Assembly: GCF_900066015.1 (NCBI RefSeq)
Contig: NZ_LN890655.1
Span: 3,202,726 to 3,266,725 of the forward strand
Direction: 5' to 3'
DNA from: Candidatus Promineifilum breve
Lineage (GTDB): Bacteria > Chloroflexota > Anaerolineae > Promineifilales > Promineifilaceae
DNA: 64,000 bases
Below are positions 1 through 64,000 of the stretch, in pieces. Position 1 is the stretch's first letter, and each line of letters opens with the position of its first letter. Below the pieces are notes generated by a model, which was given only the letters and a program-made list of their open reading frames with translations, had not been told where the DNA came from and did not search any database. A program made the position numbers and the translations under genes.

Positions 1-2304
1 CCCCTTTTGGCTCCAGGCCAACCCGTCCGGCCCGACGAGCGATAGCTCGGACTGATAATCCACTGTTGGCGGGGCGACGGCCGTCCAGGCCATATCCACG
101 TCCAACGTCTCCCCGGCGGGTACACGGTCGCGGCTCAGAGCAAAGCCATCCAGCCGCAGTTCGCCGCCCCGCAGTGCCGTCGCCTGTTGCACCGGCGGCG
201 GCGCGGTTTGGCGCAAGGGCGTCTCGACGCGATCGACCAGCAGCTTGCCGGCCAGCAGGGCGACGCCGACCAGGGCGAGTAGTAGCCATGCGGAGCGGGG
301 GAGGGGTGGCGGGTAGCGAGTGGCGGGTGGCGGGTGATGATCGTCCTGAGCCGTTGAGAGGCGGCGATTGGCGTTCGGCCGACGCGCCCGCGCCGCCACC
401 GCAATTGCGCCGACGGCCGATAACAGACTGATACCGACCAGCGCCGCCCGCAATGGCGTGATCCCCCAATCGACGGCGAGGGTGTGGGTTCCGGCGGGCA
501 CGGCGAAGGTGATCAGCCCCGTCGGGTCTTCGGGCGTGATGGGCACGCGCGCGCCGTCGACGCGGGCCGACCAGCCGGCAAAATCGAAGCTGAGATAGCG
601 GGCGGTGAACGGCTCCGGCGAATCGACGGTCAGAGTCACGCCGAAACGTTCATAGGCCACGTCGCGGGCTTCGGCCGCGGCGGGCAGGGCGCTCAGGTCG
701 AAGCGCTGCGGCGTGCGCCCGGCGGCGAAGTCGGCCTCCAGCGGTGAGCCGGTCGGCCGCTCCCGCACCGTGCGCGGGAAGTAGCTGCCCTCCGGGTCAA
801 CGCCGACCAGCCCGGTGACGCGCTCATACTCATGCACGGTCATGATCGTCGGGAACGGCTCTTCGACGCACAGGCGGGGGTAGAGGTTGGGCATGGCCTC
901 GAGGATGAGCAGGCCGATGGCGGCGGCGGGAAAGACGACTGACCACAGACCACCGACCACCGACCGCCGACGGACGACCGCAGACCACTGACCACCGACC
1001 GCTGGCTGCACCACCTGAGCGCTATCCGTCACCCGCCACCCGCCACCCGCCACTTCTTCCGCGGTCTGTGGTCTGCGGTCTGCGGTCGATTTACGCTCCA
1101 GCCAATAGAACGGGATCCCCGCCAAGAACGCCACCGGCAGCGCCGCCCGGCCGACGAAACGCCACGGGAATTGCACGAAGTCGATCAGCGGCAACGCTTC
1201 CCAGAGCCAACGGGAGATGGGCAGGGCCATGAACAGGTAGAGCGCCGCGCCCAGGGCCATCAGCCAGATGTGCAGGCGCTGCTCGCGGGCGCGGCCGTCG
1301 CTGCCCCTGATCCACACCAGCCCGCTCAGCCCCGCGGCGGCCAGCAATAGCGGCACCCAGCCCAGCCGAAATAATAAGGGCGGATTGAGCAGCGCCGGGT
1401 TCTCGGCGGCCACCGGCGTCAGGATTTCGCCCAGCGTGGCAAAGTTATAGCGCCAGTCGTTGTTGCGCGTCGTCGTCGACATCTCCAGCGTCACCTGATC
1501 CATTTCCAGCAGCGCGCCGCCGGTGTAGAAGAAGGCCAGGCCGAGGCCGAGGAGGACGAGCGCGAGCGCGCGGAGCAGGGGAGCAGGGGAGCGGGGGAGC
1601 AGGGGGGCAGGGGAAAATGCCTCTGCCCCTTGATGGGCGAACAGGGCCAGGGCTATTAGATATATCAGCAGCGTGGGGGCGAAGATGAAGGTCGAGATGT
1701 TGTGGCTGATCGAGAGCAGGGCCAGACCCAGGACGCCGGCCAGGAAGGCGCGGACGGAGCCGAACAGCACCCAGCGCCGCCCCACCCACAGCAGAAACGG
1801 GAACAGCGGCAGGGCCAGCGATTCCGGGGCGTTGCCGCGCACCAGGGCGTCGATGAGGACGTAGGGCGCGGCCATGTAGGCCACGGCCGACACCAGCGCC
1901 GGCCGCTCGCCGAACAGGTCGCGCACCCACAGGAACATGAAGATGCCGCACAGCAGGATGGTCACGGCATAGAACAGATTCGACGCCGCCGGCAGCGGCA
2001 GCCCGGCCAGATGGGGCAGCAGGACGGCATAGAGCGGCGCGGCCTCGCGGTAGACGAAGAAGGGGTAGCCATAGCCGAAGGCCAGATCGGGCAGCCAGCG
2101 GGTCAGGAAGATGCCGTTGCCCCAGGCGTGGGTCATGGCCGCCACGCGATGGTAATGCAAATGGCCGTCGTGGGTGCAGGCGACGGCCGACGAATGCAGC
2201 AAGGGGGTGATGAGCGGCAGCCCGAAGAGAACAGTCAGCAGTAGCCAATAGGCAGTGTGCAGTCGGCCGCGACGGGGGCGGGGTTCGGCGGTTTCGGATG
2301 CCAC
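1..2304 (-). CDS. Polytopic membrane protein, PTPS-related/GT-C-like (partial, 3' end outside window)
   Basis: The minus-strand frame is open from a GTG at 2304 to base 1, so about 768 codons are seen and the C-terminus is missing. A first membrane segment (residues ~20-38) is followed by an HDGHLHYHR motif, then many hydrophobic segments up to about residue 400, a soluble beta-rich stretch, and a further membrane segment near residue 676. This layout resembles the membrane proteins annotated as 6-pyruvoyl-tetrahydropterin-synthase-related (PF10131 type), which look like GT-C glycosyltransferases; the family call is from memory of the motif. There is no clear Shine-Dalgarno and the start could lie upstream. 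Four tandem-repeat tracts (308-335, 941-1083, 1573-1612, 2232-2266) lie inside the gene and are translated. It is the last gene of the arg-side minus-strand run, but nothing ties it to arginine synthesis. Confidence 0.62.
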   Translation of the reverse strand, partial: MASETAEPRPRRGRLHTAYWLLLTVLFGLPLITPLLHSSAVACTHDGHLHYHRVAAMTHAWGNGIFLTRWLPDLAFGYGYPFFVYREAAPLYAVLLPHLAGLPLPAASNLFYAVTILLCGIFMFLWVRDLFGERPALVSAVAYMAAPYVLIDALVRGNAPESLALPLFPFLLWVGRRWVLFGSVRAFLAGVLGLALLSISHNISTFIFAPTLLIYLIALALFAHQGAEAFSPAPLLPRSPAPLLRALALVLLGLGLAFFYTGGALLEMDQVTLEMSTTTRNNDWRYNFATLGEILTPVAAENPALLNPPLLFRLGWVPLLLAAAGLSGLVWIRGSDGRAREQRLHIWLMALGAALYLFMALPISRWLWEALPLIDFVQFPWRFVGRAALPVAFLAGIPFYWLERKSTADRRPQTAEEVAGGGWRVTDSAQVVQPAVGGQWSAVVRRRSVVGGLWSVVFPAAAIGLLILEAMPNLYPRLCVEEPFPTIMTVHEYERVTGLVGVDPEGSYFPRTVRERPTGSPLEADFAAGRTPQRFDLSALPAAAEARDVAYERFGVTLTVDSPEPFTARYLSFDFAGWSARVDGARVPITPEDPTGLITFAVPAGTHTLAVDWGITPLRAALVGISLLSAVGAIAVAARARRPNANRRLSTAQDDHHPPPATRYPPPLPRSAWLLLALVGVALLAGKLLVDRVETPLRQTAPPPVQQATALRGGELRLDGFALSRDRVPAGETLDVDMAWTAVAPPTVDYQSELSLVGPDGLAWSQKG
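308..335. repeat. Tandem heptamer repeat inside CDS (4 units)
   Basis: Four consecutive 7-nt units, GGCGGGT, AGCGAGT, GGCGGGT, GGCGGGT. The same unit family recurs in an intergenic inverted arrangement at 27082-27145 and as CACCCGC units at 1030-1050. Confidence 0.85.
941..1083. repeat. Compound heptamer repeat inside CDS
   Basis: Nine units of the form GACCRCN occupy 941-1003 (63 nt, exactly 21 codons), three CACCCGC units occupy 1030-1050, and three GGTCTGY units occupy 1063-1083. The first and last blocks are inverted relative to each other. The reading frame stays open through the whole tract. Confidence 0.88.
1573..1612. repeat. Tandem octamer repeat inside CDS (5 units)
   Basis: Five 8-nt units of GAGCAGGG, with single-base variants GAGCGGGG and GGGCAGGG. 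Two more copies of this unit type occur intergenically at 33405-33420. Confidence 0.85.
2232..2266. repeat. Degenerate heptamer repeat inside CDS (5 units)
   Basis: Units CAGTCAG, CAGTAGC, CAATAGG, CAGTGTG, CAGTCGG in tandem. They encode the start of the first membrane segment of the membrane protein. This is the same unit family as 4191-4233. Confidence 0.65.
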
Positions 2305-2330
2305 AGCGCCTAAGTATGGCCCAGGCGCGC

Positions 2331-2355
2331 GGCGGGCGCAACGCGCCCGCCCTAC
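2331..2355 (-). repeat. REP-like hairpin with GTAG tetranucleotide
   Basis: On the minus strand GTAG (2355-2352) is followed by a 9-bp perfect stem (GGCGGGCGC with GCGCCCGCC) closed by a 3-nt loop. GTAG plus a short palindrome is the signature of REP elements mobilised by RAYT transposases. The TAG inside GTAG is the stop codon of the GNAT gene. The element also separates that gene from the membrane-protein gene. Confidence 0.7.
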
Positions 2356-2930
2356 TCGTCGCCCACGCCGACGCTACGGCTGCGGCGTTCCAGCAGGAGG
2401 GCGTCGCGCCACACGCCGTAATGGCAGGCCACCCGCTCGCGGCGGCCGATGACGCGGAAGCCGCGGCCCAGATGCAGGGCCACACTGGCCTCGTTCTCCG
2501 GGAAGATGCCCGCCTGGAGCGTCCAGATGCCCGCCGCTTCCGACGCCTCGACCAGCGCCGACAACAGCAGCCGGCCGACGCCCTGGCCGCGGGCGGCGGC
2601 GGCCACGTAGACGCTGACCTCGGCCACGCCGCGATAGGCCGCCCGCGACGACACCGGGCTGAGCGCCGCCCAGCCGACCACCGCCCGGCCGCGACGGGCC
2701 ACCAACCGGCCCACCGGCAGCCGGGCCGCGTCCCACGTCGCCCAATCCGGCGCGGCCGTCTCGAAGGTGGCCTGGCGGGTGGCGATGCCTTCCTCGAAGA
2801 TGGCGCGCACCGCCGGCCAATCGGCGGCGGTCAGCGGCGCGAGCAGCGTGGCTGCCTGACGCGCCTGCGTGGGGCGACGGCGGGCCGTAGCCCGGCTGGC
2901 GTTGAGGGGGGAGTTTAGGTGTAGGCTCAT
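2352..2930 (-). CDS. GNAT N-acetyltransferase, phosphinothricin-acetyltransferase-like
   Basis: Acetyl-CoA-dependent N-acetyltransferase of about 192 residues. The middle contains the acetyl-CoA loop ARGQGVGRLL preceded by the beta strand AEVSVYV, and the C-terminal part has the FPENEASVALHLGRGFR pattern characteristic of the Pat/Bar subgroup (YncA-like). The ATG at 2930 is chosen because GAGGA lies 8 nt upstream; an ATG at 2945 is also possible. The gene follows argD by 34 nt and probably shares its transcript. The substrate is unknown: amino acids such as methionine sulfone or phosphinothricin-like compounds are known for relatives, and the arginine context makes an amino-acid substrate plausible. 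Its stop codon is supplied by the REP-like hairpin. Confidence 0.82.
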   Translation of the reverse strand: MSLHLNSPLNASRATARRRPTQARQAATLLAPLTAADWPAVRAIFEEGIATRQATFETAAPDWATWDAARLPVGRLVARRGRAVVGWAALSPVSSRAAYRGVAEVSVYVAAAARGQGVGRLLLSALVEASEAAGIWTLQAGIFPENEASVALHLGRGFRVIGRRERVACHYGVWRDALLLERRSRSVGVGDE

Positions 2931-2964
2931 GGCGTTTGTCCTCATGGCAAAAATCCGGTTGAGT

Positions 2965-4155
2965 CTAGGCGGCCGATAGAACCGCGCCGAGGATGGCGAT
3001 GGCGTCGTCGATCTGTTCCCTGGTCACGATGAGCGGCGGCGCGAGGCGCAAGGTCGTTTCGCCGGCGTTGATGATCAGCAGCCCGTTCGCCCGCGCCTCG
3101 GCGATCAGTTCCGCCGCGGGCCGGTCAACGTCGACGCCGACCAGCAGCCCCGCGCCGCGCACGTCCAGCACGCGCGGGCTGTCCAGCTCGCGCAGGCGGC
3201 GGCATAGGGTTTCGCCGTTCTCGGCCACGGCGGCCAGGAACTCCGGCCGGGCGATGTGGTCGAACACCACCCCGGCGGCGCGGCACACCAGCGGCCCGCC
3301 GGCAAAGGTGCTGCCGTGCTCGCCGTAGCCCACGGCCGCGGCCACGTCTTCGGTCAGCAGGATCGCCCCGATGGGCAGGCCGTTGGCTAAGGGCTTGGCC
3401 AGGGTCATAATGTCGGGCCTGACGCCATAGGCCTCGTACGCCCAGAGGCGGCCGGTGCGCCCCAGCCCGCACTGGATTTCGTCAAAGATAAGCGTCACGT
3501 CGTGGGCGTCGCACAGGGCGCGCAGCCCGCGCAGAAATTCGGGCGTGGCCGGATGGATGCCGCCCTCGCCCTGCACAGGTTCGACGATGACGGCGCAGGT
3601 GGCCGGGCCGATGAGCGCCCGCGCGGCGGCCAGGTCGTTGAACGGCGCGAAGTGGACGCCGGGCACCAGCGGCGCGAACGGCTCGCGGTAGATGGCCTTA
3701 TAGGTGACCGACAGCGCGCCTAGCGTGCGGCCGTGGAAGCTGCCGCTGAAGGCGACGATCTCGCTCTTGCCGTCGCCATGCTGGGCGCGGGCGCGCTTGC
3801 GGGCGAACTTGAGGGCCCCTTCCACGGCCTCAGCCCCGGAGTTGGTGAGGAAGACGCGGTCGGCGAAGGAGTTGGTGACCAGCCGTTTCGCCAGCTCCAC
3901 TTGCGGCGCGGTGTAGTAGAGATTGCTGACGTGGGTCAGCGTGGCCGCCTGTTCGGCCACGGCCGCGGTCACCGCCGGGTGGCTATGCCCCAGCGCGGCC
4001 ACGGCGATGCCCGACATGAAGTCCAGATAGCGGTGGCCCTCGGCGTCATACAAATAAACCCCCTCGCCGCGCTCCAGCACAATATCCGCCCGCCGGTACG
4101 TCTGCATGACGTAGCGGGCTTCGTCCCCAATGACATCCTTTGTGTTAATCGTCAT
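2965..4155 (-). CDS. argD: Acetylornithine aminotransferase
   Basis: PLP-dependent class III aminotransferase that converts N-acetylglutamate semialdehyde to N-acetylornithine in arginine synthesis. About 396 residues, normal for the family. Visible motifs are the FDEIQCGLGRTG block (~225-236), TLAKPLANGLPIGA with the Schiff-base lysine near residue 254, and HGSTFAGGPLVC. The ATG at 4155 is chosen because GAGAGGAAGGG sits just before it; an upstream in-frame start at 4221 would translate the repeat tract and is unlikely. The gene lies 65 nt after argB, separated by the heptamer tract. The same fold also acts on succinyl-ornithine or LysW-linked substrates, but argC/argB context favours argD. 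Confidence 0.93.
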   Translation of the reverse strand: MTINTKDVIGDEARYVMQTYRRADIVLERGEGVYLYDAEGHRYLDFMSGIAVAALGHSHPAVTAAVAEQAATLTHVSNLYYTAPQVELAKRLVTNSFADRVFLTNSGAEAVEGALKFARKRARAQHGDGKSEIVAFSGSFHGRTLGALSVTYKAIYREPFAPLVPGVHFAPFNDLAAARALIGPATCAVIVEPVQGEGGIHPATPEFLRGLRALCDAHDVTLIFDEIQCGLGRTGRLWAYEAYGVRPDIMTLAKPLANGLPIGAILLTEDVAAAVGYGEHGSTFAGGPLVCRAAGVVFDHIARPEFLAAVAENGETLCRRLRELDSPRVLDVRGAGLLVGVDVDRPAAELIAEARANGLLIINAGETTLRLAPPLIVTREQIDDAIAILGAVLSAA

Positions 4156-4190
4156 ATCCCTTCCTCTCTCCATCAGAATCGTCTGTCTCA

Positions 4191-4233
4191 ACTGACCTAC
4201 TGCCCACTGCCTACTGACCACTACCCACTGAAC
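4191..4233. repeat. Degenerate heptamer repeat between argB and argD
   Basis: Units such as ACTGCCC, ACTGCCT, ACTGACC, ACTACCC, ACTGAAC in tandem (six units with one extra base). The tract overlaps the end of argB: the last codons and the TAG stop at 4223-4221 fall inside it. Confidence 0.8.
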
Positions 4234-4976
4234 ACCGTCCCCCCGCCACTGCTCAACCCCGCCAGATCGACGATTCGCACCCGGGGCACGCCGCGACCGA
4301 CGGCGGCCAGCGCCGTGCGCACCTTGGGGATCATGCCGTCGGTGACGATGCCGTCCCGAATCAGCGCCTCGGCCTGGCCCGACGAAAGCTGCCGTACGAT
4401 GACGCCCGCTTGCAGCACACCGGGCACGTTGGACACGAAATCGAGTACCCCGGCCGACAGCGCCCCGGCGATGGCCCCGGCCGCCTCGTCGGCGTTGACG
4501 TTGTAGGTCAGGCCGTCTTCGCCCAATGAGATGGGCGAGATGACCGGCAGAATGCCGTGGTCGATGAAGTGGCGCAGCATAGTGGCCCGCACGTGGACGA
4601 TTTCGCCCACCAGCCCCAGGTCGGCCGTCGGGTGCGATTTGCGCCGGCAGCGCAACAGACCGCCATCGACGCCGCTGAAGCCCACCGCGTCCAGCCCGGC
4701 GGCCAGCAGGGCCACGACGATGGCCTTGTTGGTGTGGCCGGAGAGCACCATCTGGGCCACGGCCAGCGATTCGGCATCGGTGACGCGCAGGCCGTCGACC
4801 TTGACCGGCTCTATGCCCAACCGCGCCTGGAGCGCGGCGATCTCCTGGCCGCCGCCGTGGACGACGATGAGCGGCTCGTTTTCGGCCGCCTGTAGTGCCG
4901 CGATCTGCCGGGCCAACTCGTCGAGAAAGCCCGGTTTGTTCATTTCATTGCCGCCGATTTTGATGACGCGGGTCAT
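4221..4976 (-). CDS. argB: Acetylglutamate kinase
   Basis: Amino-acid kinase family enzyme that phosphorylates N-acetylglutamate, second step of arginine synthesis. About 251 residues. Visible are the N-terminal KIGGN, the HGGGQEI glycine-rich loop (~40), the KVDGLRVTD segment, the NVNADEAAGAIA nucleotide-site motif and the C-terminal DGMIPKV lysine motif. ATG 4976 is preceded by GAAGGAG at good spacing; GTG 4982 is the alternative. It follows argC by 57 nt. LysZ, which acts on LysW-bound aminoadipate, is a close relative; no lysW-like gene is in the window, so argB is preferred. Confidence 0.92.
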   Translation of the reverse strand: MTRVIKIGGNEMNKPGFLDELARQIAALQAAENEPLIVVHGGGQEIAALQARLGIEPVKVDGLRVTDAESLAVAQMVLSGHTNKAIVVALLAAGLDAVGFSGVDGGLLRCRRKSHPTADLGLVGEIVHVRATMLRHFIDHGILPVISPISLGEDGLTYNVNADEAAGAIAGALSAGVLDFVSNVPGVLQAGVIVRQLSSGQAEALIRDGIVTDGMIPKVRTALAAVGRGVPRVRIVDLAGLSSGGGTVFSG

Positions 4977-4993
4977 ATTCACTCCTTCTAATC

Positions 4994-5027
4994 AGACCTG
5001 ACAGGTCTCGGAAGACCTGTCAGGTCT
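4994..5027. repeat. Perfect inverted repeat between argC and argB
   Basis: AGACCTGACAGGTCT and its exact reverse complement flank a 4-nt loop (CGGA). Each arm is itself nearly palindromic. The same AGACCTGACAGGT core opens the longer palindrome at 29502-29572, so this is a dispersed element rather than an argC-specific terminator; no T-run follows it. Confidence 0.85.
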
Positions 5028-5033
5028 AGTGGG

Positions 5034-6041
5034 CTACTCCAGCCCCGCCGTTTCGTCGCAGCCGAACACGACGTTCATATTCTGCACCGCCTGCCCCGCC
5101 GCGCCTTTGATGAGATTGTCGATGGCCGAGGTCAGGATGAGCGTGCGGCCGGTCAGGGTCAGCCCGATGGCGCAGCGATTGGTATGGGTGACGTGGGCCA
5201 GCGCCGCCGTCTGGCCGCGCGGCAGTACAGACACAAATGGTTCGCCGTCATAAGCCGCCGTATACAGATCGCGCAGGTCGGCCTCGGCTACGTCCTTTTC
5301 AAAAGTGACGTAGATCGTGGACAGGATGCCGCGTGGCACGGGCAGCAGGTGGGGCGAGAAGATGAGCGCCGGGGCCGCGGCCCGCCATTGGGCGATGGCC
5401 TGCTCCATCTCCGGCAGGTGGCGATGGGCGCGGCCGATCTTGTAGGCCGAGAAGTTATCGGCCACCTCGACGAAATGGCTCGTCTGCGTCGGGGTGCGGC
5501 CCGCGCCGGAGACGCCGGACTTGCTGTCGGCGATGATCGGCTCGGCGATGGGCAGCCCCGCCCGCAGCAACGGCCACAAGGCCAGCAGGACGCTGGTCGG
5601 GTAGCAGCCGGGATTGGCGACGAGGCGCGCCCCGGGTAGCTCGGCCCGGTAGACCTCGGTCAGGCCATAGACGGCCTCGGCCAGCAGGTGGGGCGCGGGG
5701 TGGTCGTGGGCGTACCAGTGGGCGTAGGTGGCGGCGTCGCGCAGGCGGAAGTCGGCGCTCAGATCGATGACCCGCGTCCCGGCGGCCAGGGCCACGGTCG
5801 CCGTCTCGGCCGCGGCGGCGTGGGGCAGGCAGAGGAAGGCCACGTCGATCGCGTCGAGTGGCGCGTCTGCCCCGGCGATGAGCGGCAGGGCGGGCGCGGC
5901 GGGGAATACGTCACGCAGCGTCTTGCCCGCTTGGGATTGGGAAGCGACGAAGGCGATGTCGGCCGCGGGGTGGCGGCGGAGCAGTTTCACCAACTCCAGC
6001 CCGGTATAGCCCGTCGCGCCGAAAATGCCGGCTTTGATCAT
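5034..6041 (-). CDS. argC: N-acetyl-gamma-glutamyl-phosphate reductase
   Basis: NADPH-dependent reductase making N-acetylglutamate semialdehyde, third step of arginine synthesis. 335 residues. The Rossmann motif GATGYTG (8-14) and the active-site cysteine in NPGCYPTS (Cys146) are intact, as is the KSGVSGAGR segment. It is the first gene of a minus-strand argC-argB-argD operon. ATG 6041 has only a weak GAGG upstream. Its transcription is probably governed by the promoter at 6218-6245 and the terminator-like leader at 6063-6163. LysY is a paralogous possibility but no lysine-specific partner is present. Confidence 0.93.
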   Translation of the reverse strand: MIKAGIFGATGYTGLELVKLLRRHPAADIAFVASQSQAGKTLRDVFPAAPALPLIAGADAPLDAIDVAFLCLPHAAAAETATVALAAGTRVIDLSADFRLRDAATYAHWYAHDHPAPHLLAEAVYGLTEVYRAELPGARLVANPGCYPTSVLLALWPLLRAGLPIAEPIIADSKSGVSGAGRTPTQTSHFVEVADNFSAYKIGRAHRHLPEMEQAIAQWRAAAPALIFSPHLLPVPRGILSTIYVTFEKDVAEADLRDLYTAAYDGEPFVSVLPRGQTAALAHVTHTNRCAIGLTLTGRTLILTSAIDNLIKGAAGQAVQNMNVVFGCDETAGLE

Positions 6042-6062
6042 TGCGAAATACCTCGATTCTCC

Positions 6063-6163
6063 AAAAAAAAGACCGCCAGACCCTTGTGAGGTCTGGCGGT
6101 CGGTTTACGCTTGTCGATTCGTCGGCGACTCAGGCAACCAAAAACACCAGACCTGTGGTCTGG
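6063..6163 (-). promoter_or_regulatory. argC leader: predicted transcription attenuator with competing hairpins
   Basis: Read on the minus strand, segment 1 CCAGACC (6163-6157) pairs with segment 2 GGTCTGG (6153-6147). Segment 3 (6101-6090) pairs with segment 4 (6082-6071) as a perfect 12-bp GC-rich stem followed by eight T (6070-6063), 21 nt before argC. Segment 2, with one extra A, is also 8-bp complementary to the CCAGACCT of segment 3, so a 2:3 antiterminator is possible. No T-box or known riboswitch motif was recognised. An in-frame stretch rich in arginine codons runs from TTG 6203 to TAA 6105 across segment 1, but it lacks a Shine-Dalgarno. Confidence 0.62.
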
Positions 6164-6217
6164 GGCGGGCGCGGGCGACGCGGGAAAGCCTAGGCTTGGT
6201 CAACGAACATGGGGGGA

Positions 6218-6245
6218 ATAATAGCAATCAAGGTAAGATTGTCAA
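6218..6245 (-). promoter_or_regulatory. Sigma70-type promoter of the arg operon
   Basis: On the minus strand TTGACA (6245-6240), a 16-bp spacer and TATTAT (6223-6218) form a near-consensus promoter reading toward argC. Transcription would begin near 6210, giving a leader of about 170 nt that contains the attenuator. The rest of the gap 6042-6355 holds no gene I can support. Confidence 0.65.
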
Positions 6246-6355
6246 TAGCTATGCGGTAAATTGAGCTTGGGCAAGGCGGTTGTTGGGATAGTGGCCTGTC
6301 ATATCATGTCAATATCGGTTATGATAGGGGATAAATCTATGGAGTTGACTCTCCT

Positions 6356-6769
6356 ATGGGCTTGCACACCATTACGCTCAACCTGCCGGACCAGCTTTAC
6401 CGTCGCTTGCAGCAGACGGCCCAATCGATGCGACGGCCTCTCAATGAGGTTCTGATTCGCGCCGTCGAGATCGGTAGCCCACCAACCTGGGATGACGTGC
6501 CGTCATCGTATCAAGTCGAACTCGCCGCGCTGGATCGGCTGGATGATGACAGCTTGTGGCAAATCGCTCGGGCTCGGCAGACGGAAGCTGAACTATCCAG
6601 ATATGTGGCGTTATTGGAGCGTAATGCTGAACAGACGATCTCGTCGGCTGAGCAGGTAGAGCTAGAAACGCTCCGCGAATCGGCCGATCTTTTCATGTTG
6701 AAAAAAGCCCAGGCGGTAGCGCTCCTCCATTGGCGCGGTCACGCCATTCCTCCCTCTGAGCGTTTATAG
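6356..6769 (+). CDS. Small RHH-like protein paired with HNH nuclease
   Basis: A 137-residue protein of unknown function. The N-terminal 35 residues (TITLNLPDQLYRRLQQTAQ, then MRRPLNEVLI) have the beta strand-helix-helix pattern of ribbon-helix-helix DNA-binding or antitoxin-like domains; the remainder is predicted helical with many Glu/Gln. It ends one base before the initiation region of the HNH gene, so the two are co-transcribed. The DNA here is less GC-rich than the flanking genes, which suggests acquisition. A toxin-antitoxin role is only a possibility; similar two-gene units are common in filamentous cyanobacteria and Chloroflexota as far as I recall. Confidence 0.7.
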   Translation: MGLHTITLNLPDQLYRRLQQTAQSMRRPLNEVLIRAVEIGSPPTWDDVPSSYQVELAALDRLDDDSLWQIARARQTEAELSRYVALLERNAEQTISSAEQVELETLRESADLFMLKKAQAVALLHWRGHAIPPSERL

Positions 6770-6775
6770 TTGACG

Positions 6776-7201
6776 ATGAGCGGTAAAATCTCGACAAAAT
6801 TGCACCGCCAATTGGTCGAAGCGGACGATCATTGTTGTGCCTACTGTCAAACCTCGGCCGCCAATACCGGCCAACCATTGACAGTGGATCACATCCTACC
6901 AATATCTCAAGGTGGAAAAACCGAGTTTGACAACCTTTGTTTTGCTTGCCGTCTGTGTAACGAATTCAAAGCTGCACATACGTCAGGTATTGACCCCCTG
7001 ACCGGCGAGGCAACACCTTTGTTTCATCCCCGCCACGATAGCTGGTCGGAACACTTCCTGTGGGATGGTAGTGGCAGCCGTTTGATCGGAGTGACGGCCA
7101 TTGGACGCGCTACTATTGTAACGCTCAACATGAACAATGAAGTCATCGTTCGTACGCGCTTGCGATGGGTAAGCGTAGGCTGGCATCCACCACAACTATA
7201 A
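6776..7201 (+). CDS. HNH endonuclease
   Basis: A 141-residue protein with a canonical HNH domain in its first 70 residues: paired cysteines CAYC, the DHILPISQGG motif (catalytic His), DNLCFACRLCN with the second CxxC pair and Asn, then K. The C-terminal half is unassigned (a RSxHFxW-like stretch ending at WHPPQL). ATG 6776 is the likely start; TTG 6770 is in frame and directly follows the stop of the upstream gene. HNH proteins of this size act as standalone nucleases in restriction, mobile-element or toxin contexts. No restriction or phage genes adjoin it, so its role is open. Confidence 0.85.
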   Translation: MSGKISTKLHRQLVEADDHCCAYCQTSAANTGQPLTVDHILPISQGGKTEFDNLCFACRLCNEFKAAHTSGIDPLTGEATPLFHPRHDSWSEHFLWDGSGSRLIGVTAIGRATIVTLNMNNEVIVRTRLRWVSVGWHPPQL

Positions 7202-7239
7202 ATTCTCAGATACTCGTTGAATGTCCTCGATACTATAGG

Positions 7240-8472
7240 TCAAGCGCACCTACTGCTAAACTTTCCAATTGACAGGCTCGTTAAGCCTCGGAAGCCAAAG
7301 GTTTCTGACCATATTGGGTTACAGGCGAGACGCCAATCAGTAGACCGCTCAAATAATAAGCGTAAGGCCAAGCCACCTTGGGCCATCGCCAACGGCGCAC
7401 CCAAACAAAAATGAATACCCCGCCCAAAGGCCAGATGCCGGTTCGGCCGCCGGGCGATGTCGAGCCGGTTGGGATCGGGGAAGGCCGCCGGGTCGCGGTT
7501 GGCCGCGCCGAGCAACAGCGTCACCGACTCGCCGCGACGGATCAGCCGGTCGCCGAGGGTCACGTCGGCATAGGCGATGCGCGTCGTGGCCTGGATGGGG
7601 CTGTGCAGGCGCAGGATTTCATCGACGGCCGTGTCGGTCAATTCGGGCCGGGCGCGGAAGAGGGCCAGTTGCTCAGGCTGGGTCAATAGCAGCAGCGCCC
7701 CGGCCGAGATGAGATTGACCGTCGTCTCGTGCCCGGCGAAGAGCAGCATGACGCACAGGGCGATCAGTTCGTCCTCAGCGAGTCTAGCCTCGCCAGCGAC
7801 GGCCGCCAGCAGGCGCGAAATCAGATCGTTCTCCGGCCGCGCCCGCCGCGCGGCGACGATGTCGGCCAGGTAGGCGGTGAATTCGGCGGTCATGCGATTG
7901 CCGGCGGCCATCACGTCCCACGTGCGCTTGTAGTCCAGCACGTCGGCGATGATGAGCGACCACGCCTTTACCCGCGCCAGATCGCTTTGGGGGATGCCGA
8001 TGAGGGCGGCGATGACGCTCAACGTCAGCGGGAAGGCGTAGTCGGCCACCACGTCGAACCGGCCGCGCGGCGTCAGCGCGTCGAGCAGCGCCGCGGCCTG
8101 GGCGGCGATGGCCGGCCGCAGCCCGGCGACGACGCGGGCCGTGAAGCCCTCGCTCAGCAGCGCCCGCTGCCGGGTATGCTCCGGCGGCTCCAGGGCCAGC
8201 GTCCAATGGGCATACATATCCCAGAACGGCTCGCGCTCGGCCGGCGGCACGGGCGGGGGCGGTTCGTCCAGCGCCGGGGCGATGGCCCGACCGAAGCGCG
8301 AGTCTTTCAGCACGGCGGCCACGTCGGCGTGGCGAAAGAGATACCACCAGCCGGGCGGGCCGTCCGGCGTCGGCGCGCGGCCGCGATGCACCGCATCCCC
8401 GGCGCGATAGCGGGCATAGACCGGATAGGGATCGGCGCGAAAAGCGGGATCGAAGACGTCGAACGGTTCCAC
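7240..8472 (-). CDS. Cytochrome P450
   Basis: Haem-thiolate monooxygenase of about 410 residues, soluble bacterial class. The I-helix AGHETT (~246-251), the K-helix ExxR as EILR (~285-288) and the haem-binding FGRGIHFCLGAP with the axial Cys near 356 are all present. GTG 8472 is chosen as start because AAGGA lies about 10 nt upstream and the sequence before it looks non-coding; an ATG at 8553 is in frame. The closest-looking group is the CYP107/CYP109-like bacterial P450s. No ferredoxin or reductase gene is adjacent, so redox partners must lie elsewhere. It is transcribed divergently from the VTC gene. Confidence 0.93.
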   Translation of the reverse strand: MEPFDVFDPAFRADPYPVYARYRAGDAVHRGRAPTPDGPPGWWYLFRHADVAAVLKDSRFGRAIAPALDEPPPPVPPAEREPFWDMYAHWTLALEPPEHTRQRALLSEGFTARVVAGLRPAIAAQAAALLDALTPRGRFDVVADYAFPLTLSVIAALIGIPQSDLARVKAWSLIIADVLDYKRTWDVMAAGNRMTAEFTAYLADIVAARRARPENDLISRLLAAVAGEARLAEDELIALCVMLLFAGHETTVNLISAGALLLLTQPEQLALFRARPELTDTAVDEILRLHSPIQATTRIAYADVTLGDRLIRRGESVTLLLGAANRDPAAFPDPNRLDIARRPNRHLAFGRGIHFCLGAPLAMAQGGLALRLLFERSTDWRLACNPIWSETFGFRGLTSLSIGKFSSRCA

Positions 8473-8586
8473 AAGCCTAGTATCCTTGATTCGCGCCGAT
8501 ACGGCAGCGCCAAAGGTCAAATAATTTACAGCTTTACAAACCTTCCTAAACATTTCCCTAACATCTTTCCGGCATAATCTTCCGTA

Positions 8587-9528
8587 ATGAAAAGATTATT
8601 GCGCGGCCAAGGAAAAGGATCATCCCCGATGGCTCATTCAATTCCTGAAGCCGCGTGTGAGGTGAAAGCCATGATGAAGCGTATTGTATTGCCCGAGACG
8701 ATGGAAGTGCCGCAATTTGTGGAGGCCCCCCAACGCACCACCAGTTGGGCCGACCTGGAGCCGAGCCTGCCGCATCTGTTGCGCCGGCTGGCCCCCATCA
8801 GCCTGGATGAAATGGCCGAGGTGGCCCTGCTCGACCGCTCCGAGACCAAATTCGTCTTCCACGAGGATCGTCTGCCGGAATTGCTGGCCGCCGTGGCCAA
8901 TGAGTATCGCGTGCTGGAGATCAACGGCAACCGCCTGAACCATTATCGGACGCTCTACTTCGATACGCCGGAGTTCACGCTCTTCCGCCGCCATCAGGCC
9001 GGGGGGCGCAATCGCTACAAGGTGCGCAGCCGCACCTATCTGGACACGGATCTGTCGTTCATGGAAGTGAAACACAAGGTCAGCGCCGACCGCACCGTCA
9101 AGAGCCGGGTCAAGACGGCCGAATTTGTGGAGCGCATCTCGCCACGGACGGTCGCTTTCCTGAACACCCACTTGCCGGCCAACAACTGGACGCTGGAGCC
9201 GAAGCTGTGGAACCAATACACGCGCATCACCCTGGTGGGTCGGCACACGCCCGAACGGGTGACGATTGACCTGGAGCTGCAATTTGTGACCAATGAAGGG
9301 CGCGCCATGCGCCTGCCCGGACTGGTCATCGCCGAGGTGAAGCGGGACGGGGCCATGCATGACTCGCCCTTCATCCGCCACATGCGCGCCATGTCGCTCC
9401 GGCCGACGGGCTTCAGCAAGTATTGCGTCGGCGTCTCGCTACTGTACGACGAGGTTAAGCACAATCATTTTAAGCCCCAACTGCGGATGGTGGGGAAGAT
9501 TTTACAAGAGGGATATTATGTCAACTGA
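8587..9528 (+). CDS. VTC-domain polyphosphate polymerase
   Basis: Protein with the CYTH-like VTC tunnel domain that, in yeast Vtc4, makes polyphosphate from ATP. Basic and acidic tunnel residues are visible as RSETKFVF, RYKVRSRTY, MEVKHK and IAEVKRDG. Length 313 residues from ATG 8587; ATGs at 8629 and 8671 are alternatives because the first ~40 residues look unconserved. No SPX or membrane segment is fused, so it should be cytosolic or recruited to the membrane by its neighbour. The last 11 nt overlap the DUF4956 gene. The triad VTC, DUF4956, CotH is a recurring bacterial neighbourhood. Confidence 0.86.
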   Translation: MKRLLRGQGKGSSPMAHSIPEAACEVKAMMKRIVLPETMEVPQFVEAPQRTTSWADLEPSLPHLLRRLAPISLDEMAEVALLDRSETKFVFHEDRLPELLAAVANEYRVLEINGNRLNHYRTLYFDTPEFTLFRRHQAGGRNRYKVRSRTYLDTDLSFMEVKHKVSADRTVKSRVKTAEFVERISPRTVAFLNTHLPANNWTLEPKLWNQYTRITLVGRHTPERVTIDLELQFVTNEGRAMRLPGLVIAEVKRDGAMHDSPFIRHMRAMSLRPTGFSKYCVGVSLLYDEVKHNHFKPQLRMVGKILQEGYYVN

Positions 9529-10138
9529 ACTGCTTTATTTTATTCTTGGCGCGGCGCTCAATATGGTCGTCGCCCTGCTGATCGTTCGTTTCATCTATTA
9601 TCCGGCGACGCAGGACAAGACCTACGTCTTCACGTTCCTGGCGTTCAACACGGTCATCTACTTTGTGCTGGGCATGTTGACCAGCGCCACGCTGAGCGTG
9701 GGCGTCGGCTTCGGGCTATTCGCCATCTTCTCGGTCTTGCGCTATCGCACCGACGAGATGCCCATCCGCGAAATGACCTACCTGTTCATCGTCATCGCCC
9801 TGCCGGTGATGAACTCGGTGATGATGTCGGCCAGCAGCATCCCCTGGCTACTGGTCGCCAACGGGACGATTGTGGCCTTGCTCTACGCGCTGGAGAAGGA
9901 GTGGGGCTTCCACTTCGCCGGCAGCAAGCGCGTGGTCTACGACCGGGTGGAACTCATCACCCCGGCCAATCAGGATCGCCTGCTGGCCGACCTGCGCGAG
10001 CGCACCGGCCTGCCGGTGGAGCGGGTGGAAGTGCGACGGATCGACTTCCTTCACGACACGGCCGAACTGATGGTTTACTACGACGAGCCGCGGGCGGCCC
10101 AGGCGACGCCGGTGCAATTGGTCAAACAAAATGCGTAA
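9518..10138 (+). CDS. DUF4956 membrane protein
   Basis: A 206-residue inner-membrane protein. Four hydrophobic segments span roughly residues 5-25, 38-58, 60-78 and 92-125, followed by a cytosolic C-terminal domain of about 80 residues. The segment FSVLRYRTDEMPIREMTYLF between membrane spans is typical of DUF4956. The start overlaps the end of the VTC gene by 11 nt, indicating translational coupling. Function is unknown; the coupling suggests that it anchors the polymerase or exports its product. Confidence 0.85.
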   Translation: MSTELLYFILGAALNMVVALLIVRFIYYPATQDKTYVFTFLAFNTVIYFVLGMLTSATLSVGVGFGLFAIFSVLRYRTDEMPIREMTYLFIVIALPVMNSVMMSASSIPWLLVANGTIVALLYALEKEWGFHFAGSKRVVYDRVELITPANQDRLLADLRERTGLPVERVEVRRIDFLHDTAELMVYYDEPRAAQATPVQLVKQNA

Positions 10139-10159
10139 AGTTATTTAGAGGAGCTGACT

Positions 10160-11833
10160 TTGCCGAGAAAACGAATCATCACCCTATTCACTCTGTTGCT
10201 CTCGTCACTGCTGGTCGCCTGTTCGACCGGGACGGCGACCGAGAGCACAGCCGGCACAGCCGCCGCGACCCAACCGGCCGCGGCGGCTGAGGCCGTTACC
10301 GATACCGCGACGGGCGACGCCGAAGGAGAAGAAGTCGCCCGGCCCGCCGGTTGGACGGAAGAGACCCACAGCAACGACGTGGATCCCAACTACGCGGTCG
10401 TCTTCCCCCAGGACAAGGTCAACGAAATCACCATCACCATCGCCCCCGACGATTGGGCGGCCATGCAAGCCGACCTGACCGACATCCTCGGCGAACCGGG
10501 CACGGGCCAGGGCATGGGGCCGGGCGGCGACTTCAACCCGCCGGAAGGCATGGAGCCGCCGGCGGGCATGGAGCCACCCACCCTGGATGGCACGCCGCCG
10601 GCCGAGATGCAGCCGCCGGAAGGGTTCGAGCCGCCGGCCGGTGGCGGACCGGGCGGCGGTGGGCCAGGCGGCGCGGGCGGCCCCATTGATATGGTCAGTG
10701 AGACGCCGATGTGGGTTCCGGCGACCATCACCTTCGAGGGCAACACCTGGACGAACGTCGGCATCCGCTACAAGGGCAATTCGTCGCTGACCAGCGCCTG
10801 GAACAGCGGCTCGCTCAAGCTGCCGCTGAAGTTCGATTTTGACGAGTTTGAGGATGACAATCCCGCAATCGACAACCAGCGCTTTTTCGGCTTCAAGGCG
10901 TTGTCGCTGGCCAACGGCTTCAGTGATGATACCTATCTGCGCGAGGGACTGACCCATGATCTGATGCAAGAGGCCGGGCTGGTGGCCGGAGAGACGGCGT
11001 TCTATAACATCACCCTTGATTACGGCGAAGGGCCGGTCAATCTGGGCATCTACACCGTGGTTGAGGTGGTCGACGATACGGTCATCGCCAATGCCTTTGA
11101 CGACGACAGCGGCAACATCTACGAGGGCGACGGCGCGGGCGTCAGCCTGGCCGAAGGCACCTTCGAGCAGATCGCCGAGAGCTTCGAGAAGGAGAACAAC
11201 GAAGACGAGGCCGACTGGAGCGACATCGAGGCCCTCTATACCGCCCTGCACGCCACGACGCGCACGACCAACCCGGAACAGTGGCGCGCCGGCCTGGAAG
11301 CGGTGTTCGACGTGGATACCTTCCTCAACTGGCTGGCGGTCAGCGCCGTCGTCCAGAACTGGGACACCTACGGCTCCATGGCCCACAACTTCTACCTCTA
11401 CAACGACCCCGCCACCGGCCAACTGGTCTGGCTGCCCTGGGATCATAACATGACCCTGGGTGTGGGCGGCGGCGGTCGGGGCGACATGGGCGGCCAGGGC
11501 GAGCCGGGCGGTCAGGGCGAGCCGGGCGGTCGGGGCGGCATGGGGCGCTCGGTCTCGTTGGATCGCGCCGACGTGGGCGAGGAGTGGCCGCTCATCCGCT
11601 TCCTGCTGGATGATCCTGTCTACAATGAGAAATACTTGGCCTACGTGGCCCAGGCGAGCGAATCATTCGACGCGGCGGCGTTGACGGCGCGGATCGAGGC
11701 ACTGGCCGAAATGCTACGGCCGTTCATCGTCGCCGCCGGCGAAGAGACGCAATTCGACACGGCGGTATCACAATTGATCAGTGGGGTGACGGAGCGCGAC
11801 ACGACCGTGGCCGACTTCGTGACGGCCCAATAA
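10160..11833 (+). CDS. CotH-family kinase lipoprotein
   Basis: Secreted lipoprotein: signal peptide with lipobox LVAC (Cys near residue 21), a low-complexity Thr/Ala linker, then a CotH kinase domain (atypical secreted protein kinase fold known from Bacillus spore coat). Recognisable pieces are GIRYKGNSS, the LREGLTHDLMQEAG helix, NLGIYTVVEVVDD and LVWLPWDHNMTLG, with the Asp likely metal-binding. Two Gly/Pro/Met-rich insertions (near residues 115-175 and 435-460) interrupt the domain. The TTG at 10160 follows GAGGAG; the gap to DUF4956 is 21 nt. It could phosphorylate extracytoplasmic proteins; the substrate is unknown. Confidence 0.88.
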   Translation: MPRKRIITLFTLLLSSLLVACSTGTATESTAGTAAATQPAAAAEAVTDTATGDAEGEEVARPAGWTEETHSNDVDPNYAVVFPQDKVNEITITIAPDDWAAMQADLTDILGEPGTGQGMGPGGDFNPPEGMEPPAGMEPPTLDGTPPAEMQPPEGFEPPAGGGPGGGGPGGAGGPIDMVSETPMWVPATITFEGNTWTNVGIRYKGNSSLTSAWNSGSLKLPLKFDFDEFEDDNPAIDNQRFFGFKALSLANGFSDDTYLREGLTHDLMQEAGLVAGETAFYNITLDYGEGPVNLGIYTVVEVVDDTVIANAFDDDSGNIYEGDGAGVSLAEGTFEQIAESFEKENNEDEADWSDIEALYTALHATTRTTNPEQWRAGLEAVFDVDTFLNWLAVSAVVQNWDTYGSMAHNFYLYNDPATGQLVWLPWDHNMTLGVGGGGRGDMGGQGEPGGQGEPGGRGGMGRSVSLDRADVGEEWPLIRFLLDDPVYNEKYLAYVAQASESFDAAALTARIEALAEMLRPFIVAAGEETQFDTAVSQLISGVTERDTTVADFVTAQ

Positions 11834-11846
11834 GGGAAGAAAGGCT

Positions 11847-11920
11847 AACCACAGATGACACAGATTTCGCAGATTTAAGAGCGCTTTCTTGAATCTGCGA
11901 AATCTGTGTCATCTGTGGTT
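11847..11920. repeat. 29-bp perfect inverted repeat between convergent genes
   Basis: Arms 11847-11875 and 11892-11920 are exact reverse complements (left arm begins AACCACAGATGACACAG) with a 16-nt loop. It lies between the converging CotH gene and the 64-residue gene and abuts the stop codon of the latter. It could act as a bidirectional transcription block but has no T-run; a dispersed repeat is more likely. Confidence 0.85.
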
Positions 11921-12114
11921 TATCTCTTCTCGATAGGGCGAATGCGGTAGGTGTTGGTCATAAACCACTCCCGCCCGTCGGCCGTCCGCACCCAAATGCC
12001 CGGCGGCTCGCGCCGCACGACGAGGGCCGGCTGCCATTCCTCTTCACCGCGCTTGGTGAAGATGATCTCTACCTGCTCGTCGGGCGCGTACTGCTCGTAG
12101 ATGCGCTTCATCAT
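11920..12114 (-). CDS. Small conserved-looking hypothetical protein (64 aa)
   Basis: A 64-residue basic protein with alternating beta-type segments (VEIIFTKRG, WQPALVVRREPPGIWVRTADG, WFMTNTYRIRPIE), which suggests a small SH3-like or Tudor-like barrel. No family is recognised. It starts with two Met codons (12114 and 12111). A heptamer repeat begins exactly at the base upstream of the first ATG, so no Shine-Dalgarno is present. It lies downstream of nrdJ on the same strand. Confidence 0.6.
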   Translation of the reverse strand: MMKRIYEQYAPDEQVEIIFTKRGEEEWQPALVVRREPPGIWVRTADGREWFMTNTYRIRPIEKR

Positions 12115-12184
12115 AGGTGCTAGGTTCTAGGTTCTAGGTGCTAGGGGAAGAGCGCTTCGCCCTAGCACCTAACCCCTAGAACCT
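12115..12184. repeat. Inverted heptamer repeat between nrdJ and the 64-aa gene
   Basis: Units AGGTGCT, AGGTTCT, AGGTTCT, AGGTGCT, AGGGGAA occupy 12115-12149; the inverted units AGCACCT, AACCCCT, AGAACCT occupy 12164-12184. The nrdJ stop codon lies 6 nt beyond. Confidence 0.82.
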
Positions 12185-12189
12185 CTCTT

Positions 12190-14676
<2,487 letters not shown>

Positions 14677-14737
14677 AATTATCAATACCTCCTCGCGCTA
14701 GAATGTGACCTGTGGCTCCCACCAGGCTTTCCCATAG

Positions 14738-14785
14738 ACCCCCATATATGGGGGTTATATACCGATACAGTAGCCTATCTGGTTA
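14738..14785 (-). promoter_or_regulatory. NrdR-like operator pair upstream of nrdJ
   Basis: ACCCCCATATATGGGGGT (14738-14755) is a perfect 18-bp palindrome with the ATATAT core of NrdR boxes. A weaker palindrome, TAGCCTATCTGGTTA (14771-14785), is centred about 31.5 bp away, matching the three-turn spacing usual for tandem NrdR boxes. The flanking bases are GC-richer than the proteobacterial consensus, so assignment is by position and spacing. No nrdR gene is in the window. Confidence 0.6.
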
Positions 14786-14856
14786 GGAATGCGCATTATA
14801 ACATGGGGCAACAGTGAGCGCAATAGGTTTGCCTTAAAGATTTCCGAACAGATTAT

Positions 14857-15579
14857 CTATTTAATTTGATCGACGGAGGTGGTATCGATAGCCGAGCGGC
14901 AATAGGGCCAGGGGTCTTGGCCGGCCAGCAGGGCGTTGAGCGCGAGCGTGTCGCCATAGGCGCCGCGATGGCCCGGCTCCACCAGGGCGGCGATGTGGGT
15001 CATAATGAGGGTCGTGTAATCGGTGAGGTCGTGGCCGCGCGGCCGGTGGCCCACGTCAGGCAGGGTGAACGGCCGGCCGATGCGCATGGTGATCGTCGCC
15101 CGGCGCAAGTGGCGCGTGTGGGCGAAAAGGACGTCGGTGTTGCTGATGCCGACGGGCAGGATGGGCACGCCGGCCTGCGACGCCAGAAAGGCCGCGCCAT
15201 CTTTGGCCGGCTGCATCGCTCCCACCTTGCTGCGCGTGCCTTCCGGAGCCAGGGCGAAGACGTGCCCGTCTTCCAGCGCGGTCAGTGCCTCGCGCAGGGC
15301 GCGCCGGTCGACCGTGCCCCGGTTGATGAAGATGACGCCCAGCCAGGACATCAGCGGCCCCCAGATAGGATGTTTGGCCCATTTTTCCCCGGCAAAGTAG
15401 CGCCACGGCTGCACCGGAAAGCCGACGAAGACGATGCCGATGTCGGCCGTGCTCAGATGGTTGACGGCCAGAATGTAGGGGCCGGCGGCGGGGATATGCT
15501 CATGGCCGCTGACGCGCAGGCGACACAGAAGCCTCTGGACAAACGTGAAAAAAACGCGGGCCACCCGGAAACGCCACAT
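14857..15579 (-). CDS. plsC: 1-acyl-sn-glycerol-3-phosphate acyltransferase family protein
   Basis: Membrane-associated acyltransferase of phospholipid synthesis, 240 residues. The catalytic HX4D motif is NHLSTAD (His41, Asp46); the glycerol-phosphate-binding block EGTRS is at ~113-117 and the VPILPVGI motif follows. A hydrophobic N-terminal segment precedes the active site. It is monocistronic on the minus strand and upstream of nrdJ by 180 nt. The exact acceptor (lysophosphatidate or another lysolipid) cannot be read from sequence. Confidence 0.88.
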   Translation of the reverse strand: MWRFRVARVFFTFVQRLLCRLRVSGHEHIPAAGPYILAVNHLSTADIGIVFVGFPVQPWRYFAGEKWAKHPIWGPLMSWLGVIFINRGTVDRRALREALTALEDGHVFALAPEGTRSKVGAMQPAKDGAAFLASQAGVPILPVGISNTDVLFAHTRHLRRATITMRIGRPFTLPDVGHRPRGHDLTDYTTLIMTHIAALVEPGHRGAYGDTLALNALLAGQDPWPYCRSAIDTTSVDQIK

Positions 15580-15795
15580 AGCTGGGCACTATAGCAGAAT
15601 CGTTACCCTCGTCAAACCGCCGCCGCCGCCGATCTATGACGTTTATCCCCTTAAAGAGGTGACATCTGCCACATGCCCGGCCCGGAGCCAATCGCTTATA
15701 CTGTAAACAGAGGGAGTAGACGATATGGCGCCGCCCGCCGGTCGTCTATTCCAAGGATGGGTGTGATGCTCATTGAAATAGTGAAGGAAAATGAC

Positions 15796-16383
15796 ATGGC
15801 CGAACACGATCTGCTCAAGCACGATCTGGCGATTCTGGAAAGGATGGCCGCCGGGATGGGCGATTACCTGAAAAGCGATGCCGTCTGGTGGGATATGGGG
15901 CGCGGCGACATGCCCTTGCTGACGATCGGCGGCTATTTAATGCGCCGGCGGCGGCTGGGTGTATTGGCCTATCTGCTGCACGAGGCTGAACTGACCGCGC
16001 TGACGGCGGCCAATGCCGCCTACGATGCCACCATCAGCGGGCAAATTGTGCGCTTCGAGGAGCGCGCCACGACCGAGATCGGCGCTCGTCTGCGCGAATG
16101 GACGGTCTATCTGCGCGATCTGACCGTATCCCACCGGCTGGCGGCCGACAAGGGGCGCTACAACTACCTGGCCGATACGCGCGTCGTCATCAGCGAGCTG
16201 ACCGCCAAGCTGAGCGAGTCGCCCTTCCGGCTGCCGGAGCAAATCCTGACCGACATCGCTGCCCTGGATCGCCGTCTGGTGGGGCGCTGGATGCCGGGCG
16301 CGTTTATCTGGTCGCCGGTGCTCACGCCCGCCTATCCGCCCGATCCGTACTGGTGGCTCTATGGCTATCCCAGGGCGGATTAG
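15796..16383 (+). CDS. Hypothetical helical protein (195 aa)
   Basis: Unrecognised protein of about 195 residues. The sequence is mostly predicted alpha-helical with Ala, Leu, Arg and Glu heptad-like spacing (residues 40-150) and ends in a Trp/Tyr/Pro-rich tail (YPPDPYWWLYGYPRAD). There is no signal peptide. ATG 15796 follows GAAGGA; an in-frame ATG at 15766 is the alternative. It may be a lineage-specific cytosolic protein. It converges with the sulfite-oxidase-like gene. Confidence 0.72.
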   Translation: MAEHDLLKHDLAILERMAAGMGDYLKSDAVWWDMGRGDMPLLTIGGYLMRRRRLGVLAYLLHEAELTALTAANAAYDATISGQIVRFEERATTEIGARLREWTVYLRDLTVSHRLAADKGRYNYLADTRVVISELTAKLSESPFRLPEQILTDIAALDRRLVGRWMPGAFIWSPVLTPAYPPDPYWWLYGYPRAD

Positions 16384-16398
16384 GTTGCTGGGCGTGGT

Positions 16399-17043
<645 letters not shown>

Positions 17044-17070
17044 CGTCATTCTCCTCAGGTTAGGACACGC

Positions 17071-17355
17071 TTAACCGTAGCGCTCCAGCAGGGCGCGGGC
17101 ATAGTACGCCTGCCAATTGCCGCCCGGCGCGCGCCGTTGCACCTCGCGGTCGAGCGAGACGAGCAGATAGACCAGCTCACTCGTGGTGAAGCGGGCCTCG
17201 AGCAGCGCCCCCAGCCGTTCGCGCAGAAATTCGGCGTACCACAGCGGCCAGTCGGGATCGGCCCCATCCGTGTCGCGGTAAGCCTCATGGTGGGCCTCGC
17301 CCGCTTCGCGCAGCAGGGCAATCAGTTGTTGCTGTCTGGTGGAATCGTCCATCAT
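17071..17355 (-). CDS. Hypothetical protein (94 aa) upstream of the sulfite-oxidase-like gene
   Basis: A 94-residue helical, acidic/aromatic protein (GADPDWPLWYAEFL and LVYLLVSLDREVQRR segments). It precedes the sulfite-oxidase-like gene by 27 nt on the same strand and is probably co-transcribed. No domain is recognised. AGAGGG lies upstream of the paired Met codons at 17355 and 17352. Confidence 0.68.
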   Translation of the reverse strand: MMDDSTRQQQLIALLREAGEAHHEAYRDTDGADPDWPLWYAEFLRERLGALLEARFTTSELVYLLVSLDREVQRRAPGGNWQAYYARALLERYG

Positions 17356-17509
17356 CTATTCCCTCTGATTGAACGGCGGCCGATGGTGGATGGAGCGTCT
17401 ATAGGCCGCCGGGTTGGTGAATCCCGGATGAGGGCAAATCATATGGCATCCCTTTCATTTTGGCGAATGTGCGTTTTCAGGGCTACAATGTTCGCCGTAA
17501 GGCAACTCC

Positions 17510-18475
17510 ATGAACGTGTCTACCTGTCCCAACTGCCGCTTTCCCAATCGCCGGGGGGCGAACTTCTGCGCGATGTGCGGCCGGGAGCTGACCCACGACC
17601 TGAGCGCCGGCCACAGCGCCAACGCGCCCACCATGCCTTTTAATCCGTCATGGCCGGAAATGGCCGCGGCCGAGGACGCCGACACGCTGCGGGCGCGCCC
17701 TAATCTGGATGTCCACGTCGGCCGCCACACCGACGTCGGCCGTCTGCGCGAGTCGAATGAGGACAGCCTGCTGGTGCTGGAAGGGGCGTGGAACAATCGC
17801 TCGGTCAGCCGGCCGGTGGGTTTGTTCGTGGTGGCCGACGGCATCGGCGGCAACGAGGGCGGCGAGATCGCCAGCGGGATGCTGGTCAGCGGTCTGGCCC
17901 GCCGCGCCGCCGAACTGTTGCCCGCTATGTTGGCCGCCGATGAGCCGTTCAACGGCGGGGCGTGGCTGACGGTGGCGATTCAGGCCTGTAATGAGGAGAT
18001 ATACGAATGGGCGCGCGAGGCGGGCTACGACATGGGCACCACGGTCGTGGCGGTTCTGCTCCAGGGCGAACAAGCCACGGTGGCCCACGTGGGCGATAGC
18101 CGCGTCTATCTGATCAATGCCGGGCGCATCGAACAGTTGACCGTTGATCACTCATTGGTCGAGAGCCTGGTCATCGCCAACCAGATCAGCCGCGAGGAAG
18201 CGCGCGCCCATCCCAACGCCAATGTGATCTATCGCACCGTGGGCGATCAGCCTGATGTGGTGGTCGATCTGCGCGCGGTGCGCCTGCTGCCCGGCGACCG
18301 CTTGCTGCTCTGCTCCGACGGGCTGAGCGGCATGATCGCCGATGGGATGATTCACGGACTGGTGCTGAGCGCGTCTTCGCCCCAGGCCGCTTGCGTGGCG
18401 CTGGTCGATGCCGCCAACGAGGCCGGCGGCGAGGACAACTGCACCGTCGTACTGGTGGAGTTACAGGCGCTCTAG
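17510..18475 (+). CDS. PPM-type (PP2C) serine/threonine phosphatase with N-terminal zinc ribbon
   Basis: Metal-dependent protein phosphatase, 321 residues. Residues 1-25 form a zinc ribbon (CPNC...CAMC; Cys6, 9, 20, 23), followed by a linker and a PP2C domain with RESNEDS, VVADGIGG, the GTTVVAVLL strand, HVGDSRVYL, LLCSDGLS and GGEDNCTVVLV, so all metal-binding Asp positions appear intact. It opens a plus-strand run with two FHA proteins and a zinc-ribbon membrane protein, an arrangement expected of a Ser/Thr phosphorylation circuit. No kinase lies in the cluster. Confidence 0.93.
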   Translation: MNVSTCPNCRFPNRRGANFCAMCGRELTHDLSAGHSANAPTMPFNPSWPEMAAAEDADTLRARPNLDVHVGRHTDVGRLRESNEDSLLVLEGAWNNRSVSRPVGLFVVADGIGGNEGGEIASGMLVSGLARRAAELLPAMLAADEPFNGGAWLTVAIQACNEEIYEWAREAGYDMGTTVVAVLLQGEQATVAHVGDSRVYLINAGRIEQLTVDHSLVESLVIANQISREEARAHPNANVIYRTVGDQPDVVVDLRAVRLLPGDRLLLCSDGLSGMIADGMIHGLVLSASSPQAACVALVDAANEAGGEDNCTVVLVELQAL

Positions 18476-18552
18476 CCCGACGCCCCGGCCTGTGGTCGGC
18501 CCACATGCGGTGGGTCAACCCAGGAGGCGTCAAGATGGTAAGGAAGGACGAT

Positions 18553-19137
18553 ATGAGCACAAACACCTGCCCGAATTGTAACGCGCCGATCGTGATGGGC
18601 GCGGCATTTTGCGACAATTGCGGCGCGCCGTTGAATGCCGTGGCCCCGCCGGTCGCGAATACGCCTGACCAATGTCCCAACTGTGGGGCAACGGTCATCG
18701 TTACGGATTTGTTTTGCGACGCCTGCGGCCAGGCGCTGCCCGCCGCGCCGGGTTATCCCCAACCGGGGCAACGGCCGGCCGATCCCCCGGTTTCGCCGGC
18801 CGAAGCGCTGCCTCAGCCGCGCCTACTCATCCTGCCCACCGGCGATGCGCTCATTCTCCCGCCGCACCAGGATACCTACGTCATCGGCCGCCTCGATCCC
18901 GTCAGCGGCAGCTTCCCCGATGTCGATCTGGTGCCGTTTGGCGGCGAAGAGGGCGGCGTGTCGCGCCGCCACGCCCAGATCAGTCGCCACGGCGACAAAT
19001 ACGCTATCGAAGACCTGAACTCGGTCAACTATACCTTCGTCAACAAACAGAAGATCGCCGTCGGCATGGCCCATGACCTGGCCGACGGGGATGAGATTCG
19101 GCTGGGCCGGGTCTTGATGCGCTTCAGAACCGGCTGA
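18553..19137 (+). CDS. FHA-domain protein with two zinc ribbons
   Basis: About 194 residues. Two zinc-ribbon modules (CPNC...CDNC and CPNC...CDAC) occupy the first ~65 residues, then a proline-rich linker and a forkhead-associated domain with GRLDP, SRRHAQISRHGDKYAIEDLNS and the terminal strand LGRVLMRF. FHA domains bind phosphothreonine peptides. ATG 18553 has GGAAGGA upstream; 18535 is an alternative. It follows the PP2C gene by 77 nt and probably shares its transcript. Confidence 0.9.
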   Translation: MSTNTCPNCNAPIVMGAAFCDNCGAPLNAVAPPVANTPDQCPNCGATVIVTDLFCDACGQALPAAPGYPQPGQRPADPPVSPAEALPQPRLLILPTGDALILPPHQDTYVIGRLDPVSGSFPDVDLVPFGGEEGGVSRRHAQISRHGDKYAIEDLNSVNYTFVNKQKIAVGMAHDLADGDEIRLGRVLMRFRTG

Positions 19138-19190
19138 GACCGGCCGTCGCCCGCTGCCTGCCGGCTGGCGGCTTGTAAGGGGAATGGTGA

Positions 19191-20351
19191 ATGGAACCCG
19201 TCTATTGCCCCAACGGACACCCAAATCGACCTGGAACCCGCATTTGCGCCATTTGTCTGGCCCTGCTGGAGCCGTCGGCCCCGGCTGCGCCACCATCGAA
19301 AAGCGCGCCGCGGCCTACCGCCCCGCCGCCGCGCCCCTCGGTCTCGCCCCCGCCGGCCTCACCCCAGCCGGCGCCACCGCGCCCGGTGGAGCCAATCGCC
19401 CAACCCGGCCCGCCACCCCCGGCCGCGCCCGCGCCGCGCCGCCGTGTCTGGCCCTGGTTAGTGGGTTGTCTGTTGCTTCTCGCTTTGGGTGTGGCCGCCG
19501 TGTTCCTGTTGGTATTGCCGCTGGCCCGCCTGTCCACCTCTACGACGAGCGCGACGCTGCCCACGGCGGCCGTGACCGCCGAAGCCGTGGAGCCGACGGC
19601 CGTCGAACCAACGGCGGCGGCCACGCTGACCACGCCGCCCGACACGGCCACCAGCCCCGCCGGGGAAACGGCCACGGATGAGCCGACGATCGTGGCGACG
19701 ATCACTCCGCTGGCGACGCTGGTCGGCGTCGTCATCACCCCCACGTTTGCCTTTGGCCCCGACGATAATTTCATCCAGAACGGCGACTTTGACGATGATT
19801 GGGTCAACGGCTGGACGCGCGAAGGGGGCGAGGACAGCCCGGGCACGGTCGAGGTGCGCCCCTTGACCGACGCGCCCGACGACAGCGCGCTGCACATGGC
19901 GCAATCCGGCGCGGGCGTCTTGCACCTGGCCCAGCGCGTGGTTCTGGCCTTCCCGGTCGAGAGTCTGGTCTTTCGGGCGCGCGTCCGGCTCGATGGCGCG
20001 GCGGGCGGGGGGCGTAGTGCGCTCATTCTGCGCTACGAGGATGCCGACGGCGCGCCGCTGGGCGCGTCGGTCTGGCACGACGATTCGGCCGCGGCCACCG
20101 CGCTCTGGGGCAGGGGGCCTCTGCCCGACGAGGACGCGCCGGTCGTCGCGCGCGCCCTGGACGACGGCTGGCAGGCGGTGGAGTTGGCCCTTGGCGCCGA
20201 ATTGGCCGACGCGTTGCCCGACGTTGACCCGGTGGCCGTGCGCCAGATCACGATCTCCTTGGCCCTGCTGGGCGAGGATGGCTGCGCCCCGACCGCCTGC
20301 GCGACGACGTTGGAAGCCTCCCAGTTGTCGTTGACGGCGGAGATGCCGTAA
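19191..20351 (+). CDS. Zinc-ribbon single-pass membrane protein with extracytoplasmic beta domain
   Basis: A 386-residue protein: N-terminal zinc finger (CPNGHPN...CAIC), a proline/alanine-rich linker (~30-85), one membrane segment (WLVGCLLLLALGVAAVFLLV, ~90-109), a Thr/Ala-rich stalk, then a C-terminal domain beginning NFIQNGDFD...GWTREG that resembles a carbohydrate-binding-type jelly roll. This is a cytosol-to-outside architecture. AAGGGG precedes the ATG. It sits between the two FHA genes, so it is likely part of the same signalling module. Confidence 0.82.
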   Translation: MEPVYCPNGHPNRPGTRICAICLALLEPSAPAAPPSKSAPRPTAPPPRPSVSPPPASPQPAPPRPVEPIAQPGPPPPAAPAPRRRVWPWLVGCLLLLALGVAAVFLLVLPLARLSTSTTSATLPTAAVTAEAVEPTAVEPTAAATLTTPPDTATSPAGETATDEPTIVATITPLATLVGVVITPTFAFGPDDNFIQNGDFDDDWVNGWTREGGEDSPGTVEVRPLTDAPDDSALHMAQSGAGVLHLAQRVVLAFPVESLVFRARVRLDGAAGGGRSALILRYEDADGAPLGASVWHDDSAAATALWGRGPLPDEDAPVVARALDDGWQAVELALGAELADALPDVDPVAVRQITISLALLGEDGCAPTACATTLEASQLSLTAEMP

Positions 20352-20402
20352 CCTGAATGGCCCCTATTTATCCATTGCTCTCAAGACGGATGACAAAGCT
20401 CT

Positions 20403-21242
20403 ATGCGCTACGCGATTCGGCGGATTAGCCCCCTGGGGGCGTTGCTCTACGGCTTATTGCTCGGCCTGGGTGCCTGGATCGTGCCCGGCGCGTTGCTGGG
20501 TTGGCTGGCGCGGGCGGCCATCCTGCGGGCGCGGGAGTGGCTGGACGGTTTCCAACTGGCCCTGCCCTTGCCGCTGCCGGGGGACGTGACCATCGACCTG
20601 ACCGGGGCGCTGCCGCTGGCCGATACGCAGGCCCGATTGGCGGCGCTGGCCGCGCAGGAGTGGGCGCTGGTCATCGCCATTGCCCTGGGCACGGCCGCCG
20701 CAGGGATGCTGCTGACCGGCCTGGCCGCTTTCCTGGGGGCGTTGGTCTATAACCTCTTCGCCGCCGTCTTGGGCGGGGTGGAGGTGACGCTGAATGGTCT
20801 GGATGTTGCCCCCCGTGCCGTGCCCAAATCGGCTCCACCCCCGCCGCGCCCGGTGGCCGCGCCCCCACCCCGGCCGGCCCCCGCGCCCATCACGCCCCGC
20901 CCCAAGCCCGAAACGGCCGGCGCGCCCCGTCCCGCGCCCGCCGCCTGGCTGGTCGCGGCCGGCGACGGCGGCGAACGGCTGATCTTGCGCGGCGACGTCA
21001 CCCGCATCGGCAGCGCGCCGGAGAACGACCTGGTGCTGCCCGGCCTCGCGCCGCAACACGCCGAGATCCGCCGCGAAAGCGGCCGCTATCTCATCTACGA
21101 CCTCGGCAGCCGCCGCACGTGGGTCAATGACGTGCAGGTGGCCGCCGTCCACATGCTCAAGGACGGCTTCCGGTTGCAATTGGGCCAGGCAGAGTATGCC
21201 GTCCACATCGCCATGAATCAGACCCCGACGGAGGAAAGATGA
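20403..21242 (+). CDS. Membrane-anchored FHA-domain protein
   Basis: A 279-residue protein. Two hydrophobic segments (~12-38 and ~83-125) in the N-terminal half resemble the small DUF3566-like membrane module, followed by a proline-rich linker (~138-185) and a C-terminal FHA domain (GDVTRIGSAPENDLVLPG, QHAEIRRESGRYLIYDLGSRR, TWVNDVQV). The FHA domain should face the cytosol. Its stop overlaps the start of the next gene by 4 nt (ATGA). Confidence 0.86.
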   Translation: MRYAIRRISPLGALLYGLLLGLGAWIVPGALLGWLARAAILRAREWLDGFQLALPLPLPGDVTIDLTGALPLADTQARLAALAAQEWALVIAIALGTAAAGMLLTGLAAFLGALVYNLFAAVLGGVEVTLNGLDVAPRAVPKSAPPPPRPVAAPPPRPAPAPITPRPKPETAGAPRPAPAAWLVAAGDGGERLILRGDVTRIGSAPENDLVLPGLAPQHAEIRRESGRYLIYDLGSRRTWVNDVQVAAVHMLKDGFRLQLGQAEYAVHIAMNQTPTEER

Positions 21243-22069
21243 CCACCGACACCATCTGGCAACTCTATCCGTTGCCCACCCAGGAGGTCGCGTTGGAGGG
21301 CCTCTATCTGGGCCACGACCTCCGCCGCCACAGCGCGCAATTGGGCCGGCCGTTCGTCTACACCAATTACGTCACCAGCATCGACGGCCGCATCGCCATC
21401 CCCCGGCCGGAGGGCCAGGGCATGATGGTGCCCAAGGAGACCGCCAACGACCGCGATTGGCGGCTGTTCCAGGAACTGGCCGTGCAGGCCGACGTCATCA
21501 TCAGCAGCGGGCGCTATCTGCGGGACTATGCCGAGGGCAAGGCGCAGGAGATCTTGCGCGTCTACGACGAGCCGCGCTTCGCCGACCTCGGCCGCTGGCG
21601 GGCCGAGCGCGGGCTGCCCGATTATCCTGACCTGGCAATCGTCAGCGGCAGCCTCGATTTCCCCGTCCCGCCGTTTCTGACGGAAGGCGGCCGGCGTGTG
21701 ACCGTCATCACCCCCGCCGCGGCCGACGCCGCGCGGCGGGGCAAACTGGAAAAAGAAGGCGCGCGGGTGGTGGAGGCCGGGCGGAGCGACGTCACCGGCG
21801 CGGCGGCCATCGCCGCCCTGGGCGAACTGGGCTACCGGACGATCTACATGGCGACCGGGCCGCGCGTCCATCACCTGTTGCTGGCCGACAACGCCCTCGA
21901 CCGCCTCTATACCACCGTCGCCCATCGCCTGCTGGGCGGGCAACCATTCAGCAGTCTGGTGGAAGGCGACTTGCTGCGCCCGGCGGTCGGCATGCGCCTC
22001 AATTGCTTATACTTTGATCCGCACGCGCTCGATGGTCTGGGGCAGCAATTCGTCTGCTACGAGCGGTGA
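21239..22069 (+). CDS. RibD C-terminal (pyrimidine reductase/DHFR-like) family protein
   Basis: A 276-residue protein with the RibD_C/dihydrofolate-reductase fold: NYVTSIDGRIAIP near residue 47, the VIISSGRYLRDYA segment, a VVEAGRSD strand and a C-terminal YMATGPRVHHLLLADNALDRLYTTVAHRLLGG-type end, of which I cite only the pattern. It lacks the N-terminal deaminase domain, so it is a standalone reductase. The substrate could be a riboflavin precursor or a pteridine. Overlap with both neighbours (4 nt each) indicates one operon with the FHA gene and the TauE/SafE gene, although the functional link is unclear. Confidence 0.82.
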   Translation: MTTDTIWQLYPLPTQEVALEGLYLGHDLRRHSAQLGRPFVYTNYVTSIDGRIAIPRPEGQGMMVPKETANDRDWRLFQELAVQADVIISSGRYLRDYAEGKAQEILRVYDEPRFADLGRWRAERGLPDYPDLAIVSGSLDFPVPPFLTEGGRRVTVITPAAADAARRGKLEKEGARVVEAGRSDVTGAAAIAALGELGYRTIYMATGPRVHHLLLADNALDRLYTTVAHRLLGGQPFSSLVEGDLLRPAVGMRLNCLYFDPHALDGLGQQFVCYER

Positions 22070-22770
22070 TTCTCGTCGCGCTGATTGTGCTGCTGGCCGC
22101 CCTGGTGCAAGGCGTGATGGGCTTCGGCGGCGCGCTAATCGCCATGCCGTTGCTGGCGGCGCTGCTGGGCATCAAGATCGCCGTGCCCGCCTTCGCCATC
22201 ATCGGCCTGGTGGCGACTTTCTTCAATTCCGTGCGCCTGCGCCGCCATGTGACGGCCGGCGACCTCATCCAGTTGGGGCTGCCCGCCCTGCTGGGTATCC
22301 CGCTGGGCGTGTGGTTGCTGGCGCGCGTCGATGAGGCGCTGGTCACCCGCGCCTTGGGCGTGGTGCTATTGGCCTATGCCGTCTATGGGCTGTCGGGGTT
22401 GGCCTTGCCGCCGTTGCGCCATCGCGCCTGGGCCTTCGTCTTCGGCTTCACGTCGGGCATCCTGACCGGGGCCTACAATACCGGCGGCCCGCCGGTGGTG
22501 GTTTACGGCGTGGCCCGCGAGTGGTCGGCCGACCGCTTCCGGGCCAATCTCCAGACCTTCTTCCTGCTGAGCAGCCTCTTTGTCGTGGCGCTCCACGGCC
22601 TGGCCGGCCATCTGACCCTTCCGGTTTGGCAATATGCGCTGGTGTCGTTGCCGGCCTTGCTAGTGGGGCAACTGATCGGCGCGCGCCTTTGCCGCTATCT
22701 GGACGCCGCGCTGTTTAAGAAAATCGTGCTACTGTTCCTGGCTCTGGTCGGCGTCAGCTTGCTGATCTGA
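22066..22770 (+). CDS. TauE/SafE family sulfite/organic anion permease
   Basis: A 234-residue membrane protein with about eight hydrophobic segments. The family signature GVMGFGGALIAMP near residue 16 and the internal repeat with GAYNTGGPPVVVYG near 138 are both present. It starts with GTG 22066, overlapping the upstream stop (GTGA). TauE/SafE proteins export sulfite, sulfoacetate or related anions. A sulfite-oxidase-like gene lies 5 kb away, but co-regulation cannot be shown. Confidence 0.88.
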   Translation: MILVALIVLLAALVQGVMGFGGALIAMPLLAALLGIKIAVPAFAIIGLVATFFNSVRLRRHVTAGDLIQLGLPALLGIPLGVWLLARVDEALVTRALGVVLLAYAVYGLSGLALPPLRHRAWAFVFGFTSGILTGAYNTGGPPVVVYGVAREWSADRFRANLQTFFLLSSLFVVALHGLAGHLTLPVWQYALVSLPALLVGQLIGARLCRYLDAALFKKIVLLFLALVGVSLLI

Positions 22771-22819
22771 GGCCGGCGGCCGCCACGCGCCGCTATTCCC
22801 CCGCCAATCGCCTCGGCCG

Positions 22820-23782
22820 TCAGGCGGACGCGGCGGCCGACTTCACATCCAGCGACACCTCGGAGCCGAAACGGCGCAGCATCGTGTTGACCTCGGCAAT
22901 CGTGGGCATGTTGTGCCCCGTGCCCAGCTTCAGCACCTTGGCCGCGCCGGTGGCGTTGCCCAGGTCGCCCAGCGCCTGCAAATTGAACCGGCGCAGATAG
23001 CCATACATGACGGCCGCGGCCAGACTATCGCCCGCCCCGGTGGCGTCGCGGGCCACCACCGGCAGCCCCGGCGCGATGTGGAGGTCGTCGGCCGTCAGCA
23101 GGAAGCAGCCGGCCATGCCGCGTTTGATGACCACCAGCCGGCAGCCGCGCGACAGCAGCACGCGGGCCGAGTTCACCGGATCGGCCTCGCCCGACAGGCG
23201 GCGGGCCTCTTCCTCCGTCGCCAGCAGCACGGCGGCCAGCCCGGCGGCCTCGCCGTGCCAGTTGTTATCGATCTTGGGGTTGCCGGGGCCGGGATCGAAA
23301 AAGGAGGGCACATCGGCCTCGCGGGCGGCGCGCAGTGCGTCCAGGATCACCCCGGCCTGGCCCGGCTGATCGACCCAGCCGTCGGCATAGAGCGCCTCGG
23401 CCGCGGCGATGAGCGGCGGCCACTCCGGCGGCAGGCTCAACACCTTCAGGCTGCCGGGAAAGCCCAGATAGGCCGGCTCGCCGCGCTCGTCGACCAGGAC
23501 GTTGGCCACCGGCGTTTGCGCGTCGGGGGTCACGATGACCCGCGAGACGTCAACTCCCTCGGCGGCCAGCCCCTCCAGGACGATCTCGCCGAACAGGTCG
23601 CCGCCGACCTCGCCTAACGTGCAGACAGGCAGCCCCAGATGGGCGGCCATGATGGCGACGTTGCACGCCCCGCCCGGCCCCAGGGCCAGATAGCCAACCC
23701 GCTGCAAGTCCTTGGGCTGAATCTCCAGTTTTTCCACGCGAATGGCGTAGTCGGCCAGGATGTCTCCGAGGATGATGACCAT
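22820..23782 (-). CDS. PfkB-family carbohydrate/nucleoside kinase
   Basis: Ribokinase-type ATP-dependent kinase of 320 residues. N-terminal GDILADYAIRV, substrate-binding GPGGACNVAIMAAHLG, and the C-terminal signature DATGAGDSLAAAVMYG with the catalytic Asp are intact. It lies downstream of the ECF transporter genes on the same strand, separated by a repeat tract. This suggests that it phosphorylates the imported vitamin, nucleoside or sugar. The exact substrate cannot be deduced. Confidence 0.88.
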   Translation of the reverse strand: MVIILGDILADYAIRVEKLEIQPKDLQRVGYLALGPGGACNVAIMAAHLGLPVCTLGEVGGDLFGEIVLEGLAAEGVDVSRVIVTPDAQTPVANVLVDERGEPAYLGFPGSLKVLSLPPEWPPLIAAAEALYADGWVDQPGQAGVILDALRAAREADVPSFFDPGPGNPKIDNNWHGEAAGLAAVLLATEEEARRLSGEADPVNSARVLLSRGCRLVVIKRGMAGCFLLTADDLHIAPGLPVVARDATGAGDSLAAAVMYGYLRRFNLQALGDLGNATGAAKVLKLGTGHNMPTIAEVNTMLRRFGSEVSLDVKSAAASA

Positions 23783-23800
23783 GGTAGCTCCGAGTGGTAA

Positions 23801-23872
23801 TGACGAATGACGAATGTTGAATGACGAATGACGAATGAAGAGCGATTGCGATTGCGATAGCGATTGCGATAG
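23801..23872. repeat. Tandem heptamer block followed by tandem hexamer block
   Basis: Six 7-nt units (TGACGAA x4, TGTTGAA, TGAAGAG) fill 23801-23842, followed by five 6-nt units (CGATTG, CGATTG, CGATAG, CGATTG, CGATAG) at 23843-23872. It lies between the ECF ATPase and the PfkB gene. Confidence 0.9.
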
Positions 23873-23884
23873 AGACCCGCTGAC

Positions 23885-24691
23885 CTACTGATCACGCGCT
23901 TGTAGAGCCTGCACAAAGGCTTCGACTGTCAGTGGCGCGGCGGGCAGGGCGAGGGCCTGGGCCAGACGCACCAGTTGCGGCGGCTCGACGTTGGTCGTCG
24001 CCAGCAGGTCGGCGCGGGCCAGGACGTCGGCCGCCGGGCCATCGGCCAGCACGCGGCCGTCGGCCATGGCGATGACGCGCTCGAAATGGGCGGCGCAGAA
24101 GTCGATGTCGTGGGTGATATTGATCAACGTGCGCCCCTCGGCCTTCAGGCGCTCCACGATGCCGCCGATGAGGGCCACGCCGCGCGCGTCCTGGCCCATC
24201 GTCGGCTCGTCGAAGATGACACACGGCGTGCGCATCGCCAGCACCGAGGCCAGCGTCACCAGCTTGCGTTGTGGCGCGGTCAGGTCATAGGGGTGGGTCT
24301 TCTCTTCGGCGCTCAGCCCGACCATGGCCAGGGCAGCGGCCGTGTTGGCGGCCACGTCGGCCGGCGATTGGCCGAGCTTGCGCGGGCCGAAGGCGACCTC
24401 CTCGCCCACGCTGCGCTCCACGATCTGATCGTCGGGATTCTGGAAGACGAAGCCGACGCGGGCGGCCATTTTGGCGACGGTGTGCTCGCGCGTGTCCCAT
24501 TCACCGACGGTGACGCGGCCGCGGCTGGGCTTCAGCAGGCCGTTGAGTTGCTTCACCAGCGTCGTCTTGCCCGCGCCGTTCTCGCCGACGATGGCCACGG
24601 CCTCGCCCGCGGCGATGCGCAGCGAGACGCCGCGCAGGGCCTCGGCCCCGCCGGGATAGGTGAAGCTAACGTCTTCCAGGGCCAGATTCAT
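23885..24691 (-). CDS. ECF transporter ATPase (EcfA-type), degenerate signature motif
   Basis: ABC ATPase of an energy-coupling-factor importer, about 268 residues. Walker A GENGAGKTTL, Q-loop QNPDDQIVERSVGEEVAFGP (typical of EcfA), Walker B VIFDEPT and a switch His in NITHDIDF are present. The ABC signature LSGGQ is replaced by LTAPQRK, so one composite ATP site may be altered. ATG 24691 overlaps the previous gene's stop by 4 nt; a longer in-frame extension to 24910 would run through that gene and is rejected. Confidence 0.88.
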   Translation of the reverse strand: MNLALEDVSFTYPGGAEALRGVSLRIAAGEAVAIVGENGAGKTTLVKQLNGLLKPSRGRVTVGEWDTREHTVAKMAARVGFVFQNPDDQIVERSVGEEVAFGPRKLGQSPADVAANTAAALAMVGLSAEEKTHPYDLTAPQRKLVTLASVLAMRTPCVIFDEPTMGQDARGVALIGGIVERLKAEGRTLINITHDIDFCAAHFERVIAMADGRVLADGPAADVLARADLLATTNVEPPQLVRLAQALALPAAPLTVEAFVQALQARDQ

Positions 24692-25524
24692 CGAAAATAC
24701 TCCACCGCTTCTTCGAGCGTGACGGGTAGATTGGCGGCGGTGAAGGGTAGCCCGGCGGCCTGGGCGGCGCGGGCGGCCTGGGTGTAGCGCGTCGGCTCCA
24801 GACCGTATTGGCTCAGGTCGGGCGAGGCCAGCACGTCGCCGGGCAGGCCGTCGGCCACCAGCCGCCCCTCGTGGAGCACCAGCACTCGGTCGGCGAAGGC
24901 GGCCACCCACTCCAGCTTTTGCTCGGCCAGAAAGACGGTCGCCGCGTCGGTGGCCGCCAGATCGCGCAGCACGGTGAAGACCTCTTTGCTGCCGATGGGA
25001 TCGAGTTGCGACGTCGGTTCATCGAGGACGACGACCTGCGGGCGCATGACCAGCACCGAGGCGATAGCCAGCCGTTGCTGCTGGCCGCCGGACAGGGCGT
25101 AGGGCGAGCGGTCGGCCATCTCGGCCAGCCCGGCGAAGCGCAGCATGGCGTCGATGCGCGTCGCCATCTCGTCCAGGGGCACGCCCATGTTCTCCAGCCC
25201 GAAGGCCACTTCCTCGCGCACACTGAAGCGCGCGCCGGTGATCTGGTTGAACGGATTGGAGAAGACCAGGCCCACGGTGCCGGCCATCTGGGCCAGCGAC
25301 GACGCGGCCACGTCGATGCCGGCCACTTCTAATTTGCCCGTCAGTTGGCCGCGGTAGAAGTGGGGCACGAACCCGGCCAGCGCGGCGCACAGCGTCGATT
25401 TGCCCGCGCCGTTGGCCCCGATGACGGCGCAGAATTGCCCGGCGGGGACTTCCAATGTGATGTCATTGAGCGCCGGGACGGTGGCCCGCGGATAGGAATA
25501 GGTGACGTTGGTCAGGCGAATCAT
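24688..25524 (-). CDS. ECF transporter ATPase (second EcfA-type subunit)
   Basis: About 278 residues. Walker A GANGAGKSTL, Q-loop SNPFNQITGARFSVREEVAFG, canonical signature LSGGQQQRLAIA, Walker B VVVLDEPTSQLD and a downstream Gln/Lys in place of the usual switch His (LAEQKLEW). It pairs with the adjacent EcfA to form the heterodimeric motor. ATG 25524 overlaps the EcfT stop by 4 nt, and its own stop overlaps the next ATG. The C-terminus has an extra helix-rich tail of about 50 residues. Confidence 0.9.
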   Translation of the reverse strand: MIRLTNVTYSYPRATVPALNDITLEVPAGQFCAVIGANGAGKSTLCAALAGFVPHFYRGQLTGKLEVAGIDVAASSLAQMAGTVGLVFSNPFNQITGARFSVREEVAFGLENMGVPLDEMATRIDAMLRFAGLAEMADRSPYALSGGQQQRLAIASVLVMRPQVVVLDEPTSQLDPIGSKEVFTVLRDLAATDAATVFLAEQKLEWVAAFADRVLVLHEGRLVADGLPGDVLASPDLSQYGLEPTRYTQAARAAQAAGLPFTAANLPVTLEEAVEYFR

Positions 25525-26318
25525 GCGGCCAACCTCGGCGCCAGCCACAGGGTGAGCCGCCAGCCGATGACGGCCAGGGCGGCCAGAATGAGCAACCAGC
25601 GCAACAGGCGTTGGCCGCCGGTGTCATGCAGCACGAGCAGGCTGGTCTTGGGGCCGCCGCGGCCGAAGGCCCGCACCTCCAGGGCGATGGCCCGCTCCTC
25701 GATGTCGACGATGCTGCCCAGCAAGAGCGGCTGGATGAGCGGCAACAGGGCGCGCAGGCGCACCAGCAGATTACCCTCCGTCTCCAGGCCGCGCGAGCGT
25801 TGGGCGTCGAGGATGGTGTTGGCTTTGGCCTGGAAGCGGGGGACGATCTGCATCGTTGCCAGGATGACGTAGGCGATGCTGTTGGGCACGCCGCGCTGGG
25901 TGAGGGCCAGCATCAGGCCGTCGGGCCGGGTGGTGAAGGTCAGCAGGAGAAAGCTGCCGACGATCATGATGAAACGGCCGGCGCTGCGCGTGGCGAAGGC
26001 GACGCCTTCCTGCTTCAGCGACAGCGGCCCCAGCGTGAAAATCGGCGTGCCGTTGGGCCAGAACAAGCCCTGCACCAGAAACAGGGAGATGACGATGGGC
26101 AGGGCGGTCTTGAAGACGGCCTTCAGAAATTGGGGCACGATGCCGGCCCAGGCCGCCAGGGGCAGGAGAAGCAGAGCAAAGGCCGCATACGTCAGCCAGA
26201 CCCCCGGCAGGAATAGACCGAGCACCAGACAGAAGATCACCAAGACCAATTTGGTCAGGGGATGCAGACGGTGCATCCCACTCTCACGCGGGACGTAGAG
26301 GCTGAACGCCTTGCTCAT
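25521..26318 (-). CDS. ECF transporter transmembrane subunit EcfT
   Basis: A 265-residue membrane protein with about five hydrophobic segments. Coupling-helix features typical of EcfT/CbiQ are visible: AQRSRGLETEGN (the AxxxRG motif) and the second ERAIALEVRAFGRGG motif. The N-terminus HRLHPLTKLVLVI is characteristic. It lies 18 nt after the S-component gene and 4 nt into the next ATPase gene, so S-T-A-A are one transcript. Confidence 0.9.
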   Translation of the reverse strand: MSKAFSLYVPRESGMHRLHPLTKLVLVIFCLVLGLFLPGVWLTYAAFALLLLPLAAWAGIVPQFLKAVFKTALPIVISLFLVQGLFWPNGTPIFTLGPLSLKQEGVAFATRSAGRFIMIVGSFLLLTFTTRPDGLMLALTQRGVPNSIAYVILATMQIVPRFQAKANTILDAQRSRGLETEGNLLVRLRALLPLIQPLLLGSIVDIEERAIALEVRAFGRGGPKTSLLVLHDTGGQRLLRWLLILAALAVIGWRLTLWLAPRLAA

Positions 26319-26336
26319 GGTCCGCCCGACGGCCGA

Positions 26337-26924
26337 CTAACGCACGTCTTCGGCGCGCGAGAAACGATCCAGAAAGCGCAGCGGCAGCGCCTGAATGACG
26401 CCCCAGACCACGAAGAAGGAGATGGCCTTGTCGAGCGGGTCGGACGAGACGCCCTGGGCGAAGGCCGAGGGCAAAATTCCAAACCCCGCGTTGCGGAAGA
26501 CGGCAGTGATGACGTCGGTGCCGGAGCCGGTGACGCCGCCGGAGACGTAGGTGAAGATGGGCGCGGAGATGAGCGCGGCGATAAGGCCGGTGACGACGCC
26601 GGCGATGATGGCCCGCCACCACACCTTGAACCAACCGAAGCGCGAGAAGATGCCGGCCAACAAGCCGACGAACAGCGAGGTGATCCAGTAGGGGGTGTAG
26701 AACGGGTTGATGCCGCTGAGGCCCCACACGATATTGGTCAGCGCGCCGGTCAGCGCGCCGGCGAACGGCCCGGCCAACGCGCCGACAAAAATAGTGCCGA
26801 TTGAGTCCAGGTAGAGGGGTACTTTTAGATTGAAGACGATCGTGCCGATAGCGATGTTGATGGCAATAGCCACCGGGATCATGACCAGGGTGATGGTATT
26901 GAAGTCGCGCCGCAAACGTTCCAT
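26337..26924 (-). CDS. ECF transporter substrate-binding (S) component
   Basis: A 195-residue membrane protein with about six hydrophobic segments and the glycine/alanine-rich pattern of ECF S subunits (VPLYLDSIGTIFVGALAGP, GALTGALTNIVWG). The IFVGAL/GAL-type helix probably contacts EcfT. ATG 26924 has GAAGGA 4 nt upstream; ATG 26945 is in frame but would add a charged leader. The specificity is not evident. The downstream PfkB kinase favours a phosphorylatable substrate such as a nucleoside, hydroxymethylpyrimidine or sugar alcohol. Confidence 0.85.
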   Translation of the reverse strand: MERLRRDFNTITLVMIPVAIAINIAIGTIVFNLKVPLYLDSIGTIFVGALAGPFAGALTGALTNIVWGLSGINPFYTPYWITSLFVGLLAGIFSRFGWFKVWWRAIIAGVVTGLIAALISAPIFTYVSGGVTGSGTDVITAVFRNAGFGILPSAFAQGVSSDPLDKAISFFVVWGVIQALPLRFLDRFSRAEDVR

Positions 26925-27081
26925 GATTCCTTCATCCTCCTCCACGGCCGGCTGCCCAGCGCCGGACGCAATAATGTGCCTCGCTCCCTATCAATGGCGG
27001 GCCGATCGCGCCTGGGTCGCGCTTAAGCCCATTTGCCAACATTGTACGTGACTTTGGGGTTATGTCCAGTAACGTGAGGGT

Positions 27082-27145
27082 GGTGGGTAGCGAGTGGCGG
27101 GTGGCGAGTTCCGACGGACTCGCCACCCGCCACCCGCTACCCGCC
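27082..27145. repeat. Inverted heptamer repeat (4+4 units)
   Basis: GGTGGGT, AGCGAGT, GGCGGGT, GGCGAGT (27082-27109), an 8-nt spacer, then ACTCGCC, ACCCGCC, ACCCGCT, ACCCGCC (27118-27145): nearly perfect inversion of the left block. It sits between the ECF operon promoter region and the end of the MetZ-like gene, whose last codons also show GTGACCGC/TGACCGC heptamers. Confidence 0.88.
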
Positions 27146-27169
27146 ACCCTTTGCGCCTTTGCGTTAAAT

Positions 27170-28372
27170 CTATCCGCGGTCAGCGGTCACTTCCAGGGCT
27201 TGGGCCACGTCGGCAATGATGTCATCGATATGTTCCAGGCCGACGGAGACGCGGATCAGGCCGGGCGTGATGCCGGTGGCCCGCCGCTCGTCCTCGCTCA
27301 GGCCGCTGTGGGTGGTGCTGGCCGGGTGGGTGGCGGTGGTGCGCGCGTCGCCCAGGTTGGCGACGATGTCGCTCATGCCCAGCGCGTCGAGAAAGCACCG
27401 CCCGGCGGCCAGCCCCCCGGCCAACTCGAAGGCCACCAGCCCGCCCCCGGCGCTCATCTGCCGCCGCGCCAGTTCGTACTGGGGATGGGACGGCAGGAAG
27501 GGATAGCAGACGGTGGCGATGCCCGGCTGCGTTTCCAGCCACGCGGCCAGAGCCAGCGCGTTCTGGCAGTGGCGGGCCATGCGCAGCGGCAACGTCTCCA
27601 GCGCCTGACTCAGCAGCCAGGCATTGAACGGCGACAGGCTCGGCCCCGTCTGGCGGGCGAAGTGGGTCAGTTCCTTGATCAGCAGCGCGTCGCCCAGCGC
27701 CACGCCGCCGATGGTGCGCCCCTGGCCGTCCAGAAACTTGGTTGTCGAATGGACGACGAGATCGGCCCCCAGGGCGATGGGCCGCTGCAAGATGGGCGTG
27801 GCGAAAGTGTTATCGACCACCAGAGTGACGCCCCGCGCCCGGCACAATTCGGCCAGCGCGGCCAGATCGACCAGGCCCAGCCCCGGATTCGACGGCGTTT
27901 CGACCAGACACAGCCGCGTCTCCGGCCGGAAATGCTCGGCCCAGCTGGCGATGTGTTCGCCGTCGGCATAGGTGTAGCTGATTCCCCAGCGGGGCAGGAT
28001 GGTCGTCAGGAGCAGATGAGTCGCCCCGAACAGGGAGCGGGCGGCCAGCACGTGGTCGCCACTATTGAGCAGCCCGGCCAGCGCGGTGAACAGCGCGGCC
28101 ATGCCCGAGGCCATGGCGATGCCCGCATCGGCCCCTTCCAGGGCACACAGCCGGTCGATCAATTCGTCGCCGTTGGGATGCTCCCAGCGGCTGTAGACGT
28201 AGCCCGGTTGCTCCCCGGCATAGACGGCCCGCGCCGTGGCCGCGTCGGGGAAGGTGAAGCCGGAGGCCATGTAGAGCGGCGTCACCTGCTCGCGGTGTGG
28301 CCCGGCGGCCGTGCGCCGGCGAATGAGTTGCGTTTCGATGTGGGGTTGTTCCGTTGGTTGCTTCGGTTGCAT
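27170..28372 (-). CDS. metZ: O-succinylhomoserine sulfhydrylase-like Cys/Met metabolism PLP enzyme
   Basis: Gamma-family PLP enzyme, 400 residues. Visible are QVTPLYMASGFTF, YSRWEHPN (phosphate-binding Tyr/Arg), the SGMAALFTAL segment, DNTFATPILQ and the Schiff-base lysine in HSTTKFLDGQGR, whose DGQGR tail is characteristic of MetZ-type enzymes. The C-terminal THSGLSEDER motif is also present. It could make homocysteine directly from an activated homoserine and sulfide. Cystathionine gamma-synthase or methionine gamma-lyase are alternatives. GAAGGAG precedes the ATG. It appears monocistronic. Confidence 0.82.
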   Translation of the reverse strand: MQPKQPTEQPHIETQLIRRRTAAGPHREQVTPLYMASGFTFPDAATARAVYAGEQPGYVYSRWEHPNGDELIDRLCALEGADAGIAMASGMAALFTALAGLLNSGDHVLAARSLFGATHLLLTTILPRWGISYTYADGEHIASWAEHFRPETRLCLVETPSNPGLGLVDLAALAELCRARGVTLVVDNTFATPILQRPIALGADLVVHSTTKFLDGQGRTIGGVALGDALLIKELTHFARQTGPSLSPFNAWLLSQALETLPLRMARHCQNALALAAWLETQPGIATVCYPFLPSHPQYELARRQMSAGGGLVAFELAGGLAAGRCFLDALGMSDIVANLGDARTTATHPASTTHSGLSEDERRATGITPGLIRVSVGLEHIDDIIADVAQALEVTADRG

Positions 28373-28506
28373 GGCGTCTCCTTCGGCGCGGCCCGGCTCG
28401 ATGGCCGCGGGCCGGACAAGGATTTATACCTTAATTCACTACTTCGTCATGCAATCGTCGGTTTCATGATCTTGCCGACCGGGGGCAACATGGCTATATT
28501 GCGCCA

Positions 28507-29496
28507 ATGGAAGCCACCGTCCCCCTTGAGGCCGCCTGGCGCACCGATCCCGGATTGGTGCGGGGCCATAACGAGGATTTTGTCATCGTCTACGAGCCGG
28601 AGACGGCCGACGACCGCCGCCGCCACGGCAGCCTCTACATCGTGGCCGACGGCGTGGGCGGGGCCGACGCGGGCGAAGTCGCCAGCCAGTACGCCAGCGA
28701 GCGCGCCCTCCATCACTATCTGGCCGGCGACGGCGAGAACTGGGGCGCGCGGCTCATCGAGGCCATGCAGGCGGCCAATACTGACTTGCGCCGCCTGGCC
28801 GCCGACCGCGACGACAGCCGCCGCATGGCGACGACGATGGTGGCGACCGTGGTGCAGGCCGGGCGGGCCTACATCGGCAACGTCGGCGACAGCCGCGCCT
28901 ATCTGCGCCACGACGGCACGCTGGCCCAGGTGACCCGCGACCAGAGCTTGGTGGCCCGTCTCGTGGAAGAGGGCGCGCTGACGCCCGAGGAAGCCGTCCG
29001 CTACCCGTATAAGAACGTCATCCTCTACAGCCTGGGGTCGGAGAAACGGCCGCCCATCGATCTATTCGAGGTGGAATTGGGCGAGGGGGATCTGCTGCTG
29101 CTCTGTTCCGACGGGCTGATCCGCCACGTGGACGATGGGGAGATCAGCGATCTCCTGGGGCGAGAACTGCCCGAGGCGGCGGCCGAGCGGTTGGTGGCCC
29201 TGGCGCGCGAGCGCGGCGGCGAGGACAACATCACCGTGGCCGTCGTGCAGCACGGCGCGCGGCCGGTGGCGATGCCGGTCATCGCGGCGCCGCTTGCCGA
29301 AGACGAGACGCTAACCCGCACCGCCGCCCACCCCCGGCCGGTGCCGGTCGCGTCGCCCGCGCCGGCCCCGCGCCGCCCGGCTCCGGTGGCCGCCGTTGCG
29401 CCGCATCTGTGGCCGCTGGTGTTCTTGCTGACAGCGGTCATGGTTGTCCTTATCTTTTTGCTGTGGTTTTTTATCCAACAGACGCTCTCTCTCTGA
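28507..29496 (+). CDS. PPM-type (PP2C) serine/threonine phosphatase with C-terminal membrane anchor
   Basis: A 329-residue phosphatase: GLVRGHNEDF, YIVADGVGGADAGEVAS, ATTMVATVV, YIGNVGDSRAYL, LLCSDGLIRHV and GGEDNITVAVV carry all metal ligands. A proline/alanine-rich linker (~265-300) leads to a C-terminal membrane helix (LWPLVFLLTAVMVVLIFLLW, ~303-322), so the catalytic domain is cytosolic and membrane-tethered. No Shine-Dalgarno precedes ATG 28507. It stands alone, divergent from metZ, and is distinct from the zinc-ribbon phosphatase at 17510. Confidence 0.92.
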   Translation: MEATVPLEAAWRTDPGLVRGHNEDFVIVYEPETADDRRRHGSLYIVADGVGGADAGEVASQYASERALHHYLAGDGENWGARLIEAMQAANTDLRRLAADRDDSRRMATTMVATVVQAGRAYIGNVGDSRAYLRHDGTLAQVTRDQSLVARLVEEGALTPEEAVRYPYKNVILYSLGSEKRPPIDLFEVELGEGDLLLLCSDGLIRHVDDGEISDLLGRELPEAAAERLVALARERGGEDNITVAVVQHGARPVAMPVIAAPLAEDETLTRTAAHPRPVPVASPAPAPRRPAPVAAVAPHLWPLVFLLTAVMVVLIFLLWFFIQQTLSL

Positions 29497-29501
29497 GGGC
29501 C

Positions 29502-29572
29502 AGACCTGACAGGTGGGCGGGCAAACCGTTTCGCACATGAACATACGCCTTGCCCGCCCACCTGTCAGGTCT
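29502..29572. repeat. 23-bp perfect inverted repeat
   Basis: Arms 29502-29524 (starts AGACCTGACAGGTGGG) and 29550-29572 are exact reverse complements with a 25-nt loop. The first 13 bases match the palindrome at 4994-5027, so the two are related. It lies between the PP2C stop and RNase J and has no T-run. Confidence 0.86.
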
Positions 29573-29627
29573 CCATGCTACTTTCCCTTTGACGGACAGA
29601 GCAAAAATCCCTACAATTTCAATTAGT

Positions 29628-31274
29628 ATGACAAACGTATTACGTATTCTACCCCTTGGTGGGTTAGGTGAGATCGGCAAAAACATGACCGCCATCGAGT
29701 ATGGGGACGACATCCTCATCGTCGACGCGGGCGTGATGTTCCCCGAGAATGATATGCTCGGCATCGATCTCATCATCCCCGACTATCATTATCTGATGGA
29801 AGGCGACCGGCTATCCAAAGTCCGCGCCATCCTGATCACCCACGGCCATGAGGATCACATCGGCGCATTGCCGCACCTCGTGGACGACATCGTAGCCCCG
29901 ATCTATGGCACGCCGCTGACGCTGGGCCTGATCGAGAACAAGCTGCGCGAATCCAAGCATCTGCACGAGGTGGAACTCATCTCGTTCCGCGCCGGCGAAG
30001 TGTTGCAGATCGGCCCGTTCAAAGTGGAGCCGTTCCACGTGGCCCACAGCATCCCCGATTGCGTGGGCTTCGGCATCACCACCCCGGCCGGCCTCATCGT
30101 CCACACCGGCGACTACAAATTCGACCACACGCCTATCGACGGCTGGCCGCCCGACTTCGCCAAGCTGGCCGAATTCTCGCAGCGCGGCGTGCTGGCCCTG
30201 CTGGCCGACAGCACCAACGCCGACCGCCCCGGCTGGACGGAATCGGAGATGGATCTGCTGAAGGGCTTCGAGGACGTGTTCCGCCATGCCCCCGGCCGCA
30301 TTATCGTGGCGACGTTCGCCTCGCTCATCTCGCGGGTGCAGATCGCCGCCGCCTCGGCTATCAAATTCAACCGCAAGATGGCGATTGCCGGGCGTTCGAT
30401 GCGCGACGCGGTGAAGATCGCCCGCAAGTTGGGCTATCTGGAACTGCCCGATGATTTATTGGTCGATCTGGGCGTGGCGGTGAAGATGCCGGCCAATGAG
30501 GTCATCATCATGGTCACCGGGTCGCAGGGCGAGCCGTCGGCCGTGTTGGGCCGCCTGGCCCGCGGCCAGCACAACCAGTTGAGCATCCAGGAAGGCGACA
30601 CGGTCATTTTCTCCGCCCATCCCATTCCGGGCAACGAGGAGTTGATCTATCGCACCATCAACCAGCTCTACCGGCGCGGGGCGACCGTGCTCTACGACCG
30701 CATCGCCAAAATCCACGTCTCCGGCCACGCCAGCCGCGAGGAGATGAAGCTGCTCATCAATCTCATCCGGCCGCTGTTTCTCATCCCCATCCATGGCGAA
30801 CTGCGCCATCTGAAGCTGCACGCCGAGATGGGCAAGGCGCTGGGTATCCCCGATGAGCGCATCGCCGTGGTTGAGAACGGCACGCCCATCGACCTGACCC
30901 CTTATAGCATGACCGTGCGCGACCGGCTGCCGGGTGGCTACGTCTTCGTCGATGGCGCGGGCGTGGGTGACATCGGCTGGGCCGAGGTGCGCGACCGCGA
31001 CCGGCTGGCTCAGGCGGGCTACTTCTTCGCCGTCGTCCATGCCACCGGCCGCGGCGAAATGATCGGCAAGCCGCAGATGAGCACGCGCGGCCTGATCAAC
31101 GAGAAGGAACAGGACGATCTGTTGAAGGGGGCCGAAGAGACCATCGTTCGCGTCGTCCGCGAGGCCGCCGCCGCCGGGCGCGAGCTGACCGCCGGACAGG
31201 TGGAAGCGGCGCTCAACCGCTATATCTATGATGAGACGCGCAAACGGCCGGTGATTGAGGTTGTGGTTGTTTGA
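29628..31274 (+). CDS. rnj: Ribonuclease J
   Basis: Metallo-beta-lactamase/beta-CASP ribonuclease of about 548 residues, acting in 5'-3' exo- and endonucleolytic RNA decay and maturation. The zinc motif is THGHEDHIGALPHL (His72, 74, Asp76, His77); further ligands are VAHSIPD and HTGDYKFD. The beta-CASP parts ADSTNA, GRIIVATFASL, TGSQGEP, FSAHPIPGNE and VSGHASREE are intact. A C-terminal domain (~455-548) is present. ATG 29628 (MTNVLRILPLGG) fits the family; upstream in-frame codons cover the palindrome and are unlikely to be translated. Confidence 0.95.
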   Translation: MTNVLRILPLGGLGEIGKNMTAIEYGDDILIVDAGVMFPENDMLGIDLIIPDYHYLMEGDRLSKVRAILITHGHEDHIGALPHLVDDIVAPIYGTPLTLGLIENKLRESKHLHEVELISFRAGEVLQIGPFKVEPFHVAHSIPDCVGFGITTPAGLIVHTGDYKFDHTPIDGWPPDFAKLAEFSQRGVLALLADSTNADRPGWTESEMDLLKGFEDVFRHAPGRIIVATFASLISRVQIAAASAIKFNRKMAIAGRSMRDAVKIARKLGYLELPDDLLVDLGVAVKMPANEVIIMVTGSQGEPSAVLGRLARGQHNQLSIQEGDTVIFSAHPIPGNEELIYRTINQLYRRGATVLYDRIAKIHVSGHASREEMKLLINLIRPLFLIPIHGELRHLKLHAEMGKALGIPDERIAVVENGTPIDLTPYSMTVRDRLPGGYVFVDGAGVGDIGWAEVRDRDRLAQAGYFFAVVHATGRGEMIGKPQMSTRGLINEKEQDDLLKGAEETIVRVVREAAAAGRELTAGQVEAALNRYIYDETRKRPVIEVVVV

Positions 31275-31290
31275 GTGATGATTTGAAATA

Positions 31291-31322
31291 GAAACCGAGT
31301 TTCTTCCGAGAAACTCGGTTTC
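31291..31322. repeat. GAAACCGAGTTTC-type palindromic element
   Basis: GAAACCGAGTTTCT (31291-31304) and its exact reverse complement (31309-31322) flank the 4-nt loop TCCG, 17 nt after the RNase J stop. A sister copy, GAAACCGGGTTTC, occurs at 43781-43812. It could serve as a terminator-like stem but lacks a T-run. Confidence 0.85.
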
Positions 31323-31332
31323 TAGGACAAGA

Positions 31333-31932
31333 TTACCGATACAAGACGCGCGTCCCCAGCGGATGGCGCGTCTTTTCTTTTGTCTCGGCCGGGTAGCCGG
31401 CGGTGATGAGGCCCTGCGGCTGCCAGTCGTCGGGCAGATCGAGCACGGTGCGCACGGTGTGGGGGCAGAACAGCGGCGCGCACAGCCAGCACGCGCCCAG
31501 CCCCAGCGCGTGGGCGGCCAGCAGCAGGTTCTGCCCGGCCATCGCCACGCTCTGCGCGGCCATCAGCGCTTCATTGGCGGCGCGGCGTTGGTCGGGATAG
31601 GCGTCCATGTCGGCCAGCGTCAGGCACAGCACGATGAGCAGCGGCGCGCCGGTCAGACGGGCATGGGAGCGGCCGGCGTCGCGGGCGATCAGGTCGGGCG
31701 GCGCGCCGTCGGCGGCCAGATCGGCCCGCAGGCGCTCGCCCATGCCCGCCGCCAGCCGCTGCTTGGTCGCCTCGCCCTCGATCACCACCAGCCGCCACGG
31801 TTGCCGGTTGTGGGCCGATGGCGCCCAGACGGCCGCCTCCAACAGTTGCTCAATCAGTTGCGCCGGGACGGGTCGGGCCTCGTAGCGCCGGATCGAGCGG
31901 CGTGAGTGAATCAGATCGAAGAAGTCGTGCAT
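31333..31932 (-). CDS. Nitroreductase family protein
   Basis: FMN-dependent nitroreductase-fold oxidoreductase, 199 residues. The N-terminal SRRSIRRYEARPVP (FMN-binding Arg/Ser), APSAHNRQPWRLVVI and the C-terminal LGLGACWLCAPLF and GYPAE motifs are conserved. The native substrate is not predictable. No partner gene is adjacent; the convergent RNase J gene lies downstream across a palindromic element. A strong hairpin lies just upstream of its start (31955-31990). Confidence 0.87.
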   Translation of the reverse strand: MHDFFDLIHSRRSIRRYEARPVPAQLIEQLLEAAVWAPSAHNRQPWRLVVIEGEATKQRLAAGMGERLRADLAADGAPPDLIARDAGRSHARLTGAPLLIVLCLTLADMDAYPDQRRAANEALMAAQSVAMAGQNLLLAAHALGLGACWLCAPLFCPHTVRTVLDLPDDWQPQGLITAGYPAETKEKTRHPLGTRVLYR

Positions 31933-31954
31933 GGTCGGGGATTGTAGCTCAGAC

Positions 31955-31990
31955 GCAAAAAAGCTCTGCGGGGATAGCAGAGCTTTTTGC
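31955..31990. terminator. Bidirectional hairpin with A/T runs between divergent genes
   Basis: GCAAAAAAGCTCTGC and GCAGAGCTTTTTGC form a perfect stem around a 7-nt loop, with T-runs in both orientations. It lies in the divergent gap 31933-32018, upstream of both genes, where a terminator would be an attenuator or a block on read-through from either side. Confidence 0.65.
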
Positions 31991-32018
31991 GGGAAGAGGA
32001 GAAAAAGGAGGACTGTTT

Positions 32019-32144
32019 GTGTTACTGAATGATAAAGGTATGATAGCGGGCATGAGGCTCGCTGTCGCTCAAGCGCGTTACAGGCCAGGTGTAAACTACT
32101 TTACACTTGGCGAACTCGATCCGGAGACCGGCCGCCATGTCTGA
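32019..32144 (+). CDS. Possible small protein (41 aa) coupled to the zinc-ribbon gene
   Basis: GTG 32019 is preceded by AAGGAGG at 7-8 nt, the strongest Shine-Dalgarno in the neighbourhood. The frame encodes about 41 residues (pieces: LLNDKGMIAGMRLAVAQ, YRPGVNYFTLGELDPETG) and its TGA at 32142-32144 overlaps the start codon of the next gene (ATG 32137). It could be a real microprotein or a coupled leader. No homolog is recognised. Confidence 0.45.
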   Translation: MLLNDKGMIAGMRLAVAQARYRPGVNYFTLGELDPETGRHV

Positions 32145-32958
32145 GGTCTGCCCCAATTGCGGCAAGCCGGTATTGGCGACCGATACGATTTGCTGGCATT
32201 GCGGCTACCAGTTGCCGAAGCGCCCGGCGGCCCGGCCCGCGCCTTCGCGCGACGCCGTGGCCGGCTTGCCGGGGCGGGCCGGCGACGAGGCCACGGCCGA
32301 CGACTACAATTTTCGCGCATTGGCCGTCTACGGCTTGCTGACCCTGGCGATCATCGTGGCCCTGTTGCTGGTGATGCGCTCGTTGAACGGTCGGCCGATC
32401 CTGGTGCAAAGCGCGGCCTTCGAGCTGGGTGACTGGGTGTCGGTGACCGACGTTGACCTGCGCTACACCCTCAGCGTGCCGGCCGATTGGCAATGGCTGG
32501 ATGTGGCCTACCGCGATCAGTCGCAATTGCTGGACAAGGTCATGGAACGGCAAATTTACGTCAGACGCGCCCTGCGGCCGTTGGGCCGCGCCGCCGATGA
32601 CCTGACGCTTGTCGGTCTGGCCGTCGGCAGCCAGAATCTGGAAGTGAGCGAGTCGCAGCCGTTCGTGGTCATCGGCCGCAGCGACCAACTGGGGACGCTG
32701 ACGCCCGACGAGGCCCTGGCCCGTCTGGACGAGGAGTCGTCCGTCAGCCAACAGGCGGTCGATACCCATCTATCCGGCCAGCCGCAAGCGCGGTTCGACA
32801 CGACCGACCTGGCCGGGGGCTATAATTGCCGCCACCTTTTCACGGCGCAGGCCGGCGTCGGCTATCTGGTGGCCGCCTGCGCCCCCCAGCCGCGTTTCGG
32901 CTCGCTGCTCAATGACCTGGATAGAATTCGGGATAGCTTCCAACTGCTGGAGCATTAA
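32137..32958 (+). CDS. Zinc-ribbon single-pass membrane protein
   Basis: About 273 residues: zinc ribbon (CPNCGKPV...CWHCGYQL) at residues 5-25, a Pro/Ala/Arg linker, one membrane segment (ALAVYGLLTLAIIVALLLVMRSL, ~60-82) and a C-terminal extracytoplasmic domain of about 190 residues with a Cys pair (YNCRHLF...VAACAP). ATG 32137 is chosen because it begins the zinc ribbon and overlaps the small upstream ORF; ATG 32107 is in frame. The function of the outer domain is unknown. It precedes the archease gene by 14 nt. Confidence 0.8.
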   Translation: MSEVCPNCGKPVLATDTICWHCGYQLPKRPAARPAPSRDAVAGLPGRAGDEATADDYNFRALAVYGLLTLAIIVALLLVMRSLNGRPILVQSAAFELGDWVSVTDVDLRYTLSVPADWQWLDVAYRDQSQLLDKVMERQIYVRRALRPLGRAADDLTLVGLAVGSQNLEVSESQPFVVIGRSDQLGTLTPDEALARLDEESSVSQQAVDTHLSGQPQARFDTTDLAGGYNCRHLFTAQAGVGYLVAACAPQPRFGSLLNDLDRIRDSFQLLEH

Positions 32959-32972
32959 GAAGGAATTGGCCC

Positions 32973-33398
32973 ATGAGCGATGAAACGGATGAGGACGGGA
33001 TTCGCGTGATCGAGCACACCGCCGATTGGGCCTTGCGCCTGCGCGGCGGCGATCTGCCCGAACTCTTTCGCCGCGCGGCCGAGGGGCTGGCCCGCCTGCT
33101 GGTGGCCGACGCCGCCGCCGTGCCGCTGGATCAGGCCCGCGACATCGTGCTGGAAGCTTACGACACCGAGGACCTGCTGGTCGATTGGCTGGGCGAACTG
33201 GTCTATTGGGCCGAGCGGGACGAGATGGTCTTTCCGGTGGCCGACTTGCGCCAGGTGACCGCCACCCGGCTGGAAGGCACGGTGCGCGGCGGCCGGGTGA
33301 CCGAGATGCAGAAGCACATCAAGGCCGTCACCTATCACGATCTGGCGATCCGCGAGACGGAGAGCGGGCTGGAGGTGACGGTGGTGTTTGATGTGTGA
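32973..33398 (+). CDS. Archease
   Basis: A 141-residue archease, the cofactor that activates RtcB by promoting its guanylylation. EHTADWALRLRG near the N-terminus, the DLLVDWLGELVYWAERDEMVF helix with acidic metal-binding residues, and the C-terminal KAVTYHDLAI with the strand EVTVVFDV are family features. AAGGA precedes ATG 32973. It stands 114 nt before rtcB on the same strand, separated by a heptamer tract, which supports a functional pair. Confidence 0.93.
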   Translation: MSDETDEDGIRVIEHTADWALRLRGGDLPELFRRAAEGLARLLVADAAAVPLDQARDIVLEAYDTEDLLVDWLGELVYWAERDEMVFPVADLRQVTATRLEGTVRGGRVTEMQKHIKAVTYHDLAIRETESGLEVTVVFDV

Positions 33399-33404
33399 AG
33401 AAAT

Positions 33405-33472
33405 GCAGGGGAGCAGGGGAGATACAGTAGGTCAGTGGTCAGTGGTCTGTGGTCTGTGGTCTGCGGTCAGTG
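33405..33472. repeat. Octamer pair plus six tandem heptamers between archease and rtcB
   Basis: Two GCAGGGGA units (33405-33420) are followed by GTCAGTG, GTCAGTG, GTCTGTG, GTCTGTG, GTCTGCG, GTCAGTG (33431-33472). The same two unit families occur inside the membrane-protein gene at 1-2304. Confidence 0.9.
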
Positions 33473-33512
33473 GTAAGCAGCCGGCGGTCGGCCCCGCCAA
33501 GGAGAGATACGC

Positions 33513-34961
33513 ATGAATAGCAACGACTTTAAGCGCATAAACCCTTACCTGTACGAGATTCCGGCCAGTTACCGGGCCGACATGCGCGCCCCGGCGCGGT
33601 TCTACGCCGATGCCGAACTGTTGCGGGCCGCGCTGGGCGATAAAAGCCTGGATCAACTGGTGAACAGCGCCACCCTGCCCGGCATCGTCGCTTACGCCCT
33701 GGCCATGCCCGACATCCACCAGGGGTACGGCTTTCCCATCGGCGGCGTGGTGGCGACGCGCGTGCCCGATGGGGTCATCTCGCCCGGCGGCGTCGGCTAT
33801 GACATCAATTGCGGCGTGCGCCTGCTGGGCACGCGGCTGAACCGCGAGGACGTGGCCCCCTATCTGGATCAATTGGCGACGCAACTGCAACGCAACTGCC
33901 CCCACGGCGTCGGCCGCAGCGGCGAATTCGTGCTCAACCAGAAGCAAATGGAGACGGTCGTGCGCCAGGGGGCGCGCTGGGCGCTGACCGGCGGCTATGC
34001 CACCGAGGAAGACCTGGAGCGCACCGAGGAAAACGGCGTCATCGCCGGGGCCGACCCGGCCAAAATCAGCGCCCGTGCCTTCGAGCGCGCCCGCGACCAA
34101 CTGGGCACGCTGGGGTCGGGCAACCATTTCATCGAGGTTGACGTCGTCGATGAGATCTTCGACGAGACGGCCGCGGCCCGCATGGGGCTGGTGCGCGGCG
34201 GCGTCGTGGCCCAGATTCACTGCGGCTCGCGCGGCTTCGGCCACCAGGTCTGCACCGACTACGTGGCCCGCTTCCAGCGCGTCGTCCACCAGTACGGCAT
34301 CGTGCTGCCCGACCGTGAACTCGTCTGCGCCCCGCTGAGCAGCCCGGAGGGGCAGGACTATCTGGCGGCCATGAAGGGCGCGGCCAACTACGCCTTCGCC
34401 AACCGCCAATTGCTGACCCATCTCATCCGCCGCAGTTTCGCCGAGACGCTGGCCGGCGCGGTCGATGATCACAGCGTCTATCAGATCTACGACATCGCCC
34501 ACAACATGGCTAAGATCGAGGAGCACGAGGTGGACGGCCAACGGGTGCGCGTCTGCGTCCACCGCAAGGGGGCCACGCGGGCGTTCGGCCCCGGCTCGCC
34601 GGTCTTGCCCGAGGTCTACCGCGACATCGGCCAGCCGGTGCTGGTTCCCGGCTCGATGGGCACGGCCAGTTGGGTGCTGGTGGGCACCGAGGGGTCGATG
34701 AGCCAGAGCTTCGGCTCCACCTGCCACGGCGCGGGGCGCATGATGAGCCGCTCGCGGGCCAAGAAAGAGGTGCAAGGCGGTGAGTTGCGCCGCAAGCTGG
34801 AAGATCGCGGCATTCGCATCCGCGCCGGCAGCCTGGCCGGATTGGCCGAGGAAGCGCCGCAGGCCTATAAGGACGTTGACCGGGTGATCGAGGTCGTCCA
34901 CGGCGCGGGCATCGCCCGCAAGGTGGCCCGGCTCGTGCCCGTCATCGTCGTCAAGGGGTAG
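33513..34961 (+). CDS. rtcB: RNA-splicing ligase RtcB
   Basis: GTP-dependent 3'-phosphate/5'-OH RNA ligase of 482 residues, close to the archaeal-type length. Visible: [16 protein letters not shown] with the metal-binding Cys100, [33 protein letters not shown] and [12 protein letters not shown], where the His near residue 406 accepts GMP. GGAGAG precedes ATG 33513. With archease upstream this is a tRNA-splicing or RNA-repair pair; the biological substrate in bacteria is often unknown. Confidence 0.96.
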
Positions 34962-34971
34962 CCGGCGCTCG

Positions 34972-36093
34972 ATGACGACCGGCGATCACTCCCTTGCGGC
35001 GCGGCTGTCTCGCGCTGCGCGTTGGCCGTTCCGGCGGGAGCAGCCGTTGGCCCCGCCGCGTAAGGCGCTGATCATGCAGCCCTGCTGCCTGGGCCAGGTG
35101 ATGCTGACCACGCCGTTGCTGGCCGCTTTGAGCGAGGCCTTCCCGGAGGCGCGCTTCGATTGGGCCATCAGCGATTGGGCGCTGCCGGCCATCGGCAGCA
35201 ACCCGCGCATCACCCGCACCATTCGCAGCGGGCCGGGCGATCTGGCCCAGAACAGTTCCGAACAGAACCAATCCCTGCTGGAAACGATGCGGGCCGAGGG
35301 GTATGACACCTGTTTCATCCCGTCGCGTTCGAGCGATGCGGCGCGGTTGGCGCAGAAGGCGGGTATCGCCCAGCGCGTGGGGCTAAACGGGCATGACCCG
35401 GCTCCGGGCGGGGGCAGCGAACAGACGGCCACCCTGTATCTGTCGCTGGCGGCGGCCGTGGGCGTCGATGAGGCCATCCTGCAGGCGGCGGAGATGGAAT
35501 TCACGCCCACCGACGTGGATCGCACCGCCGTGACGCGCTGGCTGGTGGAAGAGTTCGACTGGCTGGGCGATGTGCCGCTGGTCGTTCTCCATCCCGGCGG
35601 CGGCGACAACCCGGCGCAGACGAACCACGCCAAGCGCTGGCCGACGCAGCGGTTCGCCCGTCTGGCCAATCATCTGACCCGTGTCTACGGCGCGCGGGTG
35701 ATCGTCGTCGGCACGGCCGAAGAGCGCCCCTTAGCCAATCAGGTGGTGGGGATGATGTCGGCCGCGGCCGTCAACCGGGCCGGGCTGATGGGTCTGGGCC
35801 AATTGGGGGCGCTGAGTGAGTTAGCCAGCCTGTACGTGGGCAACGATGCCGGTTCGACTTACGTGGCCGTGGCGACCGGCTGCCCCACACTGGTGATCTA
35901 TGGGCCGAATACCCCAACGCTCGACGTGCCCGCTACGGCGCGCGGCCGCGTCCAGACGCTATGGCAGCCATACGAGGGCGCGTTCGATTGGGCCAACGGC
36001 GTGCCGGTGGAGCAAGCCGTGGCCGCGGCCGATGAGCTATTGGCGGCGCATTCAGCGACGACCGGGACGCCGTTGGAGAATACAATAACTTGA
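34972..36093 (+). CDS. Glycosyltransferase family 9 (heptosyltransferase-like)
   Basis: GT-B fold glycosyltransferase of 373 residues related to ADP-heptose:LPS heptosyltransferases. Start LGQVMLTTPLLAAL is the family hallmark, and the C-terminal half shows VLHPGGGDNPAQT, KRWPTQRFARLANHL, GLMGLGQLGAL and YVGNDAGSTYVAVATGCPTLVIYGP. It starts 11 nt after rtcB. In a lineage not expected to have classical LPS it may act on other cell-surface glycans. The N-terminal ~25 residues are basic and may be a linker. Confidence 0.9.
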   Translation: MTTGDHSLAARLSRAARWPFRREQPLAPPRKALIMQPCCLGQVMLTTPLLAALSEAFPEARFDWAISDWALPAIGSNPRITRTIRSGPGDLAQNSSEQNQSLLETMRAEGYDTCFIPSRSSDAARLAQKAGIAQRVGLNGHDPAPGGGSEQTATLYLSLAAAVGVDEAILQAAEMEFTPTDVDRTAVTRWLVEEFDWLGDVPLVVLHPGGGDNPAQTNHAKRWPTQRFARLANHLTRVYGARVIVVGTAEERPLANQVVGMMSAAAVNRAGLMGLGQLGALSELASLYVGNDAGSTYVAVATGCPTLVIYGPNTPTLDVPATARGRVQTLWQPYEGAFDWANGVPVEQAVAAADELLAAHSATTGTPLENTIT

Positions 36094-36104
36094 AAACGCA
36101 CCTG

Positions 36105-36761
36105 TTAAGCTCCAAGATCATCCTGATCCTGGAACTTCAGTCTTTCCTCTAAGGATTTCAAAGCCGCCTCTAACTGCGTACTCCGATAGCTATTCGCTAC
36201 GTCCCCATTGGTGCGCTCAAAGACGGCCCTAAGTGCGTCGGTGCGGCGGCGCAACCCGCCGGTAATCTGATCGGCGAAATCGAACGTCACCAACGTGCTG
36301 TAGATCAGATCCATCGCGTCCAGCAGGCGCTCGGCTTCGTCGCTCTGCCCGTGGCGCAGCAGGTCGAGGATGCGCCGCCGCAACTCGCTGGCGGCCTCGG
36401 CCAGACCGTTGAGCCAGGTGTTCGGCTCGGCCCCCAGCGCTTCCGGCGTGGGCAGCGGCCGATTGCGTACCAGCGCATAGACCAGATTGGCCTCGACAAA
36501 TTCCTTCACCGCGTCCTGGGTATAGCCGGCAAAGTACAGTTCCGCGTGGGGGCGCACGCCGCCGATCAGATCGTCGGTGGCGGCGCGGGCCTCGGCCAGC
36601 AGCGCCTCGGCCGCGGCCCACTCCTCGCGGTGGATGGCCCGGATGGTGCGGGCACAGAGGGCGATCAGACTACGCGAGCCGCGATAGGCTGTATCGCGCG
36701 CGCCGTCGATCTGTTCCATAAAGCGGCGAATGGTTTCGGCGATGCCGTCCAGCTCATCCAT
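36105..36761 (-). CDS. Translin-family RNA-binding protein
   Basis: About 218 residues, nearly all alpha-helical, with the translin-like organisation: RSLIALCARTIRAIHREEWAAAEALL near residues 31-56, FVEANLVYALVRNRPLP near 110, and the late helix LLDAMDLIYSTLVTFDFADQITGG. Translin forms RNA-binding octamers; archaeal and eukaryotic relatives with TRAX degrade tRNA leader RNA. No TRAX-like catalytic partner is seen. ATG 36761 overlaps the 3' end of the DUF3467 gene by 8 nt. The gene is convergent with the glycosyltransferase and sits 1.1 kb from rtcB. Confidence 0.78.
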   Translation of the reverse strand: MDELDGIAETIRRFMEQIDGARDTAYRGSRSLIALCARTIRAIHREEWAAAEALLAEARAATDDLIGGVRPHAELYFAGYTQDAVKEFVEANLVYALVRNRPLPTPEALGAEPNTWLNGLAEAASELRRRILDLLRHGQSDEAERLLDAMDLIYSTLVTFDFADQITGGLRRRTDALRAVFERTNGDVANSYRSTQLEAALKSLEERLKFQDQDDLGA

Positions 36762-37104
36762 CTTGCTTGCCCTCCTCGTCGCCGGGTTCGCCGGGGAAGC
36801 GGAAGAAGTGGTCGGCGATATTGGAGCGGGCATGGGGGATCTTGATTTCGCCGAACTGCCGCTCGAAATTAGCCAGATTCTGCCCCAGCGCGGCGTGGAG
36901 CAGCTTGGCGTGGATGGGACTCATAATGACCCGCGCCATCAGCGAGCCGCGCGGGGTGCGCGGCAACACCTGGGCGAAGTCGAGGACGATCTCGGCCGGG
37001 GTGTAGTTGATGAAGGCGACGTTGGCGTAGGCTGGCTTGAGGTCCTTGGGCAGATCGATGGAGATACGGGTTTGTTTGGGTTGTTCGGGGGTCGGTTCAG
37101 TCAT
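36754..37104 (-). CDS. DUF3467 protein
   Basis: A 116-residue DUF3467 protein: KPAYANVAFINYTPAEIVLDFAQVLP, RVIMSPIHAKLLHAAL and the C-terminal FGEIKIP strand. Members are small cytosolic proteins of unknown function that often accompany other housekeeping genes. Its stop overlaps the translin-like start, so translation is coupled. It follows the SIS-domain gene by 12 nt on the same strand, making a SIS, DUF3467, translin order of one transcript. Confidence 0.88.
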   Translation of the reverse strand: MTEPTPEQPKQTRISIDLPKDLKPAYANVAFINYTPAEIVLDFAQVLPRTPRGSLMARVIMSPIHAKLLHAALGQNLANFERQFGEIKIPHARSNIADHFFRFPGEPGDEEGKQDG

Positions 37105-37116
37105 TACATACTCCTC

Positions 37117-38169
37117 TTACACGGTCTCCGTCACCTTATGAATGCCGCGTGGCGCGTCGATGTCGTAATCGCGGGCGTGGGCCAGGTGCATCGCCAGCAG
37201 TTGGCCGGGGACGATGGCCGTAATGGGCGACAGCCATTCGGGCACGGGCGCGGGCAGGCGCAGGGGCACGCGGGCCGTCGCCAGCACCTCGGCCGCGTCG
37301 CTGATGGCGATGACCTCGGCCTGCCGCCCGCGCACAGCGTGGGCGAACTCGGCCATCTCGGCCGCCATGACTCCGGCCGGGGCGATGATCATCACCGGGA
37401 AGCCGGTCTCGATCATCGCCAGCGGGCCATGCAGGAAGTCGGCGCTGCTGTACGGTTCGACGATGGTGTAGGTCATCTCCTTCAGCTTGAGCGCCGTCTC
37501 GAAGGCCGTGGCGTAGTTGTAGCCCCGCCCGGCGACCACGCAGCGCGACATGTAGCGGTAGCGCGGCGCGGCGGCGGCGATGGCGTCGTTCATGCTCAGC
37601 GTCGCCGCCACCGCGTCGGGCATGGCGGCCAGCGCCTGCCGCTGTTCGGCCGAGTCGCTGAGGGCGGCGCTGATCAGGGCGATGGCCGCCAGTTCGGCGG
37701 TGTAGGTCTTGGTGGCGGCCACGGCCCGCTCCTCGCCGGCCTGCAAGTCGATGACCACGTCCCCCTGATCGGCCAGGGGGGAGGCGGGGCGATTGGTCAA
37801 CACGGCCGTCAGCGCGCCCTGCCGCCGCGCCTCGGCCAGCACGCCCACGATGTCGGGGCTTTGGCCGCTCTGGCTGATGCCCAGCACCAGCGCGTTGCCG
37901 AAGCGCGGCGGGCGATGGTAGATGGAGAACAGACTGGGCGCGGCCAGCCCCACCGACAGGCCGTTCATCGCCCCCAGCACGTATTGGGCATAGCGGCCGG
38001 CGTTGTCGCTGGTGCCGCGGGCGGCGATGACGACGTGGTCGATGGCCCGGCCGTGGATGAGATCGGCCAGGGCGGCGGCCGTGGCTTCTTCCTTGTCCAG
38101 CAGGCGGCGCAGGACAGCGGGTTGCTCGTGGATTTCGCGGTAGAGGTGGGTGTCGGTGAGTTGGGTCAT
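37117..38169 (-). CDS. Double-SIS aminosugar isomerase/deaminase (GlmS C-terminal-like)
   Basis: A 350-residue protein with two sugar-isomerase (SIS) domains: [51 protein letters not shown], the second [21 protein letters not shown] and the [17 protein letters not shown] ending. It resembles the isomerase half of GlmS without the glutaminase domain, i.e. glucosamine-6-phosphate deaminase type II (NagB-II) or a phosphosugar isomerase. The nearby nagA, nagZ and ROK kinase genes on the same strand make NagB-II most likely. The ATG at 38169 has no strong Shine-Dalgarno. Confidence 0.85.
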
Positions 38170-38180
38170 AGTTCCTAATT

Positions 38181-38236
38181 GTAGGGCGGGTTGGCAACCC
38201 GCCTTCTTACGGAGGGCGGGTTGCCAACCCGCCCTA
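38181..38236. repeat. REPIN-like inverted pair of GTAG hairpins
   Basis: Two identical 23-nt arms in inverted orientation (38181-38203 and 38214-38236) with a 10-nt spacer. Each arm is GTAG plus GGCGGGTT, loop GGC, AACCCGCC. The GTAG tetranucleotide and inverted doublet are REPIN hallmarks. The right arm lies 4 nt from the stop codon of the membrane protein at 38241. No RAYT transposase is in the window. Confidence 0.78.
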
Positions 38237-38240
38237 CATG

Positions 38241-40724
38241 CTAAGCCATTTCCAGCCCCGGCGCATCAGGCCCGCGGGGCAGGGGAGGGTTAGCCGCTTC
38301 CGTTTCCGGCGCGGCATGGCGCATGGCGTTGAGGATCAGCAAGGCCGCCGTGGAGTAGACGACGGCGGAAACGATCAAGGTCAGCCGGAAGCCGACGTGG
38401 ATAGCCAGGGCCGTGGCCAGGGCCGAGCCGAGCACCGACGTCACGCCGTTGATGCCCCACAGCCAGGGCACGACCGACGACTGGCGGCGACCGGCCCAGC
38501 GGATGCCGACCGGGAAGGGGATGCCCATCAGGAACCCCAACACGGCCAGCAGCAACACGGCCACCACCAGCCGCAGGGCCAGCGATAGCTGCAAGGTTTG
38601 CGCCAGAATGAGGCTGCTGAACAGGGCATGGAGCAGCAGAAAGGCGACCAGCAGCGGGAAGACGCGCCGCAGATTGGCGGCAATGGCCCCGGCTGCCCAG
38701 CGCCCGCTCCACCAACTGCCCAGGCCGCTGAACAGCAACAGCGAGAACAGCACCACGGTCAACGAGTAGACCGGCTGGCCCAGGTAGACGGTCAATTTCT
38801 GCATCGTCGGGATTTCAACCATCATAAAAGCCAGGCCCAGCGCGCCGAAATAGGCCAGCGTGGGGGCCGTGGGCCGGGCCAGGCCGCGCCGCCGGCTGCC
38901 CAACACCAGCGGGGCCAGGATGAACAAGACGCTCAGCGTGGCCGTCACGCCGATGACGGCGAACAGGATGTAGATGGCCTCCATGCTGGTGCGATAGACG
39001 CCGCTGCCGCTGAGGGCCGGGTCGAGCAGATCCCCCAGCAGGATGAGATTGAAGAAGAACGGCCGGTTATCGGTGGCCGGGGAGATGTCCAGCGGGTAGG
39101 CGGCGATGAAGGCGGCGTGGTCGGGATCCATGATGAAGCGGCCGACTTCCTCGAACGGCTCCAGCCCTGGCGCGAAGATGACCTGGTAGCCGTAAGCCTC
39201 GGCCACTTCTTGCAGGCGGGCCACTTCGGCGGCGGTGAACGGCTCGCGTTTGAAGAGGGTGGTCGATAGGCCCTCGGTCTGGGCGCGGGTCGGGTCGAGC
39301 TTGGCGACGACGGCCACGTGTTGGCGCGCGTCGGCCACGCCCGCGGCCTCCCAACCGGCCAGCCCCGTTGTCACCAGCCGCAGCGTCTCCGCCGGGCGGT
39401 CGGGCAGATACCAGCGCGAGATGCTGAGGAGGCCGTCGTCACTCAGGTGGTTGAAGTAGCTGGTGAAAGCCTCCTTTGTATAGAGGCTATTCTCGGAGAG
39501 GGCGAACGCGCCCGAACCGCCGGCGGCCCAGGTGTCGATGAGCGAGGCCTGGATCACGTCGTAGTCGCCGGGGCTGCGCTCGACGTAGCCGCGGGCGTCG
39601 GCCACCACGGCGGTCACATCCGGCCGGTCGTAGAGATGGCCGGCGAAATCGGCAAACGGCCCGCGCACGGCCTCGATGACCGCCGGGTTGACCTCGACGG
39701 CCGTCACGTGGGGCGCGCCGCTGGCCAGCGCCGACAGCACGTCGCGCCCGCCGCCGGGGCCGATGACCAGCGTCTCCGGGTCATCGATCAGGTGATAGGC
39801 GATGGCCGTCAGGTCGTTGCGCAGGAATTGCATGGTTGACAGATCGCCGTTGAAGCTCTGGATGGGCGTCCCGGCCACGGCGTCGATGAGCAGCAGGGCA
39901 TGATCCCACTTCCCGCCGGCGGCGATGGTCTCTTCCCATTTGGCGGGCGAGATGCCCCAGAAGAAGGGGAAGACATCCGGCTCGTAGACCGTGACGCGGG
40001 AGTGGATGTTCCACTTTTCATAGACGATGGGCGGTTCGTCGCCGCCGGCCTTGTTGACGACAATGCGCAGCCAGGGCGCGGCCAGATTGCTCACCAGCAG
40101 CCCGCCGGTCAGCAGGATCGCCAGACCGGCGGGAATGGCCCAGCGCCGCCGGCCGTAGATGAACGCCGTGGCCGCCAGGGCCAACACCAGGCTGAGCAGG
40201 AAGAGGGCGTTGACGCCGCCCAACCGGGCCAGCGCGGCCACGCTGAGCAGACAGCCCAGCGCCGCGCCGATGAGATCGGCGGCGTATATTTTGCCGGCGT
40301 CGTTGGGCCAGCCGGCCAGTGTGAGGGCCAATACCGAGCCGGAGAGAAAGAACGGGATGGTCAGCAGGAGGTAGATGAGGGCCAGCCAACCGATCTGTTC
40401 GGCCGAAAACGCGCCGTCGCGATTCATCAGCACCGGCCGGAAGGGAATGCGCAGATAGATGAGAAAGACGATGGGCACGGCCACGGCCAGGGCCACCGAG
40501 GCGCGGCCGATCCACATCTGCGCCGTGTCCGGTTGGGTCAGGCGGGGGAAGAAGTAGAGGAACACGCCGGCCATGGCGCTGCCCATGAGGGCCATCGAGA
40601 TCGCCAGAAAGGCGAAGTGATACCACATGGTCACGGAGAAGATGCGCGTCAGCACGACTTCCAGCGCCAGCGCGCCCATGCTGATCAAGAAGACGCCGGC
40701 CAATAGGTGTCTTGTTGTTTTCAC
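38241..40724 (-). CDS. Spermidine-synthase-like multi-pass membrane protein
   Basis: An 827-residue protein. Six or seven hydrophobic segments (residues ~5-215) precede a Rossmann domain of the spermidine synthase type ([17 protein letters not shown] near 318, [40 protein letters not shown]), and further membrane segments follow (~585-815). Such proteins bind an S-adenosyl ligand but are rarely proven polyamine synthases. It interrupts the amino-sugar gene run and has no evident connection with it. No homolog of the decarboxylase partner speD is nearby. Confidence 0.84.
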
Positions 40725-40871
40725 GATGAGGTTGTCCTCCTACAAAGCAGCTTGTTCATGCTCCCGGCCCAGTGTGTCCAGCCGCGCGTGTGCCGGTAAC
40801 TTGAATTGTAGCCATCTCATCGTGAATGGTAAACAGGTGTAGGGTAAGCAGGTTTTTCAATCGGCGAAAGC

Positions 40872-40975
40872 GGACACAGAGCACACGGAGGAGTCACGGA
40901 GAGCACCGAGAGTAGAAGGTATTCTCTGAAAACCTCTGTGTAACTCTGTGACTCCTCTGCGTACTCTGTGTTCCA
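40872..40975. repeat. Imperfect inverted repeat, CACAGAG/CACGGAG family
   Basis: The left arm (starts GGACACAGAGCACACGGAG) and the reverse complement of the right arm (GGAACACAGAGTACGCAGAG) agree at roughly four of five bases over ~41 nt. It is the same family as the core of the 47669-47813 element. It ends 3 nt from the nagA stop codon. Confidence 0.75.
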
Positions 40976-40977
40976 AA

Positions 40978-42126
40978 CTAAGTCGCGCGATAGACCGCCT
41001 CGCCGGCTACCAACGTCTCCACGATCTCCAATTCGGGGGTCATCAACACCAGATCGGCGGCCAGACCGGGGGCGATATGGCCCAGGCGGCCGTCCAGCCC
41101 CAGCAGGCGGGCCGGCGTGGTCGTCACCGTCGCCAGCGCGTCGGGCAGCGCCGCGCCGGTGAAGGCCATGAAGGCGCGCAGGATGGCGTCGAGCGACAGG
41201 GTGCAGCCGGCCAGCGTGCCGTCGGGCAGGCGGGCGGAGTTATCATCGACGCGGACGCGGTAATCGCCCAGCAGGTATTCGCCCGGCTCCATGCCCATCG
41301 CCGCCATCGCGTCGGTCACCAGGTTCAGCCGCGCCGGGCCGAGCACCCGCCACACCAGATCGACCAGCGCCGGATGGACGTGCAGCCCGTCGGCGATGAG
41401 GCCGACAACGACGCGCGGATCGGCCAACGCCGCCGCGGCCAGCCCCGGCTCGCGATGGTGCAGGGCGGGCATGGCGTTGAACAGGTGGGTAGCATAGCGC
41501 GCCCCGGCGGCGAAACCGGCGGCGGCCTCATCGTAGGTCGCCAGCGAATGCCCGGCGCTGACGACGACGCCCCGGCCACTGAGGGCGGCAACGGCGTCCA
41601 GCGCCCACGGCAGTTCCGGGGCCAGCGTCACCAGCCGGACACCGGACGCAGCCGACCAATCGCCGATGGCCGCCGCCGAGGGCAGGCGCAGGTGGGCCGG
41701 GTTGTGCGCCCCCTTCTTGCCGGGGTTCAGGAATGGCCCTTCCAGGTGCAGCCCTAGCGGAATGGCTCCCGTCCACCCCGGCGGCGGCCCGGCCCGCAGC
41801 ACGTCCTGGGCCGCCCGCGCCTTTTCCGGTGGGGCGGTGATGATCGTCGGTAGAAAGCCGGTGACGCCATAGCGCGGCAGCCCGGCGGCCACGTCCCAGA
41901 TCGTGGCCGGGTCGGCCGTAAAATCGAGGCCGAAGCCACCGTTGACCTGTAAATCGAGGAAGCCGGGGGCGAGGATGAGGCCGCCCGCGTCGCGCCGCTC
42001 GGCCGTCGGCGGAACTGCCAGTTCCGCGCCCCCCACGGCCGCAATATGGCCTTCCGAGATAAGCGCCGTGCCGTCGTCAATGACCGCTTGCGGCGTAATA
42101 ATCGTAGCGTGGCAAATAGCGAGCAT
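40978..42126 (-). CDS. nagA: N-acetylglucosamine-6-phosphate deacetylase
   Basis: Amidohydrolase that deacetylates GlcNAc-6-phosphate to GlcN-6-phosphate, about 382 residues. [13 protein letters not shown] (metal site), [19 protein letters not shown] (Glu ligand), [42 protein letters not shown] and LVTDAMAA with the catalytic Asp are intact. ATG 42126 (MLAICHATI) is preferred to 42144. It precedes the membrane protein on the same strand and follows nagZ by 63 nt, which carries short AATCCGT repeats. Confidence 0.94.
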
Positions 42127-42152
42127 AATCATCAAGAGCGGCAATAAAAGGT

Positions 42153-42187
42153 AATCCGTTAAATCCGTCTAATCCGTGCCTATCCGT
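42153..42187. repeat. Tandem-like AATCCGT repeat between nagZ and nagA
   Basis: AATCCGT, AAATCCGT, AATCCGT and TATCCGT occur in a row with 1-4 nt between them. The unit is again 7 nt. Confidence 0.7.
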
Positions 42188-42189
42188 GG

Positions 42190-43767
42190 TTAATCATTAT
42201 TGCTTACTGTAACCGGCAACTTGCCGCTGGGCGCGAACTCGCCGAAGAGCGCCGCCGCCAGCGCGTCGAGCGAGGCGGGCTGGATACTATAGGTACACAG
42301 ATGCGTGCCCGCCGCCGGATAGACGGCCAGGTCGTACGGCGTGCGCAGGGCCACGGTCACGGTGGGCCGGTTGAGCGCCAGCAATTCGTTGACCAGCGCG
42401 GCCTGTTCCGGCTGCATGGAAGCGTTGATTGTGCCCACCACCAGCAGGTCATAGCCGGCCAGCCGTTCGTGCAGCCCGGCGATCTGCTCGGCCGTGGGCG
42501 CGTGGCCGACGACGAATTCATCGACCCGTGGGTGATAATGACGCAACGCGGCGGCCAGATGGGGCGTGATGGTCGAGGACGTATCGGCCGGGGTCAGGTC
42601 GGTGGGCTGGGGCATGACGGCGGCGATGCGGGCCTCGGCCGCCGGGCGCAACGGCAACAGTTCGCCTTCGTCCCGCACCAGCGTAATAGAACGACGGGCC
42701 ACTTCCTCTTCCAGCGCCCGGTGCTCGGCGCAGCCGACGACGGCCAGATCGGGCTGTGGTTGGGCGGCGGCCCACGTCTTCAGGGCCAAGATGCGGTCGA
42801 GCGAGGCGTTCAGGTCGGCCGGGTCGAACAACTCTCGCGACTGGGCCAGCCGCAGGCCGCCATAGAGCCGCTCCTGCGTGTCTTCGTCGAGCATAATCAG
42901 CAGCAGATCGACCCCGGCGCGCACGGCGGCGATGACGTCGATGATCTGCCCCGCGCCCTGGGTGATGGCCCCCATGTCGAGGGCGTCGGTGATGATCACG
43001 CCGTCGAAGCCCATCTCGCCGCGGGCGAAGTCAGTCATCACCCGCCGGGCGACGGTGGCCGGGTAGGCGCTGCTGCCGGTCAGGGCGGGCAGGGCGAAAT
43101 GGCCGGTCATCAATAGTTTGGCCCCGGCGGCGATGCCGGCGCGAAAGGGCGGGAACTCCACCGCGTCGAGCCGCTCGCGACTGTGGGCAATGACCGGCAT
43201 CTGATAATGGGAATCGACAGCTGCCTCTCCCTTGCCGGGGAAGTGCTTGAGCGTGGCCGCCACGCCGGCCGATTGCAGCCCCGCCACCAGCGCCGCGCCC
43301 AACGCGCCGGCCAATGCAGGACTATCGCCGAAAGCGCGAATGCCCAGCGACGGGTTGCGCGGGTTGGTGTTCAGGTCGAGCACCGGGGCGTAGTTGACGT
43401 TGATGCCCATCGCCGCCAGCTCCAGGCCGATGGCCCGGCCGACACGCCGCGCCAGGTGCGGGTCGCCGGTCGCGCCCAGGGCCATGTTGCCGGCGAACTG
43501 GGTCGTCCCCGCGCCCATGGCCGCCAACTGGCCGCCTTCCTGATCGGTGGCGATGAGTAGCGGAGCCTGGCCGGCGGCGCGGGCGGCGCGTTGCAGGGCG
43601 GCCGTCAATTCGCGCACCTGGGCCGGGCTGTCGTAGTTGTGCGGCCGGAAGAGCGAGAAGCCGCCCACGCGCCGGTTGGCGATCCAGTCGAGAATGCGCG
43701 GCGGCGGGGTGTGGCCGGCGAAGGCCAGCATGAGTTGGTAGCCGATGGGGTCTGTGGGGTTGATCAT
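42190..43767 (-). CDS. nagZ: Beta-N-acetylhexosaminidase, glycoside hydrolase family 3 (NagZ-like)
   Basis: GH3 enzyme releasing N-acetylglucosamine from muropeptides or chitooligosaccharides, about 525 residues. The TIM barrel has LLIATDQEGGQLAAMG, NVNYAPVLDLNTNPRNPSLG, the KHFPGKG...VDSHYQMP loop with the acid/base Asp-His pair, and the nucleophile in GVIITDALDMGAI. The family usually reads KHFPGHG; here the second His is Lys. A second (C-terminal) domain of ~200 residues follows as in two-domain NagZ. No signal peptide is visible, so it is probably cytoplasmic. ATG 43767 is chosen; the upstream in-frame residues come from palindromic repeats. Confidence 0.9.
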   Translation of the reverse strand: MINPTDPIGYQLMLAFAGHTPPPRILDWIANRRVGGFSLFRPHNYDSPAQVRELTAALQRAARAAGQAPLLIATDQEGGQLAAMGAGTTQFAGNMALGATGDPHLARRVGRAIGLELAAMGINVNYAPVLDLNTNPRNPSLGIRAFGDSPALAGALGAALVAGLQSAGVAATLKHFPGKGEAAVDSHYQMPVIAHSRERLDAVEFPPFRAGIAAGAKLLMTGHFALPALTGSSAYPATVARRVMTDFARGEMGFDGVIITDALDMGAITQGAGQIIDVIAAVRAGVDLLLIMLDEDTQERLYGGLRLAQSRELFDPADLNASLDRILALKTWAAAQPQPDLAVVGCAEHRALEEEVARRSITLVRDEGELLPLRPAAEARIAAVMPQPTDLTPADTSSTITPHLAAALRHYHPRVDEFVVGHAPTAEQIAGLHERLAGYDLLVVGTINASMQPEQAALVNELLALNRPTVTVALRTPYDLAVYPAAGTHLCTYSIQPASLDALAAALFGEFAPSGKLPVTVSNND

Positions 43768-43780
43768 GGGTGATTTGATA

Positions 43781-43812
43781 GAAACCGGGTTTCGCGGATG
43801 AAACCCGGTTTC
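43781..43812. repeat. GAAACCGGGTTTC palindromic element
   Basis: GAAACCGGGTTTC (43781-43793) and its exact inverse (43800-43812) around a 6-nt loop, directly upstream of nagZ. It is related to the element at 31291-31322. Confidence 0.85.
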
Positions 43813-43820
43813 GGGGGAGA

Positions 43821-43852
43821 GGTGGGTCGCACCTCGGAAGGTGCAACCCACC
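43821..43852. repeat. Inverted repeat between the solute-binding gene and nagZ
   Basis: GGTGGGTCGCACCT and AGGTGCAACCCACC pair with one mismatch around a 4-nt loop (CGGA). Two different palindromic elements are therefore adjacent in this 95-nt gap. Confidence 0.8.
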
Positions 43853-43862
43853 AGTTGGTTAA

Positions 43863-45338
43863 TTATTCAGGCCAGGAGGCGTCGATCTCGCTCAGGGCCG
43901 TTTGCAGATCGGTCGAGCCGCTAACCCAGTCGGTCATGGCCTTCCAGAAGGAGCCGGAACCCACTTCGGCCGGCATGAGGTCGGAGGCGTCGAAGCGCAC
44001 GCTCGTAGCGTTCAGCAGCATCTCGGCCACCTTGCCATCGATGTAGGTCGTGTACCACTCCAGGTCGGCATCCTTGTGGGGCGACAGCGTGCCGCCGGCG
44101 CGAACCCAACCCTCAACGCCCTCGGCGCGGCTGAAGAACTCCATCAGGGCGCGGACTTCGGGGCGGTCGTTGAACATGACCATCATGTCGCCGGCCACCA
44201 GCGCCGGGCGGCCCAGCGATTCATCGATGGGCGGCAGGTAGAAGAAGTCGTAATCTTCGCCGGCCACCAGCGTTTCGTCGCCGAAGAAGCTGGTGATCCA
44301 GGCCGCCTGGGTGTGGAACCAGCAGCCGGGCGGGTCGGCGAACATGGGCACGGGCGAGTCGCCGATGAAGGTCGAGACGATCGAGGCCACGCCGCCATAG
44401 ACGTAATCCTCATTCAGCCAGATTTCGGCCATCTTCTCGGCCGCCGCCGTCACCTCGGGCGAGGCGAAGTCCAGCTCGCCGGTGACCCACTTGTCGTAGT
44501 TCTCCAGCGAGGTCGTGCGCAGCATGATGTTTTCCATCCAGTCGGTGGCAACCCAACCGGTGGCCGCGCCGGATTCGATGCCGATGCACCAGGCGGTGTC
44601 GCCGTCGTCGGCGATCTGCTGCGTCAGGGCCAGCATCTCTTCCCAGGTCTCCGGGACCACGTAGCCGGCGGCGTCAAACTGGGCCTTGGGATAGAAGACC
44701 ATGCTCTTGGCCGAGGCGCGTTGCCAGACGCCGGCGATGATGTCCTCGCCGTCCGCGCCGGGCATCGTCGACATATCGATCCAGCTATCGATGTAGGTCT
44801 CTTGCAGCTTCTCGCGCGGCAGGAAGGTGCTCACGTCGACCAGCGCGCCTGCGGTGGCGAAACGCTGGGCCATGGCCGGCTGGGAGATGTTGGCGACGTC
44901 GGGCGCGGCGCCGGCGTCCACAGCGACGTTGATCTGGGTCTCGAACTCCTTCGAACCCTCATAGACCACGTCGATCCCGGTGGCTTCCTCAAACGGGGCC
45001 AGGGCGAGTTCCATCTTCTGGGCTTCCTCGTCGACCATGACGCCGAGCAGGGTCACCGTCGTGCCGGCGAATTCACCGGCCTTGGCCCGCTCCAGGAAGG
45101 TGCCTTCGGCGGCCGCTTCTTCAGCAGCCGGCACTTCTGTGGCGACCGCTTCCTCAACGGCCGCTTCGACGGTCGGGGCTACTTCTTCGACAGCCGCTTC
45201 AACGGTCGGGGCCAATTCCTCAGCCGCCGCTTGCAGGGTCGGGGCGATGTCTTGCGCGGCCTGTTCGACCGCGCCGCCGCAAGCGACCAGCAGGCCCATC
45301 AGGGCCGCCAGAACAACTAAAAGCATCAAACGTTTCAT
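43863..45338 (-). CDS. ABC sugar transporter solute-binding lipoprotein
   Basis: Extracellular solute-binding protein (family 1, MalE-like), about 491 residues. The signal peptide ends at the lipobox LVAC with GG following. Residues ~24-75 are an acidic, helical linker with APTVEAAVEE-type repeats; the binding domain has GTTVTLLGVMVDEEAQKM, ATGIDVVYEGSKEFETQI and PETWEEMLALTQQIADDG. ATG 45338 (MKRLMLLVV) follows GGAGG at good spacing; ATG 45419 is in frame and overlaps the ROK stop but would put 27 charged residues before the signal. No permease or ATPase genes adjoin it. Confidence 0.9.
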   Translation of the reverse strand: MKRLMLLVVLAALMGLLVACGGAVEQAAQDIAPTLQAAAEELAPTVEAAVEEVAPTVEAAVEEAVATEVPAAEEAAAEGTFLERAKAGEFAGTTVTLLGVMVDEEAQKMELALAPFEEATGIDVVYEGSKEFETQINVAVDAGAAPDVANISQPAMAQRFATAGALVDVSTFLPREKLQETYIDSWIDMSTMPGADGEDIIAGVWQRASAKSMVFYPKAQFDAAGYVVPETWEEMLALTQQIADDGDTAWCIGIESGAATGWVATDWMENIMLRTTSLENYDKWVTGELDFASPEVTAAAEKMAEIWLNEDYVYGGVASIVSTFIGDSPVPMFADPPGCWFHTQAAWITSFFGDETLVAGEDYDFFYLPPIDESLGRPALVAGDMMVMFNDRPEVRALMEFFSRAEGVEGWVRAGGTLSPHKDADLEWYTTYIDGKVAEMLLNATSVRFDASDLMPAEVGSGSFWKAMTDWVSGSTDLQTALSEIDASWPE

Positions 45339-45415
45339 TTTCTTTCCTCCGTCTCTATTAGGTGAAATGTTGCTAACGTGAATCCAATTGTGCATCTTCT
45401 GCTCCTTCTCTCTTT

Positions 45416-46366
45416 TCATCTGCCTCCCTGCCGGTCAGCCGGCAATGGGGCGGGAGCGAGGAAAACCGCGCCCCTGGCCCCGGCGTTATAATCGGATGGA
45501 ATGATGACGACTTTATCGTCGGGCATCATGGTCGCCGTCAGCGGCGAATTGGCCCGCAAATCGGCCATCGCCCGGCGTAACGGCTGCTCGAAAGCGGCCC
45601 CGGCGCGGGTCACGCCGCCGCCGAGGGCCACTTGCTCCACATCGTAGGTCATTAACAGCAGGTAGACGGCGCGGCTCAGATAGCCGGCGGCGCGTGCGAC
45701 AACACGGCCGGCGTCGGGCTGCCCGGCCGCGGCCAGCGCAAATACCTCGGCCGTCGACGGCCGCCGCTCGGGCATGGCCGTGGCGGCAAAAGCGGCGATG
45801 GCCGGCCCGGCGGCGATGGCTTCCAGGCAGCCGTATTGGCCGCAGCCACAGCGCGGCCCGGCGGAGTCGATCGGTATGTGGCCGATTTCGCCGGCCATGC
45901 CCTGCGCCCCGCGATAGAGCTTGCCGTCGAGCACCAGCCCGGCGGCGATGCCCGTGCCGATGCTGAGATAGGCCAGGCTGCCGATGTCCGACCGGCTGCG
46001 CGCCCAATGGAACGCGCCCAGGGCGGCCACGCGCACGTCGTTTTCCAGCGCCACGGGCACACCCAGCGCTTGCTCCAGCGCGTCGCGCAGCGGGTATGGC
46101 TCGACCAGATTCAGATTGACGGCCATGCGCACTGTGCCGCCGGCCGGGTCGATCAGGCCGGGCACGCCCGCGCCGACGGCCAATAGTTGCCGGCCCGGCT
46201 CGAGTTGGCCCAGCGCTTGCCGCACCGTGGCGACGATGCCGGCCACCAGGCGCGCCGGCGAGGCCACGTCGGTCGGCCGGGTCACTTCAACGAGTGGCCC
46301 CGTCCCATCGGCGACCAGGGCCGCCGTCTTCGTGCCGCCGATGTCCAGCCCGACACGCACGTTCAT
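45416..46366 (-). CDS. ROK-family sugar kinase (N-acetylglucosamine kinase/glucokinase type)
   Basis: 316 residues. The phosphate loop GLDIGGTKTAAL, ENDVRVAALG with the catalytic Asp, the GEIGHIPI motif and the zinc-binding CGCGQYGCLEA are all intact, so this is an active-looking kinase. Position in the nag gene run suggests GlcNAc as substrate, with GlcN or glucose as alternatives. It overlaps the regulator gene upstream by 4 nt and lies in an operon with the solute-binding lipoprotein. Confidence 0.9.
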   Translation of the reverse strand: MNVRVGLDIGGTKTAALVADGTGPLVEVTRPTDVASPARLVAGIVATVRQALGQLEPGRQLLAVGAGVPGLIDPAGGTVRMAVNLNLVEPYPLRDALEQALGVPVALENDVRVAALGAFHWARSRSDIGSLAYLSIGTGIAAGLVLDGKLYRGAQGMAGEIGHIPIDSAGPRCGCGQYGCLEAIAAGPAIAAFAATAMPERRPSTAEVFALAAAGQPDAGRVVARAAGYLSRAVYLLLMTYDVEQVALGGGVTRAGAAFEQPLRRAMADLRANSPLTATMMPDDKVVIIPSDYNAGARGAVFLAPAPLPADRQGGR

Positions 46367-47544
46367 ACCACCCCCAGTTCGCGGTGGAGCAGCAGGGCCG
46401 AACAGCCCAGGGTCACGATGTCGGCCAGACGGCCGTCGGCCAGCGACGTGAAGCGCACGGTCGTCGCCTCGGCCATGGCCGGCAGCACCCGCTGGTGCAT
46501 CTCGGCATTCACGGCGTCGAGCAATAGCCCGCCCAGATCGCTGACCCGCCCGGCCAGGACGATGTGGTGGATGTTATACGCCCCTACCAGATGGGCGACG
46601 GCCGCGCCCAAATGCCGCCCGGCGGCCACGGCCACGTCAACGGCGACCGGATCGTGGGCCTTCACAGCCTGTATAAACGCGGGCCAGGTGGGCACGCTGT
46701 CGCCGGCCAGCACCGATCCGGTGCGGTCGGCCGCGGCGGCATTTTTGAGGATGGCCCGCACGCTGCTGGTCGTCTCCAGACAGCCGCGATTGCCGCAGGT
46801 GCACAGGTCGCCGGCCGGATCGACGACGACGTGGCCGATTTCGCCCGCGCCAAAGCCGTCGCCATAGAACGGCCGGCCGCCGAGGATGACGCCGGCGCCG
46901 ATGCCCCGGCCGATGCGGATGGCGATGAGGTTGGCGCTGGGCGGCGGGTCGCCGTAGGTATATTCGGCCAGCGCGGCCATGTGGCTGTCATTGGCGACGT
47001 GGACGGGGCGGCCGAAGCGCTCTTCCAGCCGCTCGCGCAGGGGCAGATCGACCCAGCCGAGGTTGACCGCCCGCCGGACGATGCCTTGCTGCGGGTCAAC
47101 CAGACCGGGTGTGGCGACGCCGAAACCGAGCAGCGGCGTGGCGGTAGGGGTCAGCAGCGGTTCCACCAGCCGATATACGGCGTCGAGCGCCGCGTCGCCG
47201 CGCAGGCCGGCGGCGGGCAGGCCGACGCGGGTGGTGATGCCGCCGCTGAGGTTCAGGCGGGCGGCGCGGAATTCGTCGCCGCTCAAATCGACGGCGATCA
47301 GGTGGCGGCCGTCGTCGTTGATGGCTAACAGGGTGGGGCGCTTGCCGCCGGCCGATGGCCCGGGGCCGATCTCGCTGACCAGGGCGCTCTCCAGCAGGCC
47401 GGCAACGATGGCCGAGACCGTGGGCCGGGTCAGGCCGGTGCTGCGAGCCAGGTCGGCGCGGCTCACCTGACCGTTGCCGTAGATCGTCTTGAGGACGAGA
47501 CGGCTATTGTGATCCTTGGATTGCCGGCGGGTGGCCTTTTCCAT
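46363..47544 (-). CDS. ROK-family transcriptional regulator (NagC/XylR type)
   Basis: A 393-residue repressor. Residues ~20-65 form a winged-helix (GQVSRADLARSTGLTRPTVSAIVAGLL), followed by a ROK domain with AVDLSGDEFRAARL, DSHMAALAEYTYG, GEIGHVVVDPAGD and a zinc site CTCGNRGCLE. The phosphate loop deviates from the kinase pattern, as expected of a non-catalytic regulator. It is the promoter-proximal gene of the kinase, lipoprotein and nagZ/nagA run, so an inducing amino sugar probably relieves repression at the operator 47567-47587. Confidence 0.92.
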   Translation of the reverse strand: MEKATRRQSKDHNSRLVLKTIYGNGQVSRADLARSTGLTRPTVSAIVAGLLESALVSEIGPGPSAGGKRPTLLAINDDGRHLIAVDLSGDEFRAARLNLSGGITTRVGLPAAGLRGDAALDAVYRLVEPLLTPTATPLLGFGVATPGLVDPQQGIVRRAVNLGWVDLPLRERLEERFGRPVHVANDSHMAALAEYTYGDPPPSANLIAIRIGRGIGAGVILGGRPFYGDGFGAGEIGHVVVDPAGDLCTCGNRGCLETTSSVRAILKNAAAADRTGSVLAGDSVPTWPAFIQAVKAHDPVAVDVAVAAGRHLGAAVAHLVGAYNIHHIVLAGRVSDLGGLLLDAVNAEMHQRVLPAMAEATTVRFTSLADGRLADIVTLGCSALLLHRELGVV

Positions 47545-47566
47545 GTTGCCTACGATGCAGTAATAC

Positions 47567-47587
47567 TAAGTTAGTTAATTGAACTTA
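47567..47587. promoter_or_regulatory. Candidate ROK operator
   Basis: TAAGTT, 9 nt, AACTTA form an inverted repeat in an AT-rich stretch 23 bp upstream of the regulator start, just downstream of its -10. Position and symmetry fit autoregulation by the ROK repressor. The AT-rich middle TAGTTAATT is typical of NagC/XylR sites. Confidence 0.55.
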
Positions 47588-47595
47588 CAAAGTGT

Positions 47596-47625
47596 ATCAT
47601 ACATCCAATGCCGGCTGATTGTCAA
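47596..47625 (-). promoter_or_regulatory. Promoter of the ROK/amino-sugar operon
   Basis: On the minus strand TTGACA (47625-47620), an 18-bp spacer and TATGAT (47601-47596). Both hexamers are consensus or one base off. Confidence 0.65.
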
Positions 47626-47668
47626 GAGGGAACATTCATCCAACGGGGTTTCCATTGCTCAATGAATG

Positions 47669-47813
47669 TAGGGCTTTTCCAAAGCTAAAGAACACAGAGC
47701 GCACGGAGAGCGGGCACCGAGAGCGCAGAGGACGCTCACCTCTGTGTGCTCCGTGTCCGCGCTCTGTGTGCTCTGTGTTCTTTGCTCCTTAGCCCGATTT
47801 TGGAATAGCCCTG
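47669..47813. mobile_element. MITE-like element with 10-bp target duplication
   Basis: The direct repeat TCAATGAATG occurs at 47659-47668 and 47814-47823. Between them, the two ends are imperfect inverted repeats: left AGGGCTTTTCCAAA then GCTAA then AGAACACAGAGC; right, inverted, AGGGCTATTCCAAA, GCTAA, AGAACACAGAGC with short indels. The core is the CACAGAG/CACGGAG repeat. No transposase ORF fits within 145 bp, so it is non-autonomous. Confidence 0.68.
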
Positions 47814-47820
47814 TCAATGA

Positions 47821-47848
47821 ATGACCGCGCGGGGCAGAATGGTATAAT
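47821..47848 (+). promoter_or_regulatory. Promoter of the NYN-domain gene
   Basis: ATGACC (47821-47826), 16 nt and a perfect TATAAT (47843-47848) preceded by TGG. The weak -35 overlaps the right copy of the MITE target duplication. The gap 47545-47916 thus holds the two promoters, the operator and the MITE-like element, and no gene. Confidence 0.55.
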
Positions 47849-47916
47849 CCGGTTCGCTGAAAAATAATATGATGACCATAAAACAATACAAGTTGAGTCA
47901 ATAAAAAAATAATCTT

Positions 47917-48768
47917 ATGCACGACACACGATCGATCTCCCGCGTCGGCGTCTACGTTGACACGGCCAATATGTACCGCAATGGTGGTTTTCGGATGCGC
48001 TATGACGTTTTGCGCGAGTTTGCCTGTCGCGATGGAGCGGAGCCGGCCCGCCTCAACGCCTACGTCAGCTTCGACGCCGACCGCGCCCGCGCCGACCCGG
48101 TCTACGAGCGCAGCACCCAGCGCTTCTACTCGCTGCTGCGCGACTTCGGCTACAAGGTGCAGATCAAGGATGTCCGCTGGTATGAGGACGAGAGCGGCAA
48201 ACGGTATGGCAAGGCCAACGCCGATCTCGATCTGGCGGTAGACATGCTGCTGCAATCGGAAAATCTGGACCGGGTGATGCTGGTGACCGGCGACGGCGAC
48301 TTCACCCGCGTGGTCAGCGCCGTGCAGAACCGCGGCTGCCGGGTCGAGGTGGTGGCCCTGGACAACGCCTCGGCCGATCTGCGCCGCGAGGCTGACCTGT
48401 TCATCTCCGGCTTCCTCGTGCCCGAACTGGTGCCGGCCTTCAGCAACGGCGGCCCGCTGGGTGATGAACCGGCCTGGGGCGAGGTGGGTTCGCTGGTGCG
48501 CGGCTCGTGCTACTTCCACAAACTGAACTACGGCTTCATGCGCTTCCTGCGCGTGCCGGGGCCGAAGTTATGGCTGACCGACACCCAGCACCCGGAGTCG
48601 CCCTACGAGACGGCCTACTTCCACGACTCCAATCTGCCCGAGAACGTCGATTCGCAGAACCTGCCCAGCTACAACCACGTCTTCCAGTTCGAGCTGGTCG
48701 AATCGCGCCATCCATCGGGCAAGTTCGAGGCGCGCAACATAGAATTTCTCAGTTGGGTCCCGACGTAA
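47917..48768 (+). CDS. NYN-domain (LabA/DUF88-like) protein
   Basis: A 283-residue protein with an N-terminal PIN-like NYN domain: RVGVYVDTANMYR (Asp15), NAYVSFD, ADLDLAVDMLL (acidic pair) and MLVTGDGDFTRVV supply the metal-binding acidic residues. The last ~110 residues (ARGSCYFHKLNYGFMRF-like region onward, WLTDTQHPESPY, VFQFELVESRHPSGKFEARNI) form a second beta-rich domain reminiscent of an OB/cold-shock fold. Together this suggests an RNA-processing nuclease. There is no Shine-Dalgarno before ATG 47917. tRNA-Asp lies 48 nt downstream. Confidence 0.88.
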   Translation: MHDTRSISRVGVYVDTANMYRNGGFRMRYDVLREFACRDGAEPARLNAYVSFDADRARADPVYERSTQRFYSLLRDFGYKVQIKDVRWYEDESGKRYGKANADLDLAVDMLLQSENLDRVMLVTGDGDFTRVVSAVQNRGCRVEVVALDNASADLRREADLFISGFLVPELVPAFSNGGPLGDEPAWGEVGSLVRGSCYFHKLNYGFMRFLRVPGPKLWLTDTQHPESPYETAYFHDSNLPENVDSQNLPSYNHVFQFELVESRHPSGKFEARNIEFLSWVPT

Positions 48769-48816
48769 TTTTGTTGACACGCCGGGCCACATCTGGTAAT
48801 ATCCTGACTCACGCGT

Positions 48817-48889
48817 GGGGGCGTGGTGTAGCGGTTAACACGTCGGCCTGTCAAGCCGAAGATCGCGGGTTCGATCCCCGTCGCTCCCG
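48817..48889 (+). tRNA. tRNA-Asp (GTC)
   Basis: A 73-nt cloverleaf: acceptor GGGGGCG/CGCTCCC, anticodon stem TCGGC/GCCGA around a CTGTCAA loop with anticodon GTC at 48850-48852, T arm with TTCGATC loop, discriminator G. CCA is not encoded at the 3' end. Confidence 0.96.
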
Positions 48890-48920
48890 TCCAGCCGATG
48901 TAGTCAACTACATAGGCATC

Positions 48921-48955
48921 AAGCCCTTGCCTTTGGCGAGGGCTTTTTCTTTTTT
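48921..48955 (+). terminator. Rho-independent terminator downstream of tRNA-Asp
   Basis: GCCCTTGCC, loop TTT, GGCGAGGGC (one G-U pair) followed by TTTTTCTTTTTT. It ends the tRNA transcript and precedes the convergent permease gene. Confidence 0.85.
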
Positions 48956-48980
48956 CACCGATCCTACATTGTGTAGCTGG

Positions 48981-50141
48981 CTACAGAGCCGGTTCCGCCT
49001 GCTCGATCAGATTCGCCAGCCGGCCCAGGCTACTGGTCACCAGCGGTGGTGGTTCATCCATCGCCTCGACCATTGTCAATACCCTCACTTGCCGTTCCCG
49101 GAGATCTGAAATCCGGTCGGCCGGCCCGGAAACAGGGCGGTTACTGATTAGTCGGGTCCACAGGATTTGGCAGGTGGCCGCCAAAGGCGGGGCCACAATA
49201 ATCCCCAGAAAGCCAAAAGCGTCGGCCAGGGCGATCAGGATCACGACCGTCAGAATCGGGTTATAGTGCCCGCGTTGGAACAGACGTGGTTCGATCCACC
49301 GTTTCAGGGCGATCAGGACAATGCTCGTATAGAGCACAGTCAATAAACCAAGCTGCACACTGGTCAGCAGCCCGACCACTACCGCTACAAACAGAATCAG
49401 AACCGACCCCACCATGGGCACCAGCAGAGCCACCGCGCCGGTCAAGGCCAGCAGTACCGGGTAGGGCGATCCCAGTACCCAATAACCCAAGCCTAAGAGC
49501 AAGCCGGCCAGAAGGCTTTGGATGGCTTCGTTGCGTATATAAGCGCCAATCTCCGGCTCAACCGTCCGCCAGATCGCCCGCACTTGCGCCCGCCGGCCCG
49601 ATGGCAGGAGCGAGAGCCACAGTCGTTCGAAATGAATCCTGTCGATGCTCCAATAAACGCTCAGGAACAGGATGACCATTGCGGCGCTGATCACGCTGAT
49701 GATGTTCTGGGTGAATCCCAGCAGGGTTGGCAGCACAAGCTGCCCCTCATCGCCGGTGATAGCGCCAAAGAGGGCGCTGGGGGACGGCAGCCGCTCATCT
49801 AATAGTTGTTGAAACGACGTGCCCGCTAACCATTGCGGCTGCTGCCATGAATCCTGAACCGACAACTGGTTACCCAACGCTTGAATCTCGCCCGTCGCGG
49901 ACGCGATGCTCCAGACGAGCAGGAGACCAAAGCCGGCCAGCACAACCAGGTAGAGCAGGATTAGGCTCAGGCGACCGGCCAGGCGGCGGCCGCTCAGCCG
50001 CTGCACCAGGGGACGAAGCGCGGCGGCCAGCGCCAGGGAGAAGACGATGTAGACGAGGACCAGGCGGAACTGCCAGGCCAGCATCAGCCCCAGCGCCGTG
50101 ACCATAACGGCCATACCGATGATGAGCAATTGTTTGGTCAT
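48981..50141 (-). CDS. AI-2E family permease
   Basis: A 386-residue membrane protein of the AI-2E/TqsA/PerM family. Eight hydrophobic segments with the large loop between segments 3 and 4 (~85-215) are visible, as are LIGLGYWVLGSPYPVLLALTGAVALLVPMVG-type core features and ILTVVILIALADAFGFLGIIVAPP. The family exports AI-2 or moves other small solutes; the substrate cannot be assigned. Its start overlaps the upstream paralog by 4 nt, forming a two-permease operon. The C-terminus carries ~45 additional polar residues. Confidence 0.88.
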   Translation of the reverse strand: MTKQLLIIGMAVMVTALGLMLAWQFRLVLVYIVFSLALAAALRPLVQRLSGRRLAGRLSLILLYLVVLAGFGLLLVWSIASATGEIQALGNQLSVQDSWQQPQWLAGTSFQQLLDERLPSPSALFGAITGDEGQLVLPTLLGFTQNIISVISAAMVILFLSVYWSIDRIHFERLWLSLLPSGRRAQVRAIWRTVEPEIGAYIRNEAIQSLLAGLLLGLGYWVLGSPYPVLLALTGAVALLVPMVGSVLILFVAVVVGLLTSVQLGLLTVLYTSIVLIALKRWIEPRLFQRGHYNPILTVVILIALADAFGFLGIIVAPPLAATCQILWTRLISNRPVSGPADRISDLRERQVRVLTMVEAMDEPPPLVTSSLGRLANLIEQAEPAL

Positions 50142-51415
50142 AGTGTGCTCATACTCCCCGCCTGCTCCAGCAGCGCGTCGAGGTCAGTGGTAATCGATTC
50201 GATCTCATCCATCACCTGGTCGATCTGCCTAACAGTTTTATCCGAGCCTTCTTTCTTTAGCCGCGCCTGTTTGCGCAAATCCTGTACCAGGTCGCGCGCC
50301 TCATAACGCAAGCGGCCGGCCAGGTCGCGCCCGCTGGGCGCTTCCGACTCCAGCGCGTCCGGCCGAAAGACATAGCGGTCGAGTACCAGTTGGATGATAG
50401 CCGCGGTGGGGATGGCCATGAGCGCGCCGGCAACCCCCAGCAACGAGCTAAAGGCAAATATTGCCAGCAAGGAGACGAAAGGATTGACCCCCACTGCCTT
50501 GCGCATGACACGCGGCACGAGCAAGCTATTCTCCAATTGCTGGATAATCACCGTGGCGACGATTACCCACAGCAGCTTTTCCGGCCCCAGGGATAAGGCC
50601 ACGAGCGCCGCCGGCACAGCTCCCAGGAACGGCCCGACGAGGGGGACGGCTTCCATAAGCCCGGCCACGAGGGCCAGCACCAACACGTAGGGCAGGCCGA
50701 TGAGCAAATAAGCGACGAAAGCCATACCGCCCACCACGAGCATCAGAACGCCCTGGCCCGCGATGTAGGCGCTGACCTTGGTTTCAATGGCCAAAATAAG
50801 CTCGAGGGCGTTTTCACGTTGGGTTTTGGGAACGAGCAGCAACAATGACTTGATATAGCGTGGCCCGTCGAGCGTCCAGTAAAAGGCGATCAGCAGAATG
50901 GCCCCGACCGTCAACAGGATTTGCGAGGCTGAACCAATGTACCCCATCGCCCGGCCGGCTGAGTCCAGTATCTCTTGCCCTGTTTGTTGTAGGGGCGCCT
51001 GGCCGGGCAATAAACTATCGGAGAAGTATTGCCCCAAACGGGCGATGGATGGGTTGGGATTGTTGACCAGCCAGTCGTTCAGGGTTTGAATATAGCCGGG
51101 CGTGGCGGCCACGATCGTCGTCGACTGGGTGACAATTAACGGCACCACCAGCAGAGCGAAGCCGATGAGCAAGCCCAGCAGCAGCAGGTAGATCAGGAGG
51201 ACCCCCGCGTTGCCGGGAAGGCCGCGCCGTTGCAGCCAGACAACAACCGGCCTCAACATCGTGCCCAGCACGATGGCGACAAATAAGGTGAACGCAACCT
51301 GGTTAAAGCGATAAAGGAGCCAAAAGCTCAGCCCCAGGGCGACGAAGACGAGCGTAGCCCGCACGACCCGCCAGAACGTCCAGGTATAGGAAGGTGAAAT
51401 TGAACTGCCCGTCAT
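50138..51415 (-). CDS. AI-2E family permease (paralog)
   Basis: A 425-residue paralog of the adjacent permease, with eight membrane segments, GYIGSASQILLTVGAILLIAFYWTLDGPRYIKSLL in the loop-to-membrane transition (pattern only), and LGVAGALMAIPTAAIIQLVLDRY near the end. The last ~70 residues are charged and helical (DLVQDLRKQARLKKEG, DQVMDEIESITTDLDALL), suggesting a cytosolic coiled coil. It is the first of two translationally coupled permeases. Confidence 0.88.
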   Translation of the reverse strand: MTGSSISPSYTWTFWRVVRATLVFVALGLSFWLLYRFNQVAFTLFVAIVLGTMLRPVVVWLQRRGLPGNAGVLLIYLLLLGLLIGFALLVVPLIVTQSTTIVAATPGYIQTLNDWLVNNPNPSIARLGQYFSDSLLPGQAPLQQTGQEILDSAGRAMGYIGSASQILLTVGAILLIAFYWTLDGPRYIKSLLLLVPKTQRENALELILAIETKVSAYIAGQGVLMLVVGGMAFVAYLLIGLPYVLVLALVAGLMEAVPLVGPFLGAVPAALVALSLGPEKLLWVIVATVIIQQLENSLLVPRVMRKAVGVNPFVSLLAIFAFSSLLGVAGALMAIPTAAIIQLVLDRYVFRPDALESEAPSGRDLAGRLRYEARDLVQDLRKQARLKKEGSDKTVRQIDQVMDEIESITTDLDALLEQAGSMSTL

Positions 51416-51453
51416 CCTATTTCTCCAGGTTGCCCTCTATTTGACGCGATCGC

Positions 51454-51636
51454 TTAGGCGACCCGCCCGCCGTCGTCAGTCCAGACCATCACGGCCCGCC
51501 ATTCGGCGGTGGCGTCAGCCGGAGCGACCGACTTCTTGGCTATATCCTTGCCGTCGGCTTCTCTCTTTCTCAGCCAGAGCAAGAACTTCTCTTTATTCTC
51601 GGTGGCGCCGAGCATGGGAGGGACCTGTTGTTTCAT
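51454..51636 (-). CDS. Small hypothetical protein (60 aa)
   Basis: A 60-residue charged protein (FLLWLRKREADGKDIAKKSV then ADATAEWRAVMVWTDDGGRV). It lies between the permease operon and the YtxH gene on the same strand. AAAGG precedes the ATG at 51636. No family is recognised. Confidence 0.55.
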   Translation of the reverse strand: MKQQVPPMLGATENKEKFLLWLRKREADGKDIAKKSVAPADATAEWRAVMVWTDDGGRVA

Positions 51637-51645
51637 GTTAACCTT

Positions 51646-52005
51646 TTAGCCCTTGACGGCTGTTTTACCGGCATCAACGACGGGGGACCAACGCTCCCGC
51701 TGTTCTTCAACGACTTCCTGGCCGCGTTGCTGCAAATCTTCGGCCCGGTCCTGGATGCCTGTCGTCACCTGCTGTGCTTTGTCACGGACCTGGTGCGCCC
51801 CGCTTTCAATCGTCTTGACATACTCCCGGCGCAAATCCCTGGCCTTCCGCTGTATTTGTACCCGTGTCTTCTCGCCCGACTGCGGTGCCAGCAGCATCAT
51901 CACCACTGCGCCCACCAAAGCCCCGATCAGGCTCCCTAGTAATAGCCCGGCCACGAGGTAGCCTGGACCAGTTTCATGTTGGATCTCTAGATTCGTGTGA
52001 TTCAT
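51646..52005 (-). CDS. YtxH-domain protein
   Basis: A 119-residue protein with one N-terminal membrane segment (GPGYLVAGLLLGSLIGALVGAVVMMLLAPQSGEKTR, pattern cited) ending in the LAPxSGxxTR signature of YtxH-like stress proteins, followed by an amphipathic helical region rich in Glu, Gln and Arg (~45-119). AAAGGA precedes ATG 52005. Family members are often stress-induced and membrane-associated; the molecular role is unknown. Confidence 0.87.
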   Translation of the reverse strand: MNHTNLEIQHETGPGYLVAGLLLGSLIGALVGAVVMMLLAPQSGEKTRVQIQRKARDLRREYVKTIESGAHQVRDKAQQVTTGIQDRAEDLQQRGQEVVEEQRERWSPVVDAGKTAVKG

Positions 52006-52085
52006 TGCGTTTATCCTTTCATCATTTCTTAAAAATTGAGCATCCCGTCAAGCTGCTTGCCCATGAACGGCAGCGCGGCCGCTTT

Positions 52086-52460
52086 TCAAGTAGAGCTATT
52101 GCGGCTAGCGCTCCCGACCGCGGCCCGCAGGCGTTCCGCCACCCGCTCCGGCGGCTCGCCCTGGCTGATAAAGGAGTCCGCCCCGGCCGAGAGCGCGGCC
52201 TGGCGGCGGGCGTCGAACTGGCTGAGCAGGACGATGACCACCGCTGCCGGACATGTGGCGCGCAATTCAACCAGAGAGCTGTTAGTGGGGATCAGGTCCC
52301 AATTCACGACCAGCATGTCGGGTTGCGTCCCCGAAGCCTGGGTCATGGCTGAGAACCAGTCGGCCGCTTCGCCGACTACCTGCATGTTCAAATCCTGCAC
52401 GACCAGCCGGAAGGCTGAGCGGGTGGCGATCTGGCTGTCGGCCAAAAATACACGGGTCAT
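52086..52460 (-). CDS. Degenerate response-regulator receiver protein
   Basis: A 124-residue single receiver domain with the NarL-type pattern but altered catalytic positions: VFLADSQ has one acid instead of the usual pair, the phosphoacceptor position reads PDMLVVNWDLI with Asn53 in place of Asp, and the conserved Lys is Gln (SFISQGEPPERV). No output domain follows. ATG 52460 is chosen over in-frame starts up to 52595. It is probably a phosphorylation-independent interaction module. No cognate kinase lies immediately next to it; a kinase/regulator pair is 3 kb away. Confidence 0.82.
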   Translation of the reverse strand: MTRVFLADSQIATRSAFRLVVQDLNMQVVGEAADWFSAMTQASGTQPDMLVVNWDLIPTNSSLVELRATCPAAVVIVLLSQFDARRQAALSAGADSFISQGEPPERVAERLRAAVGSASRNSST

Positions 52461-52676
52461 ATCATCTCTCGACTTCAGACGACCCAGCCTGCGTCCCCGG
52501 TTGGGCAAGAAGAGACAGGCCGCCTGATGATCCACCCTGCTACTCGCCAGGGAGGCAGGTAGCCGGATGTCCTGTAACATCCGGCTGCCCGTCAAATGTT
52601 CGCCGATGCTGATCCACTCTGCGGCTGACCCTTGCCACCGCGGATGACGACTGCCGGCCGCCTACTCATGCGGCGG

Positions 52677-54512
52677 TTAATCGATGTCAGGCTGGCAGGC
52701 ATAGTAGGCCGCCGCACCAATCATTGCGCCGGAATCACCATTCGGCGACGGTGATACCAGGTCGAGCACGATTTCATCAGTGCCGGCCTTGATGGGAAAA
52801 TTGAAGGTGACGATATTGAGCAGATCGCCGTGGGAAGGATTGTTCGGGCTGACCGTCTGTGGCGTGGCCCCGTCGGCCGATACCGTTAACCGCAGGACGC
52901 GATTATCTTTGTCGTTCTCGGCCAGCGCCACCTGAACGACCATCGTCACGTCCAGTTGCGGCGCGGGAATCGCCATGCGGTATTGCTGCGCCGCGATCCA
53001 GCCGGCCGAGACCTTATAATAGACGTGGTTCTTGATGCTCTCATCGAAGGCCAGCGGGTCAAACACGTTGACGTATGGCTCGGTCGTATGATACGTCGGA
53101 TAGAGCAGGAACGCGCGCGGGATGTGACCCTTCGTGCCGGTGGTCTTCAGGAACCAGCGGCCGGTGATGGTGGCGGCCGGGTTCAGATCCGCGCCGTACC
53201 AGAAGGTCGCCCAACGACGGTAGGCCGGGCTGGTGAGGACGTTGACCTGGGAGTAGGTCTGGTCGGGGTAGATGAACTGTACGTAATTGGCCTCGCCGTT
53301 TTGCTCCCCTACCAACTGCCCGTAGAGTGAATCCACGGTCTGCCAATTGGGAATGGTGAGCTTGAGCGATGTCTTGTGTTTGTTGTCGTTGCCCATGCCC
53401 TTGCCGAGGATAACCGTTCGTTGGTAATCGGCCGCGCCGTCGAGGCAGATATCGATGGGCGGAGCCTCCTCTTCCATATTGAAGACGCAGGTCACAGTAT
53501 CGCCGGCCACCAGGTCGACTTCGACCGTGCCGTTGGGCAAGTCAACTGTCGTGGTGCTGCCGTTGAGCGAGGTGCATACGATACTCGTCAGGTTCCAGCC
53601 CGGCGGTACGGTCTGGGTAATGTTATAGATGCCCGGGGTCTGGTTGCCGGAGTCATTGCTCCCACCATCACCTAGAGTGAACGGGCCGTATTGGGACGTG
53701 AAAGCGAACTGCGCGGCCGAGCCATCAGGATTCGTCTGCACGCCGATGATGATGTTGCCCGCGGGTGGGGGCGGCGCGCAATTGGTGGGGATGGCGATCA
53801 CATTGGTATCCATCGTCACGGCTTCGACCTGCGCCAACAGCCGGCCGGATACGGTCGCGCCGGTATTTACGGCGATATTGGCCAGGGCCAGAATATTGCC
53901 CTTAAAGTCGGTGGTTGTATCCAACGTCGCCGAACTGCCGACGCGCCAGAACACGTTACAAGCGTTGCCGCCGTTGATAATTAGAACGGAGGCACCGGGT
54001 GCGGTGATCAACGTGCTCTCGATATCGAAAACCCAGACGGCGCTTGGGTCGCCCTGGGCATCCAACGTCAGGGCACCGGTGATGAACGCCGACGACGGGA
54101 AGCAATGGACACCGGGTGCCAGCGTGTCGCCGCCGATGTCTTCCGCCAGGGTATAAGTGACGTCACAGGCCTGGCCGGCTAAATCGCCGTAAGCCGTCGT
54201 GGCGTCCGCCTGGGCTTGCTCCGCCACGGCGTCGGCGGCGTGGATCGTGCCGCCGGCGACGGTTCCCGGCGGAAAGCCGGTGACGGCGCTACCCGGCGAA
54301 ACACCCAGGTTGCCGCTAACACTGGTCGGCCCCGTGTTGGTCACGGTCGAGCCGCCCAGGACGGCGAAGCTCCCCGCCGTGCCCAGGTCGGGCGCGGTCG
54401 CCACGGCTTCTGAGACTTGCGCTGTGATCCCCAGAATGAACACCAGCACCAGGCCGGCCAATAATAGGCTGATAGGCCATCTTGCTCTTTGTGTTATTCT
54501 TTTCTCAGACAT
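52677..54512 (-). CDS. DUF3494 (ice-binding-like) secreted surface protein
   Basis: A 611-residue secreted protein. Signal/anchor helix at ~12-35, then a DUF3494 domain: LGTAGSFAVLGGSTVTNTG, SVSGNLGVSPGSA, LAPGVHCFPSSAFITGALTLD, DFKGNILALANIAVNTGATVSGRLLAQ. Residues ~255-350 form a beta-sandwich of the prealbumin-like type (FTLGDGGSN, YNITQTVPPGWNL, CVFNMEE), and the last ~250 residues form an unassigned beta-rich domain. DUF3494 proteins bind ice in some organisms and act as adhesins in others. It is monocistronic; no sortase motif is seen. Confidence 0.86.
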   Translation of the reverse strand: MSEKRITQRARWPISLLLAGLVLVFILGITAQVSEAVATAPDLGTAGSFAVLGGSTVTNTGPTSVSGNLGVSPGSAVTGFPPGTVAGGTIHAADAVAEQAQADATTAYGDLAGQACDVTYTLAEDIGGDTLAPGVHCFPSSAFITGALTLDAQGDPSAVWVFDIESTLITAPGASVLIINGGNACNVFWRVGSSATLDTTTDFKGNILALANIAVNTGATVSGRLLAQVEAVTMDTNVIAIPTNCAPPPPAGNIIIGVQTNPDGSAAQFAFTSQYGPFTLGDGGSNDSGNQTPGIYNITQTVPPGWNLTSIVCTSLNGSTTTVDLPNGTVEVDLVAGDTVTCVFNMEEEAPPIDICLDGAADYQRTVILGKGMGNDNKHKTSLKLTIPNWQTVDSLYGQLVGEQNGEANYVQFIYPDQTYSQVNVLTSPAYRRWATFWYGADLNPAATITGRWFLKTTGTKGHIPRAFLLYPTYHTTEPYVNVFDPLAFDESIKNHVYYKVSAGWIAAQQYRMAIPAPQLDVTMVVQVALAENDKDNRVLRLTVSADGATPQTVSPNNPSHGDLLNIVTFNFPIKAGTDEIVLDLVSPSPNGDSGAMIGAAAYYACQPDID

Positions 54513-54647
54513 TGCGTATGTTCCTTTACGGGATTACCCGTCCAATACTTCTATCCTGTGCGCGTAATTGCGCGGCGCCACTTGCCAGCGGGCCTGGCGA
54601 TTACGGCAGGAATATGCGGTCATACGTTAAACTTCAAGAATCGGTGG

Positions 54648-54893
54648 TTAATCTGATGGTTCTAGTGCCGCTTCTTTTGCGAGTAGAAACTCCTGCCAGG
54701 CGTCATTAAAAACGGCGATGTGTCCTGGTTCAGGGATATGAAGGACAAGATCGGCCCAAGTTTTATGCTCGTCGGTCTTCTGCCTGGTAACGCCTTGCGG
54801 GTTGTATTGCAAGCTGGGCACGCGAGCCAGAGCGCCAATTAGATCGGTGCGACCTTGTTGGGCGTTGAGCCACTCTTCAAATTTAAGCGCCAT
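54648..54893 (-). CDS. Hypothetical protein (81 aa)
   Basis: An 81-residue protein (FEEWLNAQQGRTDLIGALARV, then DEHKTWADLVLHIPE and FNDAWQEFLLAKEAAL). The alternation of helices resembles the YozE SAM-like fold, but this is only a pattern resemblance. It has no visible operon partner except the 83-residue gene 57 nt upstream on the same strand. Confidence 0.6.
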   Translation of the reverse strand: MALKFEEWLNAQQGRTDLIGALARVPSLQYNPQGVTRQKTDEHKTWADLVLHIPEPGHIAVFNDAWQEFLLAKEAALEPSD

Positions 54894-54950
54894 CTGCTTC
54901 CCCTTATTACCTTGCCGGTTGGCTATTCGATCCTGCTCATGCCTTTAGCC

Positions 54951-55202
54951 TCAGGTGATGGTATATCGCCCTTCAAGATGGCTAAGGGTGAAACTCTTGA
55001 TCTCACTATTCAGTAAACGAGCGATGACCCAGCCGGTAGCGCCGTCTTTGAAGAAAATGTCGTAGCGTGTTGATGCCACAGCCATCTGATGAACTTCGCC
55101 CGAGGCGGCCATACACGTGCTGACCAACGTGCGTCCATGGTAGATCTGGGCTTGCACTTTGATCGCCGCATTGTTGTGAAATGTGATCTCGTTCTCTGAC
55201 AT
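54951..55202 (-). CDS. Hypothetical protein (83 aa)
   Basis: An 83-residue beta-rich protein (AIKVQAQIYHGRTLVSTCMAA, VHQMAVASTRYDIFFKDG, SFTLSHLEGRYTIT). ATG 55202 is chosen because the sequence upstream looks non-coding. No family is recognised. It lies between the NarL regulator and the 81-residue gene, all on the minus strand. Confidence 0.55.
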   Translation of the reverse strand: MSENEITFHNNAAIKVQAQIYHGRTLVSTCMAASGEVHQMAVASTRYDIFFKDGATGWVIARLLNSEIKSFTLSHLEGRYTIT

Positions 55203-55398
55203 TGGGTCTTGCTGCTCGCTACGCCGACGGTAACCAAGTCGGGAAGTGGTTTTAGGCGTATGATGATCGTACCCCCATCGCAGGCCGCGCACATCGGCCA
55301 GTCAGGGAGTATCTGTATCCGCCAGTTGGGGGATGTTTGCCGTGGCAATGAAGATGCGGGTAGCGACGCGCCAGTCCGCCGATCAACCACCGGCCGCT

Positions 55399-56043
55399 TT
55401 ATTCCACGAGGTGGTGGCGCACGGCCAGCGCGACCGCTTCCGTGCGGCCGGCGACGCCGAGCTTGGCCAGGATGTGGCTGACGTGGGATTTGATGGTTGA
55501 AGGACTGACGAAGAGGCTCTCGGCTATCTCGGAGTTGTTCATCCCCCGCACCATCAGCGCCAGCACGGCCTGCTCGCGGGCCGTCAGGTCGCGGCCCACT
55601 ACTGTTACCGGTTGCCCACTGGCGTGGATGAGCGTCTGGGCAACCTCCGGCGACAGCGTGCCCCGCCCGGCATGCGCGGCGCGGATCGCCTGGGCCAGTT
55701 GGGTGGCGGATACGTCCTTGAGGAGATAACCGATCGCCCCGGCCCGCAGCACTTTCTGCACCAGCCCCTCTTCGTTGAAGCTCGTTAGGGCGATCACCTG
55801 CACCGCCGGATACTCACGGCGGATGGCGCGGGTGGCCTCGACCCCGTCCAGCCCCGGCATAACCAGATCCATCAGCACCACGTCGGGCCTTACCCGTGCG
55901 CACTGCTGGATGGCCTCCTCGCCTGTGGCGGCCTCGCCGGCCAATTCAAGGTCATCGTGGACTTTCAGAAACATCGCCAGGCCGCGGCGAACCATAGTGT
56001 GGTCGTCCACCAACAACACGCGAATTGGGGCCGGCTCGTTCAT
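55399..56043 (-). CDS. NarL/FixJ-family response regulator
   Basis: A 214-residue regulator: receiver domain with VLLVDDH (acidic pair), phosphoacceptor Asp59 in VVLMDLVMPG and Lys in GYLLKD, then a LuxR-type helix-turn-helix (LTAREQAVLALMVRGMNNSEIAESLFVSPSTIKSHVSHILAKLG, pattern cited). All key residues are intact. ATG 56043 overlaps the kinase stop by 4 nt, so kinase and regulator form a classic two-component pair. Target genes are unknown. Confidence 0.95.
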   Translation of the reverse strand: MNEPAPIRVLLVDDHTMVRRGLAMFLKVHDDLELAGEAATGEEAIQQCARVRPDVVLMDLVMPGLDGVEATRAIRREYPAVQVIALTSFNEEGLVQKVLRAGAIGYLLKDVSATQLAQAIRAAHAGRGTLSPEVAQTLIHASGQPVTVVGRDLTAREQAVLALMVRGMNNSEIAESLFVSPSTIKSHVSHILAKLGVAGRTEAVALAVRHHLVE

Positions 56044-57542
56044 GGCGCTTCTCCGTGCGCAGCTGACGGCCAGCGGGTCGTGATCTCCGTCCCCTCGCCC
56101 GACCGGCTGGTGATCGACACCGTCGCGCCGATGGCCGCGGCGCGCTCCCGCATCATCCCCAGCCCGTAATGCCCGGAATAGATTTGATTGGTATCGAAAC
56201 CACGACCATCGTCGCAGATCCGTAGTTCCACGATCCCGGCCTCGTGGCGCAGATCGATCGCCACCCGCGTGGCCGCGGCGTGTTTGGCGACGTTGTTCAG
56301 CGCCTCCTGGCACAGGCGGTAGAGGGCAACCTGCACCTCGCCCGGCAGCGCCCCGATCTCGCCCACGGTCACAGTGACCGGGACGTTCGTTCGGCCGGAA
56401 AAGGCGTCGCCCAGTAAAGGCAGCAACTCGCTCAACTCGCTCTCGCTCAGCTCCAACGGCCGCAGATCGACCAGTAACCCGCGCATCTCCGCCAGAGCGC
56501 CCCGCGTCAGCCGCCGCAAATCCTCCAGCGACTCCCGCACTTCCTTCGGGTGTTGCTCCCACAGGCGCGGCAGCACTTCGGCAATCAGGCTGGCCGAGAA
56601 GAGCGATTGATTGACCGCGTCGTGCAGGTTCTGAGCCAGACGGCGGCGCTCCTCTAGCGAGGCCAATACTTGCCCTTGTTGATATTGTTGGGTGTTGACC
56701 AGGGCGATCGTGGCCTGATTGGCCAGCATAAGCGCCAGGTCGGCGTGGTGGGCGGTGAAATAATTCGGCTGCACACGAGCTACCCCCACGCCGCCGATGA
56801 CCCGGCCCTTCGTGGCGAGCGGAACCCACATCCAGGAGTGGACGCCTTCTAATAACCCAGCCGCCTGCTCTGCCAGGAGCAACCGCAGAAAGCGCGCCAC
56901 CGGGTCGGCGCCCCATACGTCGGCCGTGCGCTGCGGCCGGCGCTCGTTCACCAGCGCCGTCAGCGTTTCCATCCCACCCACCCGGACGCGAAAGGGGAGG
57001 GTTTCATCCAGTTGCTGCTTCCCACTCACGGCCTGGGCCACCAGATCCCAACCTTCCAATGTGAAGACCACGCCGTGGGTATACTCAAGAATCTCTCGCA
57101 ATTGATCGAGGATCAAACCCGGTTGGAGTTCCAGTTCGGAAGCCAGCGTTTGGGAAATCTCTAAAAGTTTGACCTGTTCACTGACGTCACGGACTGAACT
57201 CAGGAGACACAAACGATCCCGATAGTTACATCCAGTCCCACGTAGATTAACGGTGAACGGCGTCCCATCCCGGCGCGTGTGGACGACTGTCGCTTCAAAC
57301 GACTTACCGATTTGGACTGTCTGGAGCCACTGAGTAAAAAGCGCAAAACTATCGGGGTGCATAAAAGTAGCGGGGGACAGGCCGATGAAATCCTCATGGG
57401 TATAACCGTGCATCGAGCCCGCCGCGGGATTGGCCTCGACCACCAAGCCGGTTTCGACATCGTTGAGGATTAGCCCGTCACCAAGAGCCTCAAAGATGCG
57501 CCGGTACGGCCGTTCTGGGTCTTCGCTTGGCAAATTTGGCAT
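56040..57542 (-). CDS. NarL-type sensor histidine kinase (PAS-GAF-HisKA_3)
   Basis: About 500 residues. A PAS domain (~10-130: ALGDGLILNDVETGLVVEANPAAGSMHGY), a GAF-like domain (~145-305: WMWVPLATKGRVIGGVGVAR), a HisKA_3 dimerisation helix with the phosphoacceptor His in EERRRLAQNLHDAVNQSLF and an HATPase_c domain (ALNNVAKHAAAT, DDGRGFD, GLGMMRERAAAIG). No membrane segment is present, so it is a soluble sensor. ATG 57542 follows AAGGGAAATGA. It is co-transcribed with the response regulator at 55399. Confidence 0.93.
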   Translation of the reverse strand: MPNLPSEDPERPYRRIFEALGDGLILNDVETGLVVEANPAAGSMHGYTHEDFIGLSPATFMHPDSFALFTQWLQTVQIGKSFEATVVHTRRDGTPFTVNLRGTGCNYRDRLCLLSSVRDVSEQVKLLEISQTLASELELQPGLILDQLREILEYTHGVVFTLEGWDLVAQAVSGKQQLDETLPFRVRVGGMETLTALVNERRPQRTADVWGADPVARFLRLLLAEQAAGLLEGVHSWMWVPLATKGRVIGGVGVARVQPNYFTAHHADLALMLANQATIALVNTQQYQQGQVLASLEERRRLAQNLHDAVNQSLFSASLIAEVLPRLWEQHPKEVRESLEDLRRLTRGALAEMRGLLVDLRPLELSESELSELLPLLGDAFSGRTNVPVTVTVGEIGALPGEVQVALYRLCQEALNNVAKHAAATRVAIDLRHEAGIVELRICDDGRGFDTNQIYSGHYGLGMMRERAAAIGATVSITSRSGEGTEITTRWPSAAHGEAP

Positions 57543-57757
57543 TTCATTTCCCTTGAGACCTGGAGGAATTGTATCAAAATGTGACAGCGATAGAACTACC
57601 AAATCTAACGATCCAGGCCATGAGGACAACTATTCAACAACGCCCTTCACCTCGATGTTCAATGGAACAATAAGCACACAACGAGCGTCACACTAAGGCA
57701 AACACCTGTAAGGGTTCAACTACCAGGTTTTTGGCAAAAATAGTTGAAGGAGATGTG

Positions 57758-58420
57758 ATGATGCGAAACCTTAAGTTATTGATAACGACATTCATGCTGG
57801 TGGCTCTACTGGCCGCCTGCCAACCCGCCGGCGGCCAGCCCGGCGCGCTCGAGCCGCCGGTCGGCGTGACGCCCGAAGCCTCGGTTACGCCCGACCCCGC
57901 CGCGGCCTTCATCGCCGCCGCCCGCGCCCACCTGGTGGGCGAGCTAGGCATCGACGATAGCGCCATTGCCCTCGTGTCGGCCGCGCCGGCCGAGTTCAGC
58001 GATTCCTGTCTGGGGCTGGGCGGCCCGGCCGAAAGCTGCCTGCAAGCCGTCACCCCCGGCTGGCTGGTGATGTTGGACGTGGACGGCCAGACGTATGAGC
58101 TACATACCGACGAGACCGGCGAGCAAGTGCGCCTGGCCTCCGACATCAGCAGCATCCCCGTAGACCCCGAAGCGGCCACGGCCGCGGCGATGGCTTATCT
58201 GGCCGGTCAACTGGCCGTGGACGAGAGTGTAATCAAGGTCGTCGCGCTGGAAGCGGCCGAGTTCAGCGACTCCTGCCTGGGGCTGGGCGGCCCGGCCGAA
58301 AGCTGCTTGCAGGCGATTACGCCCGGCTGGTTGTTCACGCTGGGGGTGGCCGGCCAGGAGTACGAGGTGCGTAGCGACGGCACCGGCCAGGTCGTGCGGA
58401 TGGCCGAAGCGGCAGAGTAG
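57758..58420 (+). CDS. Lipoprotein with two tandem homologous domains
   Basis: About 220 residues: signal peptide with lipobox LLAAC, a short Pro-rich linker, then two direct repeats of ~97 residues. Each contains a helix (AARAHLVGELGIDDSAI / AMAYLAGQLAVDESVI), EFSDSCLGLGGPAESCLQA and TPGWL, so each has a Cys pair likely to form a disulfide. No Pfam family is recognised. AAGGAG precedes ATG 57758 (57761 is equally possible). Its TAG stop is the TAG of a REP-like GTAG motif. It is convergent with the decarboxylase gene. Confidence 0.83.
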   Translation: MMRNLKLLITTFMLVALLAACQPAGGQPGALEPPVGVTPEASVTPDPAAAFIAAARAHLVGELGIDDSAIALVSAAPAEFSDSCLGLGGPAESCLQAVTPGWLVMLDVDGQTYELHTDETGEQVRLASDISSIPVDPEAATAAAMAYLAGQLAVDESVIKVVALEAAEFSDSCLGLGGPAESCLQAITPGWLFTLGVAGQEYEVRSDGTGQVVRMAEAAE

Positions 58421-58475
58421 GCGGAACTTCCAGTTCCGCGCGCTGGGCGAGCGTGGAGCTGGAAGCTCCACCTAC
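58417..58475. repeat. REPIN-like pair supplying stop codons to both convergent genes
   Basis: Inverted arms 58417-58439 and 58453-58475, each GTAG followed by an 8-bp stem and a 3-nt loop (GCGGAACT/AGTTCCGC and the diverged GTGGAGCT/AGCTCCAC). GTAG at 58417-58420 holds the stop of the lipoprotein gene and GTAG at 58475-58472 (minus) holds the stop of the decarboxylase gene. Confidence 0.82.
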
Positions 58476-59968
58476 ACTTTATAGAGCGTATCCAGATACC
58501 GTTTCAGCATATCGCCGACCACGCCGCGCAGCGGCAAGGTGGCGGCCATACCATAGACCGGGGCCATGCCGCCCTCGGCCGCCGGATGGGCGCGGACGTG
58601 GGCCACGGCCGCGGCCAGATCATCGAGGAACCGCTCGGCTACCCCCGGCTGGGTATGGCGCAGCGTGACGCACAGGTGGACGCAGGGCGGTAGGTGCAGC
58701 CCGTTCAGGCTCCAGCCGTGGTGGGCCATCTCGTCCAGTACGCGGTAGATGTCCACCTCATCCGAGGTGAAGGCGTGGACGAACAGCGAGTGGCCCAGCA
58801 GACGCAAGCCGGGAATGGTGGCGATGCCGGCGCGAATCTCGGCCGCCGTTTCAAATATATGCCGCGCGGCCTCGCGATACCCCTCGCGGCCCAGCGAGAT
58901 CATGGCCGCCCAGCAAGCCGCGCTGAGCGCCCCCGGCCGGCTGCCGGCCAGCGTGGGCGAGAAGTACAGGCCGCCCGGCCAATCGGTGGCGGTGAAGTAC
59001 TGGTAACGCCGCAGCTCCGGCCCGCGATAGAGGACGACCGACGTGCCTTTGGCCGCATAGCCGTACTTATGCGTGTCGGCCGACAGCGAGGTGACGCCGG
59101 GCAGGCGGAAGTCGAATGGCGGCGCCGGGTAGCCAAGCTCGGCCGCCCAGGGCAACAGGAAACCACCCAGACAGGCGTCGGTGTGAAAGCCAATGCCGCG
59201 TTCCCGCGCCAGTTCGGACAGTTCGGCGATGGGGTCGCTGACGCCATAGGGGAAGCAGGGGGCCGAGCCGACGAGGACGATGGTGTTGCGATTGATGGCC
59301 GTCCGCGCTGCGGCCACGTCGGCCCGCCAGTCGCCATCGACCGGGATGCGCACCGGCTTGATGTTGAAGTATTGGGCCGCCTTGTCGAACGCGGCGTGGG
59401 CGGTGACGGGCACGATCATCTCCGGCTGGGTGATGCCCCGCTCGGCCCGCGCCCGGTCGCGGTAGGTCTTCATCGCCAGCAGGATGCTCTCCGTGCCGCC
59501 GCTGGAAACAACGCCACAGATGGCATCGGAGGTCTGTTCCGCCCCCAGCATGGCGGCGGTCATGGCGACGATCTCGGCCTCATACTTGGCGATGCTCGGC
59601 CAGACGTCGGCGTGCAGCGGGTTGGTCTGCGAGGTGAGGGCGTAGACCTGGTTCAGGAAGTCGACGTGGTCGTCGTCGCCATGATAGACGGCCCCGGAGA
59701 CGAAGCCGTCGCGCCAGCGGGCCTGTTCCCGGTCGCGCAGTTCGCTCATTTCATGCAGGATGGCCGCCCGTTCCAGTCCGGCATCCGGCAGGCGGGCGTG
59801 GCTAACGGTGTCGTCCCGGTATGGTTTCAGCGACGCCTCCAGATCGACCATCAGGCCGTCGTACTGGGCCTCGATGCGGCGGTTGACGGCTGGAATGGCG
59901 CGCACGCCCTTCTCGACCTTGGGCGACAGGCGTCGGGTGAGATGATTGAGAGTTGACTTGAGAGACAT
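58472..59968 (-). CDS. PLP-dependent decarboxylase, sphingosine-1-phosphate-lyase-like
   Basis: A group II PLP-dependent decarboxylase fold of 498 residues. The Schiff-base lysine is in [14 protein letters not shown] (Lys301); [25 protein letters not shown] and [10 protein letters not shown] are further active-site motifs, and [17 protein letters not shown] is typical of the Dpl1/SGPL group. Unlike eukaryotic lyases there is no N-terminal membrane anchor. A bacterial role in sphingolipid or phosphoethanolamine metabolism is possible; glutamate or tyrosine decarboxylase activity is the alternative. It is 3 nt from the FGGY kinase gene on the same strand, so the two are probably coupled. Confidence 0.86.
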
Positions 59969-59971
59969 GAT

Positions 59972-61543
59972 TCAGGCTCGATTTAACCGGGCATAGAGGC
60001 CACGGTTTTGCTTGTAGAGCGCCCGGTACACGGCGAACAGTTCATCGTACAGGGCGCGGTTGGCTGGGTTGGGCGTGTAGGTGGCGGCAATGGGCACGGC
60101 GTGGTCGATGTCGGCCAGGGTGGTATGGCCGGTGGCTACGGCGGCCAGCAGGCCCACGCCGCGCACGTTGGTCTGCACCGGGTCGCGCACCTGCCGGATG
60201 GTGCGATCCAGCACGTCGGCATGAATCTGGCACCACACGTCGGAATTGGCCCCGCCGCCGACCATGCGGATGTTGTCCAGCCGCCGGCCAGCAAACTTCT
60301 CCAGGTAATAGTGGAGCCAGCGCGTATTAAAGGCCACGCCCTCGAAGACGGCCCGGATCAGATGCGCCCGCGTGGCCCGCAACGAGAGATTGTGGAAGCC
60401 ACCGCGTACCAGCGGGTCATCGACCGGGGTGCGCTCGCCGTGCAGCCAGGGGGTGAAGATGACTTTCTCGCTGCCGGGCGGCGTGTCGGCCACCATCTGG
60501 TCGAAGATGGGGTAGACGTTGGGCGCGCGCGTTTCCCGCGCCAGCGCGTCATCGACATAGAGGATGTTGTCGCGCAGATAGGCCAGACAGGCCCCGGCCG
60601 TCTCCTGCTCGGCGGCGATGAAGTAGCGGCCGGGGATGGCCGAGGGCAGCGAGGCCATGTTGTGGAACAGGTCGGTCTTTTTGAAGGGCACGTGGCAGGT
60701 GAGCCAGGACGAGGTGCCGATGTAGAGGTGCGGCTCATAGTCGGCCACCGCGCCGGAGCCGACGGCCGCCGAGTGCATGTCGGGCGTGCCCAGGATGACC
60801 GGGATGCCCGGCGGCAGACCAAGATCACGCGCCGCGTCGGATTGCAGCGGGCCGAGAATATCCACGGCGCGGTGTAACGCCGGTAGTTTGTCCTTGTCGA
60901 TGGTGGAAAAGCGAATCAGGTCATCGTTGTAATGGACGTTGTCGATGGCGCGGTTGTCGGTCAGCCAGTGGAGGGTGATCGATTCATGCGACGCGGCGAA
61001 CCGGCCGGTCAGGCGCAGATTGAGATAATCCTTAGGCTCCAGAAATTTGTAGGTTTGGCGATAGACCTCCGGTCGTTCATGCTTGATGAACAGGATGTGG
61101 GCGATGGGATCCTTGCCGGAGTGGACGGGGATGCCGCCGGTGAGGCGCAGCCAGGTGACCAGCCGCCGCAGGCCATAGCCCTGAACCTTGGGGAAGCCGC
61201 CGGTGACCCGCCCGACGTGGGCCGCGCCGCGAGCGTCCATCCAGATGATGGCGTTCATCAGATGGCGGCCGTCGCGGTCGACGGCGACCGTGCCCGACCA
61301 TTGGCTGGTGCAGCCGATGGCGACAATGCGGCCCGGCGCGTCCGGGTAATCGGCCAGCAGCGCCGCCGCGGCCGCCCGGATGGCCGTCCACCACTCGTCG
61401 GGGTCTTGCTCCGCGCCGCCGCCGGGCAGGATGGTCATCTGCGTGGCCTCGACCCGGCAGTCGACTACCTCGCCGCGCGCGGTGACAAGGGCGACTTTGG
61501 GGCCGGATGTGCCCAGGTCGATTGCCAGAATGAGATCGTCCAT
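59972..61543 (-). CDS. FGGY-family carbohydrate kinase (xylulokinase-like)
   Basis: A 523-residue kinase with two actin-like domains: LAIDLGTSGPKVALV near residue 6, the IIWMDARG loop, PVILGTPDMHSAAVGSGAV and the C-terminal MVGGGANSDVWCQIHADVLDR. Length fits xylulokinase, ribulokinase or gluconokinase; the substrate cannot be decided. It stands directly upstream of the decarboxylase gene on the minus strand (3-nt gap). No cognate isomerase or transporter is in the window. No strong Shine-Dalgarno precedes ATG 61543. Confidence 0.88.
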   Translation of the reverse strand: MDDLILAIDLGTSGPKVALVTARGEVVDCRVEATQMTILPGGGAEQDPDEWWTAIRAAAAALLADYPDAPGRIVAIGCTSQWSGTVAVDRDGRHLMNAIIWMDARGAAHVGRVTGGFPKVQGYGLRRLVTWLRLTGGIPVHSGKDPIAHILFIKHERPEVYRQTYKFLEPKDYLNLRLTGRFAASHESITLHWLTDNRAIDNVHYNDDLIRFSTIDKDKLPALHRAVDILGPLQSDAARDLGLPPGIPVILGTPDMHSAAVGSGAVADYEPHLYIGTSSWLTCHVPFKKTDLFHNMASLPSAIPGRYFIAAEQETAGACLAYLRDNILYVDDALARETRAPNVYPIFDQMVADTPPGSEKVIFTPWLHGERTPVDDPLVRGGFHNLSLRATRAHLIRAVFEGVAFNTRWLHYYLEKFAGRRLDNIRMVGGGANSDVWCQIHADVLDRTIRQVRDPVQTNVRGVGLLAAVATGHTTLADIDHAVPIAATYTPNPANRALYDELFAVYRALYKQNRGLYARLNRA

Positions 61544-61857
61544 GCTCCATCCTCCACGTTAACCAATGGTAGCGCATCTCTGGGCGATCCCACAATTAGC
61601 CGTGTTCGTGCCTCATTTCACAATGTTGACATTGACCGCAAAGAGATCAATACTGTTTTGGGCTTGCGATAGAGTTGCTCTACAGGCTATAACCCGTCTT
61701 CCTCGCTGGTTACCTGATTGCGTCGTTGAACAGCTTACTTCTATCGAAAATCTGATCATTCACTAACCGAAAATCACCCTATAACAACCCGCGTTCTAGC
61801 GCGCGACGGGTGGGCCGATTGACTGGTCCAACCCTTTGCCTTTGTCGGGAGGTTTCT
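61544..61857. other. Intergenic gap without supported gene (314 nt)
   Basis: AT-richer than its surroundings. A 66-codon plus-strand frame (61566-61766) lacks a Shine-Dalgarno and recognisable similarity and is not called. GGGAGG just before 61858 is the ribosome-binding site of the next gene. I see no hairpin with a T-run and no tandem repeat. Confidence 0.6.
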
Positions 61858-64000
61858 ATGGCTATCCAGTTCGATATTGTTCGCCCGGATGATCTGTTGA
61901 ACCTGCGCCTGCGCGGCGTGAATTTGCGGCTGAACGCGGCCGACCCCCAGGCTCCAATTCTGGAGGTCGAGGAACCGCAGCGGCCGGCCTATCTCGTCGT
62001 CACCTTCCCGCCGCAAACCATCGCCGAGCGGGCCTATTTCGAAGCGCCCATCGTCGTCATCAACCAGGACCCGGCAAGCGGCGTGCCGGCCGATCCCGAC
62101 ACCAACCCGCCCAATAACCAGCCGCCGGTGAATAGCCCGCCGCTCGACGCGCCGGGCTATGCCGACAGCGCCCGGCCGGTCGTCGCCATGCTCGGCCGCC
62201 CCAGCCGCCTGGTCTTCAAGGTGCCGGCCGGCCACACCATCCCGTTCACGACCGAGGGCGTGCTCGACTGGTCGGCGCTGGAACTGAGCGTCAACCCCAT
62301 CGCCGCCATCGGCCGCGAGCCGACCAGCGAGGAGATCGCCGCCGCGCCGGGCATCCAGTCGCCGCAGGCCACGGAGACGGCGCTGGAAATGCCCTACCGG
62401 CTGATCCTCTCGCCCACGGCCGAGGTGGCCTGGAATCACCGCTCGGCGGCCTTCACCCATCACGGCCGGACGGAGATGTGGCACACGCGGATGCAGTTGC
62501 GCGCCATGGATGAGAATGGCGAGCCAATGGTCGAGGAACTGACGCGGGTCAACACCGCCCCCCTGCGCGCCATCTGGTCGCCCGACTACAACACCAGCCG
62601 CGGCCTGGACACCACCGCCCAAGACCCGGAATTGCAGCGCACGGCCATGGCCCCCAACGACCGCCACCAGATCGTCATCCTCACCTCGGCCTTCCACGGC
62701 TTTCTGGTCAAGAAAAAGATCAGCTTCCCGCTGATCCAGATGGTGGGGTTCAACGCTATAGGCCCGGCGGCCGGCAACGTCGCCGAATTCGCCAAACGCC
62801 CGTCGGCGTACCTGCCCAAAGGTAGCTACGAGGTCACCGTACCCTACGTGCCGGAACCGATTGAGGCGCGGCAGGTCATGCTGTCGCCGTTGGGCGGCTG
62901 GCTGAAGTCGCGTGGCCATTGGGATCCGCCCTTCGCCGCCCCGCCGCCCGACCTGCCCTCGCCCGACGATATTTTCGATGACATCTTCGACAACATCGGT
63001 GACATCATTGTGCCCGGCCTGCCACGGCCCCGCGCGCGCATCGCTAACCCAGTGGAGCGCATCGGCTTCCATGACCTCATCCTGCCCGACTTTATGATCA
63101 AGCAGGGTTCCGGCCAACTCGACCTGTCGGAGTGGGTCCACATCGCCACCCAGGGGCGCGACCATTACGTGCGCATCGTCTACGAGGGGGAGTTGTGGCC
63201 CTACCGCCACCGGGCGGCGCTGGTGAAGATCACCGAACGTAAATTTAAGGAGGTCGGCGGGATCGTCGGCGCCTACATGATCCAGCGCATGTTCATCGTC
63301 GTGCGCGAGCCGGAGAAGCGTTACAACGACCGCCGCCTGCCCTATCGCCGGGTGCGCCTGACGACCCTGGTCACACCCGACATCGCCGAGCCGGAGATCA
63401 AGCCCGGCACGGCGCGCTCATTCTGGGTCGAGGTGATGACGGGGACGGGCGAGGTCTACTTCCCGTTCCACGGCATCGCCGAAGACCACAACGGCCAGGA
63501 GTCGGATTTCGCCATCCCCATGATGTTCGTCTCCATCTCCGACCTGCCGGACAACGCGGCCACGGTCGCCAAGTTCTACAACGCCAAGGACATGATCGTC
63601 GAGCGGCAGGCCAACGTCCCCGGCCAGAAGATCACCTTCGCGCCCAAGAACAAAAACGGCGACACCACCAACGACAACACCGAACTGGTCACCGAGACGA
63701 TCAACTTCGTCGTCGATCCGGTGGAGGTCGCGCCGCGAATGCTCATGGCCGCGGTCAAGATTCCCCAGGTCAAGGAACTCCTCGGCACGGATCAGCCCAC
63801 GACCATCCGCTACTCGCCCGATTATCTGGCCAACGACTTCGACGGGGCCAACGGCGTCTTTGCCGAGATCGCCAAGCTGGATAACGGGACGTACAACGAC
63901 GAAAACCCGTTCGCCGGCATTCTGGCCGACACGCTGGGGGCGACGTTCAACTCCAAGCAGGCCGGCGGCATCGCCACGCCCAATATGTCCATCTCGACGT
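61858..64000 (+). CDS. Large protein of unknown function (partial, 3' end outside window)
   Basis: At least 714 codons are open from ATG 61858, preceded by GGGAGG 5-6 nt upstream, to the right edge. The protein has no signal peptide or membrane segment in the visible part. It is rich in beta-type and Pro-containing segments: DIVRPDDLLNLRLRGVNLRL at the start, VPAGHTIPF, HHGRTEMWHTRMQLR, an Asp-rich/Pro linker (PPPDLPSPDDIFDDIFDNIGD, pattern), then GRDHYVRIVYEGELWPYRHRA and ALVKITERKF. No family is recognised. Codon usage matches the rest of the window, so recent transfer is not indicated. Confidence 0.8.
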   Translation, partial: MAIQFDIVRPDDLLNLRLRGVNLRLNAADPQAPILEVEEPQRPAYLVVTFPPQTIAERAYFEAPIVVINQDPASGVPADPDTNPPNNQPPVNSPPLDAPGYADSARPVVAMLGRPSRLVFKVPAGHTIPFTTEGVLDWSALELSVNPIAAIGREPTSEEIAAAPGIQSPQATETALEMPYRLILSPTAEVAWNHRSAAFTHHGRTEMWHTRMQLRAMDENGEPMVEELTRVNTAPLRAIWSPDYNTSRGLDTTAQDPELQRTAMAPNDRHQIVILTSAFHGFLVKKKISFPLIQMVGFNAIGPAAGNVAEFAKRPSAYLPKGSYEVTVPYVPEPIEARQVMLSPLGGWLKSRGHWDPPFAAPPPDLPSPDDIFDDIFDNIGDIIVPGLPRPRARIANPVERIGFHDLILPDFMIKQGSGQLDLSEWVHIATQGRDHYVRIVYEGELWPYRHRAALVKITERKFKEVGGIVGAYMIQRMFIVVREPEKRYNDRRLPYRRVRLTTLVTPDIAEPEIKPGTARSFWVEVMTGTGEVYFPFHGIAEDHNGQESDFAIPMMFVSISDLPDNAATVAKFYNAKDMIVERQANVPGQKITFAPKNKNGDTTNDNTELVTETINFVVDPVEVAPRMLMAAVKIPQVKELLGTDQPTTIRYSPDYLANDFDGANGVFAEIAKLDNGTYNDENPFAGILADTLGATFNSKQAGGIATPNMSIST

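Follow-up and report, generated by a model that had tools for sequence, protein, structure and literature searches.

How might the argC operon of Candidatus Promineifilum breve (Chloroflexota; Anaerolineae) respond to arginine supply? The question arises from the DNA immediately upstream of argC, where the original prediction placed four mutually complementary segments ending in a terminator and proposed an arginine attenuator. We examined this leader in the window, i.e., the whole stretch of 64,000 nt that was analyzed, and compared it with argC leaders of related genomes. The features discussed here are as follows (window positions).

6218..6245, minus strand: promoter TTGACA-16-TATTAT, with 11/12 consensus matches; equivalent -35/-10 boxes in 40/41 leaders
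6130..6210, minus strand: leader uORF in the ATG frame (MFVDQA, a stop, then AFPRRPRPPQTTGLVFLVA), ending at TGA 6132-6130; interrupted in the window, intact in 40/40 relatives
6190..6192, minus strand: in-frame TAG at uORF codon 7; CAG in 6/7 congeners, CGC in the seventh
6169..6180, minus strand: predicted sensing Arg codons CGT CGC (CCG) CGC; equivalent Arg run in 40/40 relatives
6157..6163, minus strand: segment 1, CCAGACC
6147..6153, minus strand: segment 2, GGTCTGG; core GTCTG identical in all 41 leaders
6090..6101, minus strand: segment 3, GACCGCCAGACC; shared by the terminator (as its 5' arm) and the antiterminator (as its 3' arm)
6071..6082, minus strand: segment 4, GGTCTGGCGGTC; 3' arm of the terminator
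6063..6070, minus strand: T8 tract of the terminator, 21 nt upstream of the argC ATG at 6041
5034..6041, minus strand: argC (335 aa), first gene of the operon
4221..4982, minus strand: argB-like gene, downstream
2965..4221, minus strand: argD-like aminotransferase gene, downstream

The names argB and argD, as well as alaS and lysX used below, were assigned by inspection of the sequences, not by a library scan. Divergent from the argC promoter, positions 6356-7201 of the plus strand encode a 137-aa ORF and then a 143-aa ORF that reads as HNH-endonuclease-like.

The layout proposed for the RNA was confirmed on the minus strand, including the near-consensus promoter (6245-6218), the four segments, and the distance from the T8 tract to argC. 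Segments 1 and 2 form a 7-bp hairpin (CCAGACC-ACA-GGTCTGG, 6163-6147), and segments 3 and 4 form a perfect 12-bp stem (6101-6071) that is followed by the T8 tract. Segment 2 has the two partners that had been claimed for it, namely segment 1 and, alternatively, segment 3, with which it can form at least 8 bp (AGGTCTGG/CCAGACCT). The leader fold was more stable than 200 of 200 dinucleotide shuffles (z = −2.88). The original prediction suggested folding the RNA with and without segment 1 blocked; when segment 1 was left out and segment 4 was absent, the minimum-energy fold of the window leader was the 2:3 antiterminator (−28.1 kcal/mol), and once segment 4 was included, the 3:4 terminator outcompeted it. 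The two structures are mutually exclusive, as in attenuators of the trp/his type. The last Arg codon ends at 6169 and segment 1 begins at 6163, while segment 2 ends at 6147, followed by the uORF stop codon at 6132-6130.

We identified the leader uORF by comparing the 330 nt upstream of argC in family relatives, of which the 40 with a retrievable leader were counted; sets of 41 leaders were used for spacing, folding, and alignment. An Arg-rich uORF starting with ATG was intact before argC in 40/40 relatives and was followed by segments 1-2-3-4 and the terminator (e.g., MFFDKAQAFPRRPRPPRTTGLVLLVA in the same genus and MNTFIDSQALRVIRRRRQTHRLVFELA in another). The translatable Arg-rich stretch of the original prediction lies in a different frame, starting with TTG at 6203, and this frame did not hold up: in 27/40 relatives, a stop interrupts it no more than 22 codons after the ATG. 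Conversely, the ATG frame (6210) was open over the same 22-codon span in 37/40 relatives, and the other three carried complete shorter uORFs. Among six congeners, single-nucleotide codon differences were 40 synonymous versus 28 non-synonymous in the ATG frame, compared with 10:72 in the TTG frame and 14:60 in the remaining one. Judged from its conservation and these substitution patterns, the conserved and selected leader frame is the ATG frame, not the TTG frame. The window ATG sits 7 nt past the -10 box, and the corresponding distance is 6–10 nt in 40/41 leaders, implying a 5' untranslated region of approximately 0–3 nt. Based on this promoter spacing, the uORF is probably leaderless. The lack of a Shine-Dalgarno sequence, which had been considered the weak point of the proposal, would be accounted for by a leaderless uORF.

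We investigated how widely this arrangement occurs using an automated test applied to the 450 nt upstream of argC, which required an ATG uORF of 8–50 codons with at least three of one residue in eight, located 40–190 nt before a terminator. With Arg as the residue, the test was passed by 39 of the 41 family regions and 54 of 73 regions from the rest of the class (the other 19 did not pass), as opposed to 1% and 2% of the respective shuffles. Arg thus passed in 95% of the family regions, whereas the next residue reached 27% (23% in the rest of the class). One of the two failing family regions should be the window itself with its broken frame, and the second is probably L104: its leader is intact but begins 464 nt upstream, beyond the 450 nt scanned. 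In other Chloroflexota classes, 3 of the 28 argC regions passed; two from one lineage were judged genuine and one spurious. A chance origin of the Arg uORF with terminator was ruled out by the shuffles and by these 28 regions.

The two cases judged genuine outside the class (L316 and L317) have an Arg-codon leader (ALRLRRPR) and a terminator before argC. An outgroup scan matched 19 of 75 regions, and the first four of the matches were Chloroflexota. The outgroup matches were rejected as mostly tails of an rpsI-like upstream gene; the exception was a possible Arg leader in Hyphomicrobiales. There, in Afipia and another Hyphomicrobiales genome (L045, L064, and L074, upstream of position 3001), argC follows a short ORF that includes four Arg codons (e.g., MIDASTILVSRRRRAFAVWAADRV); this ORF lies soon after a -10-like box, a hairpin comes after it, and the arrangement is possibly an independent arginine leader.

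The alternative pairing was conserved along with the uORF. Folding with segment 1 masked gave 2:3 pairing in all 41 leaders. In the 41-leader alignment, 87.5% of the cells of the 2:3 helix were paired, and neither the slid controls nor any of the 500 shuffles reached its covariation score; most core pairs were nearly invariant, and the signal came from the helix ends. Across the class, the helix occurred in variants such as GTCTGG/CCAGAC, GTGTGTC/GACACAC, CGGGTCCGG/CCGGACTCG, ATGAGGTTCG/CGAACCTCAT, and GTGAGGTCA/TGACCTCAC, and 25 of 54 class leaders reached p ≤ 0.05 for 2:3 pairing against shuffles of the terminator arm. A failure of segments 2 and 3 to covary had been named as evidence that would count against attenuation; instead, pairing was retained across the class through different sequences. 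With segment 1 free, the 2:3 pairing was thermodynamically more favorable than 1:2 in 30 of the 41 leaders, so the 1:2 hairpin must act kinetically. The equilibrium probability of the terminator was low or uncertain in three leaders (L082, L098, and L105).

A covariance model built from the 41 argC leaders found a second strong copy of the scaffold in the same genome (C1:1304220-1304337, plus strand, 68 bits; L235), located upstream of alaS. Its uORF is intact and encodes MLNVPFKHVNFAAAAQTASLVGIVA, with four Ala codons. When family leaders were sorted into argC and alaS sets by the downstream gene, Ala runs were present in 30 and Arg runs in 2 of the 32 alaS leaders, compared with Arg runs in 40 of 40 argC leaders (Fisher, 3e-18 and 9e-17). 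Additionally, the scaffold precedes a lysX-type operon with Lys codons in three of three leaders from three genomes (L250, L261, and L288; e.g., MFNLTVVKKSKKRTPA). This agreement between the putative sensing codons and the downstream gene is the strongest support for the codons acting as the sensor. Weaker matches of the model at loci other than argC, alaS, and lysX were discarded, most of them being the ends of coding regions or unrelated terminators. The lysX-type operon of L250 also contains an argC paralogue, and one family member (L312) has an Arg-codon leader immediately before an argD-like gene.

Regarding conventional control by ArgR, no member of the Arg_repressor family was found in the window's genome by a search that did match control genomes. 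In the class, 3 of 150 genomes matched, one of them above the cut-off, and in the phylum 22 of 121 genomes were above the cut-off in the same search. The operon could not be placed in an ArgR regulon, as ArgR was not detected in the genome.

The proposed mechanism would operate as follows. Transcription would start at or beside the ATG of the uORF, which is short and probably leaderless. Under a shortage of Arg-tRNA, a ribosome would stall at the CGN codons that directly precede segment 1 and cover this segment, leaving segment 2 to pair with segment 3 so that transcription would continue into the operon. With ample arginine, the ribosome would reach the TGA just past segment 2 and mask that segment, such that segments 3 and 4 would form the terminator. 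We estimate a probability of roughly 85% that the argC leader is a ribosome-mediated, trp/his-type transcription attenuator sensing charged tRNA-Arg. For the lineage, sequence comparison lends strong support to arginine attenuation because the Arg uORF, antiterminator, and terminator are conserved, ArgR was not detected, and the homologous alaS and lysX leaders carry exchanged codons.

The strong terminator alone would also fit simple termination, or binding of a metabolite, a tRNA, or a protein to the leader (a riboswitch, a T-box, or ArgR-type control), with the Arg codons arising as a by-product of GC richness. A T-box-like element (GGGTGGAACCGCG) with a terminator does occur elsewhere in the genome, before a thrS-like gene (C1:2064793-2064896; L238). 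However, no Rfam family matched the argC leader at its gathering score, the sole weak match lay on the opposite strand, and the leader accordingly did not qualify as a T-box or as any other Rfam covariance model; ArgR-type control is likewise at odds with the failure to detect ArgR in the genome. A GC by-product is difficult to reconcile with the excess of Arg over the next residue in the family (95% vs. 27%) or with the Ala codons, in place of Arg, of the homologous alaS leader. Together, these observations make an explanation of this kind highly improbable. It is also very unlikely, in our estimation, that mRNA stability or argC translation, instead of transcription termination, is what the leader controls. 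Such modes of action are known, as the arginine-sensing uORFs of speF (PMC6386406) and rbfL (PMC13009471) affect mRNA decay, Rho, or translation, but here the antiterminator pairing is conserved, as is a perfect terminator with a T-run, which in many relatives lies far from argC (e.g., >150 nt in L082, L086, and L104). Attenuation of transcription is the reading we retain for the lineage.

The window's own copy departs from this picture. A stop at codon 7 was found in none of the 40 relatives and, among the leaders compared, only in the window, where the Arg run is present in the sequence but follows the TAG and thus lies outside the open frame. A ribosome halted at the TAG would be 26 nt short of segment 1 and before the Arg codons, which should leave segment 1 unmasked. 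Barring an assembly error or read-through of the TAG, arginine probably no longer controls the switch in this copy. In the his leader, an early nonsense codon renders the operon uninducible, whereas a UAG at the control codons causes derepression (PMC4046918). By analogy with such early nonsense codons, the window operon would most likely be stuck at low expression; this step is uncertain because 2:3 is thermodynamically favored over 1:2 in most leaders when segment 1 is free. Because the codons that follow it are preserved, the TAG is either recent or an error. An assembly or sequencing error, which would leave the attenuator of the window intact, would be in keeping with this preservation, with the absence of the TAG from every relative, and with the intact alaS leader of the same genome, yet the genome is assembled in 3 contigs with 99.96% completeness and showed no sign of error at the site. 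We regard an error as possible but somewhat doubtful. At present, the claim of an arginine attenuator can be upheld for the lineage on the basis of its uORF, pairings, and codon-swapped homologues, but arginine-responsive control at the window locus as sequenced is doubtful because the TAG precedes the Arg codons.

In trp and his attenuators, the leader peptide contains codons for the end product, the RNA can adopt alternative 1:2, 2:3, and 3:4 pairings, and an intrinsic terminator precedes the first gene. The argC leader shares this layout of leader peptide, alternative pairing, and terminator with those of Escherichia coli and Salmonella, but it uses arginine rather than Trp or His, its uORF is probably leaderless, and the window copy has a nonsense codon before the sensing codons. 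Similar to the actinobacterial attenuators or leader peptides of trp, trpS, leuS, ilvB, and cys (PMC1262725), it would represent leader-peptide control outside Proteobacteria that extends to aminoacyl-tRNA synthetase genes, although no arginine, alanine, or lysine leader peptide appears in the parts of that source considered here. Consecutive Arg codons sense arginine in Salmonella speF orf34, which differs in working through Rho, RNase G, and translation of the ornithine decarboxylase gene rather than by intrinsic termination ahead of an operon for arginine synthesis (PMC6386406). In Staphylococcus aureus, the Arg-codon leader peptide rbfL senses arginine limitation, but it blocks translation of a biofilm regulator and is not an attenuator (PMC13009471). 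Attenuation has also been surveyed by Lopatovskaya et al. (2010), as cited in PMC4833913. The principle is thus known from trp and his; we found no earlier report of a leader-peptide attenuator on a bacterial arginine operon in the open-access literature, and the arginine version is apparently new, although its priority is not certain.

A bolder proposal, to which we give even odds, is that ArgR-type control has been replaced in Anaerolineae by modular leaderless attenuators that share one scaffold and have exchanged codons by descent (Arg for argC, Ala for alaS, and Lys for lysX), and that the window species is a natural mutant whose arginine sensing was lost through a nonsense codon. Attenuation would give a large bacterial class, in which ArgR was detected in at most a few genomes, a means of arginine control, and would add arginine, alanine, and lysine to the attenuated pathways. 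The homologous leaders, whose sensing codons track the controlled gene, amount to a natural codon-swap experiment. Furthermore, with a uORF that is probably leaderless and nearly no 5' untranslated region, translation of the leader would be coupled to the start of transcription.
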